DNA from: Alphaproteobacteria bacterium
Lineage (GTDB): Bacteria; Pseudomonadota; Alphaproteobacteria; Bin65
Assembly: GCA_021776685.1 (NCBI GenBank)
Contig: JAJFFJ010000017.1
Location: forward strand, 1-64,000
Direction of reading: 5' to 3'
Length of the DNA stretch: 64,000 nt
Shown: positions 1-64,000 of the stretch, piece by piece
Numbering within the stretch: position 1 is the stretch's first letter
How the letters are laid out: every line of letters starts with the position of its first letter
Program-made: the position numbers and the translations under genes
Notes under the pieces: model-generated
The model's input: the letters and a program-made list of their open reading frames with translations, nothing else
What the model was told of the DNA's origin: nothing
Databases searched by the model: none

Positions 1-1
1 T

Positions 2-865
2 GCCGGCCTGGGCAAGGCCCAGGCGGGAGCGGCAGCTGCTGCCGAACGCTTTGGCGTCAAAACCATCACCGCGCCCGAGCTCGACGTATTTCTGAACGAT
101 GGATCGCGCAGCACCTATGTGCTCGACGTACGCACGGAAGCGGAGTTTCTGGCCGGTCACCGGCCCGGCAGCCGCCATGCGCCAGGGGGTCAGCTGGTGC
201 AGGCAACGGACGAATACATTGGCACCCGTAACGCCCGCGTGGTGCTGGTGGACGGGGAGCAGGTACGCGCGGTGATGACCGCATCCTGGCTGATCCAGCT
301 CGGTTGGCCGGAAGTCTATGTGCTTGAGGAGGGGCTCGCAGGTGACCTCGTCTCCGGCCCCCACGCCGCGGCCCGACCCGATCCACCAGAGGTGGCGGAG
401 ATCGACCCCAAGGCGCTCGCGGTCATCCACACGAGCGAAGAGGCTGTCGCGGTCATCGACCTTGCGGACAGTCTGGAATTTCGCGCCGGCCACGTGCCCA
501 AGGCCTGGTGGGCGGTGCGGTCGCGCCTGGCAGACGGCCTGAAGCAGGTGCCTGAGGCGGATACGGTGGTGGTGACGTCGCCGGACGGTGCGCTGGCGCG
601 CTACGCCGCGGCGGAGGTGGCAGCGCTCTGTCCCGATTCGATGGTCATGGCCCTGGAGGGCGGCACCACCGCTTATGCCCGGACTGGCCTGCCGCTGGAA
701 GAGGGGCTCGACCGCGCGACGACCGAGACCGATGACATTTGGTGGAAGCCCTACGACCGGGGCGATGACATCACCAAGGCCGCCGTCGCTTACCTGGACT
801 GGGAGGTGGCCCTTGTTGAGCAGATGGAGCGGGACGGCACGGTCAGCTTCCGCAAGTTCGACTGA
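2..865 (+). CDS. multi-domain rhodanese-related protein, 5' end outside window
   Basis: The frame is open to the left edge, so the N-terminus is missing; 287 codons are visible. Two rhodanese folds can be read. The first has LDVRTEAEF and a GHRPGSRHAPGG strand-loop, the second VIDLADSLEFRAGHVPKAWW. Rhodaneses normally carry a Cys that opens the active-site loop (CxxGxR). Here the equivalent loops read VDGEQVRA and TSPDGALAR, so neither visible domain has the catalytic Cys. The protein may bind rather than transfer sulfane sulfur, or activity may lie in domains upstream. The stop is 5 bp before the next start, suggesting one transcript with the two thioesterases. Confidence 0.8.
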   Translation, partial: AGLGKAQAGAAAAAERFGVKTITAPELDVFLNDGSRSTYVLDVRTEAEFLAGHRPGSRHAPGGQLVQATDEYIGTRNARVVLVDGEQVRAVMTASWLIQLGWPEVYVLEEGLAGDLVSGPHAAARPDPPEVAEIDPKALAVIHTSEEAVAVIDLADSLEFRAGHVPKAWWAVRSRLADGLKQVPEADTVVVTSPDGALARYAAAEVAALCPDSMVMALEGGTTAYARTGLPLEEGLDRATTETDDIWWKPYDRGDDITKAAVAYLDWEVALVEQMERDGTVSFRKFD

Positions 866-870
866 CGCTC

Positions 871-1323
871 ATGGACCGCGACGACTTCAAATTCTTCCAT
901 CCCTACCGCGTGCGCTATTCGGATATCGATTCGCAGCGGGTGGTGTATTTCGCGCAGTTCTTCGTCATCGCCAACGCGGCGATCCATGAATATTTCGAGT
1001 GGCTGGAATTCCCATACCTGGTCGGCGGATGGGAGAATGCGGACACCGATTTCCATTTCGCTCACACAGCGGCTGATTACCGGCGGCCCATCGCATATGA
1101 TGATCGTCTGCAGTTGGGCGTCCGCACTGCCCGCCTTGGCAGTTCCAGCATCACCCTGTCTGTTGGCTTTTTCCAGGAAGGGTCCGGGGCAGAAGACCAG
1201 GCCGCTGTGGAGATCACCATGGTGCTGGTCAACTTCAACCAGGCGACCCACAAGCCCCAGCCGCTGCCGGACGACTTCGCAGCATCAATCAAAAACAAGG
1301 AGGGCGTGACCCGTGCCCAATGA
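871..1323 (+). CDS. acyl-CoA thioesterase, 4-hydroxybenzoyl-CoA thioesterase type
   Basis: This 150-residue protein has the single hot-dog fold layout of the 4HBT family. RVRYSDIDSQRVVYFAQFF matches the family pattern in which an Asp near the N-terminus activates water for thioester hydrolysis, followed by the long helix (IHEYFEWLEF). It probably hydrolyses an acyl- or aroyl-CoA in the cytoplasm; the substrate cannot be told from sequence. The ATG lies 5 bp after the rhodanese stop with no clear ribosome site, so translation may be coupled. It overlaps the start of a related gene by 11 bp. Confidence 0.85.
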   Translation: MDRDDFKFFHPYRVRYSDIDSQRVVYFAQFFVIANAAIHEYFEWLEFPYLVGGWENADTDFHFAHTAADYRRPIAYDDRLQLGVRTARLGSSSITLSVGFFQEGSGAEDQAAVEITMVLVNFNQATHKPQPLPDDFAASIKNKEGVTRAQ

Positions 1324-1789
1324 CGCTGCGTCCAGTCCTCTGCCCACCAAGGCGGACTTCCCGTTTTCCTATCCCTTTCGTATCCGCTATTCGGAAATCG
1401 ACGGACAGGGGATCGTCTTCAACGGCCACTATCTGACCTACTTCGATGTGGCGATCACCGAGTATTTCCACTGGCTGCCTTACCCATACGGTCTGGGCGG
1501 TATCCCGGGCTCGGACGACGACTTTCATATCGTTAAAACGCTGGTCGAATATTACGCGCCGCTGCATTTCGAGGAGAATATCCGGGTCCATGTGCGGATA
1601 GGCCGCCTGGGCCGGACCAGCCTGTCTTTCAATTTGGCGATTTTCCCGGAGGACGCGGACGACCTGCGTGCCACCGGCGAGATCGTCTGGGTCAACACCA
1701 ATCAGACCACCCACAAATCGACGCCGCTGCCGGAGGACCTGGTGGAGGTCATCATGGCGCGCGAAGGCGGCCGCTTAGATGACCGGTAG
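1313..1789 (+). CDS. acyl-CoA thioesterase, second tandem copy
   Basis: This 158-residue hot-dog thioesterase is paralogous to the preceding gene: RIRYSEIDGQGIVFNGHYL and ITEYFHWLPYPYGLGG align with the same segments of its neighbour, with the catalytic-type Asp kept. The start is GTG with a strong AAGGAGGG ribosome site at 1297-1304, inside the upstream gene. Overlapping tandem copies suggest an old duplication and perhaps different chain-length or aromatic substrates. Substrate is unknown. Confidence 0.85.
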   Translation: MPNDAASSPLPTKADFPFSYPFRIRYSEIDGQGIVFNGHYLTYFDVAITEYFHWLPYPYGLGGIPGSDDDFHIVKTLVEYYAPLHFEENIRVHVRIGRLGRTSLSFNLAIFPEDADDLRATGEIVWVNTNQTTHKSTPLPEDLVEVIMAREGGRLDDR

Positions 1790-1845
1790 TCGCCCCCAAC
1801 ACTGAATTCTATCAGTCAGCGGCCCGTCAGTTTGGCGCGGGGGCC

Positions 1846-3210
1846 CTACTGCTTGCAGCGGTTCAGGGCGCCCAGCATGTTGCCGGTGAGCCGCGCCATG
1901 AAGGCCTGCACCTTCTTGTCATTGCCTTTGTGATAATTGCGGACAAAGGTCCGCATGTCCCCGCGGCCGCCAGCTTGATGGTAGGCGGCGAAGATCCGCA
2001 CATCATCCCGGGTCATGCGCGCGTACAGGTGATCCGCGCGGCACCGGCAAACTTTCCGGGAGGCAACCTGGGCGACACAATTCTTGAGGAAACTTGCTTT
2101 CTGCTGCCTGACCACCGGGTTGTTCGGGTCGGCAAGGCCGGCGCCGGAGTCTTCGCTGCCGCCGCCAGAGAGAATGATCGCCAACACGATAACGACAACG
2201 CCCATCAATACGGCCGCGGCCCCGCCCGCCATGGCGATCACGTTGGCCCGGCTGCTCTGTTGCACCGCGGGTGACGACGCATCTGCGCCGGTTTTCATTT
2301 TCGGCGGTGCGGCCTTTGTGGGCGCTAGCAGGCTGTACATTTCGCCGATGGTCTGCGGCCGCTGATCTTCCACAACTTTGAGGGCGCGGTCGGCGGCTTC
2401 GATCTGCCGGGCCGGGTATTTTTTCTTTGCGACCCCGGCGAGCGGCTTCAGGGGGTCGGTGGCGCTGCGCATCTCGGCGGCGACACGGCTGGGCGCGTCG
2501 GCTGGCTTCAGGCCGGTCATGCAGCGGTACATGGTGGCGCCAATGCCATAGATGTCGGTCCACGGCCCCTGCGGGCTGTCGCTCTCATACTGCTCGTAGG
2601 GGGCGTAGCCTTCGCTGATGATGGTGGTGAGTGACTTGCTGTGACCGGAGAGCGCCATACGCGCTGCGCCGAAGTCCAGCAGCACGGGCCGCCCATCCCG
2701 GCGGACGAAGATGTTGGCGGGTTTGATGTCCCGATGCAGATAGCCTGCCTTGTGCACCACCTTGAGCCCGTCCAGCAGGGGCAGGAAAAGGCCATCGATT
2801 TCTGACGGGTCGAGCACCTTGTCGGGCGCCAGGATGACGTCGAGGGCCTGACCCTCCTGATATTCCATCACCAGATAGCCGGTGCTGTTGGCTTCGAAAT
2901 ATTGCAGCACGGGCACGATGTTGGGATGGCGCACGTCAAGCAGAGTGCGCGCTTCGCTGCGGAAACGATCCAGGCCCCAGTGATAGTCGGGCTCGGCCGC
3001 AGACTCCGCAGGCAGCACGCTGGTGCCGTCGTTACTGCGCACGGCAATGAAGGCGGGGAGGTATTCCTTGATCGCGACCCGCCGGCCGGTGTGCTCCTCC
3101 ACCCCCTCATAGGTGACGCCAAATCCGCCCCGGCCAAGCGTCCCCTCGATCCGGTACGCATGGAGCTGGTGGCCCTCAGGCAGGGCGAGGCGGCTTTGTT
3201 GGCTGGACAT
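1846..3210 (-). CDS. membrane-anchored serine/threonine protein kinase
   Basis: Hanks-type kinase of 454 residues. The glycine loop GRGGFG is at residues 26-31, the ATP Lys in VAIKEY at 48, the catalytic HRDIKPAN loop at 159-166 and DFG at 179-181, so all core catalytic residues are present. A linker leads to one transmembrane helix (about 324-348) and a C-terminal domain of about 105 residues outside the membrane with Cys378, Cys388, Cys390 and a Cys near the end, possibly disulfide bonded. The ATG at 3210 is preferred over a TTG 39 nt upstream because the upstream residues are not kinase-like. Target proteins and signal are unknown. Confidence 0.88.
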   Translation of the reverse strand: MSSQQSRLALPEGHQLHAYRIEGTLGRGGFGVTYEGVEEHTGRRVAIKEYLPAFIAVRSNDGTSVLPAESAAEPDYHWGLDRFRSEARTLLDVRHPNIVPVLQYFEANSTGYLVMEYQEGQALDVILAPDKVLDPSEIDGLFLPLLDGLKVVHKAGYLHRDIKPANIFVRRDGRPVLLDFGAARMALSGHSKSLTTIISEGYAPYEQYESDSPQGPWTDIYGIGATMYRCMTGLKPADAPSRVAAEMRSATDPLKPLAGVAKKKYPARQIEAADRALKVVEDQRPQTIGEMYSLLAPTKAAPPKMKTGADASSPAVQQSSRANVIAMAGGAAAVLMGVVVIVLAIILSGGGSEDSGAGLADPNNPVVRQQKASFLKNCVAQVASRKVCRCRADHLYARMTRDDVRIFAAYHQAGGRGDMRTFVRNYHKGNDKKVQAFMARLTGNMLGALNRCKQ

Positions 3211-3452
3211 GCAAGACCAAGTGGCTTGTGGACGCGGGACCACCGTCAACAGCTAACCGTAGCCGCACGATGGCCCGCCGGCAACGCGGGATACGCGCCT
3301 CGCAGGCAGGGTGCCGGGTTGCCCAGTTTATGCCGACGCCTGCCTTCCGCGTCACCGATGGCCGCGGCGCCCTGTGATTTTTGTATCCTGGCTTGTATGG
3401 CGGCGGTGCGTTGCTATGTTCTTGGGCAGGGGGCGGCTGAGCAGGCGCCCGA

Positions 3453-4847
3453 TTGCTCACTCGCAGAACCTTTGCCGTGCTCGATCGTTTTTACGCCGAA
3501 AATGCTATCAGCGTCATTGGTAGCCTCCTGTTTCTCGTTGCAGCGTGGTTCATCGCGGCGTGGGTGGAACGTCTCGTTCGGCGTTCGCTGGAAAAACGGA
3601 AGCAGGTCGACGCTTCCTTCATTCCGTTTCTTGCGCGCACTGCACGTGTGGCCATTATCCTCGTCGCTCTCTTTGTGGCGATGGACGAGCTTGGTGTCGA
3701 GGTCGCGAGCATTATTGCTGCCTTCGGTGTCTTTGGGTTTGCTATCGGCCTGGCCTTACGAGGCACGCTCTCCAACATTTTCACCGGCATTGCGGTCTTC
3801 AGCCTGAAGCCCTACGAGGCCGGCGACGAAATCGTCGCCGATCGGGTTGGCGGAGTGGTCGAAAAGGTCGGACTGTTTCACACAGTTGTGGTGTCGGAAG
3901 GGAGTTACCTCTCCCTGCCCAATACGATGGTCTGGGCACGGAATTTGCGCAACCTGTCAAGGCCGCGGCCGTGGCAGGTGGACCTCGACGTCAGCATTGA
4001 GAAAGGCCCCTCTTTTGCTGAGGTCGAGCGCCTTGCGATTGCGTCGATGACGGCGTTTGCCAATGTCGTACCCGAGCCAGATCCGCGGGTTCGCGTGCTG
4101 GACGTGACCCAATCAACAATGGTGTTGCGCGCTTCGGCCTGGTGCGCCGCCGAATTCTCATGGGATGTGCGCGCTGGCCTGATCGGCAAGCTACGGGAAG
4201 ACCTGACGGCCGCGGGAGTGACCGTCAACTTGATCGAGGAGCCGGCCAAGCCTGCGGATAAATCTGGTCCCAAAAAGCCCGCTGCAAAGGCGCCGACGGC
4301 AGGTGCGAAGCGAAAAACGCGACCAGGAATCCCGCCTCCAGGTCACGCACATCGATCTTTCGCGATCGCCGCCGCAAGACGAGGTCCTGGGGACGACGGT
4401 CACGGCGCCGATAGCGGGCGCGGCCCTGAACCGGGGCAGGTCGGATGCCCGCCCCGGATTCAGGAATTCACTGCGCTATTCGACGAATTGGTTGGTGTAG
4501 AGGTCCTTGACGGGCGTCTTCTTCCGGATGATGCCCTGCTTCAGGTAGTGATTCTGCAGTTCTTCCAGCTGAATCGGGTCCATCGCGCCCAGCGTCGTCT
4601 GGCCGGCATAGGCGCGCTTCGTGAAGTTGCGGAAGATTGCCGTCATGAGCTTTTCCTTGCCCTTGTGCAAAGGCACGGCCTTCACATAGGCGGCGGCAGC
4701 TTGCGCCGGCTTACGCATCATCAGCTTCATGGCCTTGAGCGTGCCCTGAACCATGGCGCGCACCAGCTCGGGCCGCTTGGCGATGGTCTCGTCCGAGGCG
4801 AGGATTGCCTGGGCCATGGACGGGAAATAGCGCCGGGACGGCATTGA
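3453..4847 (+). CDS. small MscS-type mechanosensitive channel; 3' end anomalous
   Basis: Residues 1-270 match small MscS channels: N-terminal membrane helices, the pore-lining helix rich in Ala and Gly (AAFGVFGFAIGLALRGTLSNIFTGI), the beta domain (VGGVVEKVGLF, LPNTMVWARNLRNLSR) and the C-terminal alpha/beta domain. It would release solutes on osmotic downshock. After about residue 285 the frame becomes low-complexity, crosses a strong hairpin (4425-4464) and then runs antisense through about 370 bp of the next gene, which is not credible protein. Stops in the other two frames at 4414 and 4500 suggest an indel near 4280-4310. The TTG start is weak; GTG at 3477 is an alternative. Confidence 0.7.
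   Translation: MLTRRTFAVLDRFYAENAISVIGSLLFLVAAWFIAAWVERLVRRSLEKRKQVDASFIPFLARTARVAIILVALFVAMDELGVEVASIIAAFGVFGFAIGLALRGTLSNIFTGIAVFSLKPYEAGDEIVADRVGGVVEKVGLFHTVVVSEGSYLSLPNTMVWARNLRNLSRPRPWQVDLDVSIEKGPSFAEVERLAIASMTAFANVVPEPDPRVRVLDVTQSTMVLRASAWCAAEFSWDVRAGLIGKLREDLTAAGVTVNLIEEPAKPADKSGPKKPAAKAPTAGAKRKTRPGIPPPGHAHRSFAIAAARRGPGDDGHGADSGRGPEPGQVGCPPRIQEFTALFDELVGVEVLDGRLLPDDALLQVVILQFFQLNRVHRAQRRLAGIGALREVAEDCRHELFLALVQRHGLHIGGGSLRRLTHHQLHGLERALNHGAHQLGPLGDGLVRGEDCLGHGREIAPGRH
4425..4464. terminator. hairpin between convergent mscS-type and substrate-binding protein genes
   Basis: CCTGAA at 4425-4430 pairs with TTCAGG at 4459-4464, and CCGGGGC pairs with GCCCCGG inside it, with small bulges. 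It lies 11 bp past the stop of the minus-strand gene and between converging genes, as a two-way terminator would. No T-run follows on either strand, so Rho-independent function is uncertain. Confidence 0.55.
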
Positions 4848-5465
4848 AACGATTTTGCCCTTCAGCGCGCCTTTCACGTAAATTTCCCAATCCGGCACGC
4901 AGGCGCAGGCGTCGGCTTTGCCGGCGATAACCCAACCGGGTACGTTGCGTGGTCCCACCGCGATAATCTTGACGTCAGATTTCTTGAGGCCAACGCTGCG
5001 GAGTGAGCCAAGGAGCGCGTAATAGGTCGTGTCCTGGTAGGACATGACCGTGACGGTCTTGCCTTTCAGCATTCGGGGAGAGGTGATGCCGCGGTCGCCG
5101 CGGGCCACCATGACCATCAGCGCGCCGCCGCCGAGCAGGGCAACCGCTTTGACCGGGATGCCGTTGGCCCGGACCAGGATTGGCGTATCGCCAATGCCGC
5201 CGCCAACCGGCGCATTGCCTGCGCCCACCTGCTTGGCGACATCGACACCGCCTTTGCCGCGTATGAATTTCACGTCATAGCCGGCAGCCTTGTAGTAGCC
5301 GAGATACTTGGCCAGCATCCACGGTGCGAAGGCTGGCAGAATAGCCGGCGCCGGCATTAGATAGTTGACCTTTTCGAGCGCGCTTGCCTGGTGACCGACG
5401 GTGCCAATCGCCAGCACGGCCAGAACGCCCGCACCCAGTTTACGCATTTGATTGAATGGCTTCAT
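4476..5465 (-). CDS. ABC transporter substrate-binding protein, NMT1/TauA/SsuA type
   Basis: 329 residues beginning with a signal peptide (MRKLGAGVLAVLAIG ... ASA). The mature part has the type II periplasmic-binding pattern of the NMT1/nitrate-sulfonate-taurine group: NYLMPAPAILPAFAPWMLAKYLGYY, then GGVDVAKQVGAGNAPVGGG. The ATG at 5465 follows a good GGGAGAGG ribosome site; the frame extends 102 codons further upstream but overlaps the next gene. No permease or ATPase gene lies nearby, so partners must be encoded elsewhere. It is the last gene of a minus-strand run with the Fe-S protein 68 bp upstream. Ligand unknown. Confidence 0.85.
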   Translation of the reverse strand: MKPFNQMRKLGAGVLAVLAIGTVGHQASALEKVNYLMPAPAILPAFAPWMLAKYLGYYKAAGYDVKFIRGKGGVDVAKQVGAGNAPVGGGIGDTPILVRANGIPVKAVALLGGGALMVMVARGDRGITSPRMLKGKTVTVMSYQDTTYYALLGSLRSVGLKKSDVKIIAVGPRNVPGWVIAGKADACACVPDWEIYVKGALKGKIVSMPSRRYFPSMAQAILASDETIAKRPELVRAMVQGTLKAMKLMMRKPAQAAAAYVKAVPLHKGKEKLMTAIFRNFTKRAYAGQTTLGAMDPIQLEELQNHYLKQGIIRKKTPVKDLYTNQFVE

Positions 5466-5533
5466 GCCCCTCTCCCTTTTTGAGTGGTATCTCGCAGCTC
5501 TTACGGACTGCGAACGTTGTTCAAGCGCCGATG

Positions 5534-6523
5534 CTATACGGTTTGAGCTGTTTCTGCACCCGGTTCGGGTTTTCGTTTTGCCAATAGCTTGGCCGACAGC
5601 GTGGCGCCTTGCCCCGGCTCGCTCCACGGGCAGACTTCGATGCAGATACCGCAACCCCACGTCTTGGTGAAGTAGGGGGCGCATTTGTCGAAATCGACGA
5701 ACCATTTCGATGTGCCGCGCACCATCTGTTTCTGGTCGTGGATGGCGTCGGGGGGACAGTCGATGCGGCACCGCTGGCAGACCATGCAGAGATCGTCGAC
5801 GCCGAAATCCACTGACGCATTTGGCATCAACGGCAGATCGGTCAGAACGGTCGACAGCCGCAGATTGGAGCCATGCTCGAGACTGATCAGCGAACCGTGT
5901 TTGCCCAGTTGGCCTATCCCTGCGCTGATGGCCAATGGCAATTGCTGGATGTCATTGCAATTGAGGCCATAGGCCCGGGCCGGCCAGCCAAGCGTGCGGA
6001 TGTGTTCGGCGAGCCGCACCGCAGTCTTCGTCGACTGCACATAGGATCGCATCACCTCCCGGTTGGCCCGCCGCCAGGGCACGTCGAGCATCTTCTCCCG
6101 GTCCATGGGAAAGCCGAGACAGATGGCGTTTTTGTAGGAGATATCCCGTCCAGCCATGACGTGTTCGTCAATCACAGGGGTGACGCCCACCAGGTCTGCG
6201 CCGAAGGCTCGCGCCTTCTTCTTGATCGTCTCCGTTAGGGCCGCCGGATCGTCTGCAGATATCTTTTTAGCGGCGATCGGCCCGTTGGCGCGGCGCAGCA
6301 GCCATAGGTTCTTTACGCTGTACCACATGGCCCACCGGGTATTCAGCGTCACGAAAAGACGATCCAGCGCGCTCCAATCCAACACCTCGCTGCCGGTGCC
6401 ATGGAATATTGAGTCCGGCCGCCGCCGAACCGTCTCCCCCAGGCCGTTGATGAGGTTTCCGGACCGGGGCGGGTTGCGATAGGCGAAGGCATAGTCGGCC
6501 GGTGGTGGATTGAGCGGGCGCAT
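5534..6523 (-). CDS. reductive-dehalogenase-like 4Fe-4S protein
   Basis: 329 residues. Two C-terminal ferredoxin motifs are seen: CMVCQRCRIDCP and CGICIEVCPW preceded by an isolated Cys. The middle (GLNCNDIQQLPLAISAGIGQLGKHGSLIS) resembles the reductive dehalogenase / epoxyqueuosine reductase superfamily, whose members use a corrinoid plus Fe-S clusters. There is no Tat signal, so it is a cytoplasmic member rather than a respiratory dehalogenase. The ATG at 6523 overlaps the stop of the 69-codon gene upstream (TAATG), indicating translational coupling; an in-frame ATG at 6634 is less likely. Substrate unknown. Confidence 0.78.
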   Translation of the reverse strand: MRPLNPPPADYAFAYRNPPRSGNLINGLGETVRRRPDSIFHGTGSEVLDWSALDRLFVTLNTRWAMWYSVKNLWLLRRANGPIAAKKISADDPAALTETIKKKARAFGADLVGVTPVIDEHVMAGRDISYKNAICLGFPMDREKMLDVPWRRANREVMRSYVQSTKTAVRLAEHIRTLGWPARAYGLNCNDIQQLPLAISAGIGQLGKHGSLISLEHGSNLRLSTVLTDLPLMPNASVDFGVDDLCMVCQRCRIDCPPDAIHDQKQMVRGTSKWFVDFDKCAPYFTKTWGCGICIEVCPWSEPGQGATLSAKLLAKRKPEPGAETAQTV

Positions 6524-6732
6524 TATTTGTACTTCCCCCGCCCGGACAAGACGTCGATTTGGAGGGTTTCGCCCGTCGTGACTGCTCGGCGATAGGCTTT
6601 GCGGACTCGGCCGCCGCCGATTGTCCAGCGCCACATGATCAATGCGAGCAGGCGCAGGAGGCGCAGGTCACGCTTAAAGCGCGCCCACCGGCTCCTCTCC
6701 AACACATGAAAACTTTCGTCCATGGTGGCCAT
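6523..6732 (-). CDS. small basic protein, translationally coupled to Fe-S protein
   Basis: 69 residues, very basic, with one short hydrophobic stretch (LLRLLALIMWRW) flanked by Arg/Lys. I do not recognise the family. It is likely a real gene because the ATG has GAGG 5 bp upstream and its TAA shares a base with the ATG of the reductive-dehalogenase-like gene. It may be a peripheral membrane anchor or accessory subunit for that protein, as small membrane proteins pair with reductive dehalogenases, but this is inference. Confidence 0.6.
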   Translation of the reverse strand: MATMDESFHVLERSRWARFKRDLRLLRLLALIMWRWTIGGGRVRKAYRRAVTTGETLQIDVLSGRGKYK

Positions 6733-6785
6733 GTCGACCTCGATTTGTTTCCGGACACGCAGACCTATGCGGTCGGCTCCAGACG

Positions 6786-7883
6786 TTAACCAGCGAGCTT
6801 GTCTGCGCCCGTGGCGATGTCGGCGAGGAGTTCCCGGACACGCGCCGGTTCCTCCCGGCCATAGCCGCAGTAGTGCGCGACGCCAAAGTCTGGCAGATAC
6901 TTTCGCGCGGCCTCCGCGCGCCGGATCATTTCATCCACCCCATCCGCCAGCTCCAGCCCAAGAAAGACCTTGGCGTCGCCGACATCCAGATCCGCGAGCG
7001 GTTTGAAGAACGCGTCGTCCGCCTGGCGCATGGCCGGCAGGTGAAAGAAATCGACCCGCCTTGGCGTATTCGCAACCAGGTCATTGGACAGCCGCACGCA
7101 CATGCTGATGTCCTCAACCTCGGTCATGGGCCAGCCGCCCCAGGTGCCGTAGCAAAGATGATAGCCGATCAGCACGTCGCCCGGGATCGCTTCGGTCATC
7201 GGCGCCAGATAGTCCCGCGACGTGTACTTCTGGATCCGGTCCTCGACAGAGAGAGCGGCAATACCTGACTCACCGTCCAGATATTCCCGCCGGGCGCCCA
7301 TGATATCGAGCAGCTCAGAGCAGTAGTCCCATTGGATGACCAGGTCGTCGGCCGGTATGTGCTGCAGAATTTCCTGGATGCCGTGCTGAATGGCGCGTTC
7401 GTAGGCGCGCATGATCACTGGGTGGTCGGCAGCGTCAGGGAAGAAGCCGACGGTGCCATCGACCGTGCAGGGGAGCGAGACCTGAAAGCGGACGCCAGCG
7501 GCGATCTTCCCCGCGGCGCGCAGCTTTTTGAACGTGCCGTAGGATTTGATCGCTTCTGCCGCGTACGGCAGGTCAAGGGTGGTTTCGGTGACGCCGGGCT
7601 TGAGCCTGTAAGTGCCGCGCGTGGCCTTCATCAACTCCGGGTCATGGCTTGGCGGACTTTTCACGTCTTCCGGAGCGACAATGCGGATCGGGTCCAGGTC
7701 CGGATTTTTCGAATAGGTCAGCTCCGGCAAACACTGGATCCAGTTCCTGCGTGAGCCGATCTCGCCATCGGGCAGCGCATAGGCGCGCGCGCCAAGGGAG
7801 CTCGCGCAGGTCTCCAGCACCTCTTCCACGGACGCAAGAGGCACGCTGCCGACCAGGAGTACGTCTCCGGTGTGATCTGACAT
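6786..7883 (-). CDS. MetE / uroporphyrinogen-decarboxylase-like barrel protein
   Basis: 365 residues. The C-terminal half resembles the TIM barrel shared by cobalamin-independent methionine synthase and uroporphyrinogen decarboxylase: HLCYGTWGGWP, VDFFHLPAMR, FLGLELADGVDEMIRR and AHYCGYGR recall the metal-binding HxC...E...C layout of MetE. It is too short to be a full MetE, which has two barrels, so it is a one-barrel relative, perhaps a methyl transferase or corrinoid-linked enzyme. It heads the minus-strand run 53 bp upstream of the small basic protein and may work with the Fe-S protein. Exact reaction unknown. Confidence 0.65.
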   Translation of the reverse strand: MSDHTGDVLLVGSVPLASVEEVLETCASSLGARAYALPDGEIGSRRNWIQCLPELTYSKNPDLDPIRIVAPEDVKSPPSHDPELMKATRGTYRLKPGVTETTLDLPYAAEAIKSYGTFKKLRAAGKIAAGVRFQVSLPCTVDGTVGFFPDAADHPVIMRAYERAIQHGIQEILQHIPADDLVIQWDYCSELLDIMGARREYLDGESGIAALSVEDRIQKYTSRDYLAPMTEAIPGDVLIGYHLCYGTWGGWPMTEVEDISMCVRLSNDLVANTPRRVDFFHLPAMRQADDAFFKPLADLDVGDAKVFLGLELADGVDEMIRRAEAARKYLPDFGVAHYCGYGREEPARVRELLADIATGADKLAG

Positions 7884-7981
7884 GGTCCGTCTCCCCAGGG
7901 TGTATTGCGGTAGTCCTAGGATGGATCAGGGCAGGCTGGCTGACAATGGAGAATGCCCGTGCTGGCGCACCGGACGCTATG

Positions 7982-8956
7982 TCAGCGCATACCAGACAAG
8001 CCCGCCCGCAGTGCGGCGACGCCGTCCTGGAACGCCACATCAGCCGCCTCGATGGCCCCGGACATGTTGAAATAGCCGTGCAGCAGGCCTGGATAGTGTT
8101 TGTGGTCGACAGTGATGCCGGCAGTAGTCATTTTTTCCACGTAGGCCGCGCCTTCGTCCCGCAAGGGATCATATCCGGCGGTCTGCAGATGCGCCGGGGC
8201 CAGTCCCGCAAAATCTTCATACAAAAGCGGTGACGCGCGGGGGTCGCTGCGGTCACCGGCAGCGCCCATATAGTGGCCGCTGAACCAGTCCATGGTGGTT
8301 TTTTCCAGCATATAGCCCTGGGCGTTCTCGCTGGTAGACGGGTAATTGCCGGCCATGTCGGTGGCGGGGTAGATCAGGAACTGAAAGGCGGGAGAGACGT
8401 CCTTGTCTTTGGCGAGATGGGCGAGAACCGCGGCGATATTACCACCGGCGCTGTCGCCGCCGACCGCCAGGCGCGCGGGGTCAAAGCCAAGCGGTTCGGC
8501 GTTGCTGGCAAGCCAGTCCCAGGCAAGCTCCGCATCCTCGATCGCGGCCGGGTAGGGATCGTCCGGCCCCATCCGGTATTCAACGGAAATGACGGCGATC
8601 TTCGCGCCATCGGCAAGACCCCGGCAGATGGCGTCGGTTGTCTCGATACTGCCCACCACCCAGCCGCCGCCATGAAACCAGAGAAGAACAGGGGCCGGTT
8701 CGGCCATGCCTTTGGGGCGGTAGATGCGGATGCGCAGGTCGCCGGCCTGGCCTTCCGGCGTCTCCCCTGGCTCGGTGCCCGGGCGTTCAATGGCGAAGTC
8801 ACCGGTGCTTTCCATCTGCGCCGGTGCGCGATCCAGCTTGTTGGCAGTTTCCAGATACTGCGCGCGGGCCGCGGCCACCCCCAGGCTTTCAAACGAGGGC
8901 AGGTCGGCCTTTTCCACCAGGTCCAGCAGCCAGACCATTCCGGGATCGAGGGTCAT
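7982..8956 (-). CDS. alpha/beta hydrolase, hormone-sensitive lipase family
   Basis: 324 residues with the HSL-family oxyanion motif HGGGW, the nucleophile elbow GDSAGG, an acid residue in DPLRDEG and a late His in LLHGYF, giving a full Ser-Asp-His triad. These enzymes hydrolyse short-chain esters in the cytoplasm. The ATG at 8956 is 2 bp after the stop of the CoA-racemase-like gene, so the two genes form one unit and the hydrolase may act on a product of the same pathway. A frame extension to 9037 overlaps that gene and is rejected. Confidence 0.88.
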   Translation of the reverse strand: MTLDPGMVWLLDLVEKADLPSFESLGVAAARAQYLETANKLDRAPAQMESTGDFAIERPGTEPGETPEGQAGDLRIRIYRPKGMAEPAPVLLWFHGGGWVVGSIETTDAICRGLADGAKIAVISVEYRMGPDDPYPAAIEDAELAWDWLASNAEPLGFDPARLAVGGDSAGGNIAAVLAHLAKDKDVSPAFQFLIYPATDMAGNYPSTSENAQGYMLEKTTMDWFSGHYMGAAGDRSDPRASPLLYEDFAGLAPAHLQTAGYDPLRDEGAAYVEKMTTAGITVDHKHYPGLLHGYFNMSGAIEAADVAFQDGVAALRAGLSGMR

Positions 8957-8958
8957 GG

Positions 8959-10122
8959 CTATTCTGCGGCCTGAGACATATCGGCAATCGCGCCCGCCTC
9001 TCGAAGCGCATCGAGCCCGGCGTCGTCGAATCCCCATTCCCGCAACGCTTCCTCGGTATGCTCGCCGGGGGCGGCTGGCGGACGCTGGATGGCGCTTTCG
9101 GTACGGCTGAAGCGGGGCGCCACGTTGGGCTGCACGACGCCGTCTATCTCCACAAAGGTTTGCCGGGCCCGGTTGTGGGCGTGATTCGGCGCCTCATTCA
9201 GGCTGAGAATCGGGGCGAAGCAAACGTCGCTGCCTTCCATGATCTCGCACCACGCATCGCGGGTTTTGGTCTTGAAGACTTCCTTCATCTTTGCGTTGAC
9301 CTCTGGCCAGCTTTTGGCGTCCCACTGGTCCGGCAGGCCGGCATCTTTGAGACCGGTCTTTTCCAGCATCTCGGCGTAAAACTTCGCCTCGATGGACGCG
9401 ATGGAAACGTGTTTTCCGTCCGACGTTTCATAGACGTCGTAAAAATGCGAACCGGTGTCGAGAACATTGCTGCCGCGCTCGTCCTGCCACTGACCGGCGC
9501 CCAGCATGCCGTAGAAGATGGTCATCAGGGATGCGGCGCCGTCCGTCATCGCGGTGTCGACGACCTGACCCTTGCCGGACCGGCCAGCCTCCAGAAGGGC
9601 TGCCAGCAAGCCCACGACCATGTAAAGCGCACCACCGCCGAAATCCCCAACCAGATTGAGCGGCGGCACCGGCGCTTCGCCCTTGCGGCCGATGGCGTGC
9701 AGGGCGCCGACCAGGGCGATGTAGTTCATGTCGTGGCCAGCCGCGTGGCTCAAGGTGCCGGTCTGACCCCAACCCGTCATCCGGCCATAGACCAGCTTCG
9801 GGTTCCGCGCCCAGCAGTCCTCCGGTCCCAGGCCCATGCGTTCCGTAACGCCGGGGCGGAACCCCTCGATCAGTGCGTCTGCGCTCTCCACCAGCTTCAG
9901 CACAGCCTCCGCGCCCGCGGGGTTCTTCAGGTCCAGGGCGACGGATTTACGGCTTCGGTTCAGGAGCTGGTATTTGTCAGGCATGGCGACGCCCAGGCCG
10001 GCGTCGGCCAGCCGGTCCACCTTGATGACGTCTGCCCCCATGTCGGCCAGCAGCATGCAGGCCATTGGCCCCGGGCCGATCCCCGCCAGTTCAACAATTC
10101 TCACACCTTCAAGCGGTCCCAT
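8959..10122 (-). CDS. class III CoA-transferase family, alpha-methylacyl-CoA racemase-like
   Basis: 387 residues of the CaiB/BaiF family. The N-terminus ([30 protein letters not shown]) and [18 protein letters not shown] match alpha-methylacyl-CoA racemase, where the His of GHD and a later Asp (LVGDFGGG) exchange the alpha proton; both are present. It would epimerise 2-methyl-branched acyl-CoAs in branched-chain or sterol side-chain degradation. Transferase activity cannot be excluded. First gene of a two-gene operon with the HSL hydrolase. Confidence 0.85.
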
Positions 10123-10135
10123 ACGTGCCTCCCGT

Positions 10136-10188
10136 CAGACAGTGCAATGCCAGTTGCATTTGTGGTTGCTTGTCTGAGTATTAAGACA
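10136..10188. promoter_or_regulatory. inverted repeats in divergent promoter region
   Basis: Between divergent genes, TGCAA (10143-10147) and TTGCA (10154-10158) form an inverted repeat, and TGTCT (10171-10175) with AGACA (10184-10188) forms another. Such nested dyads upstream of the racemase-like gene could be a regulator-binding site. No regulator gene is adjacent. Confidence 0.3.
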
Positions 10189-10250
10189 GGACGCGGCGTG
10201 ACGCTACTCTGAGGTGTCATTAGCCGGGATCAGAACAGATGCGAGGACGG

Positions 10251-10712
10251 ATGATGAAAAATGGAATTCTAGCGGCAGTGCTGGGCGGCCTCTTTGTGGC
10301 ATCCGTGTCGGTGGCGCCTGCCGTGGCGGAGATCATCCGCATACAGGCGAGCCGAACCGTGCCCCATGTGGTGGAGAGGCTGGTAAAGGACGCGAAAGGG
10401 CGTGGCCTCAGGATATTCGCCGTGATCGATCATGCGGCGGGCGCAAAAAAAGCCGGCATGAAGTTGCGCCCGATGGTGCTGGTGGTGTTCGGCAACCCGA
10501 AGATCGGTACGCCGCTGCTGCAGGTGTCGCCCACGATGGGGCTGGAACTGCCGATCCGGGTGCTGGTGTGGCAGGACAAGCAGGGCCGCGTCTGGATCGG
10601 CCATTCGCCGGCCAGCCTCATGGCCCACCGCCGCGGCGTGCCGAAGACCCATCCGCTGATCAAGCGTATCGGCGCTGTGCTGGGCGACCTTTCCGTGAAG
10701 GCGGCCAGATAG
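10251..10712 (+). CDS. DUF302 domain protein, exported
   Basis: 153 residues. A signal peptide (ILAAVLGGLFVASVSVAPAVA) precedes a DUF302 fold: VPHVVERLVKDAKGRGLRIFAVIDHAAGAKKAG, then LVVFGNPKIGTPLLQ and LPIRVLVWQD, all characteristic of the family. The biochemical role of DUF302 is not settled. The ATG at 10251 has GAGGA 5 bp upstream; an ATG 12 nt earlier lies within that ribosome site. It stands alone, divergent from the racemase-like gene and convergent with the LLM gene. Confidence 0.85.
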   Translation: MMKNGILAAVLGGLFVASVSVAPAVAEIIRIQASRTVPHVVERLVKDAKGRGLRIFAVIDHAAGAKKAGMKLRPMVLVVFGNPKIGTPLLQVSPTMGLELPIRVLVWQDKQGRVWIGHSPASLMAHRRGVPKTHPLIKRIGAVLGDLSVKAAR

Positions 10713-10715
10713 AGC

Positions 10716-11813
10716 CTATTCCGCGGCGGCCGGTTGACGCTCGGCTATCGGGGCGACTTTTTTCAGTTCCGGCATCACGTCCGACGCGAACAGGCGCATG
10801 TTGCGCTCGGCCTCTTCGGCGGCCATCCCGGCATAGCTGAAGACGCCCACAAAGCTGTCAGAGCCCGCCTTGTTCGAGATGCTGACGATTTTCTCGTAGC
10901 ACATCTCCGGGGTGCCCCAGACCTGCAGGTTCATGAAGAATTTGGTCGCCTCGTCGGCACCCTGGGCCGCCAGGTTATCGGCGAACTTGCCGTAATACTC
11001 ATACCCCTTGGTGGTCTTCATATGGTCGCCGGCAAATTCGTAATGCCTCAACACCGAGTCCCAATAGCCACCGATATACCGGAGCGCGCCCTCATAGGCG
11101 GCCTCCTCGTCCTCGTGAACGAAAGTCCAGCCGGCGGTGACCGGTGGCGGCGCGTCGAAGCAGTTGACCCGGTTGAACAGCGCGCGATAGTCCGCCAGTT
11201 CCTTCGCCACATGCTCCCACGGTTTTTGCGGGATGATCAGCAGGCCGATGCCAAGCTTGGCCATAATCTCCGCGCTTTCGGGCGAGACGGCGGCGGCATA
11301 ACTGCGGCCTTTGAAGGTCTGCGCAGGGCGGGGGCGGATATCCACCCGTGGCTGGGTGTAATGCTTGCCGTCATATTCGCAGTAGCCCTGCTCGAGGCCA
11401 GTCAAAACCATCTCGGCCGCCTCGACGAACCGCTCGCGGCTTTCGTCCATGGGAATGCCGAAACCATTGAACTCCACCCGCCCAGCGCCGCGGCCGATGC
11501 CAAAGATCACCCGCCCGCCTGACAGATGGTCGAGCACCGAAATTTCCTCCGCCACCCGGTAGGGGTCGCGCCAGGGCAGCACCACCACCATGGTGCCCAG
11601 TTTCACGTCCTTGGTGCGCCCCGCCATATAGGTGAGGAACTGCACCGGGTCAGGGCACATGATGTAGTCGGTGATGTGGTGCTCCGTCGCCCAGATCGAC
11701 TGGAACCCCAAGGGCTCGGCCAGGTCGGCCAGCGCCAAATCTGCGGCCCACACTTCGCCGTCCGGCCGCTGGTCATCGGGGTTCTGGAAGATGAAACTGG
11801 CGCCCACATGCAT
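10716..11813 (-). CDS. luciferase-like (LLM class) flavin monooxygenase
   Basis: 365 residues with the bacterial-luciferase-like barrel: SIWATEHHITDY near the N-terminus, LGTMVVVLPWRDPYRVAEEISVLDHLSGGRVIFGIGRG, and VTAGWTFVHED. Members use reduced FMN or F420 to oxidise alkanes, sulfonates or other small substrates. The substrate is not determined. Its stop is 3 bp from the stop of the convergent DUF302 gene. Confidence 0.88.
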   Translation of the reverse strand: MHVGASFIFQNPDDQRPDGEVWAADLALADLAEPLGFQSIWATEHHITDYIMCPDPVQFLTYMAGRTKDVKLGTMVVVLPWRDPYRVAEEISVLDHLSGGRVIFGIGRGAGRVEFNGFGIPMDESRERFVEAAEMVLTGLEQGYCEYDGKHYTQPRVDIRPRPAQTFKGRSYAAAVSPESAEIMAKLGIGLLIIPQKPWEHVAKELADYRALFNRVNCFDAPPPVTAGWTFVHEDEEAAYEGALRYIGGYWDSVLRHYEFAGDHMKTTKGYEYYGKFADNLAAQGADEATKFFMNLQVWGTPEMCYEKIVSISNKAGSDSFVGVFSYAGMAAEEAERNMRLFASDVMPELKKVAPIAERQPAAAE

Positions 11814-11976
11814 CGTGATTTGTCCGGCTTGTTTTCATTGGATCGGTTGTCTCTGGCCTACACCAGACGGTTGCCGATTTCCACCCACGCGATGGATGCA
11901 GGGCGGGCAGGGCGCAAGCGCAGGTTCCAGCGCCGCATCAATTCCTGTATCAAGAGCAAAACCGGGGGAGGAATGT

Positions 11977-12864
11977 ATGTCTGATATTGTTTGGGGTGAG
12001 TACGACCAGCAGGCGCTTGATACGGCCTATGACGCACGTGGGTCGGTGCCTGATTTCGAAACCACCTATCTGCCAGGCTTCACAGAAAACAGCGTGGCGA
12101 CGCGCGCGAAGCTGCACGGTCCGCGCAACGTGCCCTACGGGCCGCACAAGGATCAGGTGCTGGATATCTTCCCGGCCCAATCATCCGACGCGCCAGTGAA
12201 CGTCTTCATCCATGGCGGCTACTGGCGGATGCTGACGAAGGATGAGAACAGCTTTGTGGCCGATGCGCTGACCCCGGCCGGCGCGACCACTGTGGTCATC
12301 ACCTACTCCCTGGCGCCGGATGTCCATATGGACGCGATCGTTCGGCAATGCCGGGACGCGGTGGCGTGGACCTACAAGAACATTCATCGGTACGGCGGCA
12401 ACAACCGGCGCCTCTATGTCTCCGGCCACTCCGCGGGCGGGCATCTGACAGGCATGGTGCTGGGGACCGACTGGGTGGAGGACTATGGTCTGCCGGCGGA
12501 TATCGTCAAGGGCGGTGCGCCCATGAGCGGTCTGTTCGATCTCGACCCGGTGCGCCTGGCGTTCCCCCAGGAATGGCTGCAATTGTCCGAGATGGCGGCC
12601 CACCGCAACTCGCCGATACATCACCTGCCGAAGACCAAATTGCCGGTGATTGTCGCATGGGGTGGCGGCGAGCCGGAAGGCTTCGGCTGGCAGAGCCAGA
12701 AATATGCGGACGCGCTGGAGGCCAATGGCAATCCGGTAATCCGCATCGAGGTAGGCGATCTGGACCATTTCGCCGTCGGCTACGAAATGGCCAATCCGGA
12801 TACAGCGCTGACCAAAGCGTTGCTGGAGCAGATGGAAATCGGCAAGCACGACTGGCGCTCGTGA
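11977..12864 (+). CDS. alpha/beta hydrolase, kynurenine formamidase-like (copy 1)
   Basis: 295 residues. HGGYWR is the formamidase-type oxyanion motif, GHSAGGH the nucleophile elbow, with a late DLDHFAVG supplying the His. It resembles eukaryotic-type arylformamidases, which release formate from N-formylkynurenine, but related hydrolases act on other amides and esters. GGGGAGG at 11965-11971 precedes the ATG. A second homologue starts at 20829; both share PYGPHKDQVLDIFPA. The GST gene begins 1 bp after the stop, implying an operon. Confidence 0.83.
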   Translation: MSDIVWGEYDQQALDTAYDARGSVPDFETTYLPGFTENSVATRAKLHGPRNVPYGPHKDQVLDIFPAQSSDAPVNVFIHGGYWRMLTKDENSFVADALTPAGATTVVITYSLAPDVHMDAIVRQCRDAVAWTYKNIHRYGGNNRRLYVSGHSAGGHLTGMVLGTDWVEDYGLPADIVKGGAPMSGLFDLDPVRLAFPQEWLQLSEMAAHRNSPIHHLPKTKLPVIVAWGGGEPEGFGWQSQKYADALEANGNPVIRIEVGDLDHFAVGYEMANPDTALTKALLEQMEIGKHDWRS

Positions 12865-12865
12865 C

Positions 12866-13489
12866 ATGATCCTTCGCTTCCTGCCCCACTCGCCATACGC
12901 CCGAAAGGTGCTGGTGGCCGCGCATGAGTTAGGCCAATCGGACGCGTTCGAAGTGGTCACCGCCCATGTGTTCGATCCGGATACGCCGTTACAGACCGAG
13001 AATCCGCTCAAGAAGGTGCCGACGCTGGTGCTGGATGACGGCCAGGTCCTCTACGACAGCACGGTGATCTGCGAATGGCTGGACGCCCGCGAGGGCGGGT
13101 CAATGCTGTTTCCGGCGGGCGAGGCGCGCTGGGATGCACTGCGCCTGAACGCGCTTGGCGACGGGCTCGGCCAGGTGGCCACCTGGAAAATCCGCGAGCG
13201 CTACAAGCCGGAGAATGAGCGCTCCGACACCTACATCGCCTACTACGAACGTACCCTCCACCGCAGTCTCGAAGCGCTGGATGGCGAGGCGGGCGGCTAT
13301 GGCGACACTTTCCAGATCGGCCAAATCTCCGTCGCCTGCGCCCTCAGCTATATCGATCTGCGCTATCCGGACATGGACTGGCGCGCGGACCATCCGGCGT
13401 TGGGCGCCTGGTATGATCGCGCCTGCGAGCGCCCGTCCATGGCGACGACGCCCCTCGGCCCTTATGACGGTCCGGTGCAGCCCTGGTAG
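12866..13489 (+). CDS. glutathione S-transferase family protein
   Basis: 207 residues. The N-terminal thioredoxin-like domain contains FLPHSPYARKVLVAAHE (glutathione-activating Ser likely in SPYARK), the cis-Pro motif KKVPTLVLDDGQ and DSTVICEWLD; an all-helical C-terminal domain follows. It probably conjugates glutathione or acts as a cytosolic isomerase. It starts 1 bp after the hydrolase stop, so they are co-transcribed. Confidence 0.88.
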   Translation: MILRFLPHSPYARKVLVAAHELGQSDAFEVVTAHVFDPDTPLQTENPLKKVPTLVLDDGQVLYDSTVICEWLDAREGGSMLFPAGEARWDALRLNALGDGLGQVATWKIRERYKPENERSDTYIAYYERTLHRSLEALDGEAGGYGDTFQIGQISVACALSYIDLRYPDMDWRADHPALGAWYDRACERPSMATTPLGPYDGPVQPW

Positions 13490-13569
13490 CCGACGCTGAC
13501 CGGCTGATCCGTCTGACCGCAACGGAGGCCGTTGCGGCGCTCAAGGCGGCTGAGGTCTCTCCCATAGAA

Positions 13570-14901
13570 ATGATCGATGCCGCTGAGGCTCGCCACACCG
13601 AGGTGGACGGTGCGGTCAATGCCATTCCCACAACCTGTTTCGACCGTGCGCGTGCGCGTGCTGGGTCGGTCTCGCCGGACAGTGTGCTGGCTGGCCTGCC
13701 GGTGACGATCAAGGACCTGACGGAGGTGGCGGGCGTCCGCACGACGTTCGGGTCGCCGATCTTTGCCGACCACGTACCCGAATCATCAGACATTCTGGTG
13801 GAGCGGCTGGAGGCGAACGGCGCGCTGATTATTGGCAAGACCAACACGCCGGAGTTCGGTGCAGGCGGCAACACCTTCAATCCTGTCTTCGGCATGACCC
13901 GCAATCCGTGGGACACGCGGATGTCGGCGGCGGGCTCGTCGGGTGGTGCTGCAGTGTCGCTCGCCACCGGCACAAGCTGGCTGGCGCACGGCAGCGATTT
14001 CGGCGGCAGCCTGCGGACGCCGGCGGGCTTCAACAGCGTCGTCGGATTGCGCCCGTCCCCCGGCCGCGTGCCGTTCAGCAACCGGCTGCCCTGGGACCCA
14101 TTGAGCGTTCAGGGCCCAATGGCCCGTAGCGTGGCCGACCTTGCCCTCTTCCTCGACGCGCTGACCGGTTTCGACCCCCGCGATCCGCTGTCCCTGCCGG
14201 CTCCGGATCAGGCCTTTGTGGATGCAGTCGCCAGTGCGAACCGCAATCCGCCAAAACGCATCGCCTGGTCGCCGGATCTTGGTTTTGCCGTGGTCGACCC
14301 GGTGATTGCGGCCGCTTGCGCGGAGGCCGCCGCAGGGCTGGCGGCCTTTGGCGCTGATGTGGTGGAAGCCTCGCCCGATCTGACCGATGCGGCAGACACC
14401 TTTCAGACCCTCCGCGCCCGGCGTATGGTCAATCTGCACAGCGAAAAGCTCAAATCGCACCGGGATCTGATCAAGGATGATCTGATCTGGAATATCGAGA
14501 AAGGCCTTGCTCTGTCGCTTGAGGAAGTCGCACAGGCGGAAGCACAGCGCACGGCCATCCACGCGCGTATGGCCGCCTTCTTCCAGGACTACGATCTATT
14601 GCTGTGCCCGGTAATGCAGGTCTTGCCCTATCCGGTGGAGCAGCTCTGGGTCGACGAGATCGCGGGGCAGAAACTCGACACCTACATCGACTGGATCAGC
14701 ATCACTTTTGCGATCTCGATCACCGCCTGCCCGGCGCTCAGCCTGCCCTGCGGATTTTCCGAGGACGGTCTGCCCATTGGTCTGCAGATTGTCGGCCCGC
14801 CCCGCGGCGAGGCGCAGGTGTTGGCTGCCGCTGCGTTGCTTGAGGACATGCTGGGTATCTCTGGGAAACTGCCCATCGAACCCAACGTCACTCACGTTTG
14901 A
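13570..14901 (+). CDS. amidase, signature family; true start probably upstream
   Basis: 443 residues from the first ATG. The Ser-cisSer-Lys triad is present: Lys in TIKDLTEVAG, the Ser-rich AAGSSGGAA loop, and the nucleophile in GSDFGGSLRTPAGF. It hydrolyses a carboxamide. Family members start about 28 residues earlier; the upstream codons in this frame (13486-13569) read LTATEAVAALKAAEVSPIE, which fits the family N-terminus, yet no ATG, GTG or TTG lies between the stop at 13465 and 13570. A CTG at 13483 overlapping the GST stop is possible. Likely last gene of the hydrolase-GST operon. Confidence 0.85.
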   Translation: MIDAAEARHTEVDGAVNAIPTTCFDRARARAGSVSPDSVLAGLPVTIKDLTEVAGVRTTFGSPIFADHVPESSDILVERLEANGALIIGKTNTPEFGAGGNTFNPVFGMTRNPWDTRMSAAGSSGGAAVSLATGTSWLAHGSDFGGSLRTPAGFNSVVGLRPSPGRVPFSNRLPWDPLSVQGPMARSVADLALFLDALTGFDPRDPLSLPAPDQAFVDAVASANRNPPKRIAWSPDLGFAVVDPVIAAACAEAAAGLAAFGADVVEASPDLTDAADTFQTLRARRMVNLHSEKLKSHRDLIKDDLIWNIEKGLALSLEEVAQAEAQRTAIHARMAAFFQDYDLLLCPVMQVLPYPVEQLWVDEIAGQKLDTYIDWISITFAISITACPALSLPCGFSEDGLPIGLQIVGPPRGEAQVLAAAALLEDMLGISGKLPIEPNVTHV

Positions 14902-14966
14902 CAGGTCTCAGTTGGGGCCTATGAGTTGAACATCACCGACTGACCCTTGCGCCATCAGGCCCATGA

Positions 14967-16310
14967 TCAGGGGCCAAACATCGTCTTCGGCAAGAAGAGC
15001 GCGATCTCCGGAAATGCGACCAGCAGCACCAGGCAGACAATCATCGCGCACCAGAAGGGCAACACCCCTTTGTAGATTTCCTTCATGGGCACGTTTTCGG
15101 CCACAGCCTTGACCACAAAGACGTTCATGCCGACCGGTGGGCTGATCAGGGCCATCTCCAGCACGATCACCATGACCACGCCGAACCAGACTTGAAGGTC
15201 GCTTTCGTTCCCGGCCAATCCGAGCATGGCCGGCACCTGGGATTGCTGGATGATTGGGAGAACGATGGGCAGGATCAGCACCATCATGGCGAAGCCATCG
15301 AGAAACGTGCCGAGCAGGATGAAAGCGAAGAGGATAATGAACAGCAGCACGATCGGGCCGATCTGCAGATCGGTCAGTGTGGTGGCGAGGTCAGAGGGAA
15401 TGTTTGTTAGAGCCAGAAACGGCGAGAAAAGGCTGGCCCCGAGGATCACTGCAAAGACCATCATGGTCGTGCGCACGGTCTGCAGCAGCGCATCGCGATA
15501 GCTTTTGCCGCTGAGCGAGCGGCGCCACAGGGCCACCCCAATTGCCAACGCCGCTCCCACGGCGGAGGCTTCGACCGGGGTAAAAACGCCGAGATAGATG
15601 CCGCCGATGGTGACGACGATGATGGCGATAATTGACGTCGCCCGCAGCAACGCTGATCCACGTTCCTTCAGCGAGGCTTTTTCCGACCGTGGTCCCAACG
15701 CCGGATTGATGAGGGTCTGGATATAAACCGTCAGGATGAAGAGGGCCGCGAGCAAAAGGCCCGGGAAGACACCGGCGAGGAACAGCCGGCCTACCGATTC
15801 TTCAGTCAGGATGGCGTAAATCACAAAGCCGGTGGACGGCGGGATCAGAATGCCGAGGGTGCCGCCAGCGGCGACAACGCCGGTCGCCAGCCGCACGTCA
15901 TATTTGTAGCGCTTCATCTCCGGCAGGGCGACGCGGCCAAGGGTGAGCGCCGAGGCAACGGAAGATCCGCTCAGCGCAGCGAAGCCCGTACAGCCAATGA
16001 TCGTCGCTGAGGCCAGACCGCCGCGCAGGTGCCCGACCCATGCGTGAGCGGCGGCGTAGAGGTCACGGCTCATGCCGCACTGGCTGGCCACATTGCCCAT
16101 CAGGACAAAGAGCGGAATGACCGTCAGTTCATAGTAACTCGAGACCACCCAGGCCTGATCGACGAGGGTAGCGAAGGCTGCGTCGGTGCTGTTCAGGACG
16201 CCTATGCCGATCAGGCCTACCGCCATCATTGCAAAGGCGACCGGCATGCGCTGGAGCATCAGCGCGATCAGTAAAAGCAGGCCAGCGATGCCATAGAAAG
16301 TTGGGGACAT
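14967..16310 (-). CDS. dctM: TRAP transporter large permease (DctM)
   Basis: 447 residues, very hydrophobic, with about 12 membrane segments. Family hallmarks are seen: VALPEMKRYKYDVRLATGVVAAGGTLGILIPPS and GTFLDGFAMMVLILPIVLPI. It is the Na+-driven transport subunit for an organic acid delivered by the periplasmic binding protein. It lies 22 bp after the small permease on the same strand, so dctP-dctQ-dctM is a complete set. Confidence 0.93.
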   Translation of the reverse strand: MSPTFYGIAGLLLLIALMLQRMPVAFAMMAVGLIGIGVLNSTDAAFATLVDQAWVVSSYYELTVIPLFVLMGNVASQCGMSRDLYAAAHAWVGHLRGGLASATIIGCTGFAALSGSSVASALTLGRVALPEMKRYKYDVRLATGVVAAGGTLGILIPPSTGFVIYAILTEESVGRLFLAGVFPGLLLAALFILTVYIQTLINPALGPRSEKASLKERGSALLRATSIIAIIVVTIGGIYLGVFTPVEASAVGAALAIGVALWRRSLSGKSYRDALLQTVRTTMMVFAVILGASLFSPFLALTNIPSDLATTLTDLQIGPIVLLFIILFAFILLGTFLDGFAMMVLILPIVLPIIQQSQVPAMLGLAGNESDLQVWFGVVMVIVLEMALISPPVGMNVFVVKAVAENVPMKEIYKGVLPFWCAMIVCLVLLVAFPEIALFLPKTMFGP

Positions 16311-16332
16311 TGGCTATGGTCTCACCGGGCCG

Positions 16333-16863
16333 CTATTCAGAGAGAGTATCATCGGACCCCAGACCCGCGGACAGCTCAGGCAAATTGCGGCCGAAAAGAA
16401 TAAACGCGACCTCGACCAGCAGCGCGGCAGCGAACAATCCGGATCCGACGCTCAGGACGTAGTAGAAATAGTTCAGCGGCACCTCCAGCATGTTGGAGGA
16501 TTCTTTCAGAAATTCTTTTTCCGCGGCGCCCAACCAACCTTGCCAGGCGAGCAGGCCGAAGATGATGGCAGTGACCAGCTTGCTGAAGGCATCCCGAACG
16601 GCATTCAAGAACGCGAAGGGATAGTTGGGCACCAGGTCGACGACGATGTGGCCCTGGCTGCGGCCGGCGTAGCCCAGAGCCAGCCAGGTCATCACCACCA
16701 AGGTGAGTTGCACAACATCGTTGGAGCCCTCAACCGGCGCATTGAAGACGTAGCGCATGACCACGTTGACCACCGTGAACCCTGCCAGCCCCGTCAACGC
16801 GATACCGGCCAGAATGCCCAGCGCCAGGCACAGGTAGTCAATCAATTTGAGCAATGGGCTCAT
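16333..16863 (-). CDS. dctQ: TRAP transporter small permease (DctQ)
   Basis: 176 residues with four predicted membrane helices, as in DctQ. LTLVVMTWLALGYAGRSQGHIVVDLVPN matches the central family motif. It forms the membrane complex with the large permease. A strong hairpin separates it from the binding-protein gene. Confidence 0.9.
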   Translation of the reverse strand: MSPLLKLIDYLCLALGILAGIALTGLAGFTVVNVVMRYVFNAPVEGSNDVVQLTLVVMTWLALGYAGRSQGHIVVDLVPNYPFAFLNAVRDAFSKLVTAIIFGLLAWQGWLGAAEKEFLKESSNMLEVPLNYFYYVLSVGSGLFAAALLVEVAFILFGRNLPELSAGLGSDDTLSE

Positions 16864-16932
16864 CGGTCGCCTGATCCCGGTTCATTAACGAACAAGGGGA
16901 GCAGCCGGTCATGGCCGGCTGTAGTAACATTG

Positions 16933-16969
16933 CCGGCATGGGTTGCTGGAAGCCAGCCTCCCATGCCGG
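16933..16969 (-). terminator. intercistronic hairpin between dctP and dctQ
   Basis: CCGGCATGGG (16933-16942) pairs with CCCATGCCGG (16960-16969), and GCTGG with CCAGC inside, leaving a 3-nt loop. It sits 25 bp after the dctP stop and before dctQ. Such a stem-loop would partly terminate transcription or protect the upstream mRNA, giving more binding protein than permease. No T-run is present. Confidence 0.6.
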
Positions 16970-16993
16970 GCTGCATCCCTGCGAGGCTTCCCG

Positions 16994-18001
16994 CTATTGC
17001 ATGTCCTTGATGATCTGGCGGGCCGGAACGCCGTCTTTCTCGAGACCGGCAACGATCTTGGCACGTGCCGAGGCTGCCGCACGGTCGAACTTGGCGCGCT
17101 CCGCCGCACTCAAGGTAATGATTTCCTTGCCTTTCCCTTTGGCAAAGAGCTTGAGAGCGAACTTGCCAAAGCCTTCCAGCTTTCTGGCCGCCGCCAGGCT
17201 GAGCTCACGGCCGGACGCCTTGGTCAGCGCCGCGCGCTGACTGGCTGGCAGGGCGGCCCAGCGCTTCTTGTTCATGACGATGAACAGCGCAAACGGCATT
17301 TCCGGGATGTTCACCGTGACGTATTTGGTCGGCTCGATGAGCTTGAAGATCAGCAGGCTCGACGGGCCGGTCAGAACGCCGTCGATCACGCCGGTGCTCA
17401 TGGCCGTGTAGAGTTTGTTTGCCGGCATGGAGACCGGGCTCGCGCCATAGGCTCTCAGGACCTCGCCGGCAGAACGCGACGGCGTGCGGATTTTCATACC
17501 CTTCAGGTCGGCCAGGGTGCGAACCGCTTTCTTGCTGGTGAGCAGGACCGATGAGGCAGTGGCGTAGGCGCCCAGCACATGGGTGCCCCGGTACTCGGAG
17601 GCCAGGTGCTTGGCCATGACCTTCCACGTCTTGGCGGTGGCGTCGATGCCGTTCGTGGCGACACCAGGCAACTCGATAAGCAGCGATCTCGGAAACAAGG
17701 ATGACGTGTAGCCGGTGACACCCATCGTGATGTCAGCGATGCCTTTCACCGCTCTCGCATATTGCTGCACCGGACCCTTGCCCAGCGCGCCAGAGGGATA
17801 GATGCGAATCGTGAGTTTCCCGCTGGTCATGGCGGCGACGTCATTCGCCATTTTCTGGAAAATCGGTTTGTGCAGCACATATTTGGGCGGCACGAAGGTT
17901 GCAAACTTCAATTCGGTCTGGGCGCTTGCGTGGCCGGACAGGAACACTCCAGCGCCAAGAGCCAGTGCGCCAAGCGCTTGAGATCGATTGCAGTACGCCA
18001 T
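16994..18001 (-). CDS. dctP: TRAP transporter substrate-binding protein (DctP)
   Basis: 335 residues. A signal peptide ends at GHASA; the mature protein contains the DctP pattern YPSGALGKGP, the binding region LADLKGMKIRTPSR with the family Arg that holds the ligand carboxylate, and DGVLTGPSSLLIFKL. It captures an organic acid in the periplasm. GGGAGG lies 8 bp before the ATG. Ligand identity cannot be read; neighbouring CoA and aromatic genes suggest an aromatic or keto acid. Confidence 0.9.
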   Translation of the reverse strand: MAYCNRSQALGALALGAGVFLSGHASAQTELKFATFVPPKYVLHKPIFQKMANDVAAMTSGKLTIRIYPSGALGKGPVQQYARAVKGIADITMGVTGYTSSLFPRSLLIELPGVATNGIDATAKTWKVMAKHLASEYRGTHVLGAYATASSVLLTSKKAVRTLADLKGMKIRTPSRSAGEVLRAYGASPVSMPANKLYTAMSTGVIDGVLTGPSSLLIFKLIEPTKYVTVNIPEMPFALFIVMNKKRWAALPASQRAALTKASGRELSLAAARKLEGFGKFALKLFAKGKGKEIITLSAAERAKFDRAAASARAKIVAGLEKDGVPARQIIKDMQ

Positions 18002-18441
18002 TTCAAAACCTCCCTGTTAGAACGAATTCGCCCTGTCGCAGTTCTCTGATTTCTCGACCGTTTTTCTGACCGGGGCGGATCGATACGTTGCTTTGATATC
18101 TACCATTGCCTTCAGGCACCAACCATTGGCGTGAAAACCGTGCCAATTGGATACGGCAACTTAGGTGATGAATATACGAGATTGCAGTTGTATAGACAAC
18201 ATGGCCTCTGGATATGAAATCGGGAATGTCCGAAAATTCAGTTCCGATGGCTTGACGCGTTCTCGGTCCAAACACGACACCCCGAGGCGGCCCTGGTTGG
18301 TCGCCGGCAGCCGACCCCAAATCGCCATCCTGGAGGCCAGTAGGGGTGTCAGATTCGCAGTTTGGGTCGGCGCCAAATTATACGGCGGCAATTTCAAAAA
18401 AACGGCGCGCCGCCCGGATCGTAAGAAGGAGGACCCCTGAA
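18002..18441. promoter_or_regulatory. divergent intergenic region of dctP and the AhpD-like gene
   Basis: No credible gene is present. The stretch is AT-richer than its surroundings. GTTGT-N4-ACAAC at 18187-18200 is a perfect 5-bp inverted repeat resembling FadR-type GntR operators (TTGTnnnnACAA), 186 bp before dctP. CCAATTGG at about 18136-18143 is another small palindrome. Promoters for both genes should lie here. Confidence 0.4.
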
Positions 18442-19566
18442 GTGAGCCAGATCGACTACAACCATAGCCCCTATGATATCGGCAGCAATCTTGTCCATGC
18501 TCATCAGCGGGCCTGGGCGCGGCTTGCGGCGCCGGGAACATGGTGGGATGCCGCCACCCGAGTTGCGATTGCGTCAGAAACCCGGAATGCCCTGGACTGC
18601 GCCTATTGCGTCACGCGCCGCGATGCCCTGTCGCCCTATTCCGTTGAGGGTGAGCATCAGGTTGCGGGCGATCTGCCAGACGTTTTGGTTGAGGTCATCC
18701 ACCGGGTCCGGACGGACGCGACGCGGCTGACACGAAAATTCTACCAGGATGCGCTGGCTGGCGGTTTAAGCGCCGGAGAATATGTAGAGACGATCGGTGT
18801 CATGGCGACGGTGATTGGAATCGACGGGTTCACCAAGGCGCTGGGCCTGCCAGTGCATCCCTTGCCGGAACCCGTTGCGGGCGAGCCATCCCATCGCCGC
18901 CCCACCAAGACGAATGATGCCCTGGCCTGGGTTCCGACGGTCGCGCCGGAAGATGTCACGGAGGCGGAATCGGACCTTTATGATGGGCTTGCCGGCGTGA
19001 ATATTCACCGTGCACTGAGCCTGGTTCCGGCGGAGGTTCAGGGCTTGTTTGACCTCGACCGGGTTCACTACCTGCCCGACTTCGCCCTGCGGGACAAGGA
19101 CACCGACTATTTTGACAGTCGCGCGCTCACCCACCCGCAGATCGAGTTTCTCGCGGCGAGGGTGTCCGTCATCAACCAGTGCGTCTATTGAACCACCAGC
19201 CATGCGGTTCTGCTCCGTGCGAGCGGCGAAAAATCTGGTGAAGACTTTGACCTGCACGGCATCGTTGATGCGGAGACCACCGGGTTGGCGGTGCCCGGCG
19301 ACGTGGTGCTGCGCGACTATGCGGATGCGTTTTACGAAGCACCCCAGAACCTGGCCGGTATCCGGGACCGGATGGAGCAGGAACTCGGCGCTGCGGCCGT
19401 GGTCGAAGCCGCCGCGCTGGTAGGTATCTACGACGCGGTCGTCAGGGTCGCCGACTCGACCGGAATTCCCATCGAGGAGTACAAGGTCGAACCGACCAAA
19501 GACATGCGCCAGAGCCTCGGCATCAATGATTTCCACTCAGCCGGAGAATCGGGCGGGGCGTCCTGA
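18442..19566 (+). CDS. double-domain AhpD/CMD-like protein, candidate selenoprotein (CxxU)
   Basis: 374 residues if TGA at 19189-19191 is read as selenocysteine. GTG at 18442 follows AAGGAGGA at 18426-18433. Domain 1 has the redox motif C53-A-Y-C56. Domain 2 (from about residue 225) reads INQ-C247-V-Y-[TGA250]-TTSH: in AhpD the peroxidatic pair is CxxC with His four residues after the second Cys, and that second Cys is exactly where TGA stands. The frame continues 124 codons without a stop, in CMD-like sequence (GIVDAETTGLAVPGDVVLRDY, EAAALVGIYDAVVRVADSTG), to TGA at 19564. A SECIS-like stem-loop follows the TGA. Predicted role is a thiol/selenol peroxidase. Without Sec insertion the product would stop at 249 residues. 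Confidence 0.75.
19192..19240 (+). promoter_or_regulatory. candidate bacterial SECIS element
   Basis: Directly after the in-frame TGA, CACCAG (19194-19199) pairs with CTGGTG (19235-19240); inside it CATGCGG (19201-19207) pairs with CCGTGCG (19215-19221) with one A.C mismatch and two G.U pairs. The apical loop UUCUGCU starts 17 nt after the TGA, within the spacing SelB needs, and GGUUCUGCUCC resembles the GGUCUGCACC tip of the E. coli fdhF element. Confidence 0.6.
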
Positions 19567-19582
19567 CGCTCTTTCCGGCGCG

Positions 19583-20110
19583 CTAACCCGGCCGCCCAGG
19601 ATTGTCGTGTCCGCAGGCGTCGCATTTCTGGTTCGCCGGGTCGGCATAGTAGGCCTCGAATACCTTTGGCATGTCCCGCTCCAGCACCTCCAGAAACGCT
19701 TCTTTGGCGAACAGCAGGTGATTGCAGTTGGTGCAGTACCAGTTGTGCACGTCCAGCTCATCGGGCTGCCGAATACGCTCGATAATCAGCCCCACGGTCT
19801 CCGCCGGGCGCTGGGGCGCGTGCGGCACGCCTGCCGGTAACAGGTAGATGTCGCCCTCGCGGATTGCGATGTCGTGAGGCGCGCCGTCCCGCTGGACCCG
19901 CAGCACCATGTCGCCCTGGACCTGGTAGTAGAATTCCTCGAACGGGTTGACGTGATAGTCGGTGCGCAGGTTCGGCCCGCCGACGATGGTGATCATGTGA
20001 TTGTCGCGCTGGATTACGGTGTTGCCGCCAGTGGGCGGCCGCAGCAGGTGCGGATTCTCTGCGATCCAGCTGTGCAGGGGAAAGGTTTCGACGGGGACGG
20101 CATCGGACAT
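19583..20110 (-). CDS. nbaC: 3-hydroxyanthranilate 3,4-dioxygenase
   Basis: 175 residues, the usual length of bacterial HAAO. The cupin has the Fe(II) ligands His53, Glu59 and His97 and the substrate Arg49. The C-terminal rubredoxin-like site with two CxxC pairs (CTNC, CDAC) is complete. It opens the ring of 3-hydroxyanthranilate to 2-amino-3-carboxymuconate semialdehyde in the kynurenine/2-nitrobenzoate pathway. It follows the AhpD-like gene by 5 bp, and a formamidase-like gene is divergent from both. Downstream semialdehyde decarboxylase genes are not in the window. Confidence 0.95.
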   Translation of the reverse strand: MSDAVPVETFPLHSWIAENPHLLRPPTGGNTVIQRDNHMITIVGGPNLRTDYHVNPFEEFYYQVQGDMVLRVQRDGAPHDIAIREGDIYLLPAGVPHAPQRPAETVGLIIERIRQPDELDVHNWYCTNCNHLLFAKEAFLEVLERDMPKVFEAYYADPANQKCDACGHDNPGRPG

Positions 20111-20115
20111 GTCAG

Positions 20116-20733
20116 CTACTCCGCCGCCGCAGGCAGGTGATCGCTTGGGTCCCAGGGCGTTTTCTCCGCAAGGCCAAAGTCCGCCGCCCAGTCCAGGGTT
20201 TCCTGATCAATCTCCGTCTGCAAAACGTCGTTGAAGCAGTTCAGCCAACCGAACAGGCTAACGACCGAAGTGATCTCCACAATCGCAGCGTCGCTATAAT
20301 GGTCTTTCAGCCGCGCGAAGACCGCGTCGTCCACAAGGTTGGGCACCTGCGCAGCGCACTGGGCGTAAGTCAGTGCAGCTCGCTCCGCCTCGTTGAACAG
20401 GTCGCTGGTCTCATAACCCCAGACCGCATCAATCTTCTCACCGGCGATGCCCCAGCGCGCAGCACTCTTGACGTTGTGGGCCTGGCAGTATTGGCAACCC
20501 CGCGTACGGCTGGCCATGTAGGCGATCAGGAACCGCAGGCCGCGGTCGATCAGTCCTTCGTCACGGATCACCGCTTTGGACAGGTCCATGAAAGCTTTCA
20601 GAATTTCCGGCCGGTGCGCCAGGGTCAGGTAGCTTTTGGGGATATAGCCGTTGGACTTGAGAATGATGTCGAAGTCCGGCGCCAGCTTGGCCGGGATGTC
20701 GGATTGGTCGATGGGCGTGACGCGAGAGACCAT
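20116..20733 (-). CDS. AhpD/CMD family peroxidase-like protein
   Basis: 205 residues. RGCQYCQAHN holds the AhpD-type CxxC redox pair followed by His, in the all-helical carboxymuconolactone-decarboxylase fold. Members reduce peroxides or serve in aromatic degradation. It is the first gene of a pair with 3-hydroxyanthranilate dioxygenase (5-bp gap), suggesting protection of the oxygen-sensitive dioxygenase or a pathway step. It is a standard-Cys relative of the protein at 18442-19566. Confidence 0.87.
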   Translation of the reverse strand: MVSRVTPIDQSDIPAKLAPDFDIILKSNGYIPKSYLTLAHRPEILKAFMDLSKAVIRDEGLIDRGLRFLIAYMASRTRGCQYCQAHNVKSAARWGIAGEKIDAVWGYETSDLFNEAERAALTYAQCAAQVPNLVDDAVFARLKDHYSDAAIVEITSVVSLFGWLNCFNDVLQTEIDQETLDWAADFGLAEKTPWDPSDHLPAAAE

Positions 20734-20828
20734 TGTGATCCTCTTCGGGCTAGGAGTTGGCAGAGGGCGAAGGCAGCGCTAGGGTCGCGCAAATTCTATC
20801 ATAGCGCACGGCGGCGGGAGCGACCCTC

Positions 20829-21695
20829 ATGAGTGATATCGTCTACGGAGACATGGACCAGCAGACCCTGGACAACGCCTATAACGCGGGCAGCGCCGTG
20901 CCCAATTATGCGGAATGGGTTGACCGCTATGAAGCGGCGAGCAACGAGGCGCTCGCGGCGATTCCAGGCCCCCGCGACGTACCCTATGGCCCCCACAAGG
21001 ATCAGGTGCTGGATATCTTTCCCGCCGCTGAACAAGGCGCACCGATCCATCTGTTCATCCATGGCGGTTACTGGCGGGCCTTCTACAAGGACCGCTTCGC
21101 TTGCGTCGCCCAAGGGCTGCAGCCGGCCGGCGCCACGGTCATGGTCAACAGCTATACCCTCTGCCCGGACGTCACCATCGACGTGATCGTGCATCAGTGC
21201 CGCGCGCTGATTGCCTGGATATACCGCAACGCGGACCGTCATGGCGGCGATCCGGAACGCATCTTCATATCCGGACATTCCGCAGGCGGTCACCTTGTGG
21301 CCATGCTGATGGCGACCGACTGGGCAGGGCACTATGGCCTGCCGAAGGATGTCATCAAGGGCGCGACGCCGATCTCCGGCCTCTATGACCTGGACCCGAT
21401 CCGCCACTGCTATCTGCAGGAGGATTTGCATCTGGACGATGCCCAGGTAGCGCGCATGTCGCCCGTGCACCTGCCGCCCAGCCACCCCTGCCCGGTGCTG
21501 CCCACCTATGGCAGCATCGAAACTCGCGGCTTCCTCGACCAATGGGCTCTCTACGAGCCGGTGCTCAAGGCCGCCGGTAGCCCCTACCGCTTCGTCGAGA
21601 TGGAAGGCCATGACCACTTCTCGATCTTCTTCGAACTGACAAAGACCGACAGTCCGCTCACCCAGGCGATTCTGGAACAGATGGGGCTGGTTTAG
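20829..21695 (+). CDS. alpha/beta hydrolase, kynurenine formamidase-like (copy 2)
   Basis: 288 residues, homologous to the 11977-12864 product along its whole length. HGGYWR, GHSAGGH and a late EGHDHFS give the oxyanion loop, nucleophile and catalytic His. GGGAG lies upstream of the ATG. It is divergent from the AhpD-like and 3-hydroxyanthranilate dioxygenase genes, so hydrolysis of N-formylkynurenine or another formamide feeding 3-hydroxyanthranilate is a reasonable guess, not proven. Confidence 0.83.
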   Translation: MSDIVYGDMDQQTLDNAYNAGSAVPNYAEWVDRYEAASNEALAAIPGPRDVPYGPHKDQVLDIFPAAEQGAPIHLFIHGGYWRAFYKDRFACVAQGLQPAGATVMVNSYTLCPDVTIDVIVHQCRALIAWIYRNADRHGGDPERIFISGHSAGGHLVAMLMATDWAGHYGLPKDVIKGATPISGLYDLDPIRHCYLQEDLHLDDAQVARMSPVHLPPSHPCPVLPTYGSIETRGFLDQWALYEPVLKAAGSPYRFVEMEGHDHFSIFFELTKTDSPLTQAILEQMGLV

Positions 21696-21889
21696 GCGGC
21701 CAACGATTTTCCTGCGGGGTAGCGCTCCCTTGCATCCTGCCAGGGGCCGGCGTGAGCGCGCACGTAAATTTGGCAGCCGAGTCGCGATAGCATTTGTTTT
21801 GCCCTCGCGGCGGACTAGTTTCATCTAGACTGACCGCCAGAGCTAACAGGTGGTCGAATGCCATCGCGAGACGGTTTAGGGGAATGACG

Positions 21890-22864
21890 ATGCGTGCAGT
21901 GAGAGTTCAGGAATTCGGTGCGCCGGAAGTAATGCAGGTCGAGGAGATCGCTGATCCCGTTGCCGGGCAGGGCGAAGTGCTGATCAAGATCGAAGCGATT
22001 GGCATTAATCCCGTCGACACCTACGTCCGCGCGGGCGTGTATGCCATGCTACCCGACTTGCCCTATACGCCCGGCGGCGACGCCGCCGGCACGGTGGAAG
22101 CGGTCGGCGATGGCGTGAGCGAATACGCGGTGGGCGACCGGGTCTATATGGCGGCAATCGCCGGGGGCGGCCATTCCGGCGCCATGGCCCAGAAGGCAGC
22201 AGTACCGCTGAACCAGCTTTTTCACCTTCCCGACAACGCGAGTTTCGCAGCGGGTGCCGCCCTCGGCGTGCCTTATGCGACGGCCTATTACGGGCTGCAT
22301 ATGCGAGGGGAAGCAAAGCCGGAGCAGACCGTGTTTGTCCATGGCGCGAGTGGCGCCGTTGGAACTGCAGCGGTCCAGATGGCACGCGCCCTTGGCATGA
22401 CTGTCATTGGCAGTGGCGGCACGGACAAGGGCAGGCAACTGGTCCTCGACCAGGGCGCGCATCATGTGATCGACCATACGTCCGATGGATATATGGACGA
22501 GCTTCGGGAATTGACCGGCGGCCGCGGTCCCGAACTGATCCTGGAGATGTTGGCCAACGTGAATCTGGCGAAGGATCTGGACGTGGTCGCCAAATACGGC
22601 CGCATCGTCATCATCGGTAACCGCGGAGAAATCCAGATCAACCCGCGCGCAACGATGATGAAGAATATCGATGTTGTGGGGCTCGCCCTGCCGAACGCGT
22701 CGACCGAAGAAATGGCGCAGATCCACAAAGGACTGCGCATCGGTCTGGAAAGCGGCGCGCTCAATCCGGTGATCGGGCGGGAAATGCAGTTGGATGAGGC
22801 CGTTGCGGCGCATCACGCTGTGTTGGAGCCGGGCGCCTTCGGCAAAATCATTCTCAAACCTTGA
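21890..22864 (+). CDS. NADPH:quinone reductase, zeta-crystallin-like MDR family
   Basis: 324 residues. A GroES-like N-terminal half (GINPVDTYVRAGVY, PYTPGGDAAGTVEAVGDGV) is followed by a Rossmann half with VFVHGASGAVGTAAVQMARALG for NADPH. Zinc-ligand Cys residues of alcohol dehydrogenases are absent, as in quinone reductases. The ATG at 21890 is preferred to one 6 nt upstream because AGGGG is then 7 bp away. Confidence 0.9.
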   Translation: MRAVRVQEFGAPEVMQVEEIADPVAGQGEVLIKIEAIGINPVDTYVRAGVYAMLPDLPYTPGGDAAGTVEAVGDGVSEYAVGDRVYMAAIAGGGHSGAMAQKAAVPLNQLFHLPDNASFAAGAALGVPYATAYYGLHMRGEAKPEQTVFVHGASGAVGTAAVQMARALGMTVIGSGGTDKGRQLVLDQGAHHVIDHTSDGYMDELRELTGGRGPELILEMLANVNLAKDLDVVAKYGRIVIIGNRGEIQINPRATMMKNIDVVGLALPNASTEEMAQIHKGLRIGLESGALNPVIGREMQLDEAVAAHHAVLEPGAFGKIILKP

Positions 22865-22977
22865 GCCGGGGTGGCTTGCAGCAGTCCAACGCTGGCAAGC
22901 CTCCGGCAGTTGACCGTGGGGTCCACCAGGTGGGGCCGGCGGCGTGGAGTCAGTGTGGCTAACGATTTACAGACACT

Positions 22978-24135
22978 ATGACCGCGGGCCTTTTTAAGGA
23001 CATCGTGGTCCTCGATTTTACCCAGGTCATCGCCGGTCCCTTCGCGACCATGCAGCTCGCGCTCCAGGGCGCCGAAGTAATCAAGGTCGAGCGGCCTGAT
23101 GGCGGCGACATGATGCGGTCAATCCTGTCGGAGCCGCCCTACAGCGACCATCGTACGTCGGCAGGCTTCATTGCCTTCAACCTGTCGAAGCGAAGTCTGA
23201 CGCTCGATTTGAAAGCGGCTGAGGCGCATGAGGTTCTGGCCCCCCTGATCGCACGCGCCGATGTCATTGTCGAAAACTTCCGGCCAGGTGTCATGGCCGG
23301 CCTTGGCCTCGATGCGGCCACTCTTCGCAAAGACCGGCCGGAGCTTGTCTACTGTTCGATTACCGGGTTTGGCCAGCAGGGCCCGAAGGCTGGTCAGCGC
23401 GCCTATGACGGTGCCGTTCAGGCGGAATCCGGCATGATGTCGGTCACCGGCTTTGCCGACGGCGACCCCCTGCGTGCCGGCTATTTCGCGGTCGATATCC
23501 CGACCGGCTATGCGGCGGCCTTCGCGATTGCGGGCGCTTTGTTGAAGGCACGCACCAGCGGCGAGGGCTGCCACATCGATGTGGCCATGATGGACACGGC
23601 GCTGTCGCTAATGGCCATGCAGGTCAACGAATACTATCAGAATGGCGTCATGCCCGCGCGCCTTGGCAACATGTCTGCCGCGCAGATCCCGAGCGACAAT
23701 TGCTACGCGACAGCCGATGGCGCAATCGGCGTGGTTGCGTTGACGCCGGCGCAGATTGCGGCTTTGAACGATGTCCTGGGTCTCACTGGAGATCCGGAAG
23801 CCGCGGATATGGCGCGCATTTTTGAAACCGCGCCGTCAGCGGTCTGGTCGACCCGCTTGGAGGCCGCGGGCATTCCCTGTGCCCTGGTCAGGGACCTTCC
23901 GGCAGCCTTGGCTGACCCGCAACTGGAGGGCCGGTCAATTCTCGATGCGCCACCGGCGCCAGCCGGCCTGGATGACCTGACGCTCAAGCTCATCGCCGCG
24001 CCGTTCACCGTCCAACCGGCGGCGGCCCCGTCCAGGGCGGCGCCCGGCCTGGGCGAGCAAACCCAAGAAATTCTGGGCGAATGCGGATTTTCCGCCGCTC
24101 AGATCGACCAGTGGCGGAAGTCCGGCATTGTGTAG
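22978..24135 (+). CDS. class III (CaiB/BaiF) CoA-transferase
   Basis: 385 residues. IVVLDFTQVIAGPFATMQLALQGAEVIKVERPDGGD, the ENFRPGVM helix and YCSITGFGQQGP are family signatures, and the catalytic Asp is expected in DVAMMDTALS or nearby. It moves CoA between acyl groups. It lacks the GHD motif of the racemase-like gene at 8959-10122, so it is more likely a true transferase. It stands convergent to the molybdenum hydroxylase operon. Confidence 0.9.
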   Translation: MTAGLFKDIVVLDFTQVIAGPFATMQLALQGAEVIKVERPDGGDMMRSILSEPPYSDHRTSAGFIAFNLSKRSLTLDLKAAEAHEVLAPLIARADVIVENFRPGVMAGLGLDAATLRKDRPELVYCSITGFGQQGPKAGQRAYDGAVQAESGMMSVTGFADGDPLRAGYFAVDIPTGYAAAFAIAGALLKARTSGEGCHIDVAMMDTALSLMAMQVNEYYQNGVMPARLGNMSAAQIPSDNCYATADGAIGVVALTPAQIAALNDVLGLTGDPEAADMARIFETAPSAVWSTRLEAAGIPCALVRDLPAALADPQLEGRSILDAPPAPAGLDDLTLKLIAAPFTVQPAAAPSRAAPGLGEQTQEILGECGFSAAQIDQWRKSGIV

Positions 24136-24197
24136 GCGCCAGTTGCCAAGGCGGTAAATTCATCCCCCGCGGTGCGCCGCCGCCGAACGACCATTCG

Positions 24198-26522
24198 CTA
24201 CTCCGCAGCGATGGCTGGCGCCGCCTCATCCAGTGCGGCCAGCACCTTGGGCGGTGACAGCGGGTGGTCCCGCAAGCGAACACCCGTGGCATGGTAGATC
24301 GCGTTGGAGAGTGCCGCGATTGGCGGGATGATCGGCACCTCGCCGATACCCCGAATGCCATAAGGATGCATGGGGTTCGGCACCTCGACGATTTCCGTGT
24401 TGATGAAGGGCACGTCTGAGGCCACCGGCACGCGGTAATCAAGGAAGCCGGGATTCTCCAGCGTCCCTTTTTCGCTGTAGATGTATTCCTCATTCAGCGC
24501 CATGCCGATGCCCTGTACCGCACCACCCTGGAACTGACCCTCGATGAATTTCGGGTAGACCGCCTTGCCGGCGTCCTGGACCAGCGTGTAGCGCAACACC
24601 TTAACCGCGCCGGTTTGCCGGTCGACTTCCACATCAACAATATGCGTGCCAAAGCCAGGCCCGCCCATGGCGACATCCAGCTCCGCATGTCCGGCAATCG
24701 TGCCGCCCAATGCGCCCGCCCTGCGGGCCAGGTCGGCCAGGGACAGGGGCTCGAAATCACCCACGTTCGTGCTGGCAGGCCGGGCATGACCGTCCTCCCA
24801 GACCACTTCTTCCGTCTCGACTTCCCAGATACGCGCCGCAACCTCGCAGGCTTTCTGTATAGCGTCCCGGGACGCCTTCACAGTCGCCATGCTGCCGGCC
24901 GCCGTGCCTCGACTGCCCGCTGTCATGAAGTTGAAGCCCAGCGCGGTAGTGTCGCCTGACTTTACGCGCACCTTCTCCGTCGGGATGCCAAGTTCTTCTG
25001 CAACCACCATGGCCAGTGCGGAACGGCCGCCGCCGGTCACGTCGACGGTGCCCATGATCACGTTGACCGTACCGTCCTCGCCAACATTGAGGGTGGCCGA
25101 TGTTTCCTTGCCCAAGGTAAACCAGAATCCGGTGGCGACGCCCCGTCCCTGATTGGGGCCGAGCTTTTCCTGCATGTGTGGGTGGGCCTGGGCGCTCTCC
25201 AGGGTTTCCACAAACCCTATCGGCCCCAGCTTCGGCCCATAGTGGGTCTGTGTCCCTTCCCTGGCGGCATTCTTGAGGCGGAATGAAACCGGGTCCATGC
25301 CAACCCCTTCGGCCAACTCGTCAAGTACACTCTCGACGCCGAAAGCAATCATCGGTGCACCGGGCGCCCGGTAGGCTGCAACCTTTGGCCGGTTGCAGGT
25401 CACGTCGTGACCGACCACCAGCACATTCTCGATGTCATAACGAGTGAAAACCGTGATCGCCGCCATCGGCACTGACGACCCGGCAAAGGCGCCGGACTGA
25501 TAGTTGAGCTCAGCCTGCCCTGCTGTGATTCGCCCATCCTTGGTGACGCCGATCTTCACTTTCGTGTGGGTGCCGGAAGTCGGCCCAGTGGCGCGGAATA
25601 CTTCGTCCCGGGTCATCACCATCTTTACCGGCCGGCGGGATTTTCGCGACAGCACCACCGCCAGGGGCTCAAGGTACACATTGTTTTTGCCGCCAAAACC
25701 ACCACCAAGCTCTGCCGCGGTGACGGTGATCTTAGACATGTCCAGCTGCAGCAGCTTTGCGATTTGGGCGCGAAAGACGAAGTGCCCCTGGGTGCTGGTC
25801 CAAACCTCCACCTGGCCGCCATCGGTATAGTTGGCGATGGACGCCTGGGGCTCGATATAGCCCTGGTGAACTGGCTTGGTGCGGAACTCACGCTCGATCA
25901 CAAGGTCTGCCTGGTCGAAGCCCGCCTCGATATCGCCCAGCTTGCTTTCAATGCGCGTGGCGATGTTTGAGGGTTTTTCCGGTGTCGGATCGACGCCCTT
26001 GGTGAACTGGTCTTCGTGGAGGATCGGCGCGTCCGACTGCATGGCAGCTTCCACGTCGATGACGTGGGGCAGCACCTCGTATTCCACTTTGATGAGTTTC
26101 AAGGCCTTCTTGGCCGCAGATTCGCTGACCGCGGCGACGGCGGCAACCGGGTGGCCGTCATAAAAGACCTTTTCCCGTGCCATCATGTTGCGGGTGACGT
26201 CCTTGAAGTTGATCATCAGTTCGCCGGAGGCCGCGTGTTCGACCGCCATGTCCGGGAAATCGTCACGGGTCACCACCGCCTTGACGCCAGGAACGGCTTC
26301 CGCCGCGGCGGTATCAATCGACAGGACCCGCGCATGTGCATGGGGGCTGCGAAGGACCTTGCCGATCAGTTGTCCCGGCAAGTTGTAGTCAGCGGCATAG
26401 CGCGCCCGGCCCGTCACCTTGTCGACCGCATCGGGTCGGTCCGCTGGCTCGGTGCCGACGATCTTCAGTTTCTTTTCTTCGTAGGGGATGGACGTGCTGA
26501 AGGATCCTGGTTTCGGGGCCAT
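24198..26522 (-). CDS. xanthine dehydrogenase family, molybdopterin-binding large subunit
   Basis: 774 residues. The two Mo-binding halves are complete: GRARYAADYNLPGQLIGKVLRSPHAHA, GGGFGGKN, AYRAPGAPM, and near the end IRGIGEVPIIPP with the Glu needed for hydroxylation. The CO dehydrogenase loop AYRCSFR is absent, so the enzyme should hydroxylate an aromatic or heterocyclic compound or an aldehyde rather than oxidise CO. It lies 3 bp after the Fe-S subunit in an FAD - Fe-S - Mo operon. Confidence 0.92.
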   Translation of the reverse strand: MAPKPGSFSTSIPYEEKKLKIVGTEPADRPDAVDKVTGRARYAADYNLPGQLIGKVLRSPHAHARVLSIDTAAAEAVPGVKAVVTRDDFPDMAVEHAASGELMINFKDVTRNMMAREKVFYDGHPVAAVAAVSESAAKKALKLIKVEYEVLPHVIDVEAAMQSDAPILHEDQFTKGVDPTPEKPSNIATRIESKLGDIEAGFDQADLVIEREFRTKPVHQGYIEPQASIANYTDGGQVEVWTSTQGHFVFRAQIAKLLQLDMSKITVTAAELGGGFGGKNNVYLEPLAVVLSRKSRRPVKMVMTRDEVFRATGPTSGTHTKVKIGVTKDGRITAGQAELNYQSGAFAGSSVPMAAITVFTRYDIENVLVVGHDVTCNRPKVAAYRAPGAPMIAFGVESVLDELAEGVGMDPVSFRLKNAAREGTQTHYGPKLGPIGFVETLESAQAHPHMQEKLGPNQGRGVATGFWFTLGKETSATLNVGEDGTVNVIMGTVDVTGGGRSALAMVVAEELGIPTEKVRVKSGDTTALGFNFMTAGSRGTAAGSMATVKASRDAIQKACEVAARIWEVETEEVVWEDGHARPASTNVGDFEPLSLADLARRAGALGGTIAGHAELDVAMGGPGFGTHIVDVEVDRQTGAVKVLRYTLVQDAGKAVYPKFIEGQFQGGAVQGIGMALNEEYIYSEKGTLENPGFLDYRVPVASDVPFINTEIVEVPNPMHPYGIRGIGEVPIIPPIAALSNAIYHATGVRLRDHPLSPPKVLAALDEAAPAIAAE

Positions 26523-26525
26523 GGG

Positions 26526-27002
<477 letters not shown>

Positions 27003-27006
27003 CAGC

Positions 27007-27876
27007 TTATGCTCCCCGCGCCCGTTCCAGCGCGATTTTGGTCGCCCGCTCAGCGAGCACGCCGGCGACCTTAGTGCGGAATTCTATGGTGCCCCGTTTG
27101 TCGTCAATCGGCCGGCATGCGGCGCGCACCTCCTGAATCATATTTTCGATCGCGGCGTCATCGACCGATGTGCCGATCAGGGCGTCCGCGGCTTCCTGAA
27201 CCAGCAGGGCGCGCGCGGCGACAGCCCCCAGAACCACCCGCGCCGCCGTGCAGATCCCGGCATCGTCGAGGGTCAGGTTGACGGCCACGCCAACCACGGC
27301 GATGTCCATTTCGGTGCGTGGCGTAAAGCGAAGGTAGGCATCGCCCGAGTGGGCAGGCCGTGGCGGCAGGGAGAAGGAAACGACGATTTCGCCCTTCTCA
27401 AGGGAAGTCTTGCCGGGTCCGACGGCGATGTCCTGAACCGGCACCTCCCGGCTGCCGTTGGGCCCAAACACAGTTGCCATAGCGCTGGCGGCAATCATCG
27501 GCGGCACGCTGTCGGCAGCAGGCGATGCATTGCACAGGTTGCCACCAACGGAGGCACGCCCGCGTATCTGGACCGAGCCGATCAACTTCACACCGTCCAT
27601 GACGCCCGGCCAGGCTGCGCAGAAATCAGCATGGTCCATCAGCTCCAGACCCGGCACCGCAGCGCCAAACCGCCAGCCGCCGTCTTCCTGCTGGATTGTG
27701 CGAACTTCGGGGATGTTCTTGATGTCGACAATCAGGTCGGGCTCGATCATGTCCGAATGCATCTGCACCAGAACATCTGTACCGCCAGCCAGCACCCGCA
27801 CATCGCCAGATTCTGCAGCAATTAACTGCGCTGCATGGGCCAGCGTGTCGGCTGCTTCGTATCTCAAATTATCCAT
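27007..27876 (-). CDS. molybdenum hydroxylase FAD-binding subunit
   Basis: 289 residues. VLAGGTDVLVQMHSD and GGNLCNASPAADS are the FAD-binding signatures of the CoxM/XdhB family. The ATG at 27876 has GAGGAG directly upstream; an ATG 12 nt earlier lies in that site. It is the first gene of the three-gene operon. Confidence 0.92.
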   Translation of the reverse strand: MDNLRYEAADTLAHAAQLIAAESGDVRVLAGGTDVLVQMHSDMIEPDLIVDIKNIPEVRTIQQEDGGWRFGAAVPGLELMDHADFCAAWPGVMDGVKLIGSVQIRGRASVGGNLCNASPAADSVPPMIAASAMATVFGPNGSREVPVQDIAVGPGKTSLEKGEIVVSFSLPPRPAHSGDAYLRFTPRTEMDIAVVGVAVNLTLDDAGICTAARVVLGAVAARALLVQEAADALIGTSVDDAAIENMIQEVRAACRPIDDKRGTIEFRTKVAGVLAERATKIALERARGA

Positions 27877-28205
27877 TCCGCTCCTCATTCATCCCGATCA
27901 TCCTCCACACAGCCCATGGATACCATTTCCTGGGCACAGGTTTCAGCATTGTGGAAACCTGTCAGGGGGAAGTGCGTAAGCCATGTATCGGATGCCAGCA
28001 ATGTCGATAGTCGATTAAGCGTCAGCGCGCCAACCCAAATTGCTGCCGGGCCGGCGAATCATTCCGCTCGCACAGATATTCGCGTCAACTCTGGCGAACC
28101 AGAGGCACATAGATCGGCCCAAACGTACACAACCAGTCACAGGGCAAGAGCGTGGCGGGCAGTTCCGCTTTTTTGCCAGAAGCGAACCAAGCTATTGAAC
28201 CGTTC
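27877..28205. other. intergenic region without a gene
   Basis: About 330 bp between the BTAD regulator stop and the molybdenum hydroxylase operon start. It should contain the operon promoter. I see no convincing ORF, hairpin or repeat. Confidence 0.5.
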
Positions 28206-29921
28206 CTAATGCACTGCAAGTCCGCTGATCAGCTTCGTTGCGAACTCGATATAGTGATCGGTATGTGTCCGTGCACTAATGGTCAGGAGTTCGCGTCCGT
28301 CGGCTTCTGCATTCTCTGTATGCCCTGCTGCCAGGTTGAGCTGGGCTCTCTTGAAGATAATCGCCGCCAACAGCGCAGCATAGATATCGGTCTCGCGGCG
28401 GCACCTTTCATAGGCTTGATCGATCCATTCCAGGGCTTTTACCTGATTGTCGCCGGCAGCATAGGCCGATGCCATAACTCGGGCGGTTATACCCTCCCAG
28501 CACGGATCGCCGAGTTGGCATGCCAGCGCGAATGCTTCTTCGATCTCGTCGAGGACTGTCTCAGGCGATTGGCCCTTCAACAGCCGGACTTCTGCCAACA
28601 GCGCGACCGGCCACGGGCGAAACGAGTCCCATTGAAGATCCTCAATCAGATCCAGACACTCCTGGAGCCACGTCTCCGCTTCGGTCCAGCGTTCTTGCAG
28701 CATATGGCCCCATGCGCCCACCCCCAGCGACCATGCCCGACGACGCCGGTTGCCCGCCGCGTCCGCGTATTTCAGTGAACGGGCGTAGTGTTCCATGCCC
28801 TCTTCGACCTTGCCCCAATCGACCAGATTGAAGCCGATGACAGCGTGGACGCCCGCACGTGTGTCCGGATCATCCGTAAGATCCAAGGCGCGAGAAAGAT
28901 AGCTGCCTGCGGCGGGTCGTCTGCCGGCAAATGACTCAATATAGCCGAGCTCGCGGAGACCAGAGGCGGCGGCTACCATGTCGTCCGCCTGCTCGGCGAT
29001 CGAGACCGCCTGGCTCAAAAGAATAGCTCCTTCGTCATCGTGGCCGCGCACGGCATGAACCAATGCCGAGCCCAACTCCTGCAGAACCGATCCATGGAGC
29101 GACGGATCTCCGGACTGTTCCGCGTCGGCCAGCGCCTGGCGCAACAAATCCAGGCCCACGTCTACCGAACCGGCAGCAATCGTCGCCCGCCCGGCCTCCA
29201 GTCGGGACTTTGCAAGCGCTGGAACCCCGACATCGGGATCCGCCGACGGCACGATGACGTGGGCCGCCTGATTTAGCGCCGAGGTGGGGCTAACGCCGAG
29301 CTCCGCCTCGAATGCTCGTTTCGTCGCCTCGATGTGGTTATCTGCGGCTGTTTTGCGCCCCGCCAAGGCCAGACTCTTGACCAGAAGGATGTGGGCTGCT
29401 TCATCAAAGGGTTGCCGCCGCGCACCGAGCTCGGCGAGTTCGATGGCCCTTTCCCAATCCGTTGCCGAAAGCGCCCGCAAGATATTGGTGCGGATTGCCG
29501 AATCGATCATGCCGGCCACCCGTTCCCGCTCGATCAGGAGCCAGGTAGAAAACTCGGGGCCGCAACGCGGCTCGACGCCTTCAAGCAATGCCGCCCCGAA
29601 TGCCGGATCGAAGGCGCCCGATTCGAGTTCGGCGACATCAATCCGAACATCCTCCGGCAGGTTTGTCTGAAGTGGGTCGCCAGCCAACATGTCCGCCGAC
29701 CCAAGGGCTTTGCGCAATGACGCGAGACACCAGCGCAACGACCCAAGGGGGTCCAAGGCATCGGGGAACAGCTCTTGAGCAAGGGACTGGCGGCTGATTT
29801 CCTGCTTAGACAGCAACACCCGGGCAAGGACGGCCCAGGACTGGTGGCCGCGGATAGTGTGGCGGTCGCCCTCCTTGTCAAAAATCGCCGGCCTGCCGAT
29901 GAGTTTGATTCGAAGTCCCAT
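28206..29921 (-). CDS. BTAD/SARP-like transcriptional regulator with TPR repeats
   Basis: 571 residues. The N-terminus is a winged-helix region (GLRIKLIGRPAIFDKEG, LSKQEISRQSLAQELFPD, SLRWCLASLRKALG) of the OmpR-like fold in SARP regulators. A bacterial transcriptional activation domain follows (about 95-240), then TPR-like helical repeats to the end. No NTPase domain. It is divergent from the DUF4242 gene and just downstream of the molybdenum hydroxylase operon, so it may control either. Signal unknown. Confidence 0.8.
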   Translation of the reverse strand: MGLRIKLIGRPAIFDKEGDRHTIRGHQSWAVLARVLLSKQEISRQSLAQELFPDALDPLGSLRWCLASLRKALGSADMLAGDPLQTNLPEDVRIDVAELESGAFDPAFGAALLEGVEPRCGPEFSTWLLIERERVAGMIDSAIRTNILRALSATDWERAIELAELGARRQPFDEAAHILLVKSLALAGRKTAADNHIEATKRAFEAELGVSPTSALNQAAHVIVPSADPDVGVPALAKSRLEAGRATIAAGSVDVGLDLLRQALADAEQSGDPSLHGSVLQELGSALVHAVRGHDDEGAILLSQAVSIAEQADDMVAAASGLRELGYIESFAGRRPAAGSYLSRALDLTDDPDTRAGVHAVIGFNLVDWGKVEEGMEHYARSLKYADAAGNRRRRAWSLGVGAWGHMLQERWTEAETWLQECLDLIEDLQWDSFRPWPVALLAEVRLLKGQSPETVLDEIEEAFALACQLGDPCWEGITARVMASAYAAGDNQVKALEWIDQAYERCRRETDIYAALLAAIIFKRAQLNLAAGHTENAEADGRELLTISARTHTDHYIEFATKLISGLAVH

Positions 29922-30097
29922 ATTCCAACCGGTTCCCTAAGTCGATTTTTCGGGCACAAGGCCCCGCCAACGTCTCGCACATGACTGTTTGCTGGCGCGT
30001 TTGACAGATGTCATCAAATAAATGAGCGCCTCAAACGCTCCGTCTCCCGCTCGTCAGTCAATGTGCTCGCGTTCAACCTCAGACAGGGAGCAGCACC

Positions 30098-30376
30098 ATG
30101 CCCAAATATTTGATCGAACGGAACATTCCTGGCGCAAGTACCTTGAGCGCCAAGGAACTGCAGGAGATCTCCGCAAAATCCAACGAGGTTATTGGCGATC
30201 TCGGCGAGCCCTATACGTGGGTTACGAGTTTCGTTGCTGGCGACAAGATATTCTGTGTACACGAAGCCGAAAGCGAAGACGCTGTCCGTCGCCATGCGCA
30301 GGCAGGAGGCTTCCCCGTCGACGCAATTGCGGAAGTGGCAGCGACGATTGATCCGTCGACCGGCCACGGCGCCTAG
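30098..30376 (+). CDS. DUF4242 family protein
   Basis: 92 residues. MPKYLIERNIPGA, WVTSFVAGDKIFCVHEAESEDAVRRHAQAGGFP and the IDPSTG tail match the DUF4242 ferredoxin-like family, annotated in places as nickel-binding. Function not established. It is divergent from the BTAD regulator and ends in a strong hairpin, so it is a single-gene unit. Confidence 0.85.
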   Translation: MPKYLIERNIPGASTLSAKELQEISAKSNEVIGDLGEPYTWVTSFVAGDKIFCVHEAESEDAVRRHAQAGGFPVDAIAEVAATIDPSTGHGA

Positions 30377-30384
30377 GCAGGAGG

Positions 30385-30424
30385 GTTTGGGTGAGCGCCT
30401 GCCGCGGCCAGCGCTTACCCAAAC
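30385..30424 (+). terminator. strong hairpin after DUF4242 gene
   Basis: GTTTGGGTGAGCGC (30385-30398) pairs with GCGCTTACCCAAAC (30411-30424): 14 bp with one G.U, 12-nt loop, 8 bp after the stop. The stem is perfect but no T-run follows. Confidence 0.7.
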
Positions 30425-30445
30425 GCCCTTCAAAGGAAGGCCCTC

Positions 30446-30673
30446 CTACGGGCCACAAACAGACATCCCGTGGTGCTGGCTTGTACGTCCGCTGTCTATC
30501 GTCGTGCCGCCGAGACGCTTCGACAGCTCGTGCTTGCGCCGGCCTTTTCGTCGCCTCAGCCCGGCCAACAGCCGACGGTAGATATCGACGTAGCGGCGTT
30601 CTAGCGCCTCTCTTTGCGCCACGGCTACCTCGCTCTCGAACAGGAAGCCCGTCAGCGCCTCTTCCCGGGAGGG
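30446..30673 (-). pseudogene. fragment related to the 3' end of the acyl-CoA ligase gene
   Basis: On the minus strand an open stretch without a start reads EEALTGFLFESEVAVAQREALERR and ends at 30446. It matches the last residues of the ligase at 34927 (EEALAGFLFESEVRVA). The DNA is about 80% identical over roughly 75 bp (30592-30667 against 34905-34980), including bases after the ligase stop. It looks like a duplicated remnant between the DUF4242 hairpin and the DUF6282-like gene. The rest of this 300-bp gap holds no gene. Confidence 0.45.
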
Positions 30674-30677
30674 GCCG

Positions 30678-31730
30678 CTAGCGCATCGCCGCCCTGGCTT
30701 CGGCCAGGTTCGCCAGTGCGGGCTCGCCGATCACTCGCGCGGGGTTGACTGTGCAGGTTTGATACAACTCGTCCTGTGTCAGGCCGAAGGCTTCCATGTA
30801 GCCGCGGACAAGGCGCATCGCCTCGACCGAGTTGGGGAACAGCGGTTCGCCGGCATCGCTCGACAAGGTGAAGTGCTCGACGCCGACCTCGCGGATGGCC
30901 GCGTACATCTTCGCGGGATCGACGCCTAGCAGTGGGGACAGCTCGTCGAAGGTGAAGTTGAGCAGGATGCCTGCAGCCGCCAGCTCCTTCATTTGCGCCA
31001 CGCTCAGGTTCACGAAGGGGCTGTAGGGATGGTCGATGACGGCGCAGCGGATGCCCAGCCGGACCACTTCCTCAGCAATCAGGAAGATTTCCTTGTGGGT
31101 GGCGTGGCCGAAGAACAGGGCAACGTCCCGCTCGGCGATGACCTTCAGGATATCCTTGATGTCGGATTTGAGGGCGCCGGCTGAATCGAGCAAATAATGG
31201 CCGAGATCCAGCGCCTGGTCCCACGGCAACGGCTCCGAATGCGCATCCGGGTCGGCATCTTTGTCCCACCAGATGTTCCTCCCGCCGACCGTGGCGTAGG
31301 TATTGGCGTGGTTGAAGACCGGTAGCCAGAGCGCGATCACGCCGCCGTCGATCGACTGGACCGCTTCCTCGACCGTCGGTGCTTCACCGCTGGCGCCTAG
31401 TAAATGGCCGGCCCAGCAGCGGACAGGCCTAAAATCGGTCTCCCCCGCCCACGTGGCCAAGTCGTCCTCAATCTGCCTGACGGTGGCGCCTTCGTTCGAC
31501 ATACCAGTGATGGTTTTGAACAGGATGCCCGCCATGCCGCATTCCGATGCGTATTTGGCGAGGGCCAGGGCGTCCTGCTGCCCTTCATGGGCGTGGCAGT
31601 GGATGTCGATGGCGTCCCTGACAGTGCTGATCTCCGGCGGATGCACGACGCCCGGTCGGTAGCGCCGGCGGACCGGATAGGAGGTCACGCAGCGTTCCAT
31701 TGTCGGCGTGGAAACATCGTTGTCGGTCAT
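30678..31730 (-). CDS. DUF6282-like metal-dependent hydrolase
   Basis: 350 residues. AIDIHCHAHE gives the HxH metal site of amidohydrolase-like barrels; FFGHATHKE, CAVIDHPYSP and TLSSDAGEPLFPN supply further metal-ligand-type His and Asp. It most resembles uncharacterised DUF6282 proteins. It is last in a minus-strand group with a second amidohydrolase and a D-2-hydroxyacid dehydrogenase, so a lactone or cyclic amide is a plausible substrate. Confidence 0.75.
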   Translation of the reverse strand: MTDNDVSTPTMERCVTSYPVRRRYRPGVVHPPEISTVRDAIDIHCHAHEGQQDALALAKYASECGMAGILFKTITGMSNEGATVRQIEDDLATWAGETDFRPVRCWAGHLLGASGEAPTVEEAVQSIDGGVIALWLPVFNHANTYATVGGRNIWWDKDADPDAHSEPLPWDQALDLGHYLLDSAGALKSDIKDILKVIAERDVALFFGHATHKEIFLIAEEVVRLGIRCAVIDHPYSPFVNLSVAQMKELAAAGILLNFTFDELSPLLGVDPAKMYAAIREVGVEHFTLSSDAGEPLFPNSVEAMRLVRGYMEAFGLTQDELYQTCTVNPARVIGEPALANLAEARAAMR

Positions 31731-31802
31731 GGCCTCTGCCCTTGCCGGAGGTGAACCATATGTTCGCCAGAGTGACCGATAGTCCTGGCCGCAGCAAGCC
31801 GC

Positions 31803-32663
31803 CTAGAACCCGAAGAGCCGCGCCGGGTTGTCCACCAGGATTTTCTTGAGCGACGCTTCATCCGGCTCGTAGCGATAGAGCAGGTCAACCAGCTCGCCGT
31901 CGTTTGGCATCTTCTTTTTGTAGACCACGTGCGGCCAGTCGGTAGCCCAGATGGTGCGGTCGGGCGCCGCCGCGATCAGCGCGCGGGCAAAAGGCACGGT
32001 ATCGTCCCAGGGGTGGCCCAGGTCCGAGGACCGGTCGCCGTTGGAAATCATCACCCACCAGTTCTCCCGCTCCCGCATGACGCCGAGCAGGACTTGAAAG
32101 GCCTCCTGCTCTACGCCGCCGCCGGCCTCCATGTGCCCCATATGGTCGACGACCACGGTGGTCTCGATCTCGCGGAACAGGTCGACCAGCTCAAGAAGCT
32201 CGTCGCCGAAAAAATGCACCTTGGCGTGCCAGCCGAGCGGCTCGATCCGCTTCAGCGACCGCCTAAATTCGTCTGGGTCGGGCCGAGTGCCGAAGATGTT
32301 GCCGAAATTGAAGCGTGCGCCGCGCACCCCTGCGGCGTTCATATCCTCGAGGTCCTTGTCCGAAACGGTGTCATCGATCACCGCGATGCCGCGGTATTGC
32401 GGGCCAGCTTCGCGCAGGGTCTCGACCAGCAGTCGGTTGTCGCAGCCATAGATTGTCGGCTGCACCAGCACACCCCGGTCCATCCCCAAGGCGCCGTGCA
32501 GTTTCCGGATCTCGACCATGGTTGCGTCAGGCGGGTCATAGATACTCTCCCGCGCTGGCGGCCAGATTGCCGGGTCACCGTAGAAATGCACCTGGCTGTC
32601 GCAGCTGTTCGGCGGCGGTGGCCGGGACGGGGCCCGCGTATTCTTGTCATAGGATGGGAACAT
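31803..32663 (-). CDS. amidohydrolase family 2 (2-pyrone-4,6-dicarboxylate lactonase-like)
   Basis: 286 residues. CDSQVHFYGDP is the N-terminal metal motif, AKVHFFGDELLEL, VVVDHMGHMEAGGG and WATDWPHVVY follow in the order seen in LigI-type lactonases; the late Asp of ATDWPH is the catalytic base. It probably hydrolyses a lactone of aromatic degradation. It sits between two minus-strand genes with small gaps. Confidence 0.82.
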   Translation of the reverse strand: MFPSYDKNTRAPSRPPPPNSCDSQVHFYGDPAIWPPARESIYDPPDATMVEIRKLHGALGMDRGVLVQPTIYGCDNRLLVETLREAGPQYRGIAVIDDTVSDKDLEDMNAAGVRGARFNFGNIFGTRPDPDEFRRSLKRIEPLGWHAKVHFFGDELLELVDLFREIETTVVVDHMGHMEAGGGVEQEAFQVLLGVMRERENWWVMISNGDRSSDLGHPWDDTVPFARALIAAAPDRTIWATDWPHVVYKKKMPNDGELVDLLYRYEPDEASLKKILVDNPARLFGF

Positions 32664-32701
32664 GTCCTGGGTCTCCTGAAGGCAAACGCCGGCGAACCAG
32701 C

Positions 32702-33649
32702 CTATCGATACTGGTCGTATTCCGGGCCGGGTACTTCGTTCTCGGTCAGGCCGCGGATCGCCGCCCGGCCCATGGCGAGGCGCGCCTCGACAGCACTGGC
32801 CCCGATATGAGGCGTCGACAGAAAGTTGGGCAGACGCAACAGGTCGTCATCGACCGGTGGCTCAATGGCGAACACGTCGAAGCATGCTCCTGCTCCGGGC
32901 TTGGACGCGAGCCAGTCCCTGAGCGCGATCTCGTCGACGATGAAACCACGGCTGGTGTTGATCAGGATGCAGTCGGTTTTCAGACGCCTGAGGGTCGCGT
33001 CATTGTAGAGATTTCGGGTCAGCGACGTCAGCGGCAGGTGGATGCTGATGACTTCGGCCCGGTCGACCAGTTCGTCGAACCCGACAGGCGTCACACCGTG
33101 CGCGGCATAGAAGTCAGGATAGTCCTCGATATCGCAGACCAGCAGCGTGCACTGAAACGGCGCCAGCAGCCGGACAAGTTCCTTGCCGATGTTGCCGCAA
33201 CCATGGACGCCGAATGTCCGGCCGGTCAGCAGGCGGCCAAGATTCTGCCGCGGCCGGTCACCGGCGCGCATTGCGGCAGACACCGCCGCCACGCCGCGCA
33301 GCCCGGAAATCGCAAAATTGAGCGCCAGTTCCGCCACCGACAGCTTGTTGACGCCCGGCAAGTAGCCAAAGCGCACCCCGTGGCGGCGCAAGGCGTCGAA
33401 ATCAACGTCTTCGCAGCCGACGCCGAATTTGCCGATGACTTTGAGATTAGGTAGCGCGGACAGCACCTTGTCGTTCACGGGTTCGCGGCCGACGATGGCG
33501 GCGTCGCAATCCCCGAGAAACTCAATCATCTCGTCTTCCGACAGGATGCCCAGACCGTCGTTGAGCTTCGCGTCCGGATAGGACGAGAGCAGTTCTTCCC
33601 GCAACACCGGGTTTTGGCACATGAGCCCGATTGGGACGCCCACCTTCAT
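32702..33649 (-). CDS. D-2-hydroxyacid dehydrogenase, NAD-dependent
   Basis: 315 residues. The NAD motif VHGCGNIGKELVR, the catalytic Arg in LINTSRGFIVDEIAL, Glu, and His in STPHIGAS are all present. It reduces a 2-oxoacid to the D-2-hydroxyacid or the reverse. First gene of the minus-strand trio with two amidohydrolases, divergent from an Ldh2-type dehydrogenase. Confidence 0.9.
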   Translation of the reverse strand: MKVGVPIGLMCQNPVLREELLSSYPDAKLNDGLGILSEDEMIEFLGDCDAAIVGREPVNDKVLSALPNLKVIGKFGVGCEDVDFDALRRHGVRFGYLPGVNKLSVAELALNFAISGLRGVAAVSAAMRAGDRPRQNLGRLLTGRTFGVHGCGNIGKELVRLLAPFQCTLLVCDIEDYPDFYAAHGVTPVGFDELVDRAEVISIHLPLTSLTRNLYNDATLRRLKTDCILINTSRGFIVDEIALRDWLASKPGAGACFDVFAIEPPVDDDLLRLPNFLSTPHIGASAVEARLAMGRAAIRGLTENEVPGPEYDQYR

Positions 33650-33753
33650 AAGTCTCGACCCCCAATTAGTAGGTGACTGATACTAGGTGGCCTTGGCACG
33701 ACCTGTCGACCGATGCGCGCCGTCAACCATCAATAACCTCCGGAGTTCGTTTC

Positions 33754-34845
33754 ATGCCCACCGTGCGCCACGAAAATCTGAAGGCTGCCGTTGCTGCACT
33801 TGCGACTGCCATGGGCAGTTCCGCGACGGAGGCGGAGATCGTCGCGGGCCATTTGGTCGAAGCAAACCTGAAGGGCCACGACAGTCATGGCGTGGGCATG
33901 ATCCCTCACTATGTGCGCAACTGGCAGGAGGGCACGTTGGTGCTGAACCGGACGCTCGAGAGCGTTCGCGACGATAGCGTGTTCCTGATCGGCGACGGCG
34001 GCGGTGGGCACGGCCAGGTCATGGCGAGAGAGATGATGGCTCAGGCTATTGGACGGGCAGAGCGCGAGGGTGTCTGTCTCGCGGGCCTGAGGAACGCCCA
34101 CCATATCGGCCGTGTCGGCGCCTATGGCGAGATGTGTGCCGCGGCGGGGCTGGTCTCGATACATTTCGTCAATGTCAGCGGTCGTTCGCCCTCGGTCGCG
34201 CCATTCGGCGGGGCGGATGCGCGCTTCATGACCAACCCGATTTGTATCGCCGTGCCGGCTGCCGGAAATCGGCTCCCAACCATCCTGGATTTTGCGACTG
34301 CGGAGATCGCCATGGGCAAGGTGCGGGTGGCGATGAACCAGGGCCAGCAAGTGCCGGACGGCTATCTGGTCGACCATCAAGGGCAGCCGACGACCGATCC
34401 CGGTGTGATGTTCCCCGAATCCCCTGACACGCCCAAGGGGGCGTTGGCGGCATTCGGCAAACATAAGGGCTATGGCTTGTCCTTGATGGCGGAGCTGCTG
34501 GGCGCAGCGCTGACTGGCGGCCTGACCGTCCATCCCGATGGGGGGTGGAACCAGGGCCTGCGCAACAACATGCTGGCAATCGTCATCGACCCGGATCGCC
34601 TGGCCGGGAATGCGGGATTTCTTGCCGATGTGGAGGCGATCCTCGACTGGGCGACAGCGTCACCGCCCGCGGACGCGGCTACCCCGGTCATGGTCGCCGG
34701 AGACCCTGAACGGCGATTCATGGCCGAACGCGGCGCAAATGGCATTGCCATCGACGACGCAACTTGGGCGGAGCTGCGCGATGCTGCGGATGTGGCCGGA
34801 TTAACCGCTTCAAAGTTTGAGGAGCTGGCGGCGCAGGCTCTCTAG
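33754..34845 (+). CDS. Ldh family (malate/sulfolactate-type) oxidoreductase
   Basis: 363 residues. HLVEANLKGHDSHGVGMIPHY holds the catalytic His, AGLRNAHHIGRVGAYGE and NPICIAVPA are characteristic of the Ldh_2 fold, distinct from classical lactate dehydrogenase. It oxidises an L-2-hydroxyacid with NAD(P). ATG at 33754 follows CGGAG. Together with the divergent D-specific enzyme it could interconvert stereoisomers of one hydroxyacid. Confidence 0.9.
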   Translation: MPTVRHENLKAAVAALATAMGSSATEAEIVAGHLVEANLKGHDSHGVGMIPHYVRNWQEGTLVLNRTLESVRDDSVFLIGDGGGGHGQVMAREMMAQAIGRAEREGVCLAGLRNAHHIGRVGAYGEMCAAAGLVSIHFVNVSGRSPSVAPFGGADARFMTNPICIAVPAAGNRLPTILDFATAEIAMGKVRVAMNQGQQVPDGYLVDHQGQPTTDPGVMFPESPDTPKGALAAFGKHKGYGLSLMAELLGAALTGGLTVHPDGGWNQGLRNNMLAIVIDPDRLAGNAGFLADVEAILDWATASPPADAATPVMVAGDPERRFMAERGANGIAIDDATWAELRDAADVAGLTASKFEELAAQAL

Positions 34846-34904
34846 CAATCTGGAATAGAGCCAAATATCGCGGGTGAACCGGTCATGTCGGTAGGTTTTG
34901 GTGT

Positions 34905-34980
34905 GGCGGCGTTCCCACGCCTCTCTTCACGCCACGCGCACTTCGCTTTCGAACAGGAATCCGGCCAGCGCTTCTTCCAC
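34905..34980. repeat. diverged direct repeat, second copy of 30592-30667
   Basis: This segment covers the end of the acyl-CoA ligase gene and about 20 bp past its stop. It is about 80% identical to 30592-30667 in the same orientation, 4.3 kb away. The longest identical run is TCGAACAGGAA. The two copies enclose the amidohydrolase/dehydrogenase block. Confidence 0.55.
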
Positions 34981-36798
34981 GGCAGCGGCGGACGCGCGAG
35001 CCGCCTCCGGGATGGTCACGATCACCTTCATCCCCCGGTGGCCGCCCAGTTCCGCCTCCACGCCGCCGTCGGCGAGATCGAACTGGTCCCTCAATATGTT
35101 CGCCACTAGCTGTTCTGTTACAAGGCTGCGCAATTCCGGCTTGTAGATTTTGCCCACGCTGGTCAGGGGAATCGTCTTGACGATGTGAAAATGCTTTGGC
35201 CAGGCTGGCCGTTCGCCGATGGTGCGCTCCGCATGTTCGCGTAGTTCGGCCTCACTGACGCTTGCGCCGGGACGCAGTTCGACAAAGCATGTGGGAAGTT
35301 CGCCCGCATAGGCGTCGGGCATGCCCACTGCAGCGGCCAGCGCCACGTCCGGATGTTCGGCCATCGCGTTCTCGATCATGGTCGGATCGATGTTGTGGCC
35401 GCTTCGGATAATAAGGTCCTTGGTCCGGCCCGCGATGTAGAGACGGTCCTGTCCGTCCTTGTAGCCAAGGTCACCGGTGTTGAGCGAGCCATCCTGAAAT
35501 ACATCGGCGTTGTGCTCAGCGTTGCTGTAGCCCGGCGAGATGTGTTCACCCCGCGCGGTAATCACCCCGACTTCGTCCACGTCGCAAGTTTCCCCCAGCC
35601 CGCCCTCTGCACTGAAACGGCGTACAGCAACTTCCGTGTAGGGCAGGGCCCAGCCGACCGAGCCAACGCCGCAGTCTCCCGCCAATGGATCGATGCTGAG
35701 CAAGCCGGATGCCTCGGTCATGCCATAGACTTCAAACAGATTTGTGCCGGTCACCTGACGAAAGCGCTCACCCACCGCCGGCGGCAGCAGCGCCGCACCG
35801 GTCAGGCCCGCGCGCACGCAGCTGATGTCCGCGCCGTCCAAGGGAACTTCCAGCGCCGCGCCCACGGCGGTCGGGACGCTGCCGACCAGGGTGGCCTTGT
35901 ATTGCGCGGCCAGACGCCAAAAACCCTGAACCATCGCCGGACTGCGCAGGCCGCCAGGAGACATTACCAGAAGTTCCAGACCGGCCATGAAGGCGCTCAG
36001 GCCGCAAAATATCGTTCCCGCCACATGAAAAAGCGGCAAGGTGGCCGTCAGCGTATCGGTCGGGCGCATGTCGCCGAGTGCCGCACCGCCGAGCGCCGCG
36101 ACGAGCTGACCACGGTGGGTGTGCGCGACCAGCTTGGGCGTGCCTGTGGTGCCGCCGGTGTGGAAATAAGCGGCTACATCGTCATCGCGGCCAGCCTCGC
36201 CGAAGATCAGATGATCGTCCGGCTGCGCCATGAGGGCCGCTCCAATGTCAACGACCCCCTGCTCCTCTGGCGTGCCGGGTGGTGCGACCCTGACCAGGGT
36301 CAAATCGGGCATCAGATCGCGCAGTTGCAACGCCTTTTGCCAGATGTCCAGTTCCGGATGAGGGCCGAGCGCAACCAGGATTTTGGCGCCGGAAGCCTCT
36401 ATCAGGCCGGCTATGTGTTCGGGCTGCAGCAGAAAATTTATAGGCACCGCATATCCGGCAGCCTCCGCGCCCCACAGAGTCACATGGGTCTCGATCAGGC
36501 TCGGCAGCATGTAGGCGACCCCGGGGCGTGGACCGGCCAGGGTATGAAACAAGTTCGCCGCGCGGCGGATAAGGCCCAGAAGGTCGGCGTAGCTGACCTG
36601 CCGAGGCTGCTCATCAGGGGCGCCGGTCATCAGCATGGTGATCGCCGTGCGGTCAGGCTGCTGCTCTGCGGCGCCAATGAAGACGTCCAGGATGCTGCGT
36701 TCCGGCAGCCTCTGTTGCAGCGTCATCGCGTTCTCGAATTGCTGCAGTTCTTCCAATGTGCGGATGGGGCTGTCGCTGAGTATTGCCAATTCGATCAC
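34927..36798 (-). CDS. AMP-dependent acyl-CoA synthetase/ligase
   Basis: 623 residues. The P-loop YFHTGGTTGTPKLVAHTH, VYGMTEASG, GDLGYKDGQDRLYIAGRTKDLIIRSGHNIDP and the late SVGKIYKPELR with the catalytic Lys are complete. It activates a carboxylic acid to its acyl-CoA through an acyl-adenylate. GTG start at 36798. Its 3' end is partly duplicated at 30592-30667, and homology to that copy continues beyond the TGA stop. Confidence 0.9.
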   Translation of the reverse strand: MIELAILSDSPIRTLEELQQFENAMTLQQRLPERSILDVFIGAAEQQPDRTAITMLMTGAPDEQPRQVSYADLLGLIRRAANLFHTLAGPRPGVAYMLPSLIETHVTLWGAEAAGYAVPINFLLQPEHIAGLIEASGAKILVALGPHPELDIWQKALQLRDLMPDLTLVRVAPPGTPEEQGVVDIGAALMAQPDDHLIFGEAGRDDDVAAYFHTGGTTGTPKLVAHTHRGQLVAALGGAALGDMRPTDTLTATLPLFHVAGTIFCGLSAFMAGLELLVMSPGGLRSPAMVQGFWRLAAQYKATLVGSVPTAVGAALEVPLDGADISCVRAGLTGAALLPPAVGERFRQVTGTNLFEVYGMTEASGLLSIDPLAGDCGVGSVGWALPYTEVAVRRFSAEGGLGETCDVDEVGVITARGEHISPGYSNAEHNADVFQDGSLNTGDLGYKDGQDRLYIAGRTKDLIIRSGHNIDPTMIENAMAEHPDVALAAAVGMPDAYAGELPTCFVELRPGASVSEAELREHAERTIGERPAWPKHFHIVKTIPLTSVGKIYKPELRSLVTEQLVANILRDQFDLADGGVEAELGGHRGMKVIVTIPEAARASAAAVEEALAGFLFESEVRVA

Positions 36799-37113
36799 CC
36801 TTCAATAAGTCGCCAACAGGTATTTCCTGCCGGTCGCTGAACCCTCCCGGCGAGTATAGTTCGCCCGCAGGATGCGTGCCTAATGCCGGTTTCTTCGGCC
36901 TGTCAGTTTCTCCCTCGACAGGTGCGCAAGCTTTAATAGCTTCGGTCGGCGACCCACAAGAGCAGCTGTGCCCGGGGTGGACGGGGTGCGGCCTTTGGTC
37001 GACGTTGTTCCCGCCAATATTGCAATTCCGGGGTTTGCCGCGCGAATTCTGGACGTAGAATTAATTACTCGGTTCTATGTGAGTGGGTTCGCAAAAAAGA
37101 GGGGTGTCTGAAA
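36799..37113. other. divergent intergenic region without a gene
   Basis: About 315 bp between the ligase start and the Cys-rich gene. Short ORFs here look non-coding. AATTAATTAC at about 37060-37069 is AT-rich and could be part of the promoter for the Cys-rich gene. Confidence 0.4.
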
Positions 37114-37518
37114 ATGAGCGTGAAGAAATGCCTGATTGGTTTTTCGACGGTGATCTTCCTGATTTCCGTGGCGAGTACCGCCCAAGCGGTCTGCCGCAAC
37201 CTCGTGCCGGGGGATCGGTGGTATAGAGGCTGGGTGAGTTGCTGCGATACCGGTTCCGGTAGCGTCTGGAAAAAACGCAGCACCGGCCGGGTTTCCCGGT
37301 GGAGCCGCAGCTGTTCATCTTACGGTGTATACGCCCGCGCAGGCGGGAACCGCCCTGTTGCACCTGGCCGGGTTTGCCGCAATTTGAGGCCCGGCGATAA
37401 ATATTTCGGGCGCTGGGCCCGCTGCTGTGACACCGGCAACGGTCGAAGCGTCTGGACGGCCCGTTCAGGCCGCAGGTCGGTCTGGCGGGGGACATGCCGG
37501 CGCTGGGGGATTTACTAG
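37114..37518 (+). CDS. secreted cationic Cys-rich protein with two 47-residue repeats
   Basis: 134 residues, family not recognised. A signal peptide (KKCLIGFSTVIFLISVA ... AQA) should be cut after residue 25. The mature protein is two repeats with identical Cys spacing: C27, C43-C44, C67 and C88, C104-C105, C128 (C-x15-CC-x22-C). Shared text includes CRNL-PGD, W--CCDTG-G and a final G-Y. It is strongly basic (many Arg) and rich in Trp, suggesting a disulfide-bonded periplasmic or secreted protein that binds an acidic surface. A divergent origin from its neighbours is possible, since they are metabolic genes. Confidence 0.75.
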   Translation: MSVKKCLIGFSTVIFLISVASTAQAVCRNLVPGDRWYRGWVSCCDTGSGSVWKKRSTGRVSRWSRSCSSYGVYARAGGNRPVAPGRVCRNLRPGDKYFGRWARCCDTGNGRSVWTARSGRRSVWRGTCRRWGIY

Positions 37519-37570
37519 GCGTCACCAGCGCGCCGCATCGCCAATAGGCGGGCGGCGGGCCGCGGCGGGA

Positions 37571-38458
37571 TTAGCCGGATCGTTTGGTGGTCCCGGTCTC
37601 GCCGCCGATGGCGCGGTAGATTTCTGTGTGGTCGGCATCCGGGAGGACCCCATGGGCCTGACGCCAGACATCGGCGATGAGCTGGCCGATGCGGTTGTGG
37701 GTGCCGGCGGCGTTCAGGCTCTCTTCGAAGAGGGTCAGGTCTTTGGCCATCAAGGCCATGTCGAAAAAGCTGTCCCAGGTTTCCGGCACTACGTGGCGGG
37801 GAAATTTGTCCATGGAGCCGTAGCTGCGGCCGCTGGAGACATTCACCACATCCAGAATGGTCTGCATGTCGAGGCCCTGGGAAAGGCCAAAGTGCACGGC
37901 TTCCGACGTCGCCGCCATGGTGGTGGCGGAGAGGAAGTTGTTGAGCAGCTTTACCGTCTGCCCCATGCCCGGCTCGTCGCCCACGTGAAAGATGTTCTTT
38001 GAGATAGCCGCCAGCGCCGGGCGATGGATTTCCAGCAGGTCCGCGGATCCTCCCCACATGGTTGCGATCGTGGCCGCCCTGGCGCCAACCTGCCCGCCCG
38101 AGACCGGACAGTCGATAAAGACCGCATCCCCCGCCGCGCAGGCGTCTGCCGCGTCCCGGGCGGCCTGGGTGCCGATGGTGGAGAGATCGATGACGGTGCC
38201 GGCGCGCCGGTCATTGGTCGCCATCATCTCGGCGATTACGGCGAGGCTCACGCGGCCGTCCGGCAGGCTCAGGAACACCGTATCGGCGCCTCGCGCGACG
38301 TCGGCTGATGACCTGGCTGCCTGGGCCCCTTCTGGCAGCCGTGCCTCTGTTCCCGCGGCGTCGAACGCCAGTACGTCGAACCCGGCCTGTGCCAGGTTCG
38401 CCGCCATGGGTTCGCCCATGTTACCGAGGCCAATCCATCCATAGGCGTGGGTGGTCAT
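37571..38458 (-). CDS. 3-hydroxyisobutyrate dehydrogenase-like NAD(P) oxidoreductase
   Basis: 295 residues. GWIGLGNMGEPMAANLAQAG is the Rossmann motif, DCPVSGGQVGAR the substrate loop and GQTVKLLNNFL the catalytic Lys helix of beta-hydroxyacid dehydrogenases. The ATG at 38458 overlaps the TGA of the upstream CMD gene (ATGA), so translation is coupled. Substrate unknown. Confidence 0.9.
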   Translation of the reverse strand: MTTHAYGWIGLGNMGEPMAANLAQAGFDVLAFDAAGTEARLPEGAQAARSSADVARGADTVFLSLPDGRVSLAVIAEMMATNDRRAGTVIDLSTIGTQAARDAADACAAGDAVFIDCPVSGGQVGARAATIATMWGGSADLLEIHRPALAAISKNIFHVGDEPGMGQTVKLLNNFLSATTMAATSEAVHFGLSQGLDMQTILDVVNVSSGRSYGSMDKFPRHVVPETWDSFFDMALMAKDLTLFEESLNAAGTHNRIGQLIADVWRQAHGVLPDADHTEIYRAIGGETGTTKRSG

Positions 38459-38850
38459 GCGTCTTTTTCCGGGTCGATGCCCATGTCGGCGAAGACTTCC
38501 CGGGTCAGCTTGAAGGCGGTGACTCCCGCCGGGAAGCCGCAATACATGGTCGCCTGCAGCAGCACTTCCTTGATCTCATCCAGGGTACAGCCATTATTGA
38601 TGGCGCCGCGCAGATGCAGCTTGAATTCGTCGCCCCGGTTGAGGGCGATCAGCATGGCGAGGTTGATCATGCTGCGCTGGCGGAGAGGCAGTCCCTCCCG
38701 CGCCCAGGGCCCGCCCCAGGCATAAGACGTCACCCAGTCCTGGAACTCGGCGGCAAAGCTGCCGGCGTTGGCCAGCGACCGCTCCACATATTCCTCGCCC
38801 AACACCTTCTTTCGAATCTTCAGGCCTGTCTCAAATTGTTCGCTCGGCAT
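38455..38850 (-). CDS. carboxymuconolactone decarboxylase family protein (PcaC-like)
   Basis: 131 residues. GLKIRKKVLGEEYVERSL, RSMINLAMLIALNRGDEFKLHLRGAINNGCTLDEIKEVLLQ match 4-carboxymuconolactone decarboxylases, including the Glu and His around the active site. No AhpD CxxC. It may decarboxylate a lactone in aromatic degradation or be a generic family member. Coupled to the dehydrogenase by a 4-bp overlap. Confidence 0.88.
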   Translation of the reverse strand: MPSEQFETGLKIRKKVLGEEYVERSLANAGSFAAEFQDWVTSYAWGGPWAREGLPLRQRSMINLAMLIALNRGDEFKLHLRGAINNGCTLDEIKEVLLQATMYCGFPAGVTAFKLTREVFADMGIDPEKDA

Positions 38851-38927
38851 CGGCTTTTCCCCCGTTGGTATGGTTGGTTTAGGCGCGCACGCATTCTACA
38901 GTGCCGCAATCTAGCTTGGGGGAGACG

Positions 38928-39734
38928 ATGGCGGAATTGCCCAATTATCAGGTCTATGCCGTGCGCTATGCAAAGCGGGTCGGCATGCGGTCCGAGATGT
39001 TCTTTGATGGTGGCTATCGGGATGTGGATCCCCACAACGCGCCCGCGCCCATGGACTATTTCGTCTGGGCGGTGGTGGGGCCAGACAAGACCTGGGTGGT
39101 CGACACCGGTTTCTCCCCGGTGGACGCAGATAAGCGCAAGCGCGAGATGTTGCGCACCCCGGCCGAAGGACTGGCGGAAGTGGGTGTCGATGCGGACACG
39201 GTTGAGGATGTGATCGTCACCCACCTCCACTACGACCATATCGGCGGCTTCGACTTTTTTCCCAACGCGCGCTTCCACGTGCAGGACGACGAGATGGCCT
39301 ATGCCACCGGCCGCTGGATGACGGAACCGTCGATTGCCCACGCCTTCGAAGCGGAGCATATCGCGCAGATGGTGCACCGGGTCTTTGATCGCCGGGTGGT
39401 GTTCCATGATGGCGATGCCGAGCTCGCGCCGGGCATTTCGGTTCACTGGGTGGGCGGCCACACCAAGGGCTTGCAGGTGGTGCGCGTGCACACCCAGGCT
39501 GGCTGGATGGTGCTGGCGTCAGACGCCATGCACTACTACGAGAATTTCGAAGACCGGCGGCCATTCTGGATCGTCTTCGACATGGGTGACTATCTCGGCG
39601 CCTACGATACCATCGCGGCCTTGGCCGATGATCCAAAGCTGATCATCCCCGGCCACGACCCGCTGGTGTGTGAGCGGTTTCCTGCTGCGAAGCCCGGCCT
39701 GGAAGGCGTGGTGCACCGGTTGGATGTGATCTGA
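38928..39734 (+). CDS. metallo-beta-lactamase fold hydrolase, N-acyl homoserine lactonase type
   Basis: 268 residues. THLHYDHIGGFDFF is the HxHxDH zinc motif, then VGGHTKG and ASDAMHYYENF supply the remaining His and Asp. The order matches AHL-lactonase-like MBL enzymes (AiiA group). It may open a lactone of a signalling or catabolic molecule. ATG at 38928 follows GGGGGAG; an upstream GTG at 38901 lies before that site. Confidence 0.87.
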   Translation: MAELPNYQVYAVRYAKRVGMRSEMFFDGGYRDVDPHNAPAPMDYFVWAVVGPDKTWVVDTGFSPVDADKRKREMLRTPAEGLAEVGVDADTVEDVIVTHLHYDHIGGFDFFPNARFHVQDDEMAYATGRWMTEPSIAHAFEAEHIAQMVHRVFDRRVVFHDGDAELAPGISVHWVGGHTKGLQVVRVHTQAGWMVLASDAMHYYENFEDRRPFWIVFDMGDYLGAYDTIAALADDPKLIIPGHDPLVCERFPAAKPGLEGVVHRLDVI

Positions 39735-39759
39735 ATGTGCAAAATAGGTTTGTTTCGCA

Positions 39760-40434
39760 GTGTCCACACCTGATGTGACCCGCCGGCTTGCCGCAGAAGC
39801 GCTCGGCACTGCCCTGCTGCTTGCCACGGTTGTCGGCTCCGGCATCATGGCGGAGACCCTGGCGGGCGGAAATGTGGCGTTGGCGCTGCTGGGCAACACC
39901 GTGGCCACCGGCGCGATCCTTGCCGTGCTGATCCTGATATTCGGGCCGGTCTCGGGCGCCCATTTCAATCCTGCCGTTACCCTGTCCTTCCTGGTGCAGC
40001 GAAAGATCAGCCTGCCCGATGCAGTGATCTACGTGTTGGTGCAGGTGGCTGCCGGAATCGGCGGTGTGATGATCGCCCATGTCATGTTCGATCAGGCCCT
40101 CATCAGTAGTTTTGCGCGACCGCGGACCGGTATTGGCCAGTGGACCGGCGAATTCGTGGCGACGTTCGGTCTGGTGGCGACGATCATCGGCTGCATCCGC
40201 TAACGGCCGGAGGCAGTGCCTTACGCTGTCGGCCTGTTCATCACCGCGGGATACTGGTTCACATCGTCCACATCTTTCGCCAACCCGGCGGTGACGATCG
40301 CGCGGGCTTTTACGGCAAGCTTCTCCGGCATCCGGCCTGTGGATGCGCCGGCTTTCATCGCTGCGCAGGTGGTGGGCGCGCTGGCCGCCACGGCAATCAT
40401 GCTATGGCTTTGCCGCCCGGATCGCCCTAAGTAG
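39760..40434 (+). pseudogene. aquaporin/MIP channel interrupted by in-frame TAA
   Basis: The frame encodes helices of a MIP channel with the first NPA motif (HFNPAVTL), then stops at TAA 40201-40203 after ATIIGCIR. In the same frame, directly after, come PYAVGLFITAGYWF, the second NPA motif (FANPAVTIARAFT) and the last helix up to 40434. So a single nonsense change splits one channel between its half-helices. Neither piece could form a pore. It may be a recent pseudogene or a sequence error. A downstream GTG at 40216 could start the second half, but a half-channel is unlikely to work. Confidence 0.8.
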
Positions 40435-40497
40435 AACGACCCGGCATCTCTCCAGGACTGGCCGGCCGCCTTCCCATCGCCCCGGTCTACGCCCCCT

Positions 40498-41727
40498 ATG
40501 TCCCTTGCCCGTTCGCCGCTGTTCCTTGTCATCCTCGTGTGCGTTACGGCGATCGCACCCTTTTCCATGCAGATGTTCCTGCCGGCGCTGCCCTTCATCC
40601 AGGTGGACTTTGGCGTAACTCAGGACTTGGCCATCCTGACCCTCACCCTGTCGCTGTTCGCAATTGCGTTCGGCAATTTTATGTACGGGCCCTTGTCGGA
40701 CAGGTTCGGCCGCAAGCCGGTCCTGCTTGCGGGCCTGGTAATTTTTCTGGCCGGCAGCCTGCTTGCGGCGCTGGCGCAGGACATCTCGACCCTGATCGCC
40801 GGCCGCCTGCTTCAGGGCGGCGGTGGCGCCGCGGGAATGGTGGTGGCGCGCGCCATGGTTCGCGATGTCTATGGCGCCAGCCAGGCGGCACGGGCGATCT
40901 CCTATCTGACCATGGCGATGGTTTTTGCGCCGATGTTTGCGCCCACTGTCGGCGGATTGCTGACCGATGCAATCCACTGGCGCGCCGTATTCGGGTTCGT
41001 CGCCGTGTTGATTATGCCGGTGCTGTTGATCACCTGGTTCCGGCTTGAAGAGACGTCGCCACTCACCGGTGCGGCCGCCAGGGGCATGATGCTGGCCGGC
41101 ATCCGGCGGCTCAGCCGTTCAGCGCGGTTCTGGGGCTTCACCATTTCCTCCAGCCTGTCGATTGCGATCTTCTTCGTTTATGTGGCGGCGACCCCGTTCC
41201 TGGCCATCAATGTGCTGGGCCACAGCGCAGCTGAATACGGGATGACCTACCTTGTGGTAGCGGGGTCCTATATCACCGGCACCTTCCTCGGCACCCGGCT
41301 GCATCCCTGGCTGGGCGAAAAGGGGCTGATTACCTTCGGCAGCATTGGCGTCGCCCTCGTCACCGGTGGCGCGATTGTGGTCTATCTCACGACGCCGCTC
41401 AGCATTTACACCCTGGTCGCCCCGGCGGGGCTGTTTTCTCTTTTTCAGGGATCTACCATCCCGGTGGGCCAGGCGGGTGCGATCAATGTGGACCCGCGTT
41501 ATGCCGGTGCGGCCTCTGGCCTGGTCGGGTTTTTTCAGATGGGGTGTGCAGCCGTCATGGCGCAGCTGGTGGCCGACCTGGCAGATGGCACAGTCTGGCC
41601 GATGGCGATTACCTCCGTGGTTCTGGCGGTGCTGGCGATCCTGGCGCTGCCGCTGATCTGGCTGAAATCTGGCAAAGCCGACGCAGACGCAGATGCAGGT
41701 GCGGCCATTGTGGAGGAGAGTGCGTGA
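40498..41727 (+). CDS. multidrug efflux MFS transporter, Bcr/CflA type
   Basis: 409 residues, about 12 transmembrane helices. YGPLSDRFGRKPVLLAGL is the MFS motif A, and LQGGGGAAGMVVARAMVRDVYG matches the Bcr/CflA drug:H+ antiporter subfamily. It would export drugs or sulfonamide-like compounds. Its stop overlaps the GTG of the next gene (GTGA). Confidence 0.9.
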   Translation: MSLARSPLFLVILVCVTAIAPFSMQMFLPALPFIQVDFGVTQDLAILTLTLSLFAIAFGNFMYGPLSDRFGRKPVLLAGLVIFLAGSLLAALAQDISTLIAGRLLQGGGGAAGMVVARAMVRDVYGASQAARAISYLTMAMVFAPMFAPTVGGLLTDAIHWRAVFGFVAVLIMPVLLITWFRLEETSPLTGAAARGMMLAGIRRLSRSARFWGFTISSSLSIAIFFVYVAATPFLAINVLGHSAAEYGMTYLVVAGSYITGTFLGTRLHPWLGEKGLITFGSIGVALVTGGAIVVYLTTPLSIYTLVAPAGLFSLFQGSTIPVGQAGAINVDPRYAGAASGLVGFFQMGCAAVMAQLVADLADGTVWPMAITSVVLAVLAILALPLIWLKSGKADADADAGAAIVEESA

Positions 41728-43493
41728 GACGGGCAGCAGCATCCCGCGCGGCACTCGCCGTGATGATGCTTACGTTGGTGGTGCTTAGAGAGACCGCCCC
41801 GCCGGTTCTCGCCCAAGCGAAAGCGGATGGGGCGCCAGAACCCGCGACGGGCCGGACAGCAAAGAAGCCGGTCTATGCAAGCCGCTTTATGGTGGTGGCG
41901 GCCAACCCTCATGCGGTGCGCGCTGGCCTTGAAATTCTGCGTGGGGGCGGTAGCGCCGCCGATGCGGTGATTGCCGTCCAACTGGTTCTCAACCTGGTAG
42001 AGCCCCAGTCCTCAGGCATTGGTGGTGGCGCTTTTGCGCTCTACTGGCACGCAAGATCCCGCAAGCTTGTGACCTATGACGGCCGTGAAACGGCACCCCA
42101 GGCTGCCACAGATGACCTCTTCCGTGACGGCACGGGAAAGCTGCTGCCCTACCGTACGGCGGTCCGCACCGGTCGGGCGGTGGGTGTGCCGGGCACGGTT
42201 GCCTTGCTGTGGCGTCTGCACAAGACACATGGCCGGCTGCCCTGGGTGCGGCTGTTCCAGCCGGCCATCCGACTGGCGGAGCAGGGCTTCAAGGTGTCGC
42301 CGCGCCTGCACGGCCTGCTGCGGGACGCCTTTTTTCTGCGCCGCCGGGCTGCCACGCGCGCCTATTTTTTTACCGCTGCCGGCCAACCGCTTCCGGTAGG
42401 CTTTTTGCGCAACAATCCAGCCTTTGCGGCGACCCTCCGTCTGATCGCGAAACAGGGGCCCAACGGCTTCTATCGCGGCGGCGTGGCGCGGGACATCGCG
42501 GCTGCCGTACGGGCGGCGCAGCCCTGGCCGGGTGTTTTGACCGAGGCAGACATCGCCCGGTATGCCGTGGTTGCGCGGCGTCCGGTCTGCGCGCCCTATC
42601 GCCGATGGCGGGTTTGCGGCATGGGGCCGCCATCGTCGGGTGGTCTGGCCGTCGCGCAGATATTGGGCCAACTGGCCCGGTTCGACCTGGGCAAGCTGCG
42701 CCGCCAAGCTGCGTCGTACCATTTTCTGATTGAGGCGAGCCGCCGAGCATTTGCGGACCGCAACCGGTATGTGGCCGATCCCAAATTCGCGCCGGTGCCG
42801 GTGCGGCGCATGCTCGACCCCGCTTACTTGCGCCGCCGTGCCCGCAGCATCGACCCGGCGCGCGCTGGCGGACGGGCGACACCAGGTCGCTTCCCGGTGA
42901 AAAAAGGCGCATTGCCGGGCAGGGGGCGCAGCCTGGAGATCCCCGCCACGTCCCACATCTCCATCGTCGATGGCGACGGCAACGGCATTTCCATGACCAC
43001 CACCATTGAGGCGGGCTTCGGCAGCGGCATCATGGTGCGCGGTTTCCTGCTCAACAATGAGCTGACCGATTTCTCTTTCCGCGCCGCCCGCGCAGGCGGC
43101 CCTGTCGCCAATCGCGTCGAGGGTGGGAAGCGGCCTCGCAGCTCGATGGCGCCCACTATGGTGTTTGATCAAAAGGGCCGGCTGGTGATGGTCACCGGCT
43201 CGCCCGGCGGCAGCCGGATCATCGGTTATGTGGCCGGCTCGATCATCGCGGTTCTGGACTGGAAGCTGAATGCCCAGGCCGCAACTGACCTGCCCCGTGT
43301 GTTGAGCCGCAACGGCCCGGCGGAAGTGGAAAAAGGCGCGCCGACTGCATTGATCGAGGCGCTACGCGCCCTCGGCCACAAGGTGCGGCTTGCGCGCATG
43401 ACCAGCGGGTTGCACATCATTCGCCGGTTGCCGGATGGCCGCCTGGAAGGTGGCGCCGACCCGCGGCGCGAAGGTATCGCGCTCGGCGACTGA
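41724..43493 (+). CDS. ggt: gamma-glutamyltransferase
   Basis: 589 residues with a signal peptide (AALAVMMLTLVVLRE). VVAANPHAVRAGLEILRGGGSAADAV, PQSSGIGGGAFALYW with the substrate Arg in DGRETAP, and the self-cleavage site ATSHISIVD whose Thr becomes the new N-terminal nucleophile, are present, followed by GSPGGSRII. It cleaves glutathione and gamma-glutamyl amides in the periplasm. GTG start at 41724 has GGAGGAGA upstream and overlaps the exporter stop, so both are co-expressed. Confidence 0.92.
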   Translation: MRRAAASRAALAVMMLTLVVLRETAPPVLAQAKADGAPEPATGRTAKKPVYASRFMVVAANPHAVRAGLEILRGGGSAADAVIAVQLVLNLVEPQSSGIGGGAFALYWHARSRKLVTYDGRETAPQAATDDLFRDGTGKLLPYRTAVRTGRAVGVPGTVALLWRLHKTHGRLPWVRLFQPAIRLAEQGFKVSPRLHGLLRDAFFLRRRAATRAYFFTAAGQPLPVGFLRNNPAFAATLRLIAKQGPNGFYRGGVARDIAAAVRAAQPWPGVLTEADIARYAVVARRPVCAPYRRWRVCGMGPPSSGGLAVAQILGQLARFDLGKLRRQAASYHFLIEASRRAFADRNRYVADPKFAPVPVRRMLDPAYLRRRARSIDPARAGGRATPGRFPVKKGALPGRGRSLEIPATSHISIVDGDGNGISMTTTIEAGFGSGIMVRGFLLNNELTDFSFRAARAGGPVANRVEGGKRPRSSMAPTMVFDQKGRLVMVTGSPGGSRIIGYVAGSIIAVLDWKLNAQAATDLPRVLSRNGPAEVEKGAPTALIEALRALGHKVRLARMTSGLHIIRRLPDGRLEGGADPRREGIALGD

Positions 43494-43591
43494 CATCGGA
43501 CCAAACCCCGCGGGTGAGCGGGGTCACTGCGGCCAGCCGGCATGTGGCGGCATACTGGGCGAACACAGAAACCACCCTGCAGGAGCCACCC

Positions 43592-44119
43592 ATGCCTGCC
43601 CCGTCAACTCTGCCCCTGCCGATCCGCACCCCTTCTCCCGAGGAAGCGGCCGTCTTTGTCGACCTGCATCACCAGTGTGATCGGGAAACCGATTTCCTGC
43701 TCTACAGCGGTGATGACCGGCCCATCAATGCCGAAATGATGGTCGGCGTGCTCACCCGCGCCGCGGAAATCTCGGACCCGTTGATCCTCTGTGCCTGGGA
43801 CGGCGACACGCCGGTTGCCTATATTTCCGGGATGCGCGGGCGGTCACCCAAGACGTGCCATTCCATCGTCCTTGGCGTCGCCGTTCGGCGTGATTGGTGG
43901 GGTCGTGGTCTGGGCCGCGACCTGATCCAGGCTTTTGAGACGAAGGCTCTGACGCTGGGCATCCGCCGGATCGAACTCAGCGTGATCGTCGAGAATGTCC
44001 GCGCCCACAACCTGTATCAGACGCTTGGATACCAAAAGGAAGGTTTGCGCCGGGGCTCCATTTTGCTGGCAGACCGGCTGGTGGACGAAGTTGCAATGGT
44101 GAAGCTGCTGGCCGCATGA
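43592..44119 (+). CDS. GNAT family N-acetyltransferase
   Basis: 175 residues. The acetyl-CoA loop VRRDWWGRGLGRDLI (R/QxxGxG/A type) and RIELSVIVENVRAHNLYQTLGYQKEGLRR are typical of RimI-like GNATs. Substrate unknown, perhaps an amine or peptide N-terminus. ATG at 43592 follows CAGGAG. Confidence 0.88.
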   Translation: MPAPSTLPLPIRTPSPEEAAVFVDLHHQCDRETDFLLYSGDDRPINAEMMVGVLTRAAEISDPLILCAWDGDTPVAYISGMRGRSPKTCHSIVLGVAVRRDWWGRGLGRDLIQAFETKALTLGIRRIELSVIVENVRAHNLYQTLGYQKEGLRRGSILLADRLVDEVAMVKLLAA

Positions 44120-44144
44120 TCGCCGCTGCTGCCAACCATCAAGG

Positions 44145-44678
44145 CTAGTGCACGCTCGCGGACGCGATGCCTTCCTTGGGGTCGTCGGTCAGTGCGCCCA
44201 TCTCGAAGGTCATATCCCAGCCGGTGACGCCCACCGCCTGGCTGAGCAGCTTGGCGAAGGAATAGAGAATCTGCTGATTTGCAGGGATACCCAGTTCCTG
44301 TTTCTGATGGGTGACGAACAGCATGCGTGGACCGCCGCCGCTTGAGTTGGGCACAAACTTGAATCCGGTGATCAGCGCTGGCTCTTCGCCCAAAGGGAAA
44401 CCCGCTGCGCTCTTCTCGAAATCCTTGGCGAAGCTTTCGGTCTTCGTCTTGGCATCCTGCTCGAAGGCCATCATCGCCTTCTTCACTTCCGGGTTCGCCT
44501 GCTTCTTGATCTCGGGCTGGTCGGCCAGAATCTTGATCAATGCATCCCACAACTCACGGGTAAAGCGCCGGGTCAGGTAGAGCCGGGCCTCCTGCTTGTC
44601 GGTGGTGTTGATCTTGAGCACCAGCCGGTCCTGGGACGGGCTGTACTCCATATTCATCTGATGCAGCTGACCAGTCAT
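44145..44678 (-). CDS. conserved hypothetical protein
   Basis: 177 residues with no family I recognise. It begins with a beta-strand pattern (MEYSPSQDRLVLKINTTDKQEARLYLTRRF), has a Lys-rich helical centre (residues about 55-95) and a C-terminal alpha/beta part. No signal peptide or membrane helix. Composition matches its neighbours, arguing that it is a real gene; it stands between the GNAT gene and gltB. ATG at 44651 (MEYSP) is an alternative start. Confidence 0.6.
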   Translation of the reverse strand: MTGQLHQMNMEYSPSQDRLVLKINTTDKQEARLYLTRRFTRELWDALIKILADQPEIKKQANPEVKKAMMAFEQDAKTKTESFAKDFEKSAAGFPLGEEPALITGFKFVPNSSGGGPRMLFVTHQKQELGIPANQQILYSFAKLLSQAVGVTGWDMTFEMGALTDDPKEGIASASVH

Positions 44679-44775
44679 GGATTCATTATAGGCTATCAGC
44701 GCGCCCGGTGCAGTGCACCATCGCCACTATGCTTAATCAATCTGGGCTTAATCTGGTTGGCCCGGCGCGCCGACC

Positions 44776-47700
44776 TTACGCCAGCGCAGGCTCCAGCTCA
44801 TCGCGCTTGATCGGTGCGTCCAGGGCGCCGATGGCGATCAAATCCTTCGGCACGACCTGCCAGAATTTCGGCAGGCTCAGATCCCAGTCGCGCAAGATGC
44901 CTTCCGCCCAGCGGGAGTGGGTTTCGCGGACATGCTCGAAGATCGTTTCACGCAGCTGGACTTCCCAATGGTCCACTTCGACTCGCTGCCAGGTCACCGT
45001 TTCGCTGTTGATCAGCATCTCCAGTTTGTCATCCGGGTCGTAGACGTAGGCCATGCCGCCGGTCATGCCGGCCGCGAAGTTTTCGCCCACCTCACCCAGG
45101 ATCACGGCACGCCCACCGGTCATATATTCGCAACCGTTGGAGCCACAGCCCTCGACTACGGCGACCGCGCCGGAGTTGCGCACGCAGAAACGTTCGCCGG
45201 CATGACCGGCCGCAAACAGCACGCCAGCTGTCGCGCCGTACAGCACAGTGTTGCCGATGATGGTGTTCTCGTTGGAGACAATCGGCGAGCTGACCGGCGG
45301 CCTGATGACGATGGACCCGCCAGAGAGGCCCTTGCCCACGTAGTCGTTGGCGTCGCCCAAGACCTCGATCTTGATCCCCTGCACCGCAAACGCGCCGAGC
45401 GACTGACCGGCGGACCCGCGCAGGCGTAGCGTGATGTGTCCCGGCGGCAGATGGTTCATGCCGTATTTGCGGGTGATCACGGACGACAGGCGCGTGCCGA
45501 TCGCTCTGTGGGTGTTGCGGATGTTGTAGGCGAGCTGACTTTTCTCACCGGCGTTCAGGGCGCGCTTCGCGTCTTCAAGGATCTGGGCGTCCAGCGTGTC
45601 CGGCACTTCATTGCGACCCTCGAGCGTACAATAGGGTGGCAGGTCGCCGGTTTCGCCGCGCACCAACATCGGGTTGAGGTCCAGGTCGTCCAGATGCGAC
45701 GCGCCGCGGCTGACCTGGCTCAGCAGGTCGGTCCGTCCAATCACTTCCCTGATCGACCGCATGCCCAGCTTGGAAAGGATCTCGCGCACTTCTTCTGCGA
45801 TGAAGGTGAAGAGGTTGATGACCTTTTCAGGCGTGCCGGTGAACTTGTCGCGCAGGCTTTGGTCCTGGGTACAAACGCCCACGGGGCAGGTGTTCATGTG
45901 GCATTGCCGCACCAGGATGCAGCCCATGCCGACCAGAGCTGCAGTGCCGATGCCAAACTCTTCCGCACCGAGCATGGCGGCGATGACCACGTCGCGGCCG
46001 GTCTTGATGCCACCATCGGTGCGCAAGCGCACGTTGTTGCGCAGGCGGTTGAGGGTCAGCACCTGATGGGTTTCCGCCAGGCCCATCTCCCACGGCAGGC
46101 CGGCATACTTGATCGACGACTGGGGTGAAGCGCCGGTGCCGCCGGAGTGACCGGAAATCAGGATCACGTCGGCCTTGGCCTTGGCGACGCCTGCCGCCAC
46201 GGTGCCGACGCCGTTCTGCGCCACCAACTTGACGCACACGGTGGCGTCCGGATTGATCTGCTTCAGGTCATAGATCAGCTGCGCCAGGTCCTCGATCGAA
46301 TAGATGTCGTGGTGGGGCGGCGGGCTGATAAGTGTCACACCGGGTGTGGAATGGCGCAGCTTGGCGATCAGCGCAGAGACCTTGAACCCAGGCAATTGAC
46401 CGCCCTCTCCGGGCTTTGCGCCCTGAGCGATCTTGATTTCGATTTCCTCGCACTGATTGAGATATTCCGCGGTCACGCCGAAGCGGCCTGAGGCCACCTG
46501 CTTGATCGCAGAGCTGGCATTGTCGCCATTCGGCCGCGGTTGATAGCGGGCCCGGTCCTCGCCGCCTTCGCCTGAATCCGACTTGGCGCCGATGCGGTTC
46601 ATGGCAATCGACAGGGTTTCGTGGGCTTCGGGGCTGAGGGCACCGAGCGAAATCCCCGGCGAGACCAGGCGTTTGCGAATCTCGGTAATCGATTCGATTT
46701 CTTCCAGCGGCGCCGGATCATCCGGATAGTCGAAGTCCAGCAGGTCGCGCAGGTGGATCGGCGGCATGTTGCGCACCGCCTCGGCATACTTGCTGTAGGT
46801 GTTGTAGCTGTCCTGCTCCACCGCATGCTGCAGCATGTGGATCTGGGTGCCTTCGAAGGCGTGGAGTTCGCCTGACTTGCGGAACCGGTAGAAGCCGCCC
46901 ACGGGAATTGCCGTGGCGTCCGAACGGAAAGCGTGTTCGTGCTGTTGCAGGATCTTGTGTTCGATGCCCGGCATGCCGATGCCGGAAATGCGCGAGGGCA
47001 TGCCCGGGAAATACTCGGCGACCAAAGCCCGGGACAGGCCCAGCGCCTCGAAGTTGTAGCCGCCCCGATAGGAGCTGATGACGGCGATGCCCATCTTGGA
47101 CATGATCTTCAGCAGGCCGCTGTTGATGGCGTCCTTGTAGTTGGCCAGGCATTCCTCCACCGACATTTTGTCGAAGAGGCCGCGGCGGTGGCGATCATGG
47201 ATCGTCTCTTCCGCCAGATAGGCGTTTACCGTGGTTGCGCCGACGCCGACCAGAACGGCGAAATAATGGGTGTCCATGCATTCGCCGGTACGCACATGGA
47301 GGGATGAGAAAGTGCGCAGGTTCTGCTTGACCAGATGGGTATGAATCGCGCCGGCGGCCAGAATCATCGGGATCGGCGCATGGTCCTCTCCCACGGTCTG
47401 GTCGGTCAGCAAGACATGAATGCGTCCGCCGCGAATACCGTCTTCCGCCTGCCGGCAGATTTCGTCCAGCGCCTCGCGCAGCGCGTTTTCGCCAGCGTCC
47501 GGGTTGAAGGTGCAATCGATGTCGATGGCGTCTTCGCCCATATAGTCCCTGAGCGCGTTGAACTCCGCGTTCAGCAGAACCGGCGTTTCCAGTTGCATCA
47601 CATCGCACTGGCTTTCTTCCTCGGCGAGAATGTTGCCGAGGTTGCCCAGGCGCGTCTTCAACGACATGACCCGGCGTTCGCGCAGGCTGTCGATTGGCGG

Positions 47701-49305
47701 GTTGGTGACCTGACTGAAATTCTGCCGGAAGAAATGATGCAGGCCTCGATATTTGTCTGACAGCACTGCCGCCGGCGTGTCGTCGCCCATGGAGCCTGTG
47801 GCTTCCTTGCCGGTTTCCGCCATGGGATGCAGGATCAGCTCCAGCTCTTCCATCGACCATCCGGCCATGACCTGCCGCCGCCTGAGGTCCGACTGCTCGA
47901 ATTCAGGGTCCGCAATGGCGTGGCCTGAGATGCGGCTTTCCAGATTTTGGGTGCGCTTGACCCATTGGCTCCAATCCTGGCGGCCAGCCAGCATGTCCTT
48001 GAGCTCGCGGTCGTGCCACAGGCGGCCTTCCTTCAGGTCGACGGCGATCATCTGACCGGGGCCGACCCGGCCTTTCTCGATGAACTTCTGCTCATTCATC
48101 GGAATCATGCCGGTCTCGGACCCGACGATCAGCAGTCCCGTGGTGGTGACGCAGTAGCGGAGCGGGCGAAGACCGTTGCGGTCCATGCCTGCCAGCGCCC
48201 AGCGGCCGCCAAAGCCGCAGATGGCCGCGGGCCCGTCCCAGGGTTCCATCACCGCATTGGCATAGGCGTAGAGGTCGCAATGTTCCTGCGGCACGCTCTG
48301 TTTGTAGGTCCAGCTGTCCGGGATCATCATGGTCTTGACCATGGGCAGATCGCGGTCTGTGCGGACCATCAGCTCGTAGACTGCATCGAGTGCGGCGGAG
48401 TCCGAACTACCCGTCTGGATGATCGGTTTCAGATCCTCCATATGCTCGCCGAACATCGGGTGCGCCATGCGCGCTTCGTGGCTCTTCATCCACTGCACGT
48501 TGCCGCGCAGGGTGTTGATTTCGCCATTATGGGCGATCACCCGGAAGGGCTGGGCCAGGTGCCAGGTGGGGAAGGTGTTGGTGGAATAGCGCTGATGATA
48601 GATCGCAAAATCGGAAACGAACCGGTCGTCCAGCAGATCCGGATAGAAGTCGGTCAACTGCTCCGCCAGGAACATACCCTTGTAGATGATCGACCGGCAG
48701 CTCAGCGAGCAGATGTAGAAGTCCTTGATCTGCGCCTGGATGACTGCCTTCTCGATGCGCCGGCGGATGATGTAGAGATCCAGCTCGAAGCGCGCCTCGT
48801 CGAAGCCCTCCGTGTTGGCGATCATGATCTGCTCGATCTCCGGGCGAGTGGTGTTCGCCTTCTCGCCAATCACCGAGACGTCCACCGGTACCTGCCGCCA
48901 GCCATAGATGACGTAGCCGAACTTTAGAATTTCAGATTCGACGATTGTCCGGCAGATCTCCTGTGCGCCATAGTCCGTGCGCGGCAGAAAAACCATGCCC
49001 ACGCCCAGGTGGCCATCCAGAACCTCGTGGCCTGTGCGCGTCACATGCTCCTTGAAAAAATCCTGCGGAATCCGGACGTGGATGCCCGCGCCATCACCGG
49101 TTTTGCCGTCCGCGTCGACCGCACCCCGGTGCCACAGCACTTTCAACGCACGGACGCCGCCTTCCACCACGTCCCGGCGCAACTGGCCGTCAATGGAGAC
49201 GACCATGCCGACGCCGCAGTTGTCGTGCTCGGTGGCCGGGTCATAGAGGCCGTATGTGGCCAAGCGGTCGCGTTCGCTAATCCATCTGGTCGGGCTTTCC
49301 GTCAT
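44776..49305 (-). CDS. gltB: glutamate synthase (NADPH) large subunit
   Basis: 1509 residues, the usual GltB length. The N-terminal class II glutaminase begins at DNCGVGMVV, where the short propeptide is removed to expose Cys as nucleophile. The central and FMN domains follow with GAGIKTGRDV-type text (GGIKTGRDVVIAAMLGAEEFG), the 3Fe-4S Cys set CILVRQCHMNTCPVG, and the C-terminal Gly-rich beta helix. It makes two glutamates from glutamine and 2-oxoglutarate. It overlaps the GFA-type gene by 4 bp (ATGA). Confidence 0.98.
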   Translation of the reverse strand: MTESPTRWISERDRLATYGLYDPATEHDNCGVGMVVSIDGQLRRDVVEGGVRALKVLWHRGAVDADGKTGDGAGIHVRIPQDFFKEHVTRTGHEVLDGHLGVGMVFLPRTDYGAQEICRTIVESEILKFGYVIYGWRQVPVDVSVIGEKANTTRPEIEQIMIANTEGFDEARFELDLYIIRRRIEKAVIQAQIKDFYICSLSCRSIIYKGMFLAEQLTDFYPDLLDDRFVSDFAIYHQRYSTNTFPTWHLAQPFRVIAHNGEINTLRGNVQWMKSHEARMAHPMFGEHMEDLKPIIQTGSSDSAALDAVYELMVRTDRDLPMVKTMMIPDSWTYKQSVPQEHCDLYAYANAVMEPWDGPAAICGFGGRWALAGMDRNGLRPLRYCVTTTGLLIVGSETGMIPMNEQKFIEKGRVGPGQMIAVDLKEGRLWHDRELKDMLAGRQDWSQWVKRTQNLESRISGHAIADPEFEQSDLRRRQVMAGWSMEELELILHPMAETGKEATGSMGDDTPAAVLSDKYRGLHHFFRQNFSQVTNPPIDSLRERRVMSLKTRLGNLGNILAEEESQCDVMQLETPVLLNAEFNALRDYMGEDAIDIDCTFNPDAGENALREALDEICRQAEDGIRGGRIHVLLTDQTVGEDHAPIPMILAAGAIHTHLVKQNLRTFSSLHVRTGECMDTHYFAVLVGVGATTVNAYLAEETIHDRHRRGLFDKMSVEECLANYKDAINSGLLKIMSKMGIAVISSYRGGYNFEALGLSRALVAEYFPGMPSRISGIGMPGIEHKILQQHEHAFRSDATAIPVGGFYRFRKSGELHAFEGTQIHMLQHAVEQDSYNTYSKYAEAVRNMPPIHLRDLLDFDYPDDPAPLEEIESITEIRKRLVSPGISLGALSPEAHETLSIAMNRIGAKSDSGEGGEDRARYQPRPNGDNASSAIKQVASGRFGVTAEYLNQCEEIEIKIAQGAKPGEGGQLPGFKVSALIAKLRHSTPGVTLISPPPHHDIYSIEDLAQLIYDLKQINPDATVCVKLVAQNGVGTVAAGVAKAKADVILISGHSGGTGASPQSSIKYAGLPWEMGLAETHQVLTLNRLRNNVRLRTDGGIKTGRDVVIAAMLGAEEFGIGTAALVGMGCILVRQCHMNTCPVGVCTQDQSLRDKFTGTPEKVINLFTFIAEEVREILSKLGMRSIREVIGRTDLLSQVSRGASHLDDLDLNPMLVRGETGDLPPYCTLEGRNEVPDTLDAQILEDAKRALNAGEKSQLAYNIRNTHRAIGTRLSSVITRKYGMNHLPPGHITLRLRGSAGQSLGAFAVQGIKIEVLGDANDYVGKGLSGGSIVIRPPVSSPIVSNENTIIGNTVLYGATAGVLFAAGHAGERFCVRNSGAVAVVEGCGSNGCEYMTGGRAVILGEVGENFAAGMTGGMAYVYDPDDKLEMLINSETVTWQRVEVDHWEVQLRETIFEHVRETHSRWAEGILRDWDLSLPKFWQVVPKDLIAIGALDAPIKRDELEPALA

Positions 49306-49727
49306 GCAGTTTGCTCCTCGGTCCCGGTAAATTCGGCGATGGCTTCCGCGCCGGTCATGCGCGGGCGGTCGCCTTCGAAGTCATAAAATCCGGGCTTCTC
49401 GTCGATAAAGATTTCACGCGTCAGTCTGTTGAACACGGTGGGGTCGTCAAAGCCGCCTGCTGCGATGACGACGTCATCAGCCAGTTCCGTCAGTCGATAA
49501 AACAGGGACGCGCCGCACCGGCTGCAGAATCCACGCTCCGCCCAGTCCGAACTGCGGAACCAGGTGAGCGTCTCGCCTTCGACAGCCGCAGTCGGGTGGA
49601 CAGCCATCATCGGCCCACCTGTCCAGCGTCGGCAGGTTTCGCAGTGGCAGATCGAAATCTCGTCCGTCACCGTCGCTTCGAAGCGCACGCCGCCGCAAAG
49701 GCAGCCGCCTTGTGCCGTTGTCGTCAT
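49302..49727 (-). CDS. GFA / CENP-V zinc-binding protein between gltD and gltB
   Basis: 141 residues. GGCLCGGVRFEA, CHCETCRRWTGGP and GFCSRCGASLFY are the Cys zinc motifs of glutathione-dependent formaldehyde-activating-like proteins. Most family members are of unknown function. It overlaps gltD by 4 bp upstream and gltB by 4 bp downstream (both ATGA), so it is translated as part of the glutamate synthase operon. Longer frame to 49841 is inside gltD. Confidence 0.88.
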   Translation of the reverse strand: MTTTAQGGCLCGGVRFEATVTDEISICHCETCRRWTGGPMMAVHPTAAVEGETLTWFRSSDWAERGFCSRCGASLFYRLTELADDVVIAAGGFDDPTVFNRLTREIFIDEKPGFYDFEGDRPRMTGAEAIAEFTGTEEQTA

Positions 49728-51193
49728 GCCGCCTCCTGCTTCGCTTCGGTGGCCGCGTCCGCCGGTGCATCGCCGGCGGCCTTGGCGCGCAGGTAGGTGT
49801 CGATACTTGTGGCCGCGTCGCGGCCATCGCGCACGGCCCACACCACCAGGGATGCGCCACGGACAATATCGCCGGCGGCGAAGACGCCATCCATATTCGA
49901 CATCATGGTGCGGTGGTTGACGCGTACCGTGCCCCAGTTGGTCACGTCGAGGTCGGGGCAGCCAAACAGCTCTGGCAGTGGTTCCGGGTCAAAGCCGAGC
50001 GCCTTGATGACGACATCCGCGTCCAGGACAAAGCTGGAATTCTCGATCGGTTCCGGCCGGCTGCGTCCGGTGGCGTCGCGTGCGCCCAGGCGCATGCGCT
50101 GGGTCCGGACGTTCTTGACAACCTGGTCGCCGTCAAAGGCTTCAGGCTGCGAGAGCCAGACAAAGTCCACGCCTTCTTCCTCGGCATGAGAGACTTCGCG
50201 CATGGAGCCGGGCATGTTCTCCCGGTCACGCCGGTAAAGACATTTGACCGATGTCGCGCCCTGGCGGACGGCGGTGCGCACGCAGTCCATGGCGGTGTCG
50301 CCGCCGCCAATCACCACGATATTTTTGCCGTCGGCGTCCAGTTTGCCACTATCGAAGTCCGGCACCGGATCGCCGAAGCCTTTGCGGTTGGATGCGGTCA
50401 GGTAGTCCATCGCCATGACGATGTTGTCCAGCCCGACGCCGGGGGCCTGGATGTCCCGGGCATTGTAAACGCCTGTGGCGATCAGCACCGCGTCATGGCG
50501 TTCGCGCAGTTCTTCCAGGGTCGCGTCCGGGCCCACATTGAAATTCAGGTGGAAGGTAACGCCGCTGCCCACCAGGTGTTGGGCGCGTCGGCCGACGACT
50601 TCTTTTTCAAGCTTGAAGTTGGGAATGCCATAGATCAGCAGGCCGCCCACCCGGTCGTAGCGGTCATAGACATGCACCTGCCAGCCGCGTTTGCGCAGCT
50701 CTTCCGCTGCGGCCATGCCGCCGGGCCCGGCGCCGATGATGCCGACACTCTGCTCAAGTTCGCGCCGTGGCTTGACCGGTTTGATCCAGCCGCGTTCCCA
50801 GGCCGTGTCAGTGATGTATTTCTCCACCGATCCGATGGTGACCGTGCCATGGCCGGATTGTTCGATGACGCAGTTGCCTTCGCACAGCCGGTCCTGGGGG
50901 CAGATCCGGCCGCAGATTTCGGGCATGTTGTTGGTGGCCGACGACATCTCGTAGGCTTCTTCCAGCCGGCCTTCGGCGGTCAGCAGCAGCCAGTCGGGAA
51001 TGTTGTTGTACAGCGGACAATGCACCTGGCAGTAGGGCACGCCACATTGGGAGCAGCGTCCAGCTTGCTCTGCTGCGGCATCCGGCGGGTATTGGGCATA
51101 GATTTCGTCGAAATCTGAACGCCTTGCATCCGCATCCCGCTTCTCCGGCATGCGCGGGCCGACCGTGACAAATTTAAGCATCTGATCGGACAT
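49724..51193 (-). CDS. gltD: glutamate synthase (NADPH) small subunit
   Basis: 489 residues. The N-terminal 4Fe-4S ligands (CSQCGVPYCQVHCP, CGRICPQDRLCEGNC), the FAD site GIIGAGPGGMAAA and the NADPH site VIGGGDTAMDCVRT are complete. It feeds electrons from NADPH to GltB. ATG at 51193 begins MSDQMLKFVTVGPRMPEKR; an upstream extension to 51274 looks non-coding. First gene of gltD-GFA-gltB. Confidence 0.96.
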   Translation of the reverse strand: MSDQMLKFVTVGPRMPEKRDADARRSDFDEIYAQYPPDAAAEQAGRCSQCGVPYCQVHCPLYNNIPDWLLLTAEGRLEEAYEMSSATNNMPEICGRICPQDRLCEGNCVIEQSGHGTVTIGSVEKYITDTAWERGWIKPVKPRRELEQSVGIIGAGPGGMAAAEELRKRGWQVHVYDRYDRVGGLLIYGIPNFKLEKEVVGRRAQHLVGSGVTFHLNFNVGPDATLEELRERHDAVLIATGVYNARDIQAPGVGLDNIVMAMDYLTASNRKGFGDPVPDFDSGKLDADGKNIVVIGGGDTAMDCVRTAVRQGATSVKCLYRRDRENMPGSMREVSHAEEEGVDFVWLSQPEAFDGDQVVKNVRTQRMRLGARDATGRSRPEPIENSSFVLDADVVIKALGFDPEPLPELFGCPDLDVTNWGTVRVNHRTMMSNMDGVFAAGDIVRGASLVVWAVRDGRDAATSIDTYLRAKAAGDAPADAATEAKQEAA

Positions 51194-51674
51194 GCGGCCC
51201 GTACCCCGTGTTTTTTCGTTCCATATCTCGCCGGTGTGCCACACATGGTGCGGTAACCGGCGCCATTCAGCCAAATCTTGGCCGACCAGCGTCGTTTGCG
51301 CCCAACCTCCCTCAGGCGCAACGTGGGTGCTTTTCCCTGATTTTTCGCCGTCCTCACGGTCAGTATTTCGACCGATGCCAGCGACCCGCTATTTTATTGT
51401 CCCCAAAGGAACGATTTTATCGGGTCTCGTGGGGCGGCGTTGGCTCCCAACGCCCAACATAGGTCAGGCAGGCCTAAAAATCCACCAAAATCGCACATTA
51501 ATGTCAGCTATATTGACTTATCATATGATCAATTACCCATGCGGGTGTGCTGAAGTTCCTAACGTCCCTCCAATAATTTCATTATAATACCGAAATGGTA
51601 ATAATTTCTCACTCAATTGCCGTCAAAGGAGGTGATATAACCCGGCTTAGCGCGGCAAACTGGGGAGGGGGCCC
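51194..51674. promoter_or_regulatory. AT-rich divergent region between gltD and uppP
   Basis: About 480 bp with no gene. It is clearly AT-richer than the rest, most from 51470 to 51640. A perfect TATAAT is at 51583-51588 for rightward transcription, with no good -35. AAAGGAGGTGAT at 51625-51636 is complementary to 12 nt of the 16S rRNA 3' end but no fitting start codon follows; uppP has its own ribosome site (GGGGAGGGGG) 40 nt on. Confidence 0.45.
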
Positions 51675-52526
51675 GTGAATCCACTGATTCCAATCGCTAT
51701 TCTGGCACTGGTGCAGGGCGTCACAGAATTCTTGCCGATCAGTTCATCCGGCCATCTGGTCCTGACCTGGAAGATTTTCGACGAAACCGGCGTCCCGACG
51801 CCGCAGGCGGAGATCGACCGGCTGGTGCTCGATATCGCCGTGCATGTGGGCACCCTCGGCGCTGTCATGCTCTATTACTGGCGTGATGTCGGTCGCCTGT
51901 TTGCCGGATTGGGATCGGTTCTGCGCTTCCGGATGACCGATAACGCCCGCCTGCTCCTGTTGCTGATCGGTGCGACTGTGCCTGTGCTAATCGCCGGGTT
52001 CTTACTCCAGGACGTGATCCAGGATGTGCTGCGCAGCGCAGAAATCGTGGCCTGGGCAAGCATCGGATTTGGCATTCTTCTGTGGCTGGTGGACCGGGCA
52101 ACCATGACCGTGCGCCGCATGGAGCATATCACCCTGGTCTCGGCCATGTTCGTGGGCCTATCCCAGTGTCTGGCATTGATCCCGGGCACCAGCCGGTCAG
52201 GCATTACCATGACGGCGGCGCGGGCCTTTGGGTTTGAGCGGACCGAAGCGGCGCGTTTCTCCATGCTGCTGTCGATCCCCACCATCATGGCCGCGGGTCT
52301 TTGGGCGGGCAAAAAGGTCTACGACACGGGCAATGTGGCGATTACCATGGATGCGCTGATCGGCGCCGGCCTGGCTCTCGTCAGCGCATTGGTCGCGATT
52401 TTCCTGATGGTCGCCTGGCTCCGGCGCGCTACCTTCGCGCCCTTCGTCATTTACCGTGTGTTGCTGGGCGTGGTGATTCTCTACCTGATCTATGTTGAAG
52501 GTATCGCTTTCGACCGGGCTGCCTAG
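51675..52526 (+). CDS. uppP: undecaprenyl-diphosphatase
   Basis: 283 residues of membrane protein. QGVTEFLPISSSGHLVL and PGTSRSGITM are the two BacA/UppP active-site motifs. It dephosphorylates undecaprenyl pyrophosphate to recycle the cell-wall lipid carrier and confers bacitracin resistance. GTG start at 51675 has GGGGAGG upstream. Its stop overlaps that of the convergent HTH gene. Confidence 0.97.
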   Translation: MNPLIPIAILALVQGVTEFLPISSSGHLVLTWKIFDETGVPTPQAEIDRLVLDIAVHVGTLGAVMLYYWRDVGRLFAGLGSVLRFRMTDNARLLLLLIGATVPVLIAGFLLQDVIQDVLRSAEIVAWASIGFGILLWLVDRATMTVRRMEHITLVSAMFVGLSQCLALIPGTSRSGITMTAARAFGFERTEAARFSMLLSIPTIMAAGLWAGKKVYDTGNVAITMDALIGAGLALVSALVAIFLMVAWLRRATFAPFVIYRVLLGVVILYLIYVEGIAFDRAA

Positions 52527-52717
52527 GCCGGCATACCTCCGTCGCGGTTGGCGTGAGCGTTGACGAAGGCTTCGAGGTCTTTCACCGCGACGCGCCAATC
52601 GCGGCCAAGTTTGATGGCGCGCAGGTCGTTTTCCTTGATCCATGACCGCACCGTACTTTCCTTCACCTTCAGCAGGTCGGCCACCTCGTGGACGGTCATC
52701 ATAGGCCTGGACAGCAT
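52523..52717 (-). CDS. excisionase/MerR-like helix-turn-helix protein
   Basis: 64 residues. MTVHEVADLLKVKESTVRSWIKENDLRAIKLGRDWRVAVKDLEAFV is the DNA-binding fold of the excisionase family (HTH_17). Single-domain, so a small transcription factor or recombination directionality factor; no integrase is nearby. It ends convergently, overlapping uppP by 4 bp. Start ATG at 52717, or 52702 (MTVHEV). Confidence 0.85.
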   Translation of the reverse strand: MLSRPMMTVHEVADLLKVKESTVRSWIKENDLRAIKLGRDWRVAVKDLEAFVNAHANRDGGMPA

Positions 52718-52850
52718 ATTTCACCTGTTTAGCGCTTTTGATATTAGTTTATGACAGTTTTCATCAGTCTATTGAAGTTTAAAGTCTAACGCATACCTAT
52801 AGCTCTGTTATTCGCCGTCGCACCAACGCGCTGAATTCCAGAGGGCAGTC

Positions 52851-54086
52851 ATGACTTGGGCCAAAACCTTCCTGCAGCCGGACGCACGACCCGGCATGCT
52901 GATGCTGCTCGCAGCGATCCTGGCATTGGTGGCGGCGAACACACCGTTCAGCCCCTTCTACGATGCACTCAAGGAAACGCCGGTTACCATCCGTATCGGC
53001 GACCTGTTGATCGACAAACCGTTGCTGCTGTGGATCAACGACGGCCTGATGGCGCTGTTTTTCTTTCTGGTAGGTCTTGAGATTAAGCGCGAGACCCTGT
53101 CGGGGGAACTGTCGTCACCTTCAAAGGCAGCCCTGCCAGCGGCTGCGGCGATAGGCGGCATGGTGGCGCCGGCGCTGGTCTATCTTGCATTCAACTGGAG
53201 CAACCCCGCTCAGGCTAGTGGCTGGGCGATTCCGGCGGCCACAGACATCGCTTTTGCCCTCGGTGTTCTGGCGTTGCTCGGCAACCGCATCCCGCCGCCG
53301 CTCCGCATTCTGCTTCTGGGCCTCGCCATCTATGACGATCTGGGCGCCATTCTTGTGATCGCCATTTTCTACACCGCCGACCTGGCCGTGGGATCTCTTG
53401 CTGTAGGCGCGGCAGGGCTGATGGTCTTGTTGCTTTTGAACAGGCTGCGGGTGCGGTCCATCGTACCCTATGCGCTGGTTGGTGCGATTATCTGGGTCGC
53501 CGTGCTCAAGTCCGGGGTTCACGCAACTCTCGCCGGCTTCCTGATCGCCCTCTTTATTCCCCTGCGGCTGCCAGACGGCTCGACGCCGTTGAAAAAGCTG
53601 GAACACGACCTGCATCCCTCGGTGGCGTATTTTGTAATCCCCATCTTCGCGTTCGCGAATGCGGGTGTAACGCTGACCAACGTGGATTCCGCGGCGGCCT
53701 TTGGGCCGGTCACAATTGGCATTGCGCTGGGCCTTTTCGTCGGCAAGCAAATCGGCGTCATGGCCTTTGCCTGGGGCGCAGTGCGACTCGGATTGTGCCG
53801 CCTGCCGGAAGGCGTTACCTGGCTGCATATCTACGGCGTGGCGTTGCTCAGCGGTATCGGCTTTACCATGAGCCTCTTCATTGGCAGTCTGGCGTTCGAC
53901 GATGCCGCTTATGTGGCGCCGATCCGCATTGGCGTATTGTCGGGATCACTTCTATCCGCCATCGCTGGCGTCGCAGTACTGGCCTTTGCGACCCGAAAGC
54001 AACAAGCCAGCGGCGCGGATAAAGAGACATTGGGCCCAGCCCAAATAGAAGAATTGGGCACAGCCCAAGTGGGAGAAAATGCGTGA
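52851..54086 (+). CDS. nhaA: Na+/H+ antiporter NhaA
   Basis: 411 residues, about 12 helices. FFFLVGLEIKRETLSGEL, the Asp pair region in AIPAATDIAFALGVLALLG and AIYDDLGAILVIAIFY match NhaA, including the two adjacent Asp of the ion site. It exports Na+ in exchange for H+. The C-terminal tail is about 20 residues longer than usual and contains an eight-residue repeat (LGPAQIEE, LGTAQVGE). It overlaps the carbonic anhydrase start by 4 bp. Confidence 0.96.
   Translation: MTWAKTFLQPDARPGMLMLLAAILALVAANTPFSPFYDALKETPVTIRIGDLLIDKPLLLWINDGLMALFFFLVGLEIKRETLSGELSSPSKAALPAAAAIGGMVAPALVYLAFNWSNPAQASGWAIPAATDIAFALGVLALLGNRIPPPLRILLLGLAIYDDLGAILVIAIFYTADLAVGSLAVGAAGLMVLLLLNRLRVRSIVPYALVGAIIWVAVLKSGVHATLAGFLIALFIPLRLPDGSTPLKKLEHDLHPSVAYFVIPIFAFANAGVTLTNVDSAAAFGPVTIGIALGLFVGKQIGVMAFAWGAVRLGLCRLPEGVTWLHIYGVALLSGIGFTMSLFIGSLAFDDAAYVAPIRIGVLSGSLLSAIAGVAVLAFATRKQQASGADKETLGPAQIEELGTAQVGENA
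54030..54068 (+). repeat. 24-bp tandem repeat in the 3' end of nhaA
   Basis: TTGGGCCCAGCCCAA (54030-54044) and TTGGGCACAGCCCAA (54054-54068) are two near-copies 24 bp apart, each a 6-bp inverted repeat with a 3-nt loop. They encode the LGxAQ repeat and lie 15 bp before the carbonic anhydrase start. Confidence 0.6.
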
Positions 54087-54769
54087 CAGAAGTGTACGAA
54101 CGCTTGCCGGCTGATCTGGTCAGTGGCTACGCCAGGTTCCGGCAGCATCACTACCAGCGGCATCTGGATACCTACCGGGAATTGGCGGAAGCACAGCACC
54201 CGGAAATCATGATCATCGGATGCTGCGACTCCCGCGTCGACCCGACTGTGGTGTTCGACACCGCCCCCGGCACGCTTTTCGTCCTCCGCAATGTCGCCAA
54301 CCTGGTGCCGCCCTACGACCCCGGCGGACAACAGCAGGGCACCAGCGCCGCATTGGAGTTTGCCGTGCGCGGGCTAGAGGTCGCCCATATTGTCGTCATG
54401 GGGCACGCGCGCTGTGGCGGCATCGCTGCCTATATCGAGGGGATATGGGGGGAGCGAGCGGCGCCCACTTTCATCGCGCGCTGGATGTCCATTGTCCATG
54501 GCGCGCATTCGCGTCTGCCGGCATCAGCACGGAAGGACGCCGACACCCTGCAACGGGCCATGGAAGAGGCCTCCGTGGCGAACTCCATCGACAACCTGCT
54601 GACCTTTCCGTTCGTCCGCGACGCGATCAACGATCGCGGCATGAAACTGCATGGCCTGCATTTCGGTATCGCGGACGGAGAGCTTGAGGTGATGGACCCA
54701 ATAAGCGGCACGTTCAGCCATGTACCAGATGCGCCACCGTCGGGCTGGAATCCGGAAGTCGCAAACTGA
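54083..54769 (+). CDS. beta-class carbonic anhydrase
   Basis: 228 residues. The zinc ligands and catalytic dyad are clear: C48-D49-S50-R51 and the HARCGG segment with His and Cys. It interconverts CO2 and bicarbonate. The GTG start lies in the nhaA 3' end (GTGA overlap) with GGGAG upstream, so the antiporter and this enzyme are co-translated, joining pH, Na+ and CO2 balance. Confidence 0.93.
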   Translation: MTEVYERLPADLVSGYARFRQHHYQRHLDTYRELAEAQHPEIMIIGCCDSRVDPTVVFDTAPGTLFVLRNVANLVPPYDPGGQQQGTSAALEFAVRGLEVAHIVVMGHARCGGIAAYIEGIWGERAAPTFIARWMSIVHGAHSRLPASARKDADTLQRAMEEASVANSIDNLLTFPFVRDAINDRGMKLHGLHFGIADGELEVMDPISGTFSHVPDAPPSGWNPEVAN

Positions 54770-54778
54770 CCGTTCAGG

Positions 54779-55726
54779 TCAGGCCAGCCGTGCGCCTTTC
54801 CACCGGCCGCCGCGGCTGTAGGCATCCATGTAGGTGGGCAGGATCGCCTCAAGCGTCTTTGGCGCGATGCCCAGTTCCGCGAGTCCCGGTGCATCAGTCG
54901 GTACCACATTGTCGTGCTTCATCAGATACAACATGTCTGACGTGATGGGCGGTGTAGGCATGAACCTGGCGAAAAACGCGACCAGATGACCGACCCAGAA
55001 AGGCATGGTCACGATCGGCCGGTTGAAACCGGTCATGTCGACCGCTAGCCGGAACATCTCACGGTAATTCAGCACCCGGGGGCCGCCCAGGTCGAACGTC
55101 TTTCCGTGGTGGGTCGCATCCTTCAGGGCGGCCATAGCGGCTTCGGCCACGTCGCCCACATACACAGGTTGGATATATGCCCGGCCACCGCCGAACTGCG
55201 GCACCAGAAGGGAAAATCGGATCAGGTTGCCGAGGGCAGTGAACAGGTGGTCGCCGGGCCCGAAGACTGCGCTTGGCCGGAGGAGGATCGCCTTTGGGTT
55301 GGCCGCGCGCACTGCATCGTCGCCGGCGCCGCGGGCCCGCACATAGGCGTTCGAGGATTTCGTATCCGCGCCCAGGCCCGATAGATGCACCAGCCGCGCG
55401 CCAGCCACCGTTGCCGCTTCGGCGACGTTGCGGGCGCCATTCACATGCACCCGGTCGTAGGTACGTTTTCCGCGCGGCACATAAAGGCTGACGGCGTTTA
55501 CCACCACGTCGGCCTCGCCAATCGCAGTTGCCACGCTCGCCGCATCCGTCACGTCAGCGAAGCAGGGCACAATCTGGCCCACGGCCCCCATGGGCTTGAG
55601 GGACAAGGCGCTCTCGGGATCGCGCACGGCCACCCGCACTACCGTGCCTTCCGCCGCCATCCGCCTGACGATTTGCCGGCCCACAAAGCCGGAACCTCCA
55701 AATACTGTTGCCCGTTCAAACGCCAT
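54779..55726 (-). CDS. complex I NDUFA9-like NAD(P)-binding protein
   Basis: 315 residues. ATVFGGSGFVGRQIVRRMA is the NAD(P) motif of atypical short-chain dehydrogenases; VHLSGLGAD, RPSAVFGPGDHLF and YIQPVYVGDVAEA match the NDUFA9/YwnB subgroup found in alphaproteobacteria. The active-site Tyr-x3-Lys of classical SDRs is absent, so a structural or quinone-related role is likely. Its stop sits in a small hairpin (CTGACC ... GGTCAG, 54766-54782) shared with the convergent carbonic anhydrase gene. Confidence 0.87.
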   Translation of the reverse strand: MAFERATVFGGSGFVGRQIVRRMAAEGTVVRVAVRDPESALSLKPMGAVGQIVPCFADVTDAASVATAIGEADVVVNAVSLYVPRGKRTYDRVHVNGARNVAEAATVAGARLVHLSGLGADTKSSNAYVRARGAGDDAVRAANPKAILLRPSAVFGPGDHLFTALGNLIRFSLLVPQFGGGRAYIQPVYVGDVAEAAMAALKDATHHGKTFDLGGPRVLNYREMFRLAVDMTGFNRPIVTMPFWVGHLVAFFARFMPTPPITSDMLYLMKHDNVVPTDAPGLAELGIAPKTLEAILPTYMDAYSRGGRWKGARLA

Positions 55727-56007
55727 AATGATGACCCTGTTCCTGTACGCCGGAATCGTTAGAGAGAGCCGCGGCTAAATGCAAGACGCTCGGGCGCGGC
55801 GGTTTGCCGTGACGCGGGGCCCGCCTGGAGGCTTGAATCCGGTTGACAATCGCCCCATGCTTTCTGTAGCCATCACCGGCCCGGCTGGCCGCCAAACCTG
55901 TGGAAACCGACCTATTGTTCCGGTTACCGCAATCCAGCCGGCACATCACAGTGATTGGCACTGCCGCCCGAATCGAAACAGGCGACAGGATGTTGATGCC
56001 CCTGTGG

Positions 56008-56094
<87 letters not shown>

Positions 56095-56156
56095 TTTTTG
56101 TTGATGACGCGCGGTGGCGGTATGGCCAGCGCGCCCCCGCCGGGAGCCACCAATCC

Positions 56157-56783
56157 GTGACCGATCCCCGTCAGAAGATCCACCTGTACCAGGACGACCT
56201 GCCCGAAGGACTGGACCTGGGCGACCTGGTGGCAATCGATTCCGAGACCATGGGGCTGAACCCGGTTCGTGACCGGCTGTGCCTGGTGCAGCTTTCTTCC
56301 GGCGATGGCGAGGCCCATCTGGTGCAGATCCGTCCTGACGCGGCGGACGCCCCGAGGCTGACGGCGTTGCTGGAAAATCCAGACATTCTGAAGATTTTCC
56401 ATTTTGCACGGTTCGATGTTGCCGCCTTTTTCCAGGCCTTCGACGTCCTGACCGCGCCGGTCTACTGCACCAAGGTCGCGTCCAAGTTGGTGCGCACCAT
56501 GACCGACCGCCATGGCCTGAAGGACCTGTGTAAGGAAATCGTGGGCGTGGACATCTCAAAGCAGCAGCAATCATCTGACTGGGGCGCGGCGAAGCTGACC
56601 GAAGATCAAAAACTCTACGCCGCCACGGACGTCTTCTACCTGCACCAAATTAAGGCGCATCTGGACGGATTGCTGGAGCGTGAGCACCGGTTGGAGCTTG
56701 CCCAGGCGTGCTTCGATTTTTTGCCTTACCGGGCGGCGCTGGATATCTTTGGCTGGCCGGACGAGGATATTCTGGCTCACTGA
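56157..56783 (+). CDS. rnd: ribonuclease D
   Basis: 208 residues. The DEDD 3'-5' exonuclease motifs are seen: AIDSETMGL (Exo I), the FHFARFD region (Exo II) and YAATDVFYL (Exo III). It lacks the HRDC domain of E. coli RNase D, as in many alphaproteobacteria. It trims tRNA 3' ends. GTG at 56157 is the start; the frame runs upstream through the tRNA gene, so earlier starts are rejected. Confidence 0.92.
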   Translation: MTDPRQKIHLYQDDLPEGLDLGDLVAIDSETMGLNPVRDRLCLVQLSSGDGEAHLVQIRPDAADAPRLTALLENPDILKIFHFARFDVAAFFQAFDVLTAPVYCTKVASKLVRTMTDRHGLKDLCKEIVGVDISKQQQSSDWGAAKLTEDQKLYAATDVFYLHQIKAHLDGLLEREHRLELAQACFDFLPYRAALDIFGWPDEDILAH

Positions 56784-56954
56784 CGCCGCGGGCGTCTGCT
56801 GCCGTGCCTATCTTCCGCGCCGGCGAACTTCTATAATCATCTTCAGGGAATGCGCGCCGTGTGGAGCCCTGTTGGGGCGACGATTTGGCGAAATGCCTGC
56901 CCTATTTTGGCCCCGCCGCCATGCCCACCTGTAGGAATAGACCTGTAGGACCAA

Positions 56955-57962
56955 ATGACCCGAAACGCCGCCAAAGACATGCCAGCTTCTGACGGTCCGC
57001 CAGATGCGCGGGCCGCCGCCGGGCGTGTGCTGAAACTGGAGGCGGAGGGAGTCGAGGCGCTGCGCGCCGCGCTCGACGGGGAACTTGGCCAGGAAGTTGA
57101 GAATACCGTCAACCTGATCGGTGGAATTTCCGGACGCGTTGTCGTCACCGGCATGGGCAAGAGCGGGCATATCGGCCGCAAGATCGCCGCCACCATGGCG
57201 TCGGTCGGGACGCCGGCTCTCTACGTGCATCCTGGCGAGGCGAGTCACGGCGACTTGGGCATGATCACACCGGACGATGTGGTGCTTGCGCTGTCCAATT
57301 CCGGCCAGACCGAAGAACTTGCCGACACCATCGCCTATTGCAGCCGCTTTGCCATTCCGCTGATCGGCATGACCGGCCGGGCAGGAAGCACCCTCTCCGA
57401 CGCCAGCGATATCGCCCTGGTGTTGCCGCCGCTATCAGAGGCCTGCCCCATGGGGCTCGCGCCAACCACATCGACAACAGTGATGATGGCCTTGGGCGAC
57501 GCCATCGCAGTTGCCCTTCTTGAGCAACGCGGGTTTTCGGAGATGGATTACAAGGTGCTGCATCCGGGTGGGCGACTGGGTCAGCGGCTCCTGCGCGTCT
57601 CCGATCTGATGCAAACCGGCGAGGGGATGCCGGTGGTCAGGCCGGAACAACCTATGCCGGAGGTGCTGCTGGTGATCACGGCAGGGCGACAAGGCTGCAC
57701 CGGTATCGTGGATGATAAGGACCGGTTGATCGGTATAATTACCGACGGCGACCTGCGCCGGCATCTGAAGGATGACATGATGGCGCTTTGCGCCCGCGAT
57801 GTGATGACCGCGGATCCCCAGTCGATCCGTCCCGAGGCGCTTGCCGCCGAGGCCCTGGGATTGATGAATGCACGCAAGATCACTGGTCTGTTTGCGGTGA
57901 AGGACGGCTGCCCTGTGGGCTTCTTGCATATGCACGACTGTCTCCGCGAAGGCATTGCCTAG
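56955..57962 (+). CDS. kdsD: arabinose-5-phosphate isomerase
   Basis: 335 residues. An SIS domain (VVVTGMGKSGHIGRKIAATMASVGTPALYVHPGEASHGDLGM) is followed by two CBS domains, the KdsD/KpsF plan. It turns ribulose-5-phosphate into arabinose-5-phosphate for Kdo in LPS. It begins the kdsD-lptC-lptA-lptB series. Confidence 0.96.
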   Translation: MTRNAAKDMPASDGPPDARAAAGRVLKLEAEGVEALRAALDGELGQEVENTVNLIGGISGRVVVTGMGKSGHIGRKIAATMASVGTPALYVHPGEASHGDLGMITPDDVVLALSNSGQTEELADTIAYCSRFAIPLIGMTGRAGSTLSDASDIALVLPPLSEACPMGLAPTTSTTVMMALGDAIAVALLEQRGFSEMDYKVLHPGGRLGQRLLRVSDLMQTGEGMPVVRPEQPMPEVLLVITAGRQGCTGIVDDKDRLIGIITDGDLRRHLKDDMMALCARDVMTADPQSIRPEALAAEALGLMNARKITGLFAVKDGCPVGFLHMHDCLREGIA

Positions 57963-57965
57963 ACC

Positions 57966-58748
57966 ATGAAACGTGCCCGCCGCAGACGTCAGCCATCCGC
58001 CAGCCGCCGCTTCGTCGCCACCAGCGGGACCTATGCTGACGGTACCGCTGCGGCGGTGGACGGCCAGAACCGTGCTGGTGGCGGCTACACCATGTTCGTC
58101 AGTTCCATGAAGCTGGCACTGCCAGGCGCGGCCATTCTGTTGTTGGCGCTGGCAATTCTATGGCCCAGCCTGTCGCGCACCAGTAAGGGCATTGTCGCCA
58201 ATGTCCGCGATGACCTGAAATCCGTGCCCAGCCAACTGCGCAACTTCGAGATGGTGTCGCCCTCCTACCATGGTGTGGATGACAGAAACCGGCCATTCCG
58301 GCTGCGCGCCAAGCTGGCGCGCCAGGCCAGTGCCAAAGCCGACCGGGTCACGCTGGTGCAACCGCGCGCGAATGTGACGCTCGAGAATGGCAACTTTGTC
58401 GCCATGACCGCCAATCACGGCGACTATCGCAAGACCGCGCGCATCCTGAAGCTGAGGGGGGATGTGAACGTCTATCATGACGCCAACTACACCTTCAAAA
58501 CCGAAGAAGCGACGGTTGACCTGAAGAAAAAGATCGCCTGGGGCGACAAACCGGTGGTGGCCACCGGACCGCAAGCGCGGATTCATGCCCGGGGCTTCCG
58601 GGTCAAGGATGGCGGCAAAACCGTTCTTTTCCTCGGCAAGTCGAAAGTCATTCTCAAAGTCAATAACGACGACCTGAATCAGGTCCTTGGCCCGCAACTG
58701 CCGTCGACCGGCGGCGCTGCGGGGCGCGATGGCCAGTCAGGTCGGTAG
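57966..58748 (+). CDS. lptC: LPS export protein LptC
   Basis: 260 residues. A basic N-terminus precedes one membrane anchor (ALPGAAILLLALAILWP), then an LptC/DUF1239 beta-jellyroll (FEMVSPSYHGVDDRNRPFRLRAKLA). It links LptB2FG to periplasmic LptA. It starts 3 bp after kdsD. The long cytoplasmic N-terminus could start instead at the ATG in TMFVSSMK. Confidence 0.9.
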   Translation: MKRARRRRQPSASRRFVATSGTYADGTAAAVDGQNRAGGGYTMFVSSMKLALPGAAILLLALAILWPSLSRTSKGIVANVRDDLKSVPSQLRNFEMVSPSYHGVDDRNRPFRLRAKLARQASAKADRVTLVQPRANVTLENGNFVAMTANHGDYRKTARILKLRGDVNVYHDANYTFKTEEATVDLKKKIAWGDKPVVATGPQARIHARGFRVKDGGKTVLFLGKSKVILKVNNDDLNQVLGPQLPSTGGAAGRDGQSGR

Positions 58749-58761
58749 GGAGCGATTGCCC

Positions 58762-59721
58762 ATGATGATAAACGCCAGGCTTTGTCGGCCATCCATTGCG
58801 CCGCTTGCAACCGCCGTGCTGGTGGCAAGTACAGCCTGGGCGGGCGCACAGGGTGTCGTCCCGACCCGAAGCACCCAGCAACCTGTAACGATCGAGGCAG
58901 ACAAGGGTGTTGAGTGGCGGCAGAATGAGCAGGTCTATGTGGCCCGCGGCAATGCCACCGCAGCCCGTGGCAAGACCAAGATCCGCGCAGATGTTCTGAC
59001 CGCCCACTACCGCAAGCCCGACACCAAGTTAAAGCCGAAGGATGGCGCGGCCAAAAAGGCGAAGAAGGCTGGTGGCCCAAGCACGCAAATTTGGAAAATT
59101 ACCGCGAAAGGCGGCGTGCGAATCGACTCTGACAAGGACGTCATTACCGGCGACCACGCCACCTACATGGTCAAAGAGGGGGTTTTTATCCTGACGGGGC
59201 GGGGCGGCGTCAAAATCGTTTCCAAGGACCGCACCATCACCGGCGCGCGCATTGAATACCACGCCAAAGCCCTGAAAGCCTATGTGCTGGGCAACGCCAC
59301 GGTGATCGAAAAAGACCGCAAGGTTATCGCCAAACGTTTTATCGCCTATATGAAAAAGGGCAAGAAGGGAGAAAACTCCCTGCATCGGGTAGAAGCGATC
59401 GGCAATGTGGTCATTGTCACCAAGACCGAGGTGGCCCGAGGCGACAAAGGCAACTACAACGCCGAGAAGCGTATCGCAACGCTGACCGGAAACGTCAAAC
59501 TGACCCGGGGTGACAACCAGTTGAACGGTGCGCGCGCCGAGGTCAATTTCAAGACCGGTGTCAGCCGTCTGCTTGGCCGCACCGGCACCCGGGTGCACGT
59601 GATCCTGGTGCCGCGCGATGGCGAGGGACCGCAAGGTTTACCGGGATTTGGGCCGTCGAAGGCGCCCGGCAAGAAAAAAGGCAAGAAGCCCACCAGGCAG
59701 GGCAAAAAAGGCGCACGGTAG
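58762..59721 (+). CDS. lptA: LPS transport periplasmic protein LptA
   Basis: 319 residues. A signal peptide (LATAVLVASTAWAGA) precedes OstA-type repeats: PVTIEADKGVEWRQNEQVYVARGNATAARG and VFILTGRGGVKIVSKDRTITGARIEYH. It forms the periplasmic bridge for LPS. The C-terminus is a Lys/Gly-rich tail, and a Lys-rich insert lies at about 85-100. ATG at 58762 has AGGGAG upstream. Confidence 0.9.
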   Translation: MMINARLCRPSIAPLATAVLVASTAWAGAQGVVPTRSTQQPVTIEADKGVEWRQNEQVYVARGNATAARGKTKIRADVLTAHYRKPDTKLKPKDGAAKKAKKAGGPSTQIWKITAKGGVRIDSDKDVITGDHATYMVKEGVFILTGRGGVKIVSKDRTITGARIEYHAKALKAYVLGNATVIEKDRKVIAKRFIAYMKKGKKGENSLHRVEAIGNVVIVTKTEVARGDKGNYNAEKRIATLTGNVKLTRGDNQLNGARAEVNFKTGVSRLLGRTGTRVHVILVPRDGEGPQGLPGFGPSKAPGKKKGKKPTRQGKKGAR

Positions 59722-59772
59722 CGCCCGCCTTCCTGCTATAGGTTGGCGTCTCACCAATGCCCCCGGGGCGGC

Positions 59773-60630
59773 ATGAACGATAAGTCCGACAAATCGCAGG
59801 AACCGCCACAGGCGGATACGCTGGTCAGCCTGGCTGAGGCCGAAGCCGTTGTAGAGCCGGCCGCGGTGCCAGAGGAAGATGCCCACGGTCCGCGGCTGGT
59901 CACCAGCAATGATGGCCTGGTAGCCCAGGGCCTGGGCAAGCGATTCAAAAAACGTCCGGTGCTGCGCGGCGTGAACATCTCGGTCCAGCGGGGCGAGGTT
60001 GTTGGCCTCTTGGGTCCAAACGGTGCTGGCAAGACCACATGCTTCTACATCATCGTGGGCCTGATCCGTCCGGAATACGGCATTGTCGTCATGGACGGGG
60101 AGGACATCACTGACTTGCCGATGTACCGCCGGGCCCGGGCCGGCATCGGCTATCTGCCGCAGGAACCGTCAATCTTCCGTGGCCTGTCCGTGGAAGACAA
60201 TATCCGCTCCGTGCTGGAGGTGATTGAGGGCGACCGGGAAGTCCGGGAGACCATGCTCGATGATCTTCTCGGCGAGTTTTCGATCTCGCATCTGCGCAAG
60301 ACGCCAGCAATTGCCCTATCTGGTGGTGAACGCCGCAGGGTGGAAATCGCCCGCGCACTTGCCTCGCGTCCCAATTTCATCCTACTCGACGAACCGCTGG
60401 CGGGCATCGACCCCATCGCCGTGGGAGATATCCGTGATCTGGTGGCCCATCTGAAACATCGCGGCATCGGTGTCCTGATAACGGACCACAATGTGCGCGA
60501 GACCCTGGATATCGTCGACCGGGCCTACATCATCCACGAAGGCGTTGTCCTGATGGAAGGCTCGCCGGATGAAATCGTTGCCCATGAGGATGTCCGCCGC
60601 GTCTACCTAGGTGACGCGTTCAGCCTCTAG
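59773..60630 (+). CDS. lptB: LPS export ATP-binding protein LptB
   Basis: 285 residues. Walker [10 protein letters not shown], signature [14 protein letters not shown], Walker [14 protein letters not shown] and the H-loop DHNVRE are complete, and [18 protein letters not shown] is typical of LptB. It powers LPS extraction from the inner membrane. An acidic 45-residue N-terminal extension precedes the ABC domain. Confidence 0.97.
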
Positions 60631-60649
60631 CTGCTCCGCCCAGCCCCTC

Positions 60650-62095
60650 ATGGCCGCGCCACGCCAGACTCTGACCCCGACCGCTCGTGCAACCCAATCA
60701 ACAGTGATGACGCCTGCGTTGCAGCAGGCAATTCGGATGTTGCAACTTTCCAACCTTGAACTTGCGGACGCTGTCGCAGAGGCCCTGGAGACAAACCCCC
60801 TGTTGCGGGAAGCGCCGGCGGCGGATGTACCACCGCCGGCCGCAGACCTGGCGCGCCCGCTTGACCGGCCCACCGCCACCGGCGTCATGCGCCTCGGCCA
60901 TGGGGGCGCGGTTCCCATGGCGCGGGGTCTTTGGCAGGGGCGTTCCTGGCGCCATAGTTCCGCTGGCGGTGCCGTTTCTGATGGCCCTGACCTCACAAAC
61001 ACCATCCCGGATCATCCGACATTGCGGGAACATGCCAGCGCCCAGGCGGCGATGATGTTCCCGGACCCGGCAGAGCAGACAATTGCGGCGCGGCTGATCG
61101 GCGAGCTCGATGGTTGGGGCTGGTGCACAGCAGATATCCCCGCCATCGCCGATGAACTTGGCGTTGCGGCGGACAGGGTCATGGCTGTGTTGTCTGGCCT
61201 GCGCCGAATGGAACCTGCCGGTCTCTTCGCCAGCACGCTCGCCGAATGCCTGTCCCTCCAACTGGAGGACAGGGGCGAGATGACCGCTGTTCTTGGCCGG
61301 TTGATCGACAACCTGTCTTTGTTGGGCGACGGCAATCTGCCAGCACTTGCCGCGGCGTGCGGCGTGGATGTCACGGAAATTGATGGCCTCCTGGGCCGGC
61401 TTCGCCACCTCAACCCTCATCCTGGCGCGGGCTTTGCAGAAGAGACGGTGGAAACCCGCGTGCCCGATATGCTGTTGCGGCCATCACCCGGGGGTGGTTG
61501 GACACTGGAGCTTAATCCGGAAACGCTGCCCCGGGCCATGGTCGACCGGGCCTACGCTACAGAGCTTCGCGCCGGCCGACTGACATCGGATGAGCGAACC
61601 TTTGTGCGTGAGCAGGTGCAGGCCGCTTCGTGGCTGGTGCGCGCCATGGAGCAGCGTGCCACGACCTTGCTGACGGTTGCAGCCGAAGCCCTGCGCCGGC
61701 AGGAGCACTGGCTAACCGATCCGGCAATTCCCCGCCGGCCGCTGACCATGGGCGATCTGGGGGCAGCGCTTGATATGCATGTCAGCACCATCAGTCGCGC
61801 AGTCTCGGGCAAGCATGTGGCGGCGCCAGGGGGGCTAATCGCACTTCGGGACTGCTTTGTGGGCGGCCTGGCGACCGCCGCTGGCGGGATGAGCGCCGGC
61901 GAGATCCAGCAGGCTCTGGCAACATTGGTCGATGGCGAAGCAGCGCCTTTGTCAGATGCGGCGCTGGCCCGCGCGCTGGCTGACGCTGGCATGCCTGTGG
62001 CGCGGCGCACCGTCGCCAAATACCGAAATGAGCTTGGAATTCCGTCTTCTGCCGGGCGTCAGAAGTCAAAATCCGGAAGTTTGTCGAAAGACTAA
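60650..62095 (+). CDS. rpoN: RNA polymerase sigma-54 factor
   Basis: 481 residues. Region I (MTPALQQAIRMLQLSNLELADAV) binds activator; the core-binding and HTH parts follow; the RpoN box ARRTVAKYRN at about 451-460 reads the -24 element. Start ATG at 60650 gives the standard N-terminus; a GTG at 60611 inside lptB is possible. It directs nitrogen and other sigma-54 genes. Confidence 0.96.
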   Translation: MAAPRQTLTPTARATQSTVMTPALQQAIRMLQLSNLELADAVAEALETNPLLREAPAADVPPPAADLARPLDRPTATGVMRLGHGGAVPMARGLWQGRSWRHSSAGGAVSDGPDLTNTIPDHPTLREHASAQAAMMFPDPAEQTIAARLIGELDGWGWCTADIPAIADELGVAADRVMAVLSGLRRMEPAGLFASTLAECLSLQLEDRGEMTAVLGRLIDNLSLLGDGNLPALAAACGVDVTEIDGLLGRLRHLNPHPGAGFAEETVETRVPDMLLRPSPGGGWTLELNPETLPRAMVDRAYATELRAGRLTSDERTFVREQVQAASWLVRAMEQRATTLLTVAAEALRRQEHWLTDPAIPRRPLTMGDLGAALDMHVSTISRAVSGKHVAAPGGLIALRDCFVGGLATAAGGMSAGEIQQALATLVDGEAAPLSDAALARALADAGMPVARRTVAKYRNELGIPSSAGRQKSKSGSLSKD

Positions 62096-62550
62096 ATCCG
62101 GGCACTGGCCCCACTGCTGAAGCGTGCGGCACCATTGAAATTGGTCCAGCTGATCTGTGGCTCGCCGCCCACCGCACGGCTGCATCTGGACCTGGTGCCA
62201 GTAGCCCGCCACGAGCGATCCGGGCGGAGGTTAAGTGTTGTTGTGGGGCCGGGATTTGGCGATCAGAAAATTAGCCTACGAATAGCTTATGTTCCCAGCT
62301 GCCCTATGCACAATTTGTCCCGTGACACCAGCTTGACAGGGGGGCGAAGGCGCTTCTACGGTCCGGCCCTCGCTGCGTCGCAATCGCCATTGAGTGATGA
62401 ACCAGCGGCACCCGCCAGCCGGCTTACCCTTTTTGGGACGGCGCGCGGGGGTACATAAATTCAGACCGGTTTGGGCGCAGGTATGATTGCGGGGCCGGTC
62501 GGATACGCCATCAGGCGAACCCGCGACCAGACAAGAATGAACGGAGTCCC
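62096..62550. promoter_or_regulatory. intergenic region upstream of hpf
   Basis: 455 bp with no gene. TTGACA at 62333-62338 followed after 15 bp by TTCTAC is a weak candidate sigma-70 promoter for hpf-ptsN. No clear sigma-54 (GG-N10-GC) site was recognised. Confidence 0.3.
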
Positions 62551-63147
62551 ATGCAGGTCACAGTCACCGGCCGTCAACTTGATGTGGGGGATGCACTGCG
62601 CACCCATGTCGAAGACGGATTGGATCAGGCAGTTGCGAAATATTTCGACCGGCCGATGGATGCGGCGGTCAAATTTTCGCGCAACGGTTCGGAGTTTCAC
62701 GCCGATATTCAGGTTCATGTGGGCCGCGGAATTCTGGTGCATGGCGGCGCAGAAGCTGGGGACGCCTATGGCGCCTTCAACCAGGCGGCAGAACATATTG
62801 CCAAGCGGCTTCGGCGCTACAAACGCCGCCTGCGCGATCACCATATTGGTGAGGCGAGGGCGTTCGAATCCGAAATGGCGCAAAAATTCATCCTCGCCGC
62901 TGACAGCGGAGAAGAGGCTGAGGAGGATGCAGTTGGCGGCGAGCCCGCCATCATTGCAGAAATGGAGACCGAGGTGCCGACGCTGACAGTTGGCGACGCG
63001 GTCATGAGCATGGACTTGGCCAACGTGCCAGCCCTGATGTTCCGCAACCCGGCCCATGGGGGCCTGAACATGATCTACCGCCGGCCGGATGGAAATATCG
63101 GCTGGGTTGACCCCCGAGGGGTCAGGGAGAACACAACGAAAGCGTAG
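62551..63147 (+). CDS. hpf: ribosome hibernation promoting factor, long form
   Basis: 198 residues. The N-terminal domain (MQVTVTGRQLDVGDALRTHVEDGLDQAVAKYFDRPMDAAV) binds the 30S decoding centre; the C-terminal domain (ALMFRNPAHGGLNMIYRRPDGNIGWVDPRG) dimerises ribosomes to 100S. The linker is acidic. It precedes ptsN, the standard order in alphaproteobacteria. Confidence 0.95.
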   Translation: MQVTVTGRQLDVGDALRTHVEDGLDQAVAKYFDRPMDAAVKFSRNGSEFHADIQVHVGRGILVHGGAEAGDAYGAFNQAAEHIAKRLRRYKRRLRDHHIGEARAFESEMAQKFILAADSGEEAEEDAVGGEPAIIAEMETEVPTLTVGDAVMSMDLANVPALMFRNPAHGGLNMIYRRPDGNIGWVDPRGVRENTTKA

Positions 63148-63223
63148 GCCAGCCGCCTGCACCGGCACCCGCCGGAATAAAAAATGGGCGGCGACCCCGC
63201 AGGAGAAGAAGTCGGATTTGGTG

Positions 63224-63688
63224 ATGGAAATCGTCGATCTGATCAGCCCGGACCGGGTGCTGCCAAGCGCCCGTGCCAGCGGCAAGAAACAGATACTGCA
63301 GGACCTCGCAAAGGAGGCTGCCCGCTGCACAAACTTGCCTGAACGTCAGATCTTTGACGTGCTGCTGGAGCGTGAGCGCTTGGGCACCACTGGCGTTGGC
63401 GGCGGTATCGCGATTCCGCACGGCCGCCTCGGCAAGATGGAAACGCTGTTTGGCTTGTTCGCGCGGTTTGAGGATCCGGTGGAATTTGACGCCATCGATG
63501 ATCAGCCGGTGGACCTGGTGTTCCTGCTGCTTGCGCCTGAAGATGCCGGCGCAGACCACCTGAAGGCGTTGGCCCGTGTCTCGCGCCTCCTGCGCGACAA
63601 GGAGATGTGCGAAAAGCTGCGCGGCTCCACCACCCAGGACGCGCTTTACGCGCTGCTTACGGATTCGACGTCCAGCCGCGCTGCGTAG
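63224..63688 (+). CDS. ptsN: PTS-Ntr EIIA component
   Basis: 154 residues. The phosphorylated His lies in GIAIPHGRL; LLERERLGTTGVGGGIAIPH is the family signature. It regulates K+ and nitrogen responses in the PTS-Ntr chain rather than sugar uptake. ATG at 63224, but AGGAGAAG at 63201 better suits TTG at 63218 or GTG at 63221. Confidence 0.95.
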   Translation: MEIVDLISPDRVLPSARASGKKQILQDLAKEAARCTNLPERQIFDVLLERERLGTTGVGGGIAIPHGRLGKMETLFGLFARFEDPVEFDAIDDQPVDLVFLLLAPEDAGADHLKALARVSRLLRDKEMCEKLRGSTTQDALYALLTDSTSSRAA

Positions 63689-63751
63689 CACTGACAATTT
63701 CCAAAATAAAATATATCAAGTGGCCGTATTTTGCGGCGGGTGAGCAACTCG

Positions 63752-63967
63752 TCAGTGGACGCTGGCTGGCTCCAGGCCGTTCTGGCGCACTGCAGCCATA
63801 GCCACATCGCGGTTGTCCATCACGGTAATGGGCGTACCGTCGGCGGCGTGTATTGCATAGCCGATCTGGCCATTCATCTCGATGCGCTTGACATAGGCCA
63901 CGTGATCGACCGCAAAGGCGCCCCAATCGGCATCCGGCATGGTCTTCAGTGTGTGTTCAGCAATCAT
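63752..63967 (-). CDS. DUF1150 family protein
   Basis: 71 residues. HVAYVKRIEMNGQIGYAIHAADGTPITVMDNRDVAMAAVRQN matches DUF1150, a small alphaproteobacterial family often next to an Hsp20 gene. The ATG has GAGGAC upstream. The adjoining 33 bp to the window edge probably hold the end of the upstream gene, too short to identify. Confidence 0.8.
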   Translation of the reverse strand: MIAEHTLKTMPDADWGAFAVDHVAYVKRIEMNGQIGYAIHAADGTPITVMDNRDVAMAAVRQNGLEPASVH

Positions 63968-64000
63968 GGCACTGTCCTCGTCGCGTTCGCGCTGCCCCTG

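Follow-up and report, generated by a model that had tools for sequence, protein, structure and literature searches.

AhpD-related selenoproteins and the gene under study

The closest described relative of the protein reported here is hypothetical protein 1 of the Sargasso Sea selenoproteome, which was presented by Zhang et al. in 2005 (PMC1088965) with a CXXU motif and a SECIS-like stem-loop, and for which a table in the available part of that paper counts 7 Cys homologues in the Sargasso data and 5 in genomes. In the available portion of a 2026 review (PMC13188914), the NCBIfam family NF041238, 'AhpD_rel_CFYUT' or in full alkylhydroperoxidase-related (seleno)protein, is given as 'AhpD-related protein (hypothetical protein 1, Sargasso Sea metagenome)' with the motif CxxU. 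Two other ocean selenoproteins, AhpD-like 1 (COG2128) and AhpD-like 2/CMD (pfam02627), also have CxxU in an AhpD/CMD fold, but the accessible text of PMC2398784 keeps them apart from hypothetical protein 1 as families of their own, which have COG2128 or pfam02627 domains and many Cys homologues. As for the catalytic layout, excerpts of PMC3141380 give the relay of M. tuberculosis AhpD as E118/C130/H132/C133/H137, note that PA0269 has Tyr for His132, and assign AhpD an adaptor role besides that of a peroxidase.

The window, by which we mean the whole 64-kb stretch of alphaproteobacterial DNA that was analysed, has on its forward strand a gene whose predicted product is assigned by its sequence to this family of redox selenoproteins of marine bacteria, which had been catalogued before. 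In fact the product matches NF041238 with 435.1 bits against a cut-off of 175, over residues 15-365 and model positions 3-356 of 357; the family motif C-x-Y-U-T with UGA at U is present as CVYUT (19180-19194), and Pfam CMD matches in the second half (residues 226-264). The match over both domains, the CxxU motif, the SECIS-like hairpin after the UGA and the occurrence in marine and related proteobacteria are all in common with NF041238 and hypothetical protein 1. Nothing essential differs from the 2005 description as far as it is available, except that the Cys homologues listed there were not seen among the full-length members here. The sequence-only reading had supposed that there may be no description yet of a two-domain form whose one half carries Cys and whose other half carries Sec. 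This did not hold, as the 357-position model of NF041238 spans both domains of the protein and the review, in its available portion, lists the family. Considering the full-length model match and the published equation with hypothetical protein 1, two domains are the normal form of the family. The features of the gene are as follows.

18428..18432, + strand: Shine-Dalgarno-like GGAGG, recognised from the sequence, 9 nt before GTG 18442
18442..19566, + strand: predicted NF041238-family selenoprotein gene, 374 residues including Sec250, GTG start, TGA stop at 19564-19566
18484..18891, + strand: N-terminal degenerate AhpD-like domain, about residues 15-150 (hhalign against domain 2; helix order in the model)
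18598..18609, + strand: domain 1 Cys-pair codons, C53-A-Y-C56
18994..19536, + strand: C-terminal catalytic AhpD/CMD domain, about residues 185-365 (Pfam CMD; PDB relative 6k40)
19180..19191, + strand: active-site codons, C247-V-Y-U250
19189..19191, + strand: predicted Sec codon TGA, residue 250 (TGA in 120/120 members covering the site)
19201..19203, + strand: codon of the invariant His254, four residues past Sec
19210..19226, + strand: SECIS-like hairpin, stem 19210-19215 with 19221-19226, loop CGTGC at 19216-19220

The in-frame TGA, its relatives and its hairpin

From GTG 18442 the frame runs over 249 codons to the TGA at 19189-19191 and over 124 codons more to the TGA at 19564-19566, and standard gene calling would stop at codon 249. 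The layout that had been proposed earlier, namely an in-frame TGA at the second Cys position of C-V-Y-x-TTSH, a frame going on for 124 codons to a second TGA and an ordinary C-A-Y-C pair in domain 1, was confirmed, the active-site motif being N-Q-C247-V-Y-U250-T-T-S-H254 and the domain 1 motif D-C53-A-Y-C56. Since 7 of the 53 long TGA-ended ORFs of the window have 124 or more open codons after their stop, such a frame is not rare and the case for Sec must rest elsewhere; the weight lies on the protein similarity running through the TGA, the TGA at the same codon in relatives and the downstream hairpin.

A search for selA, selB, selC and selD in the host genome had been suggested by the sequence-only reading, and all of them were found: selA, selB, selD and a tRNA-Sec with the anticodon TCA lie together on contig C84, all above family cut-offs. 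Moreover, a co-occurrence sample of the class comprised 385 genomes, of which 56 have selA and 27 have the NF041238 family, every one of the latter together with selA (27/27; Fisher p = 3e-26), while the family occurs in 0 of the 329 selA-negative genomes; in 8 of the 27 family-bearing genomes a member is located within ~6 kb of selA.

The same class sample yielded 52 full-length members in the 27/385 genomes, with one TGA in the match of each and all of these at one alignment column. A pattern scan of a contig database gave 551 candidate loci, which were ranked by similarity to the window protein, and the best 80 of the 551 were taken as further loci, some of them repeating the first set; they are labelled Alpha-, Beta-, Gamma- and Deltaproteobacteria, Myxococcota and Binatia. 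As the scan pattern sits upstream of the TGA and is without the Sec codon, there was no selection for TGA among the fetched loci. After duplicates were removed, 120 members (including the best 80 of 551 loci) cover the active site, and TGA is found in 120/120. Cys at residue 250 was found in 0/120 members of the class sample and the best 80 of 551 loci, a set from which the ranking by similarity to the window protein could have left out Cys forms that are more distant. The expectation that relatives would have Cys (TGC/TGT) at 250 was thus not realised, every full-length relative having TGA instead. This is not counted against Sec, because it is TGA that the relatives carry, and distant single-domain AhpD homologues carry Cys. 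In a phylum-wide genome sample the family was found in the host genome only. Across 118 full-length rows, E235, C247, Sec250 and H254 are invariant, and Y249 is replaced once by Phe.

The hairpin starts 18 nt after the UGA and has a stem CTGCTC/GAGCGG with a small, G-containing loop CGTGC. It is under synonymous-codon selection beyond the protein constraint. Among 88 conserved columns, the synonymous skew ranks Arg259 first, Leu258 second and Ser261 third: Arg259 is CGT in 104/117 (background 12%), Leu258 is CTC in 118/118 (background 25%) and Ser261 is AGC/AGT in 119/119 (background 39%). The codon next after Arg259 ends in G in 119/119 against 49.9 expected, though its amino acid varies. When the 52 first sequences were redrawn synonymously, the 289 pairs observed stood against a mean of 166 and a maximum of 199 in 1000 redraws. 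Compensatory change lends modest support only, because the stem core hardly varies and the observed pairing was reached in 6/1000 trials when codons were permuted within column and amino acid. Rfam shows no element at gathering threshold in the gene 18442-19566, as is expected for a bacterial SECIS.

Altogether, the full Sec machinery, the TGA in every relative, the codon-level selection on the hairpin and the strict co-occurrence with selA strongly support that the TGA at 19189-19191 would be read as selenocysteine, residue 250, just as the sequence-only reading had put forward. It could be argued that this TGA is a true stop leaving a truncated protein of 249 residues, as TGA is a normal stop in the host genome and open frames of 124 codons after long TGA-ended ORFs are not rare (7/53, see above), or that it results from a mistake in sequencing or assembly, the true codon being TGC/TGT. 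We consider both extremely unlikely, since the TGA recurs at the same codon in all 120 relatives with conservation extending past it, selA co-occurs strictly and synonymous constraint follows directly downstream; moreover, the same error could not recur across independent assemblies.

Two AhpD-like domains and the probable function

With the family alignment, AlphaFold gave a confident all-helical model (mean pLDDT 94.6, pTM 0.94) in which the helix order of the two halves matches, and when the two domains were aligned with each other by hhalign (E = 0.00025), C53/C56 fell opposite C247/U250. In domain 2 the AhpD-type relay is complete, with E235, C247, Y249, U250 and H254 and with Sec in the second Cys place. 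The five residues are spaced as in M. tuberculosis AhpD and PA0269/6k40, with Tyr for His132 like PA0269 in the available text of PMC3141380; whereas those proteins have one domain with CxxC, the window family has two domains and Sec at the second Cys. In domain 1 the relay is incomplete, with V41 and R60 at the AhpD Glu and His positions; the position of R60 is mostly Lys across the family. The Cys pair C53/C56 is present in 111/118 rows and missing in 7/118, and Sec is kept in those seven. A divergent subgroup (L046, L047, L048, L073, L074) is without the domain 1 Cys pair and keeps C-F-Y-U-T, and one genome (G298) has two tandem genes of this subgroup.

The best PDB matches are AhpD-like peroxidase-related proteins, including 6k40; as all Foldseek E-values are >0.001 (best 5.3e-3), they support the function at the fold level only. 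Human Sestrin2 is likewise built of two AhpD-like halves in pseudo-symmetry, of which one is redox active and the other altered, and it has an active-site Tyr and His, but according to the available part of PMC4674687 its active half is the N-terminal one, with a single Cys and with Leu at the Sec position. The Sestrin2 match is weak (E ~0.08, TM ~0.47, rmsd 13.4) and no common descent is claimed.

We hold with high confidence the explanation as a whole, i.e. a NF041238-family selenoprotein with hairpin-guided UGA decoding, a duplicated AhpD-like fold and a redox centre in domain 2. SelB and Sec-tRNA would read the UGA at 19189-19191 as Sec, guided by the hairpin just downstream, for which the case is strong, and the predicted product would be a duplicated AhpD-like fold. 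By analogy with AhpD, the most likely target of the U250 selenolate would be a disulfide or an organic hydroperoxide, with C247 then resolving the Sec as a selenenylsulfide. For domain 1, a second peroxidase centre is less likely than a dithiol with a structural or electron-relay role, because its relay Glu and His are lost and its Cys pair is kept in nearly all members. The function of the protein is most likely that of a selenol-dependent peroxidase or disulfide reductase.

The gene neighbourhood was considered as well. Upstream on the opposite strand are the TRAP transporter genes DctP, DctQ and DctM, and downstream are a 3-hydroxyanthranilate 3,4-dioxygenase-like protein and a single-domain Cys-type CMD protein (20116-20733, - strand) with C-Q-Y-C, whose best NCBIfam match, the YciW-related (seleno)protein NF053654, is below cut-off. 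These surroundings suggest a catabolic island, without implying a shared operon with the selenoprotein gene. A luciferase-like monooxygenase gene (10716-11813, - strand) also lies in the catabolic-looking region. When neighbours were clustered across family members, fatty-acid and CoA-type genes recurred in a scattered way, with no clear pathway or substrate.

With Sec inserted, two further roles may be weighed against the preferred one. It is possible, and we put it forward tentatively, that the protein works chiefly as an adaptor or disulfide reductase, either recycling a peroxiredoxin in the way AhpD serves AhpC or passing electrons between the dithiol of domain 1 and the selenenylsulfide of domain 2. 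Its relay matches AhpD, itself both adaptor and peroxidase in the excerpts of PMC3141380, and C53/C56 are widely kept (111/118 rows); yet no ahpC-like gene is prominent among the recurrent neighbours, and the seven rows without the domain 1 pair still keep Sec. A Sec-dependent dehalogenase or other thiol-redox enzyme of the CMD fold, resembling the debrominase Bmp8 and serving halogenated or aromatic catabolism, seems unlikely. The Bmp8 structures 6ohi/6ohj are indeed among the Foldseek matches, some MAGs with close relatives carry a sponge name or marine source label, and GST, the 3-hydroxyanthranilate dioxygenase-like protein, esterases and an amidase are nearby in the window. However, the Bmp8 match is weak (best rank 12, E = 0.14) and falls below ordinary peroxidase-related proteins, and the neighbourhoods of other members differ so that no single pathway fits.

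Paralogues and predicted selenium dependence of the family

The host genome has five NF041238 members, each with a single TGA in the family match, and in a FastTree tree rooted at the midpoint these are spread over different parts of the family. The window copy is placed beside the host copy on contig C120. Two more NF041238 genes flank the selA-selB-tRNA-Sec-selD cluster of the host (L052, G000:C84:18000-36000); in the same tree these two copies group with those of further genomes belonging to the host's taxonomic family, and in three of these genomes the copy likewise lies near selA. The host selD lies in a longer open frame of 769 aa, and at four related loci (L010, L035, L056 and L057) neighbouring ORFs resemble an oxidoreductase fused to SelD; Ndh-SelD fusions are reportedly found in ocean data.

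In the available parts of the sources on the NF041238 family, there is apparently no report of the absence of a Cys member, of five paralogues in one genome with two flanking sel genes, of a domain 1 with C-x-x-C but without the AhpD Glu and His, or of a weak Sestrin-like fold match. As a conjecture that we think quite improbable, this may be an obligately Sec-dependent double-AhpD family whose five paralogues in one alphaproteobacterium have diverged to other electrophiles such as organohalogens besides peroxides, the dithiol of domain 1 serving to reduce the selenenylsulfide from within the protein.

No Cys form of the family was found among the full-length members examined, and in the sampled class it never occurs without selA. 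This Sec-only occurrence together with the strict selA link makes the family well suited as a marker of selenium dependence, and as a case in which to study why certain enzymes fail to return to Cys.
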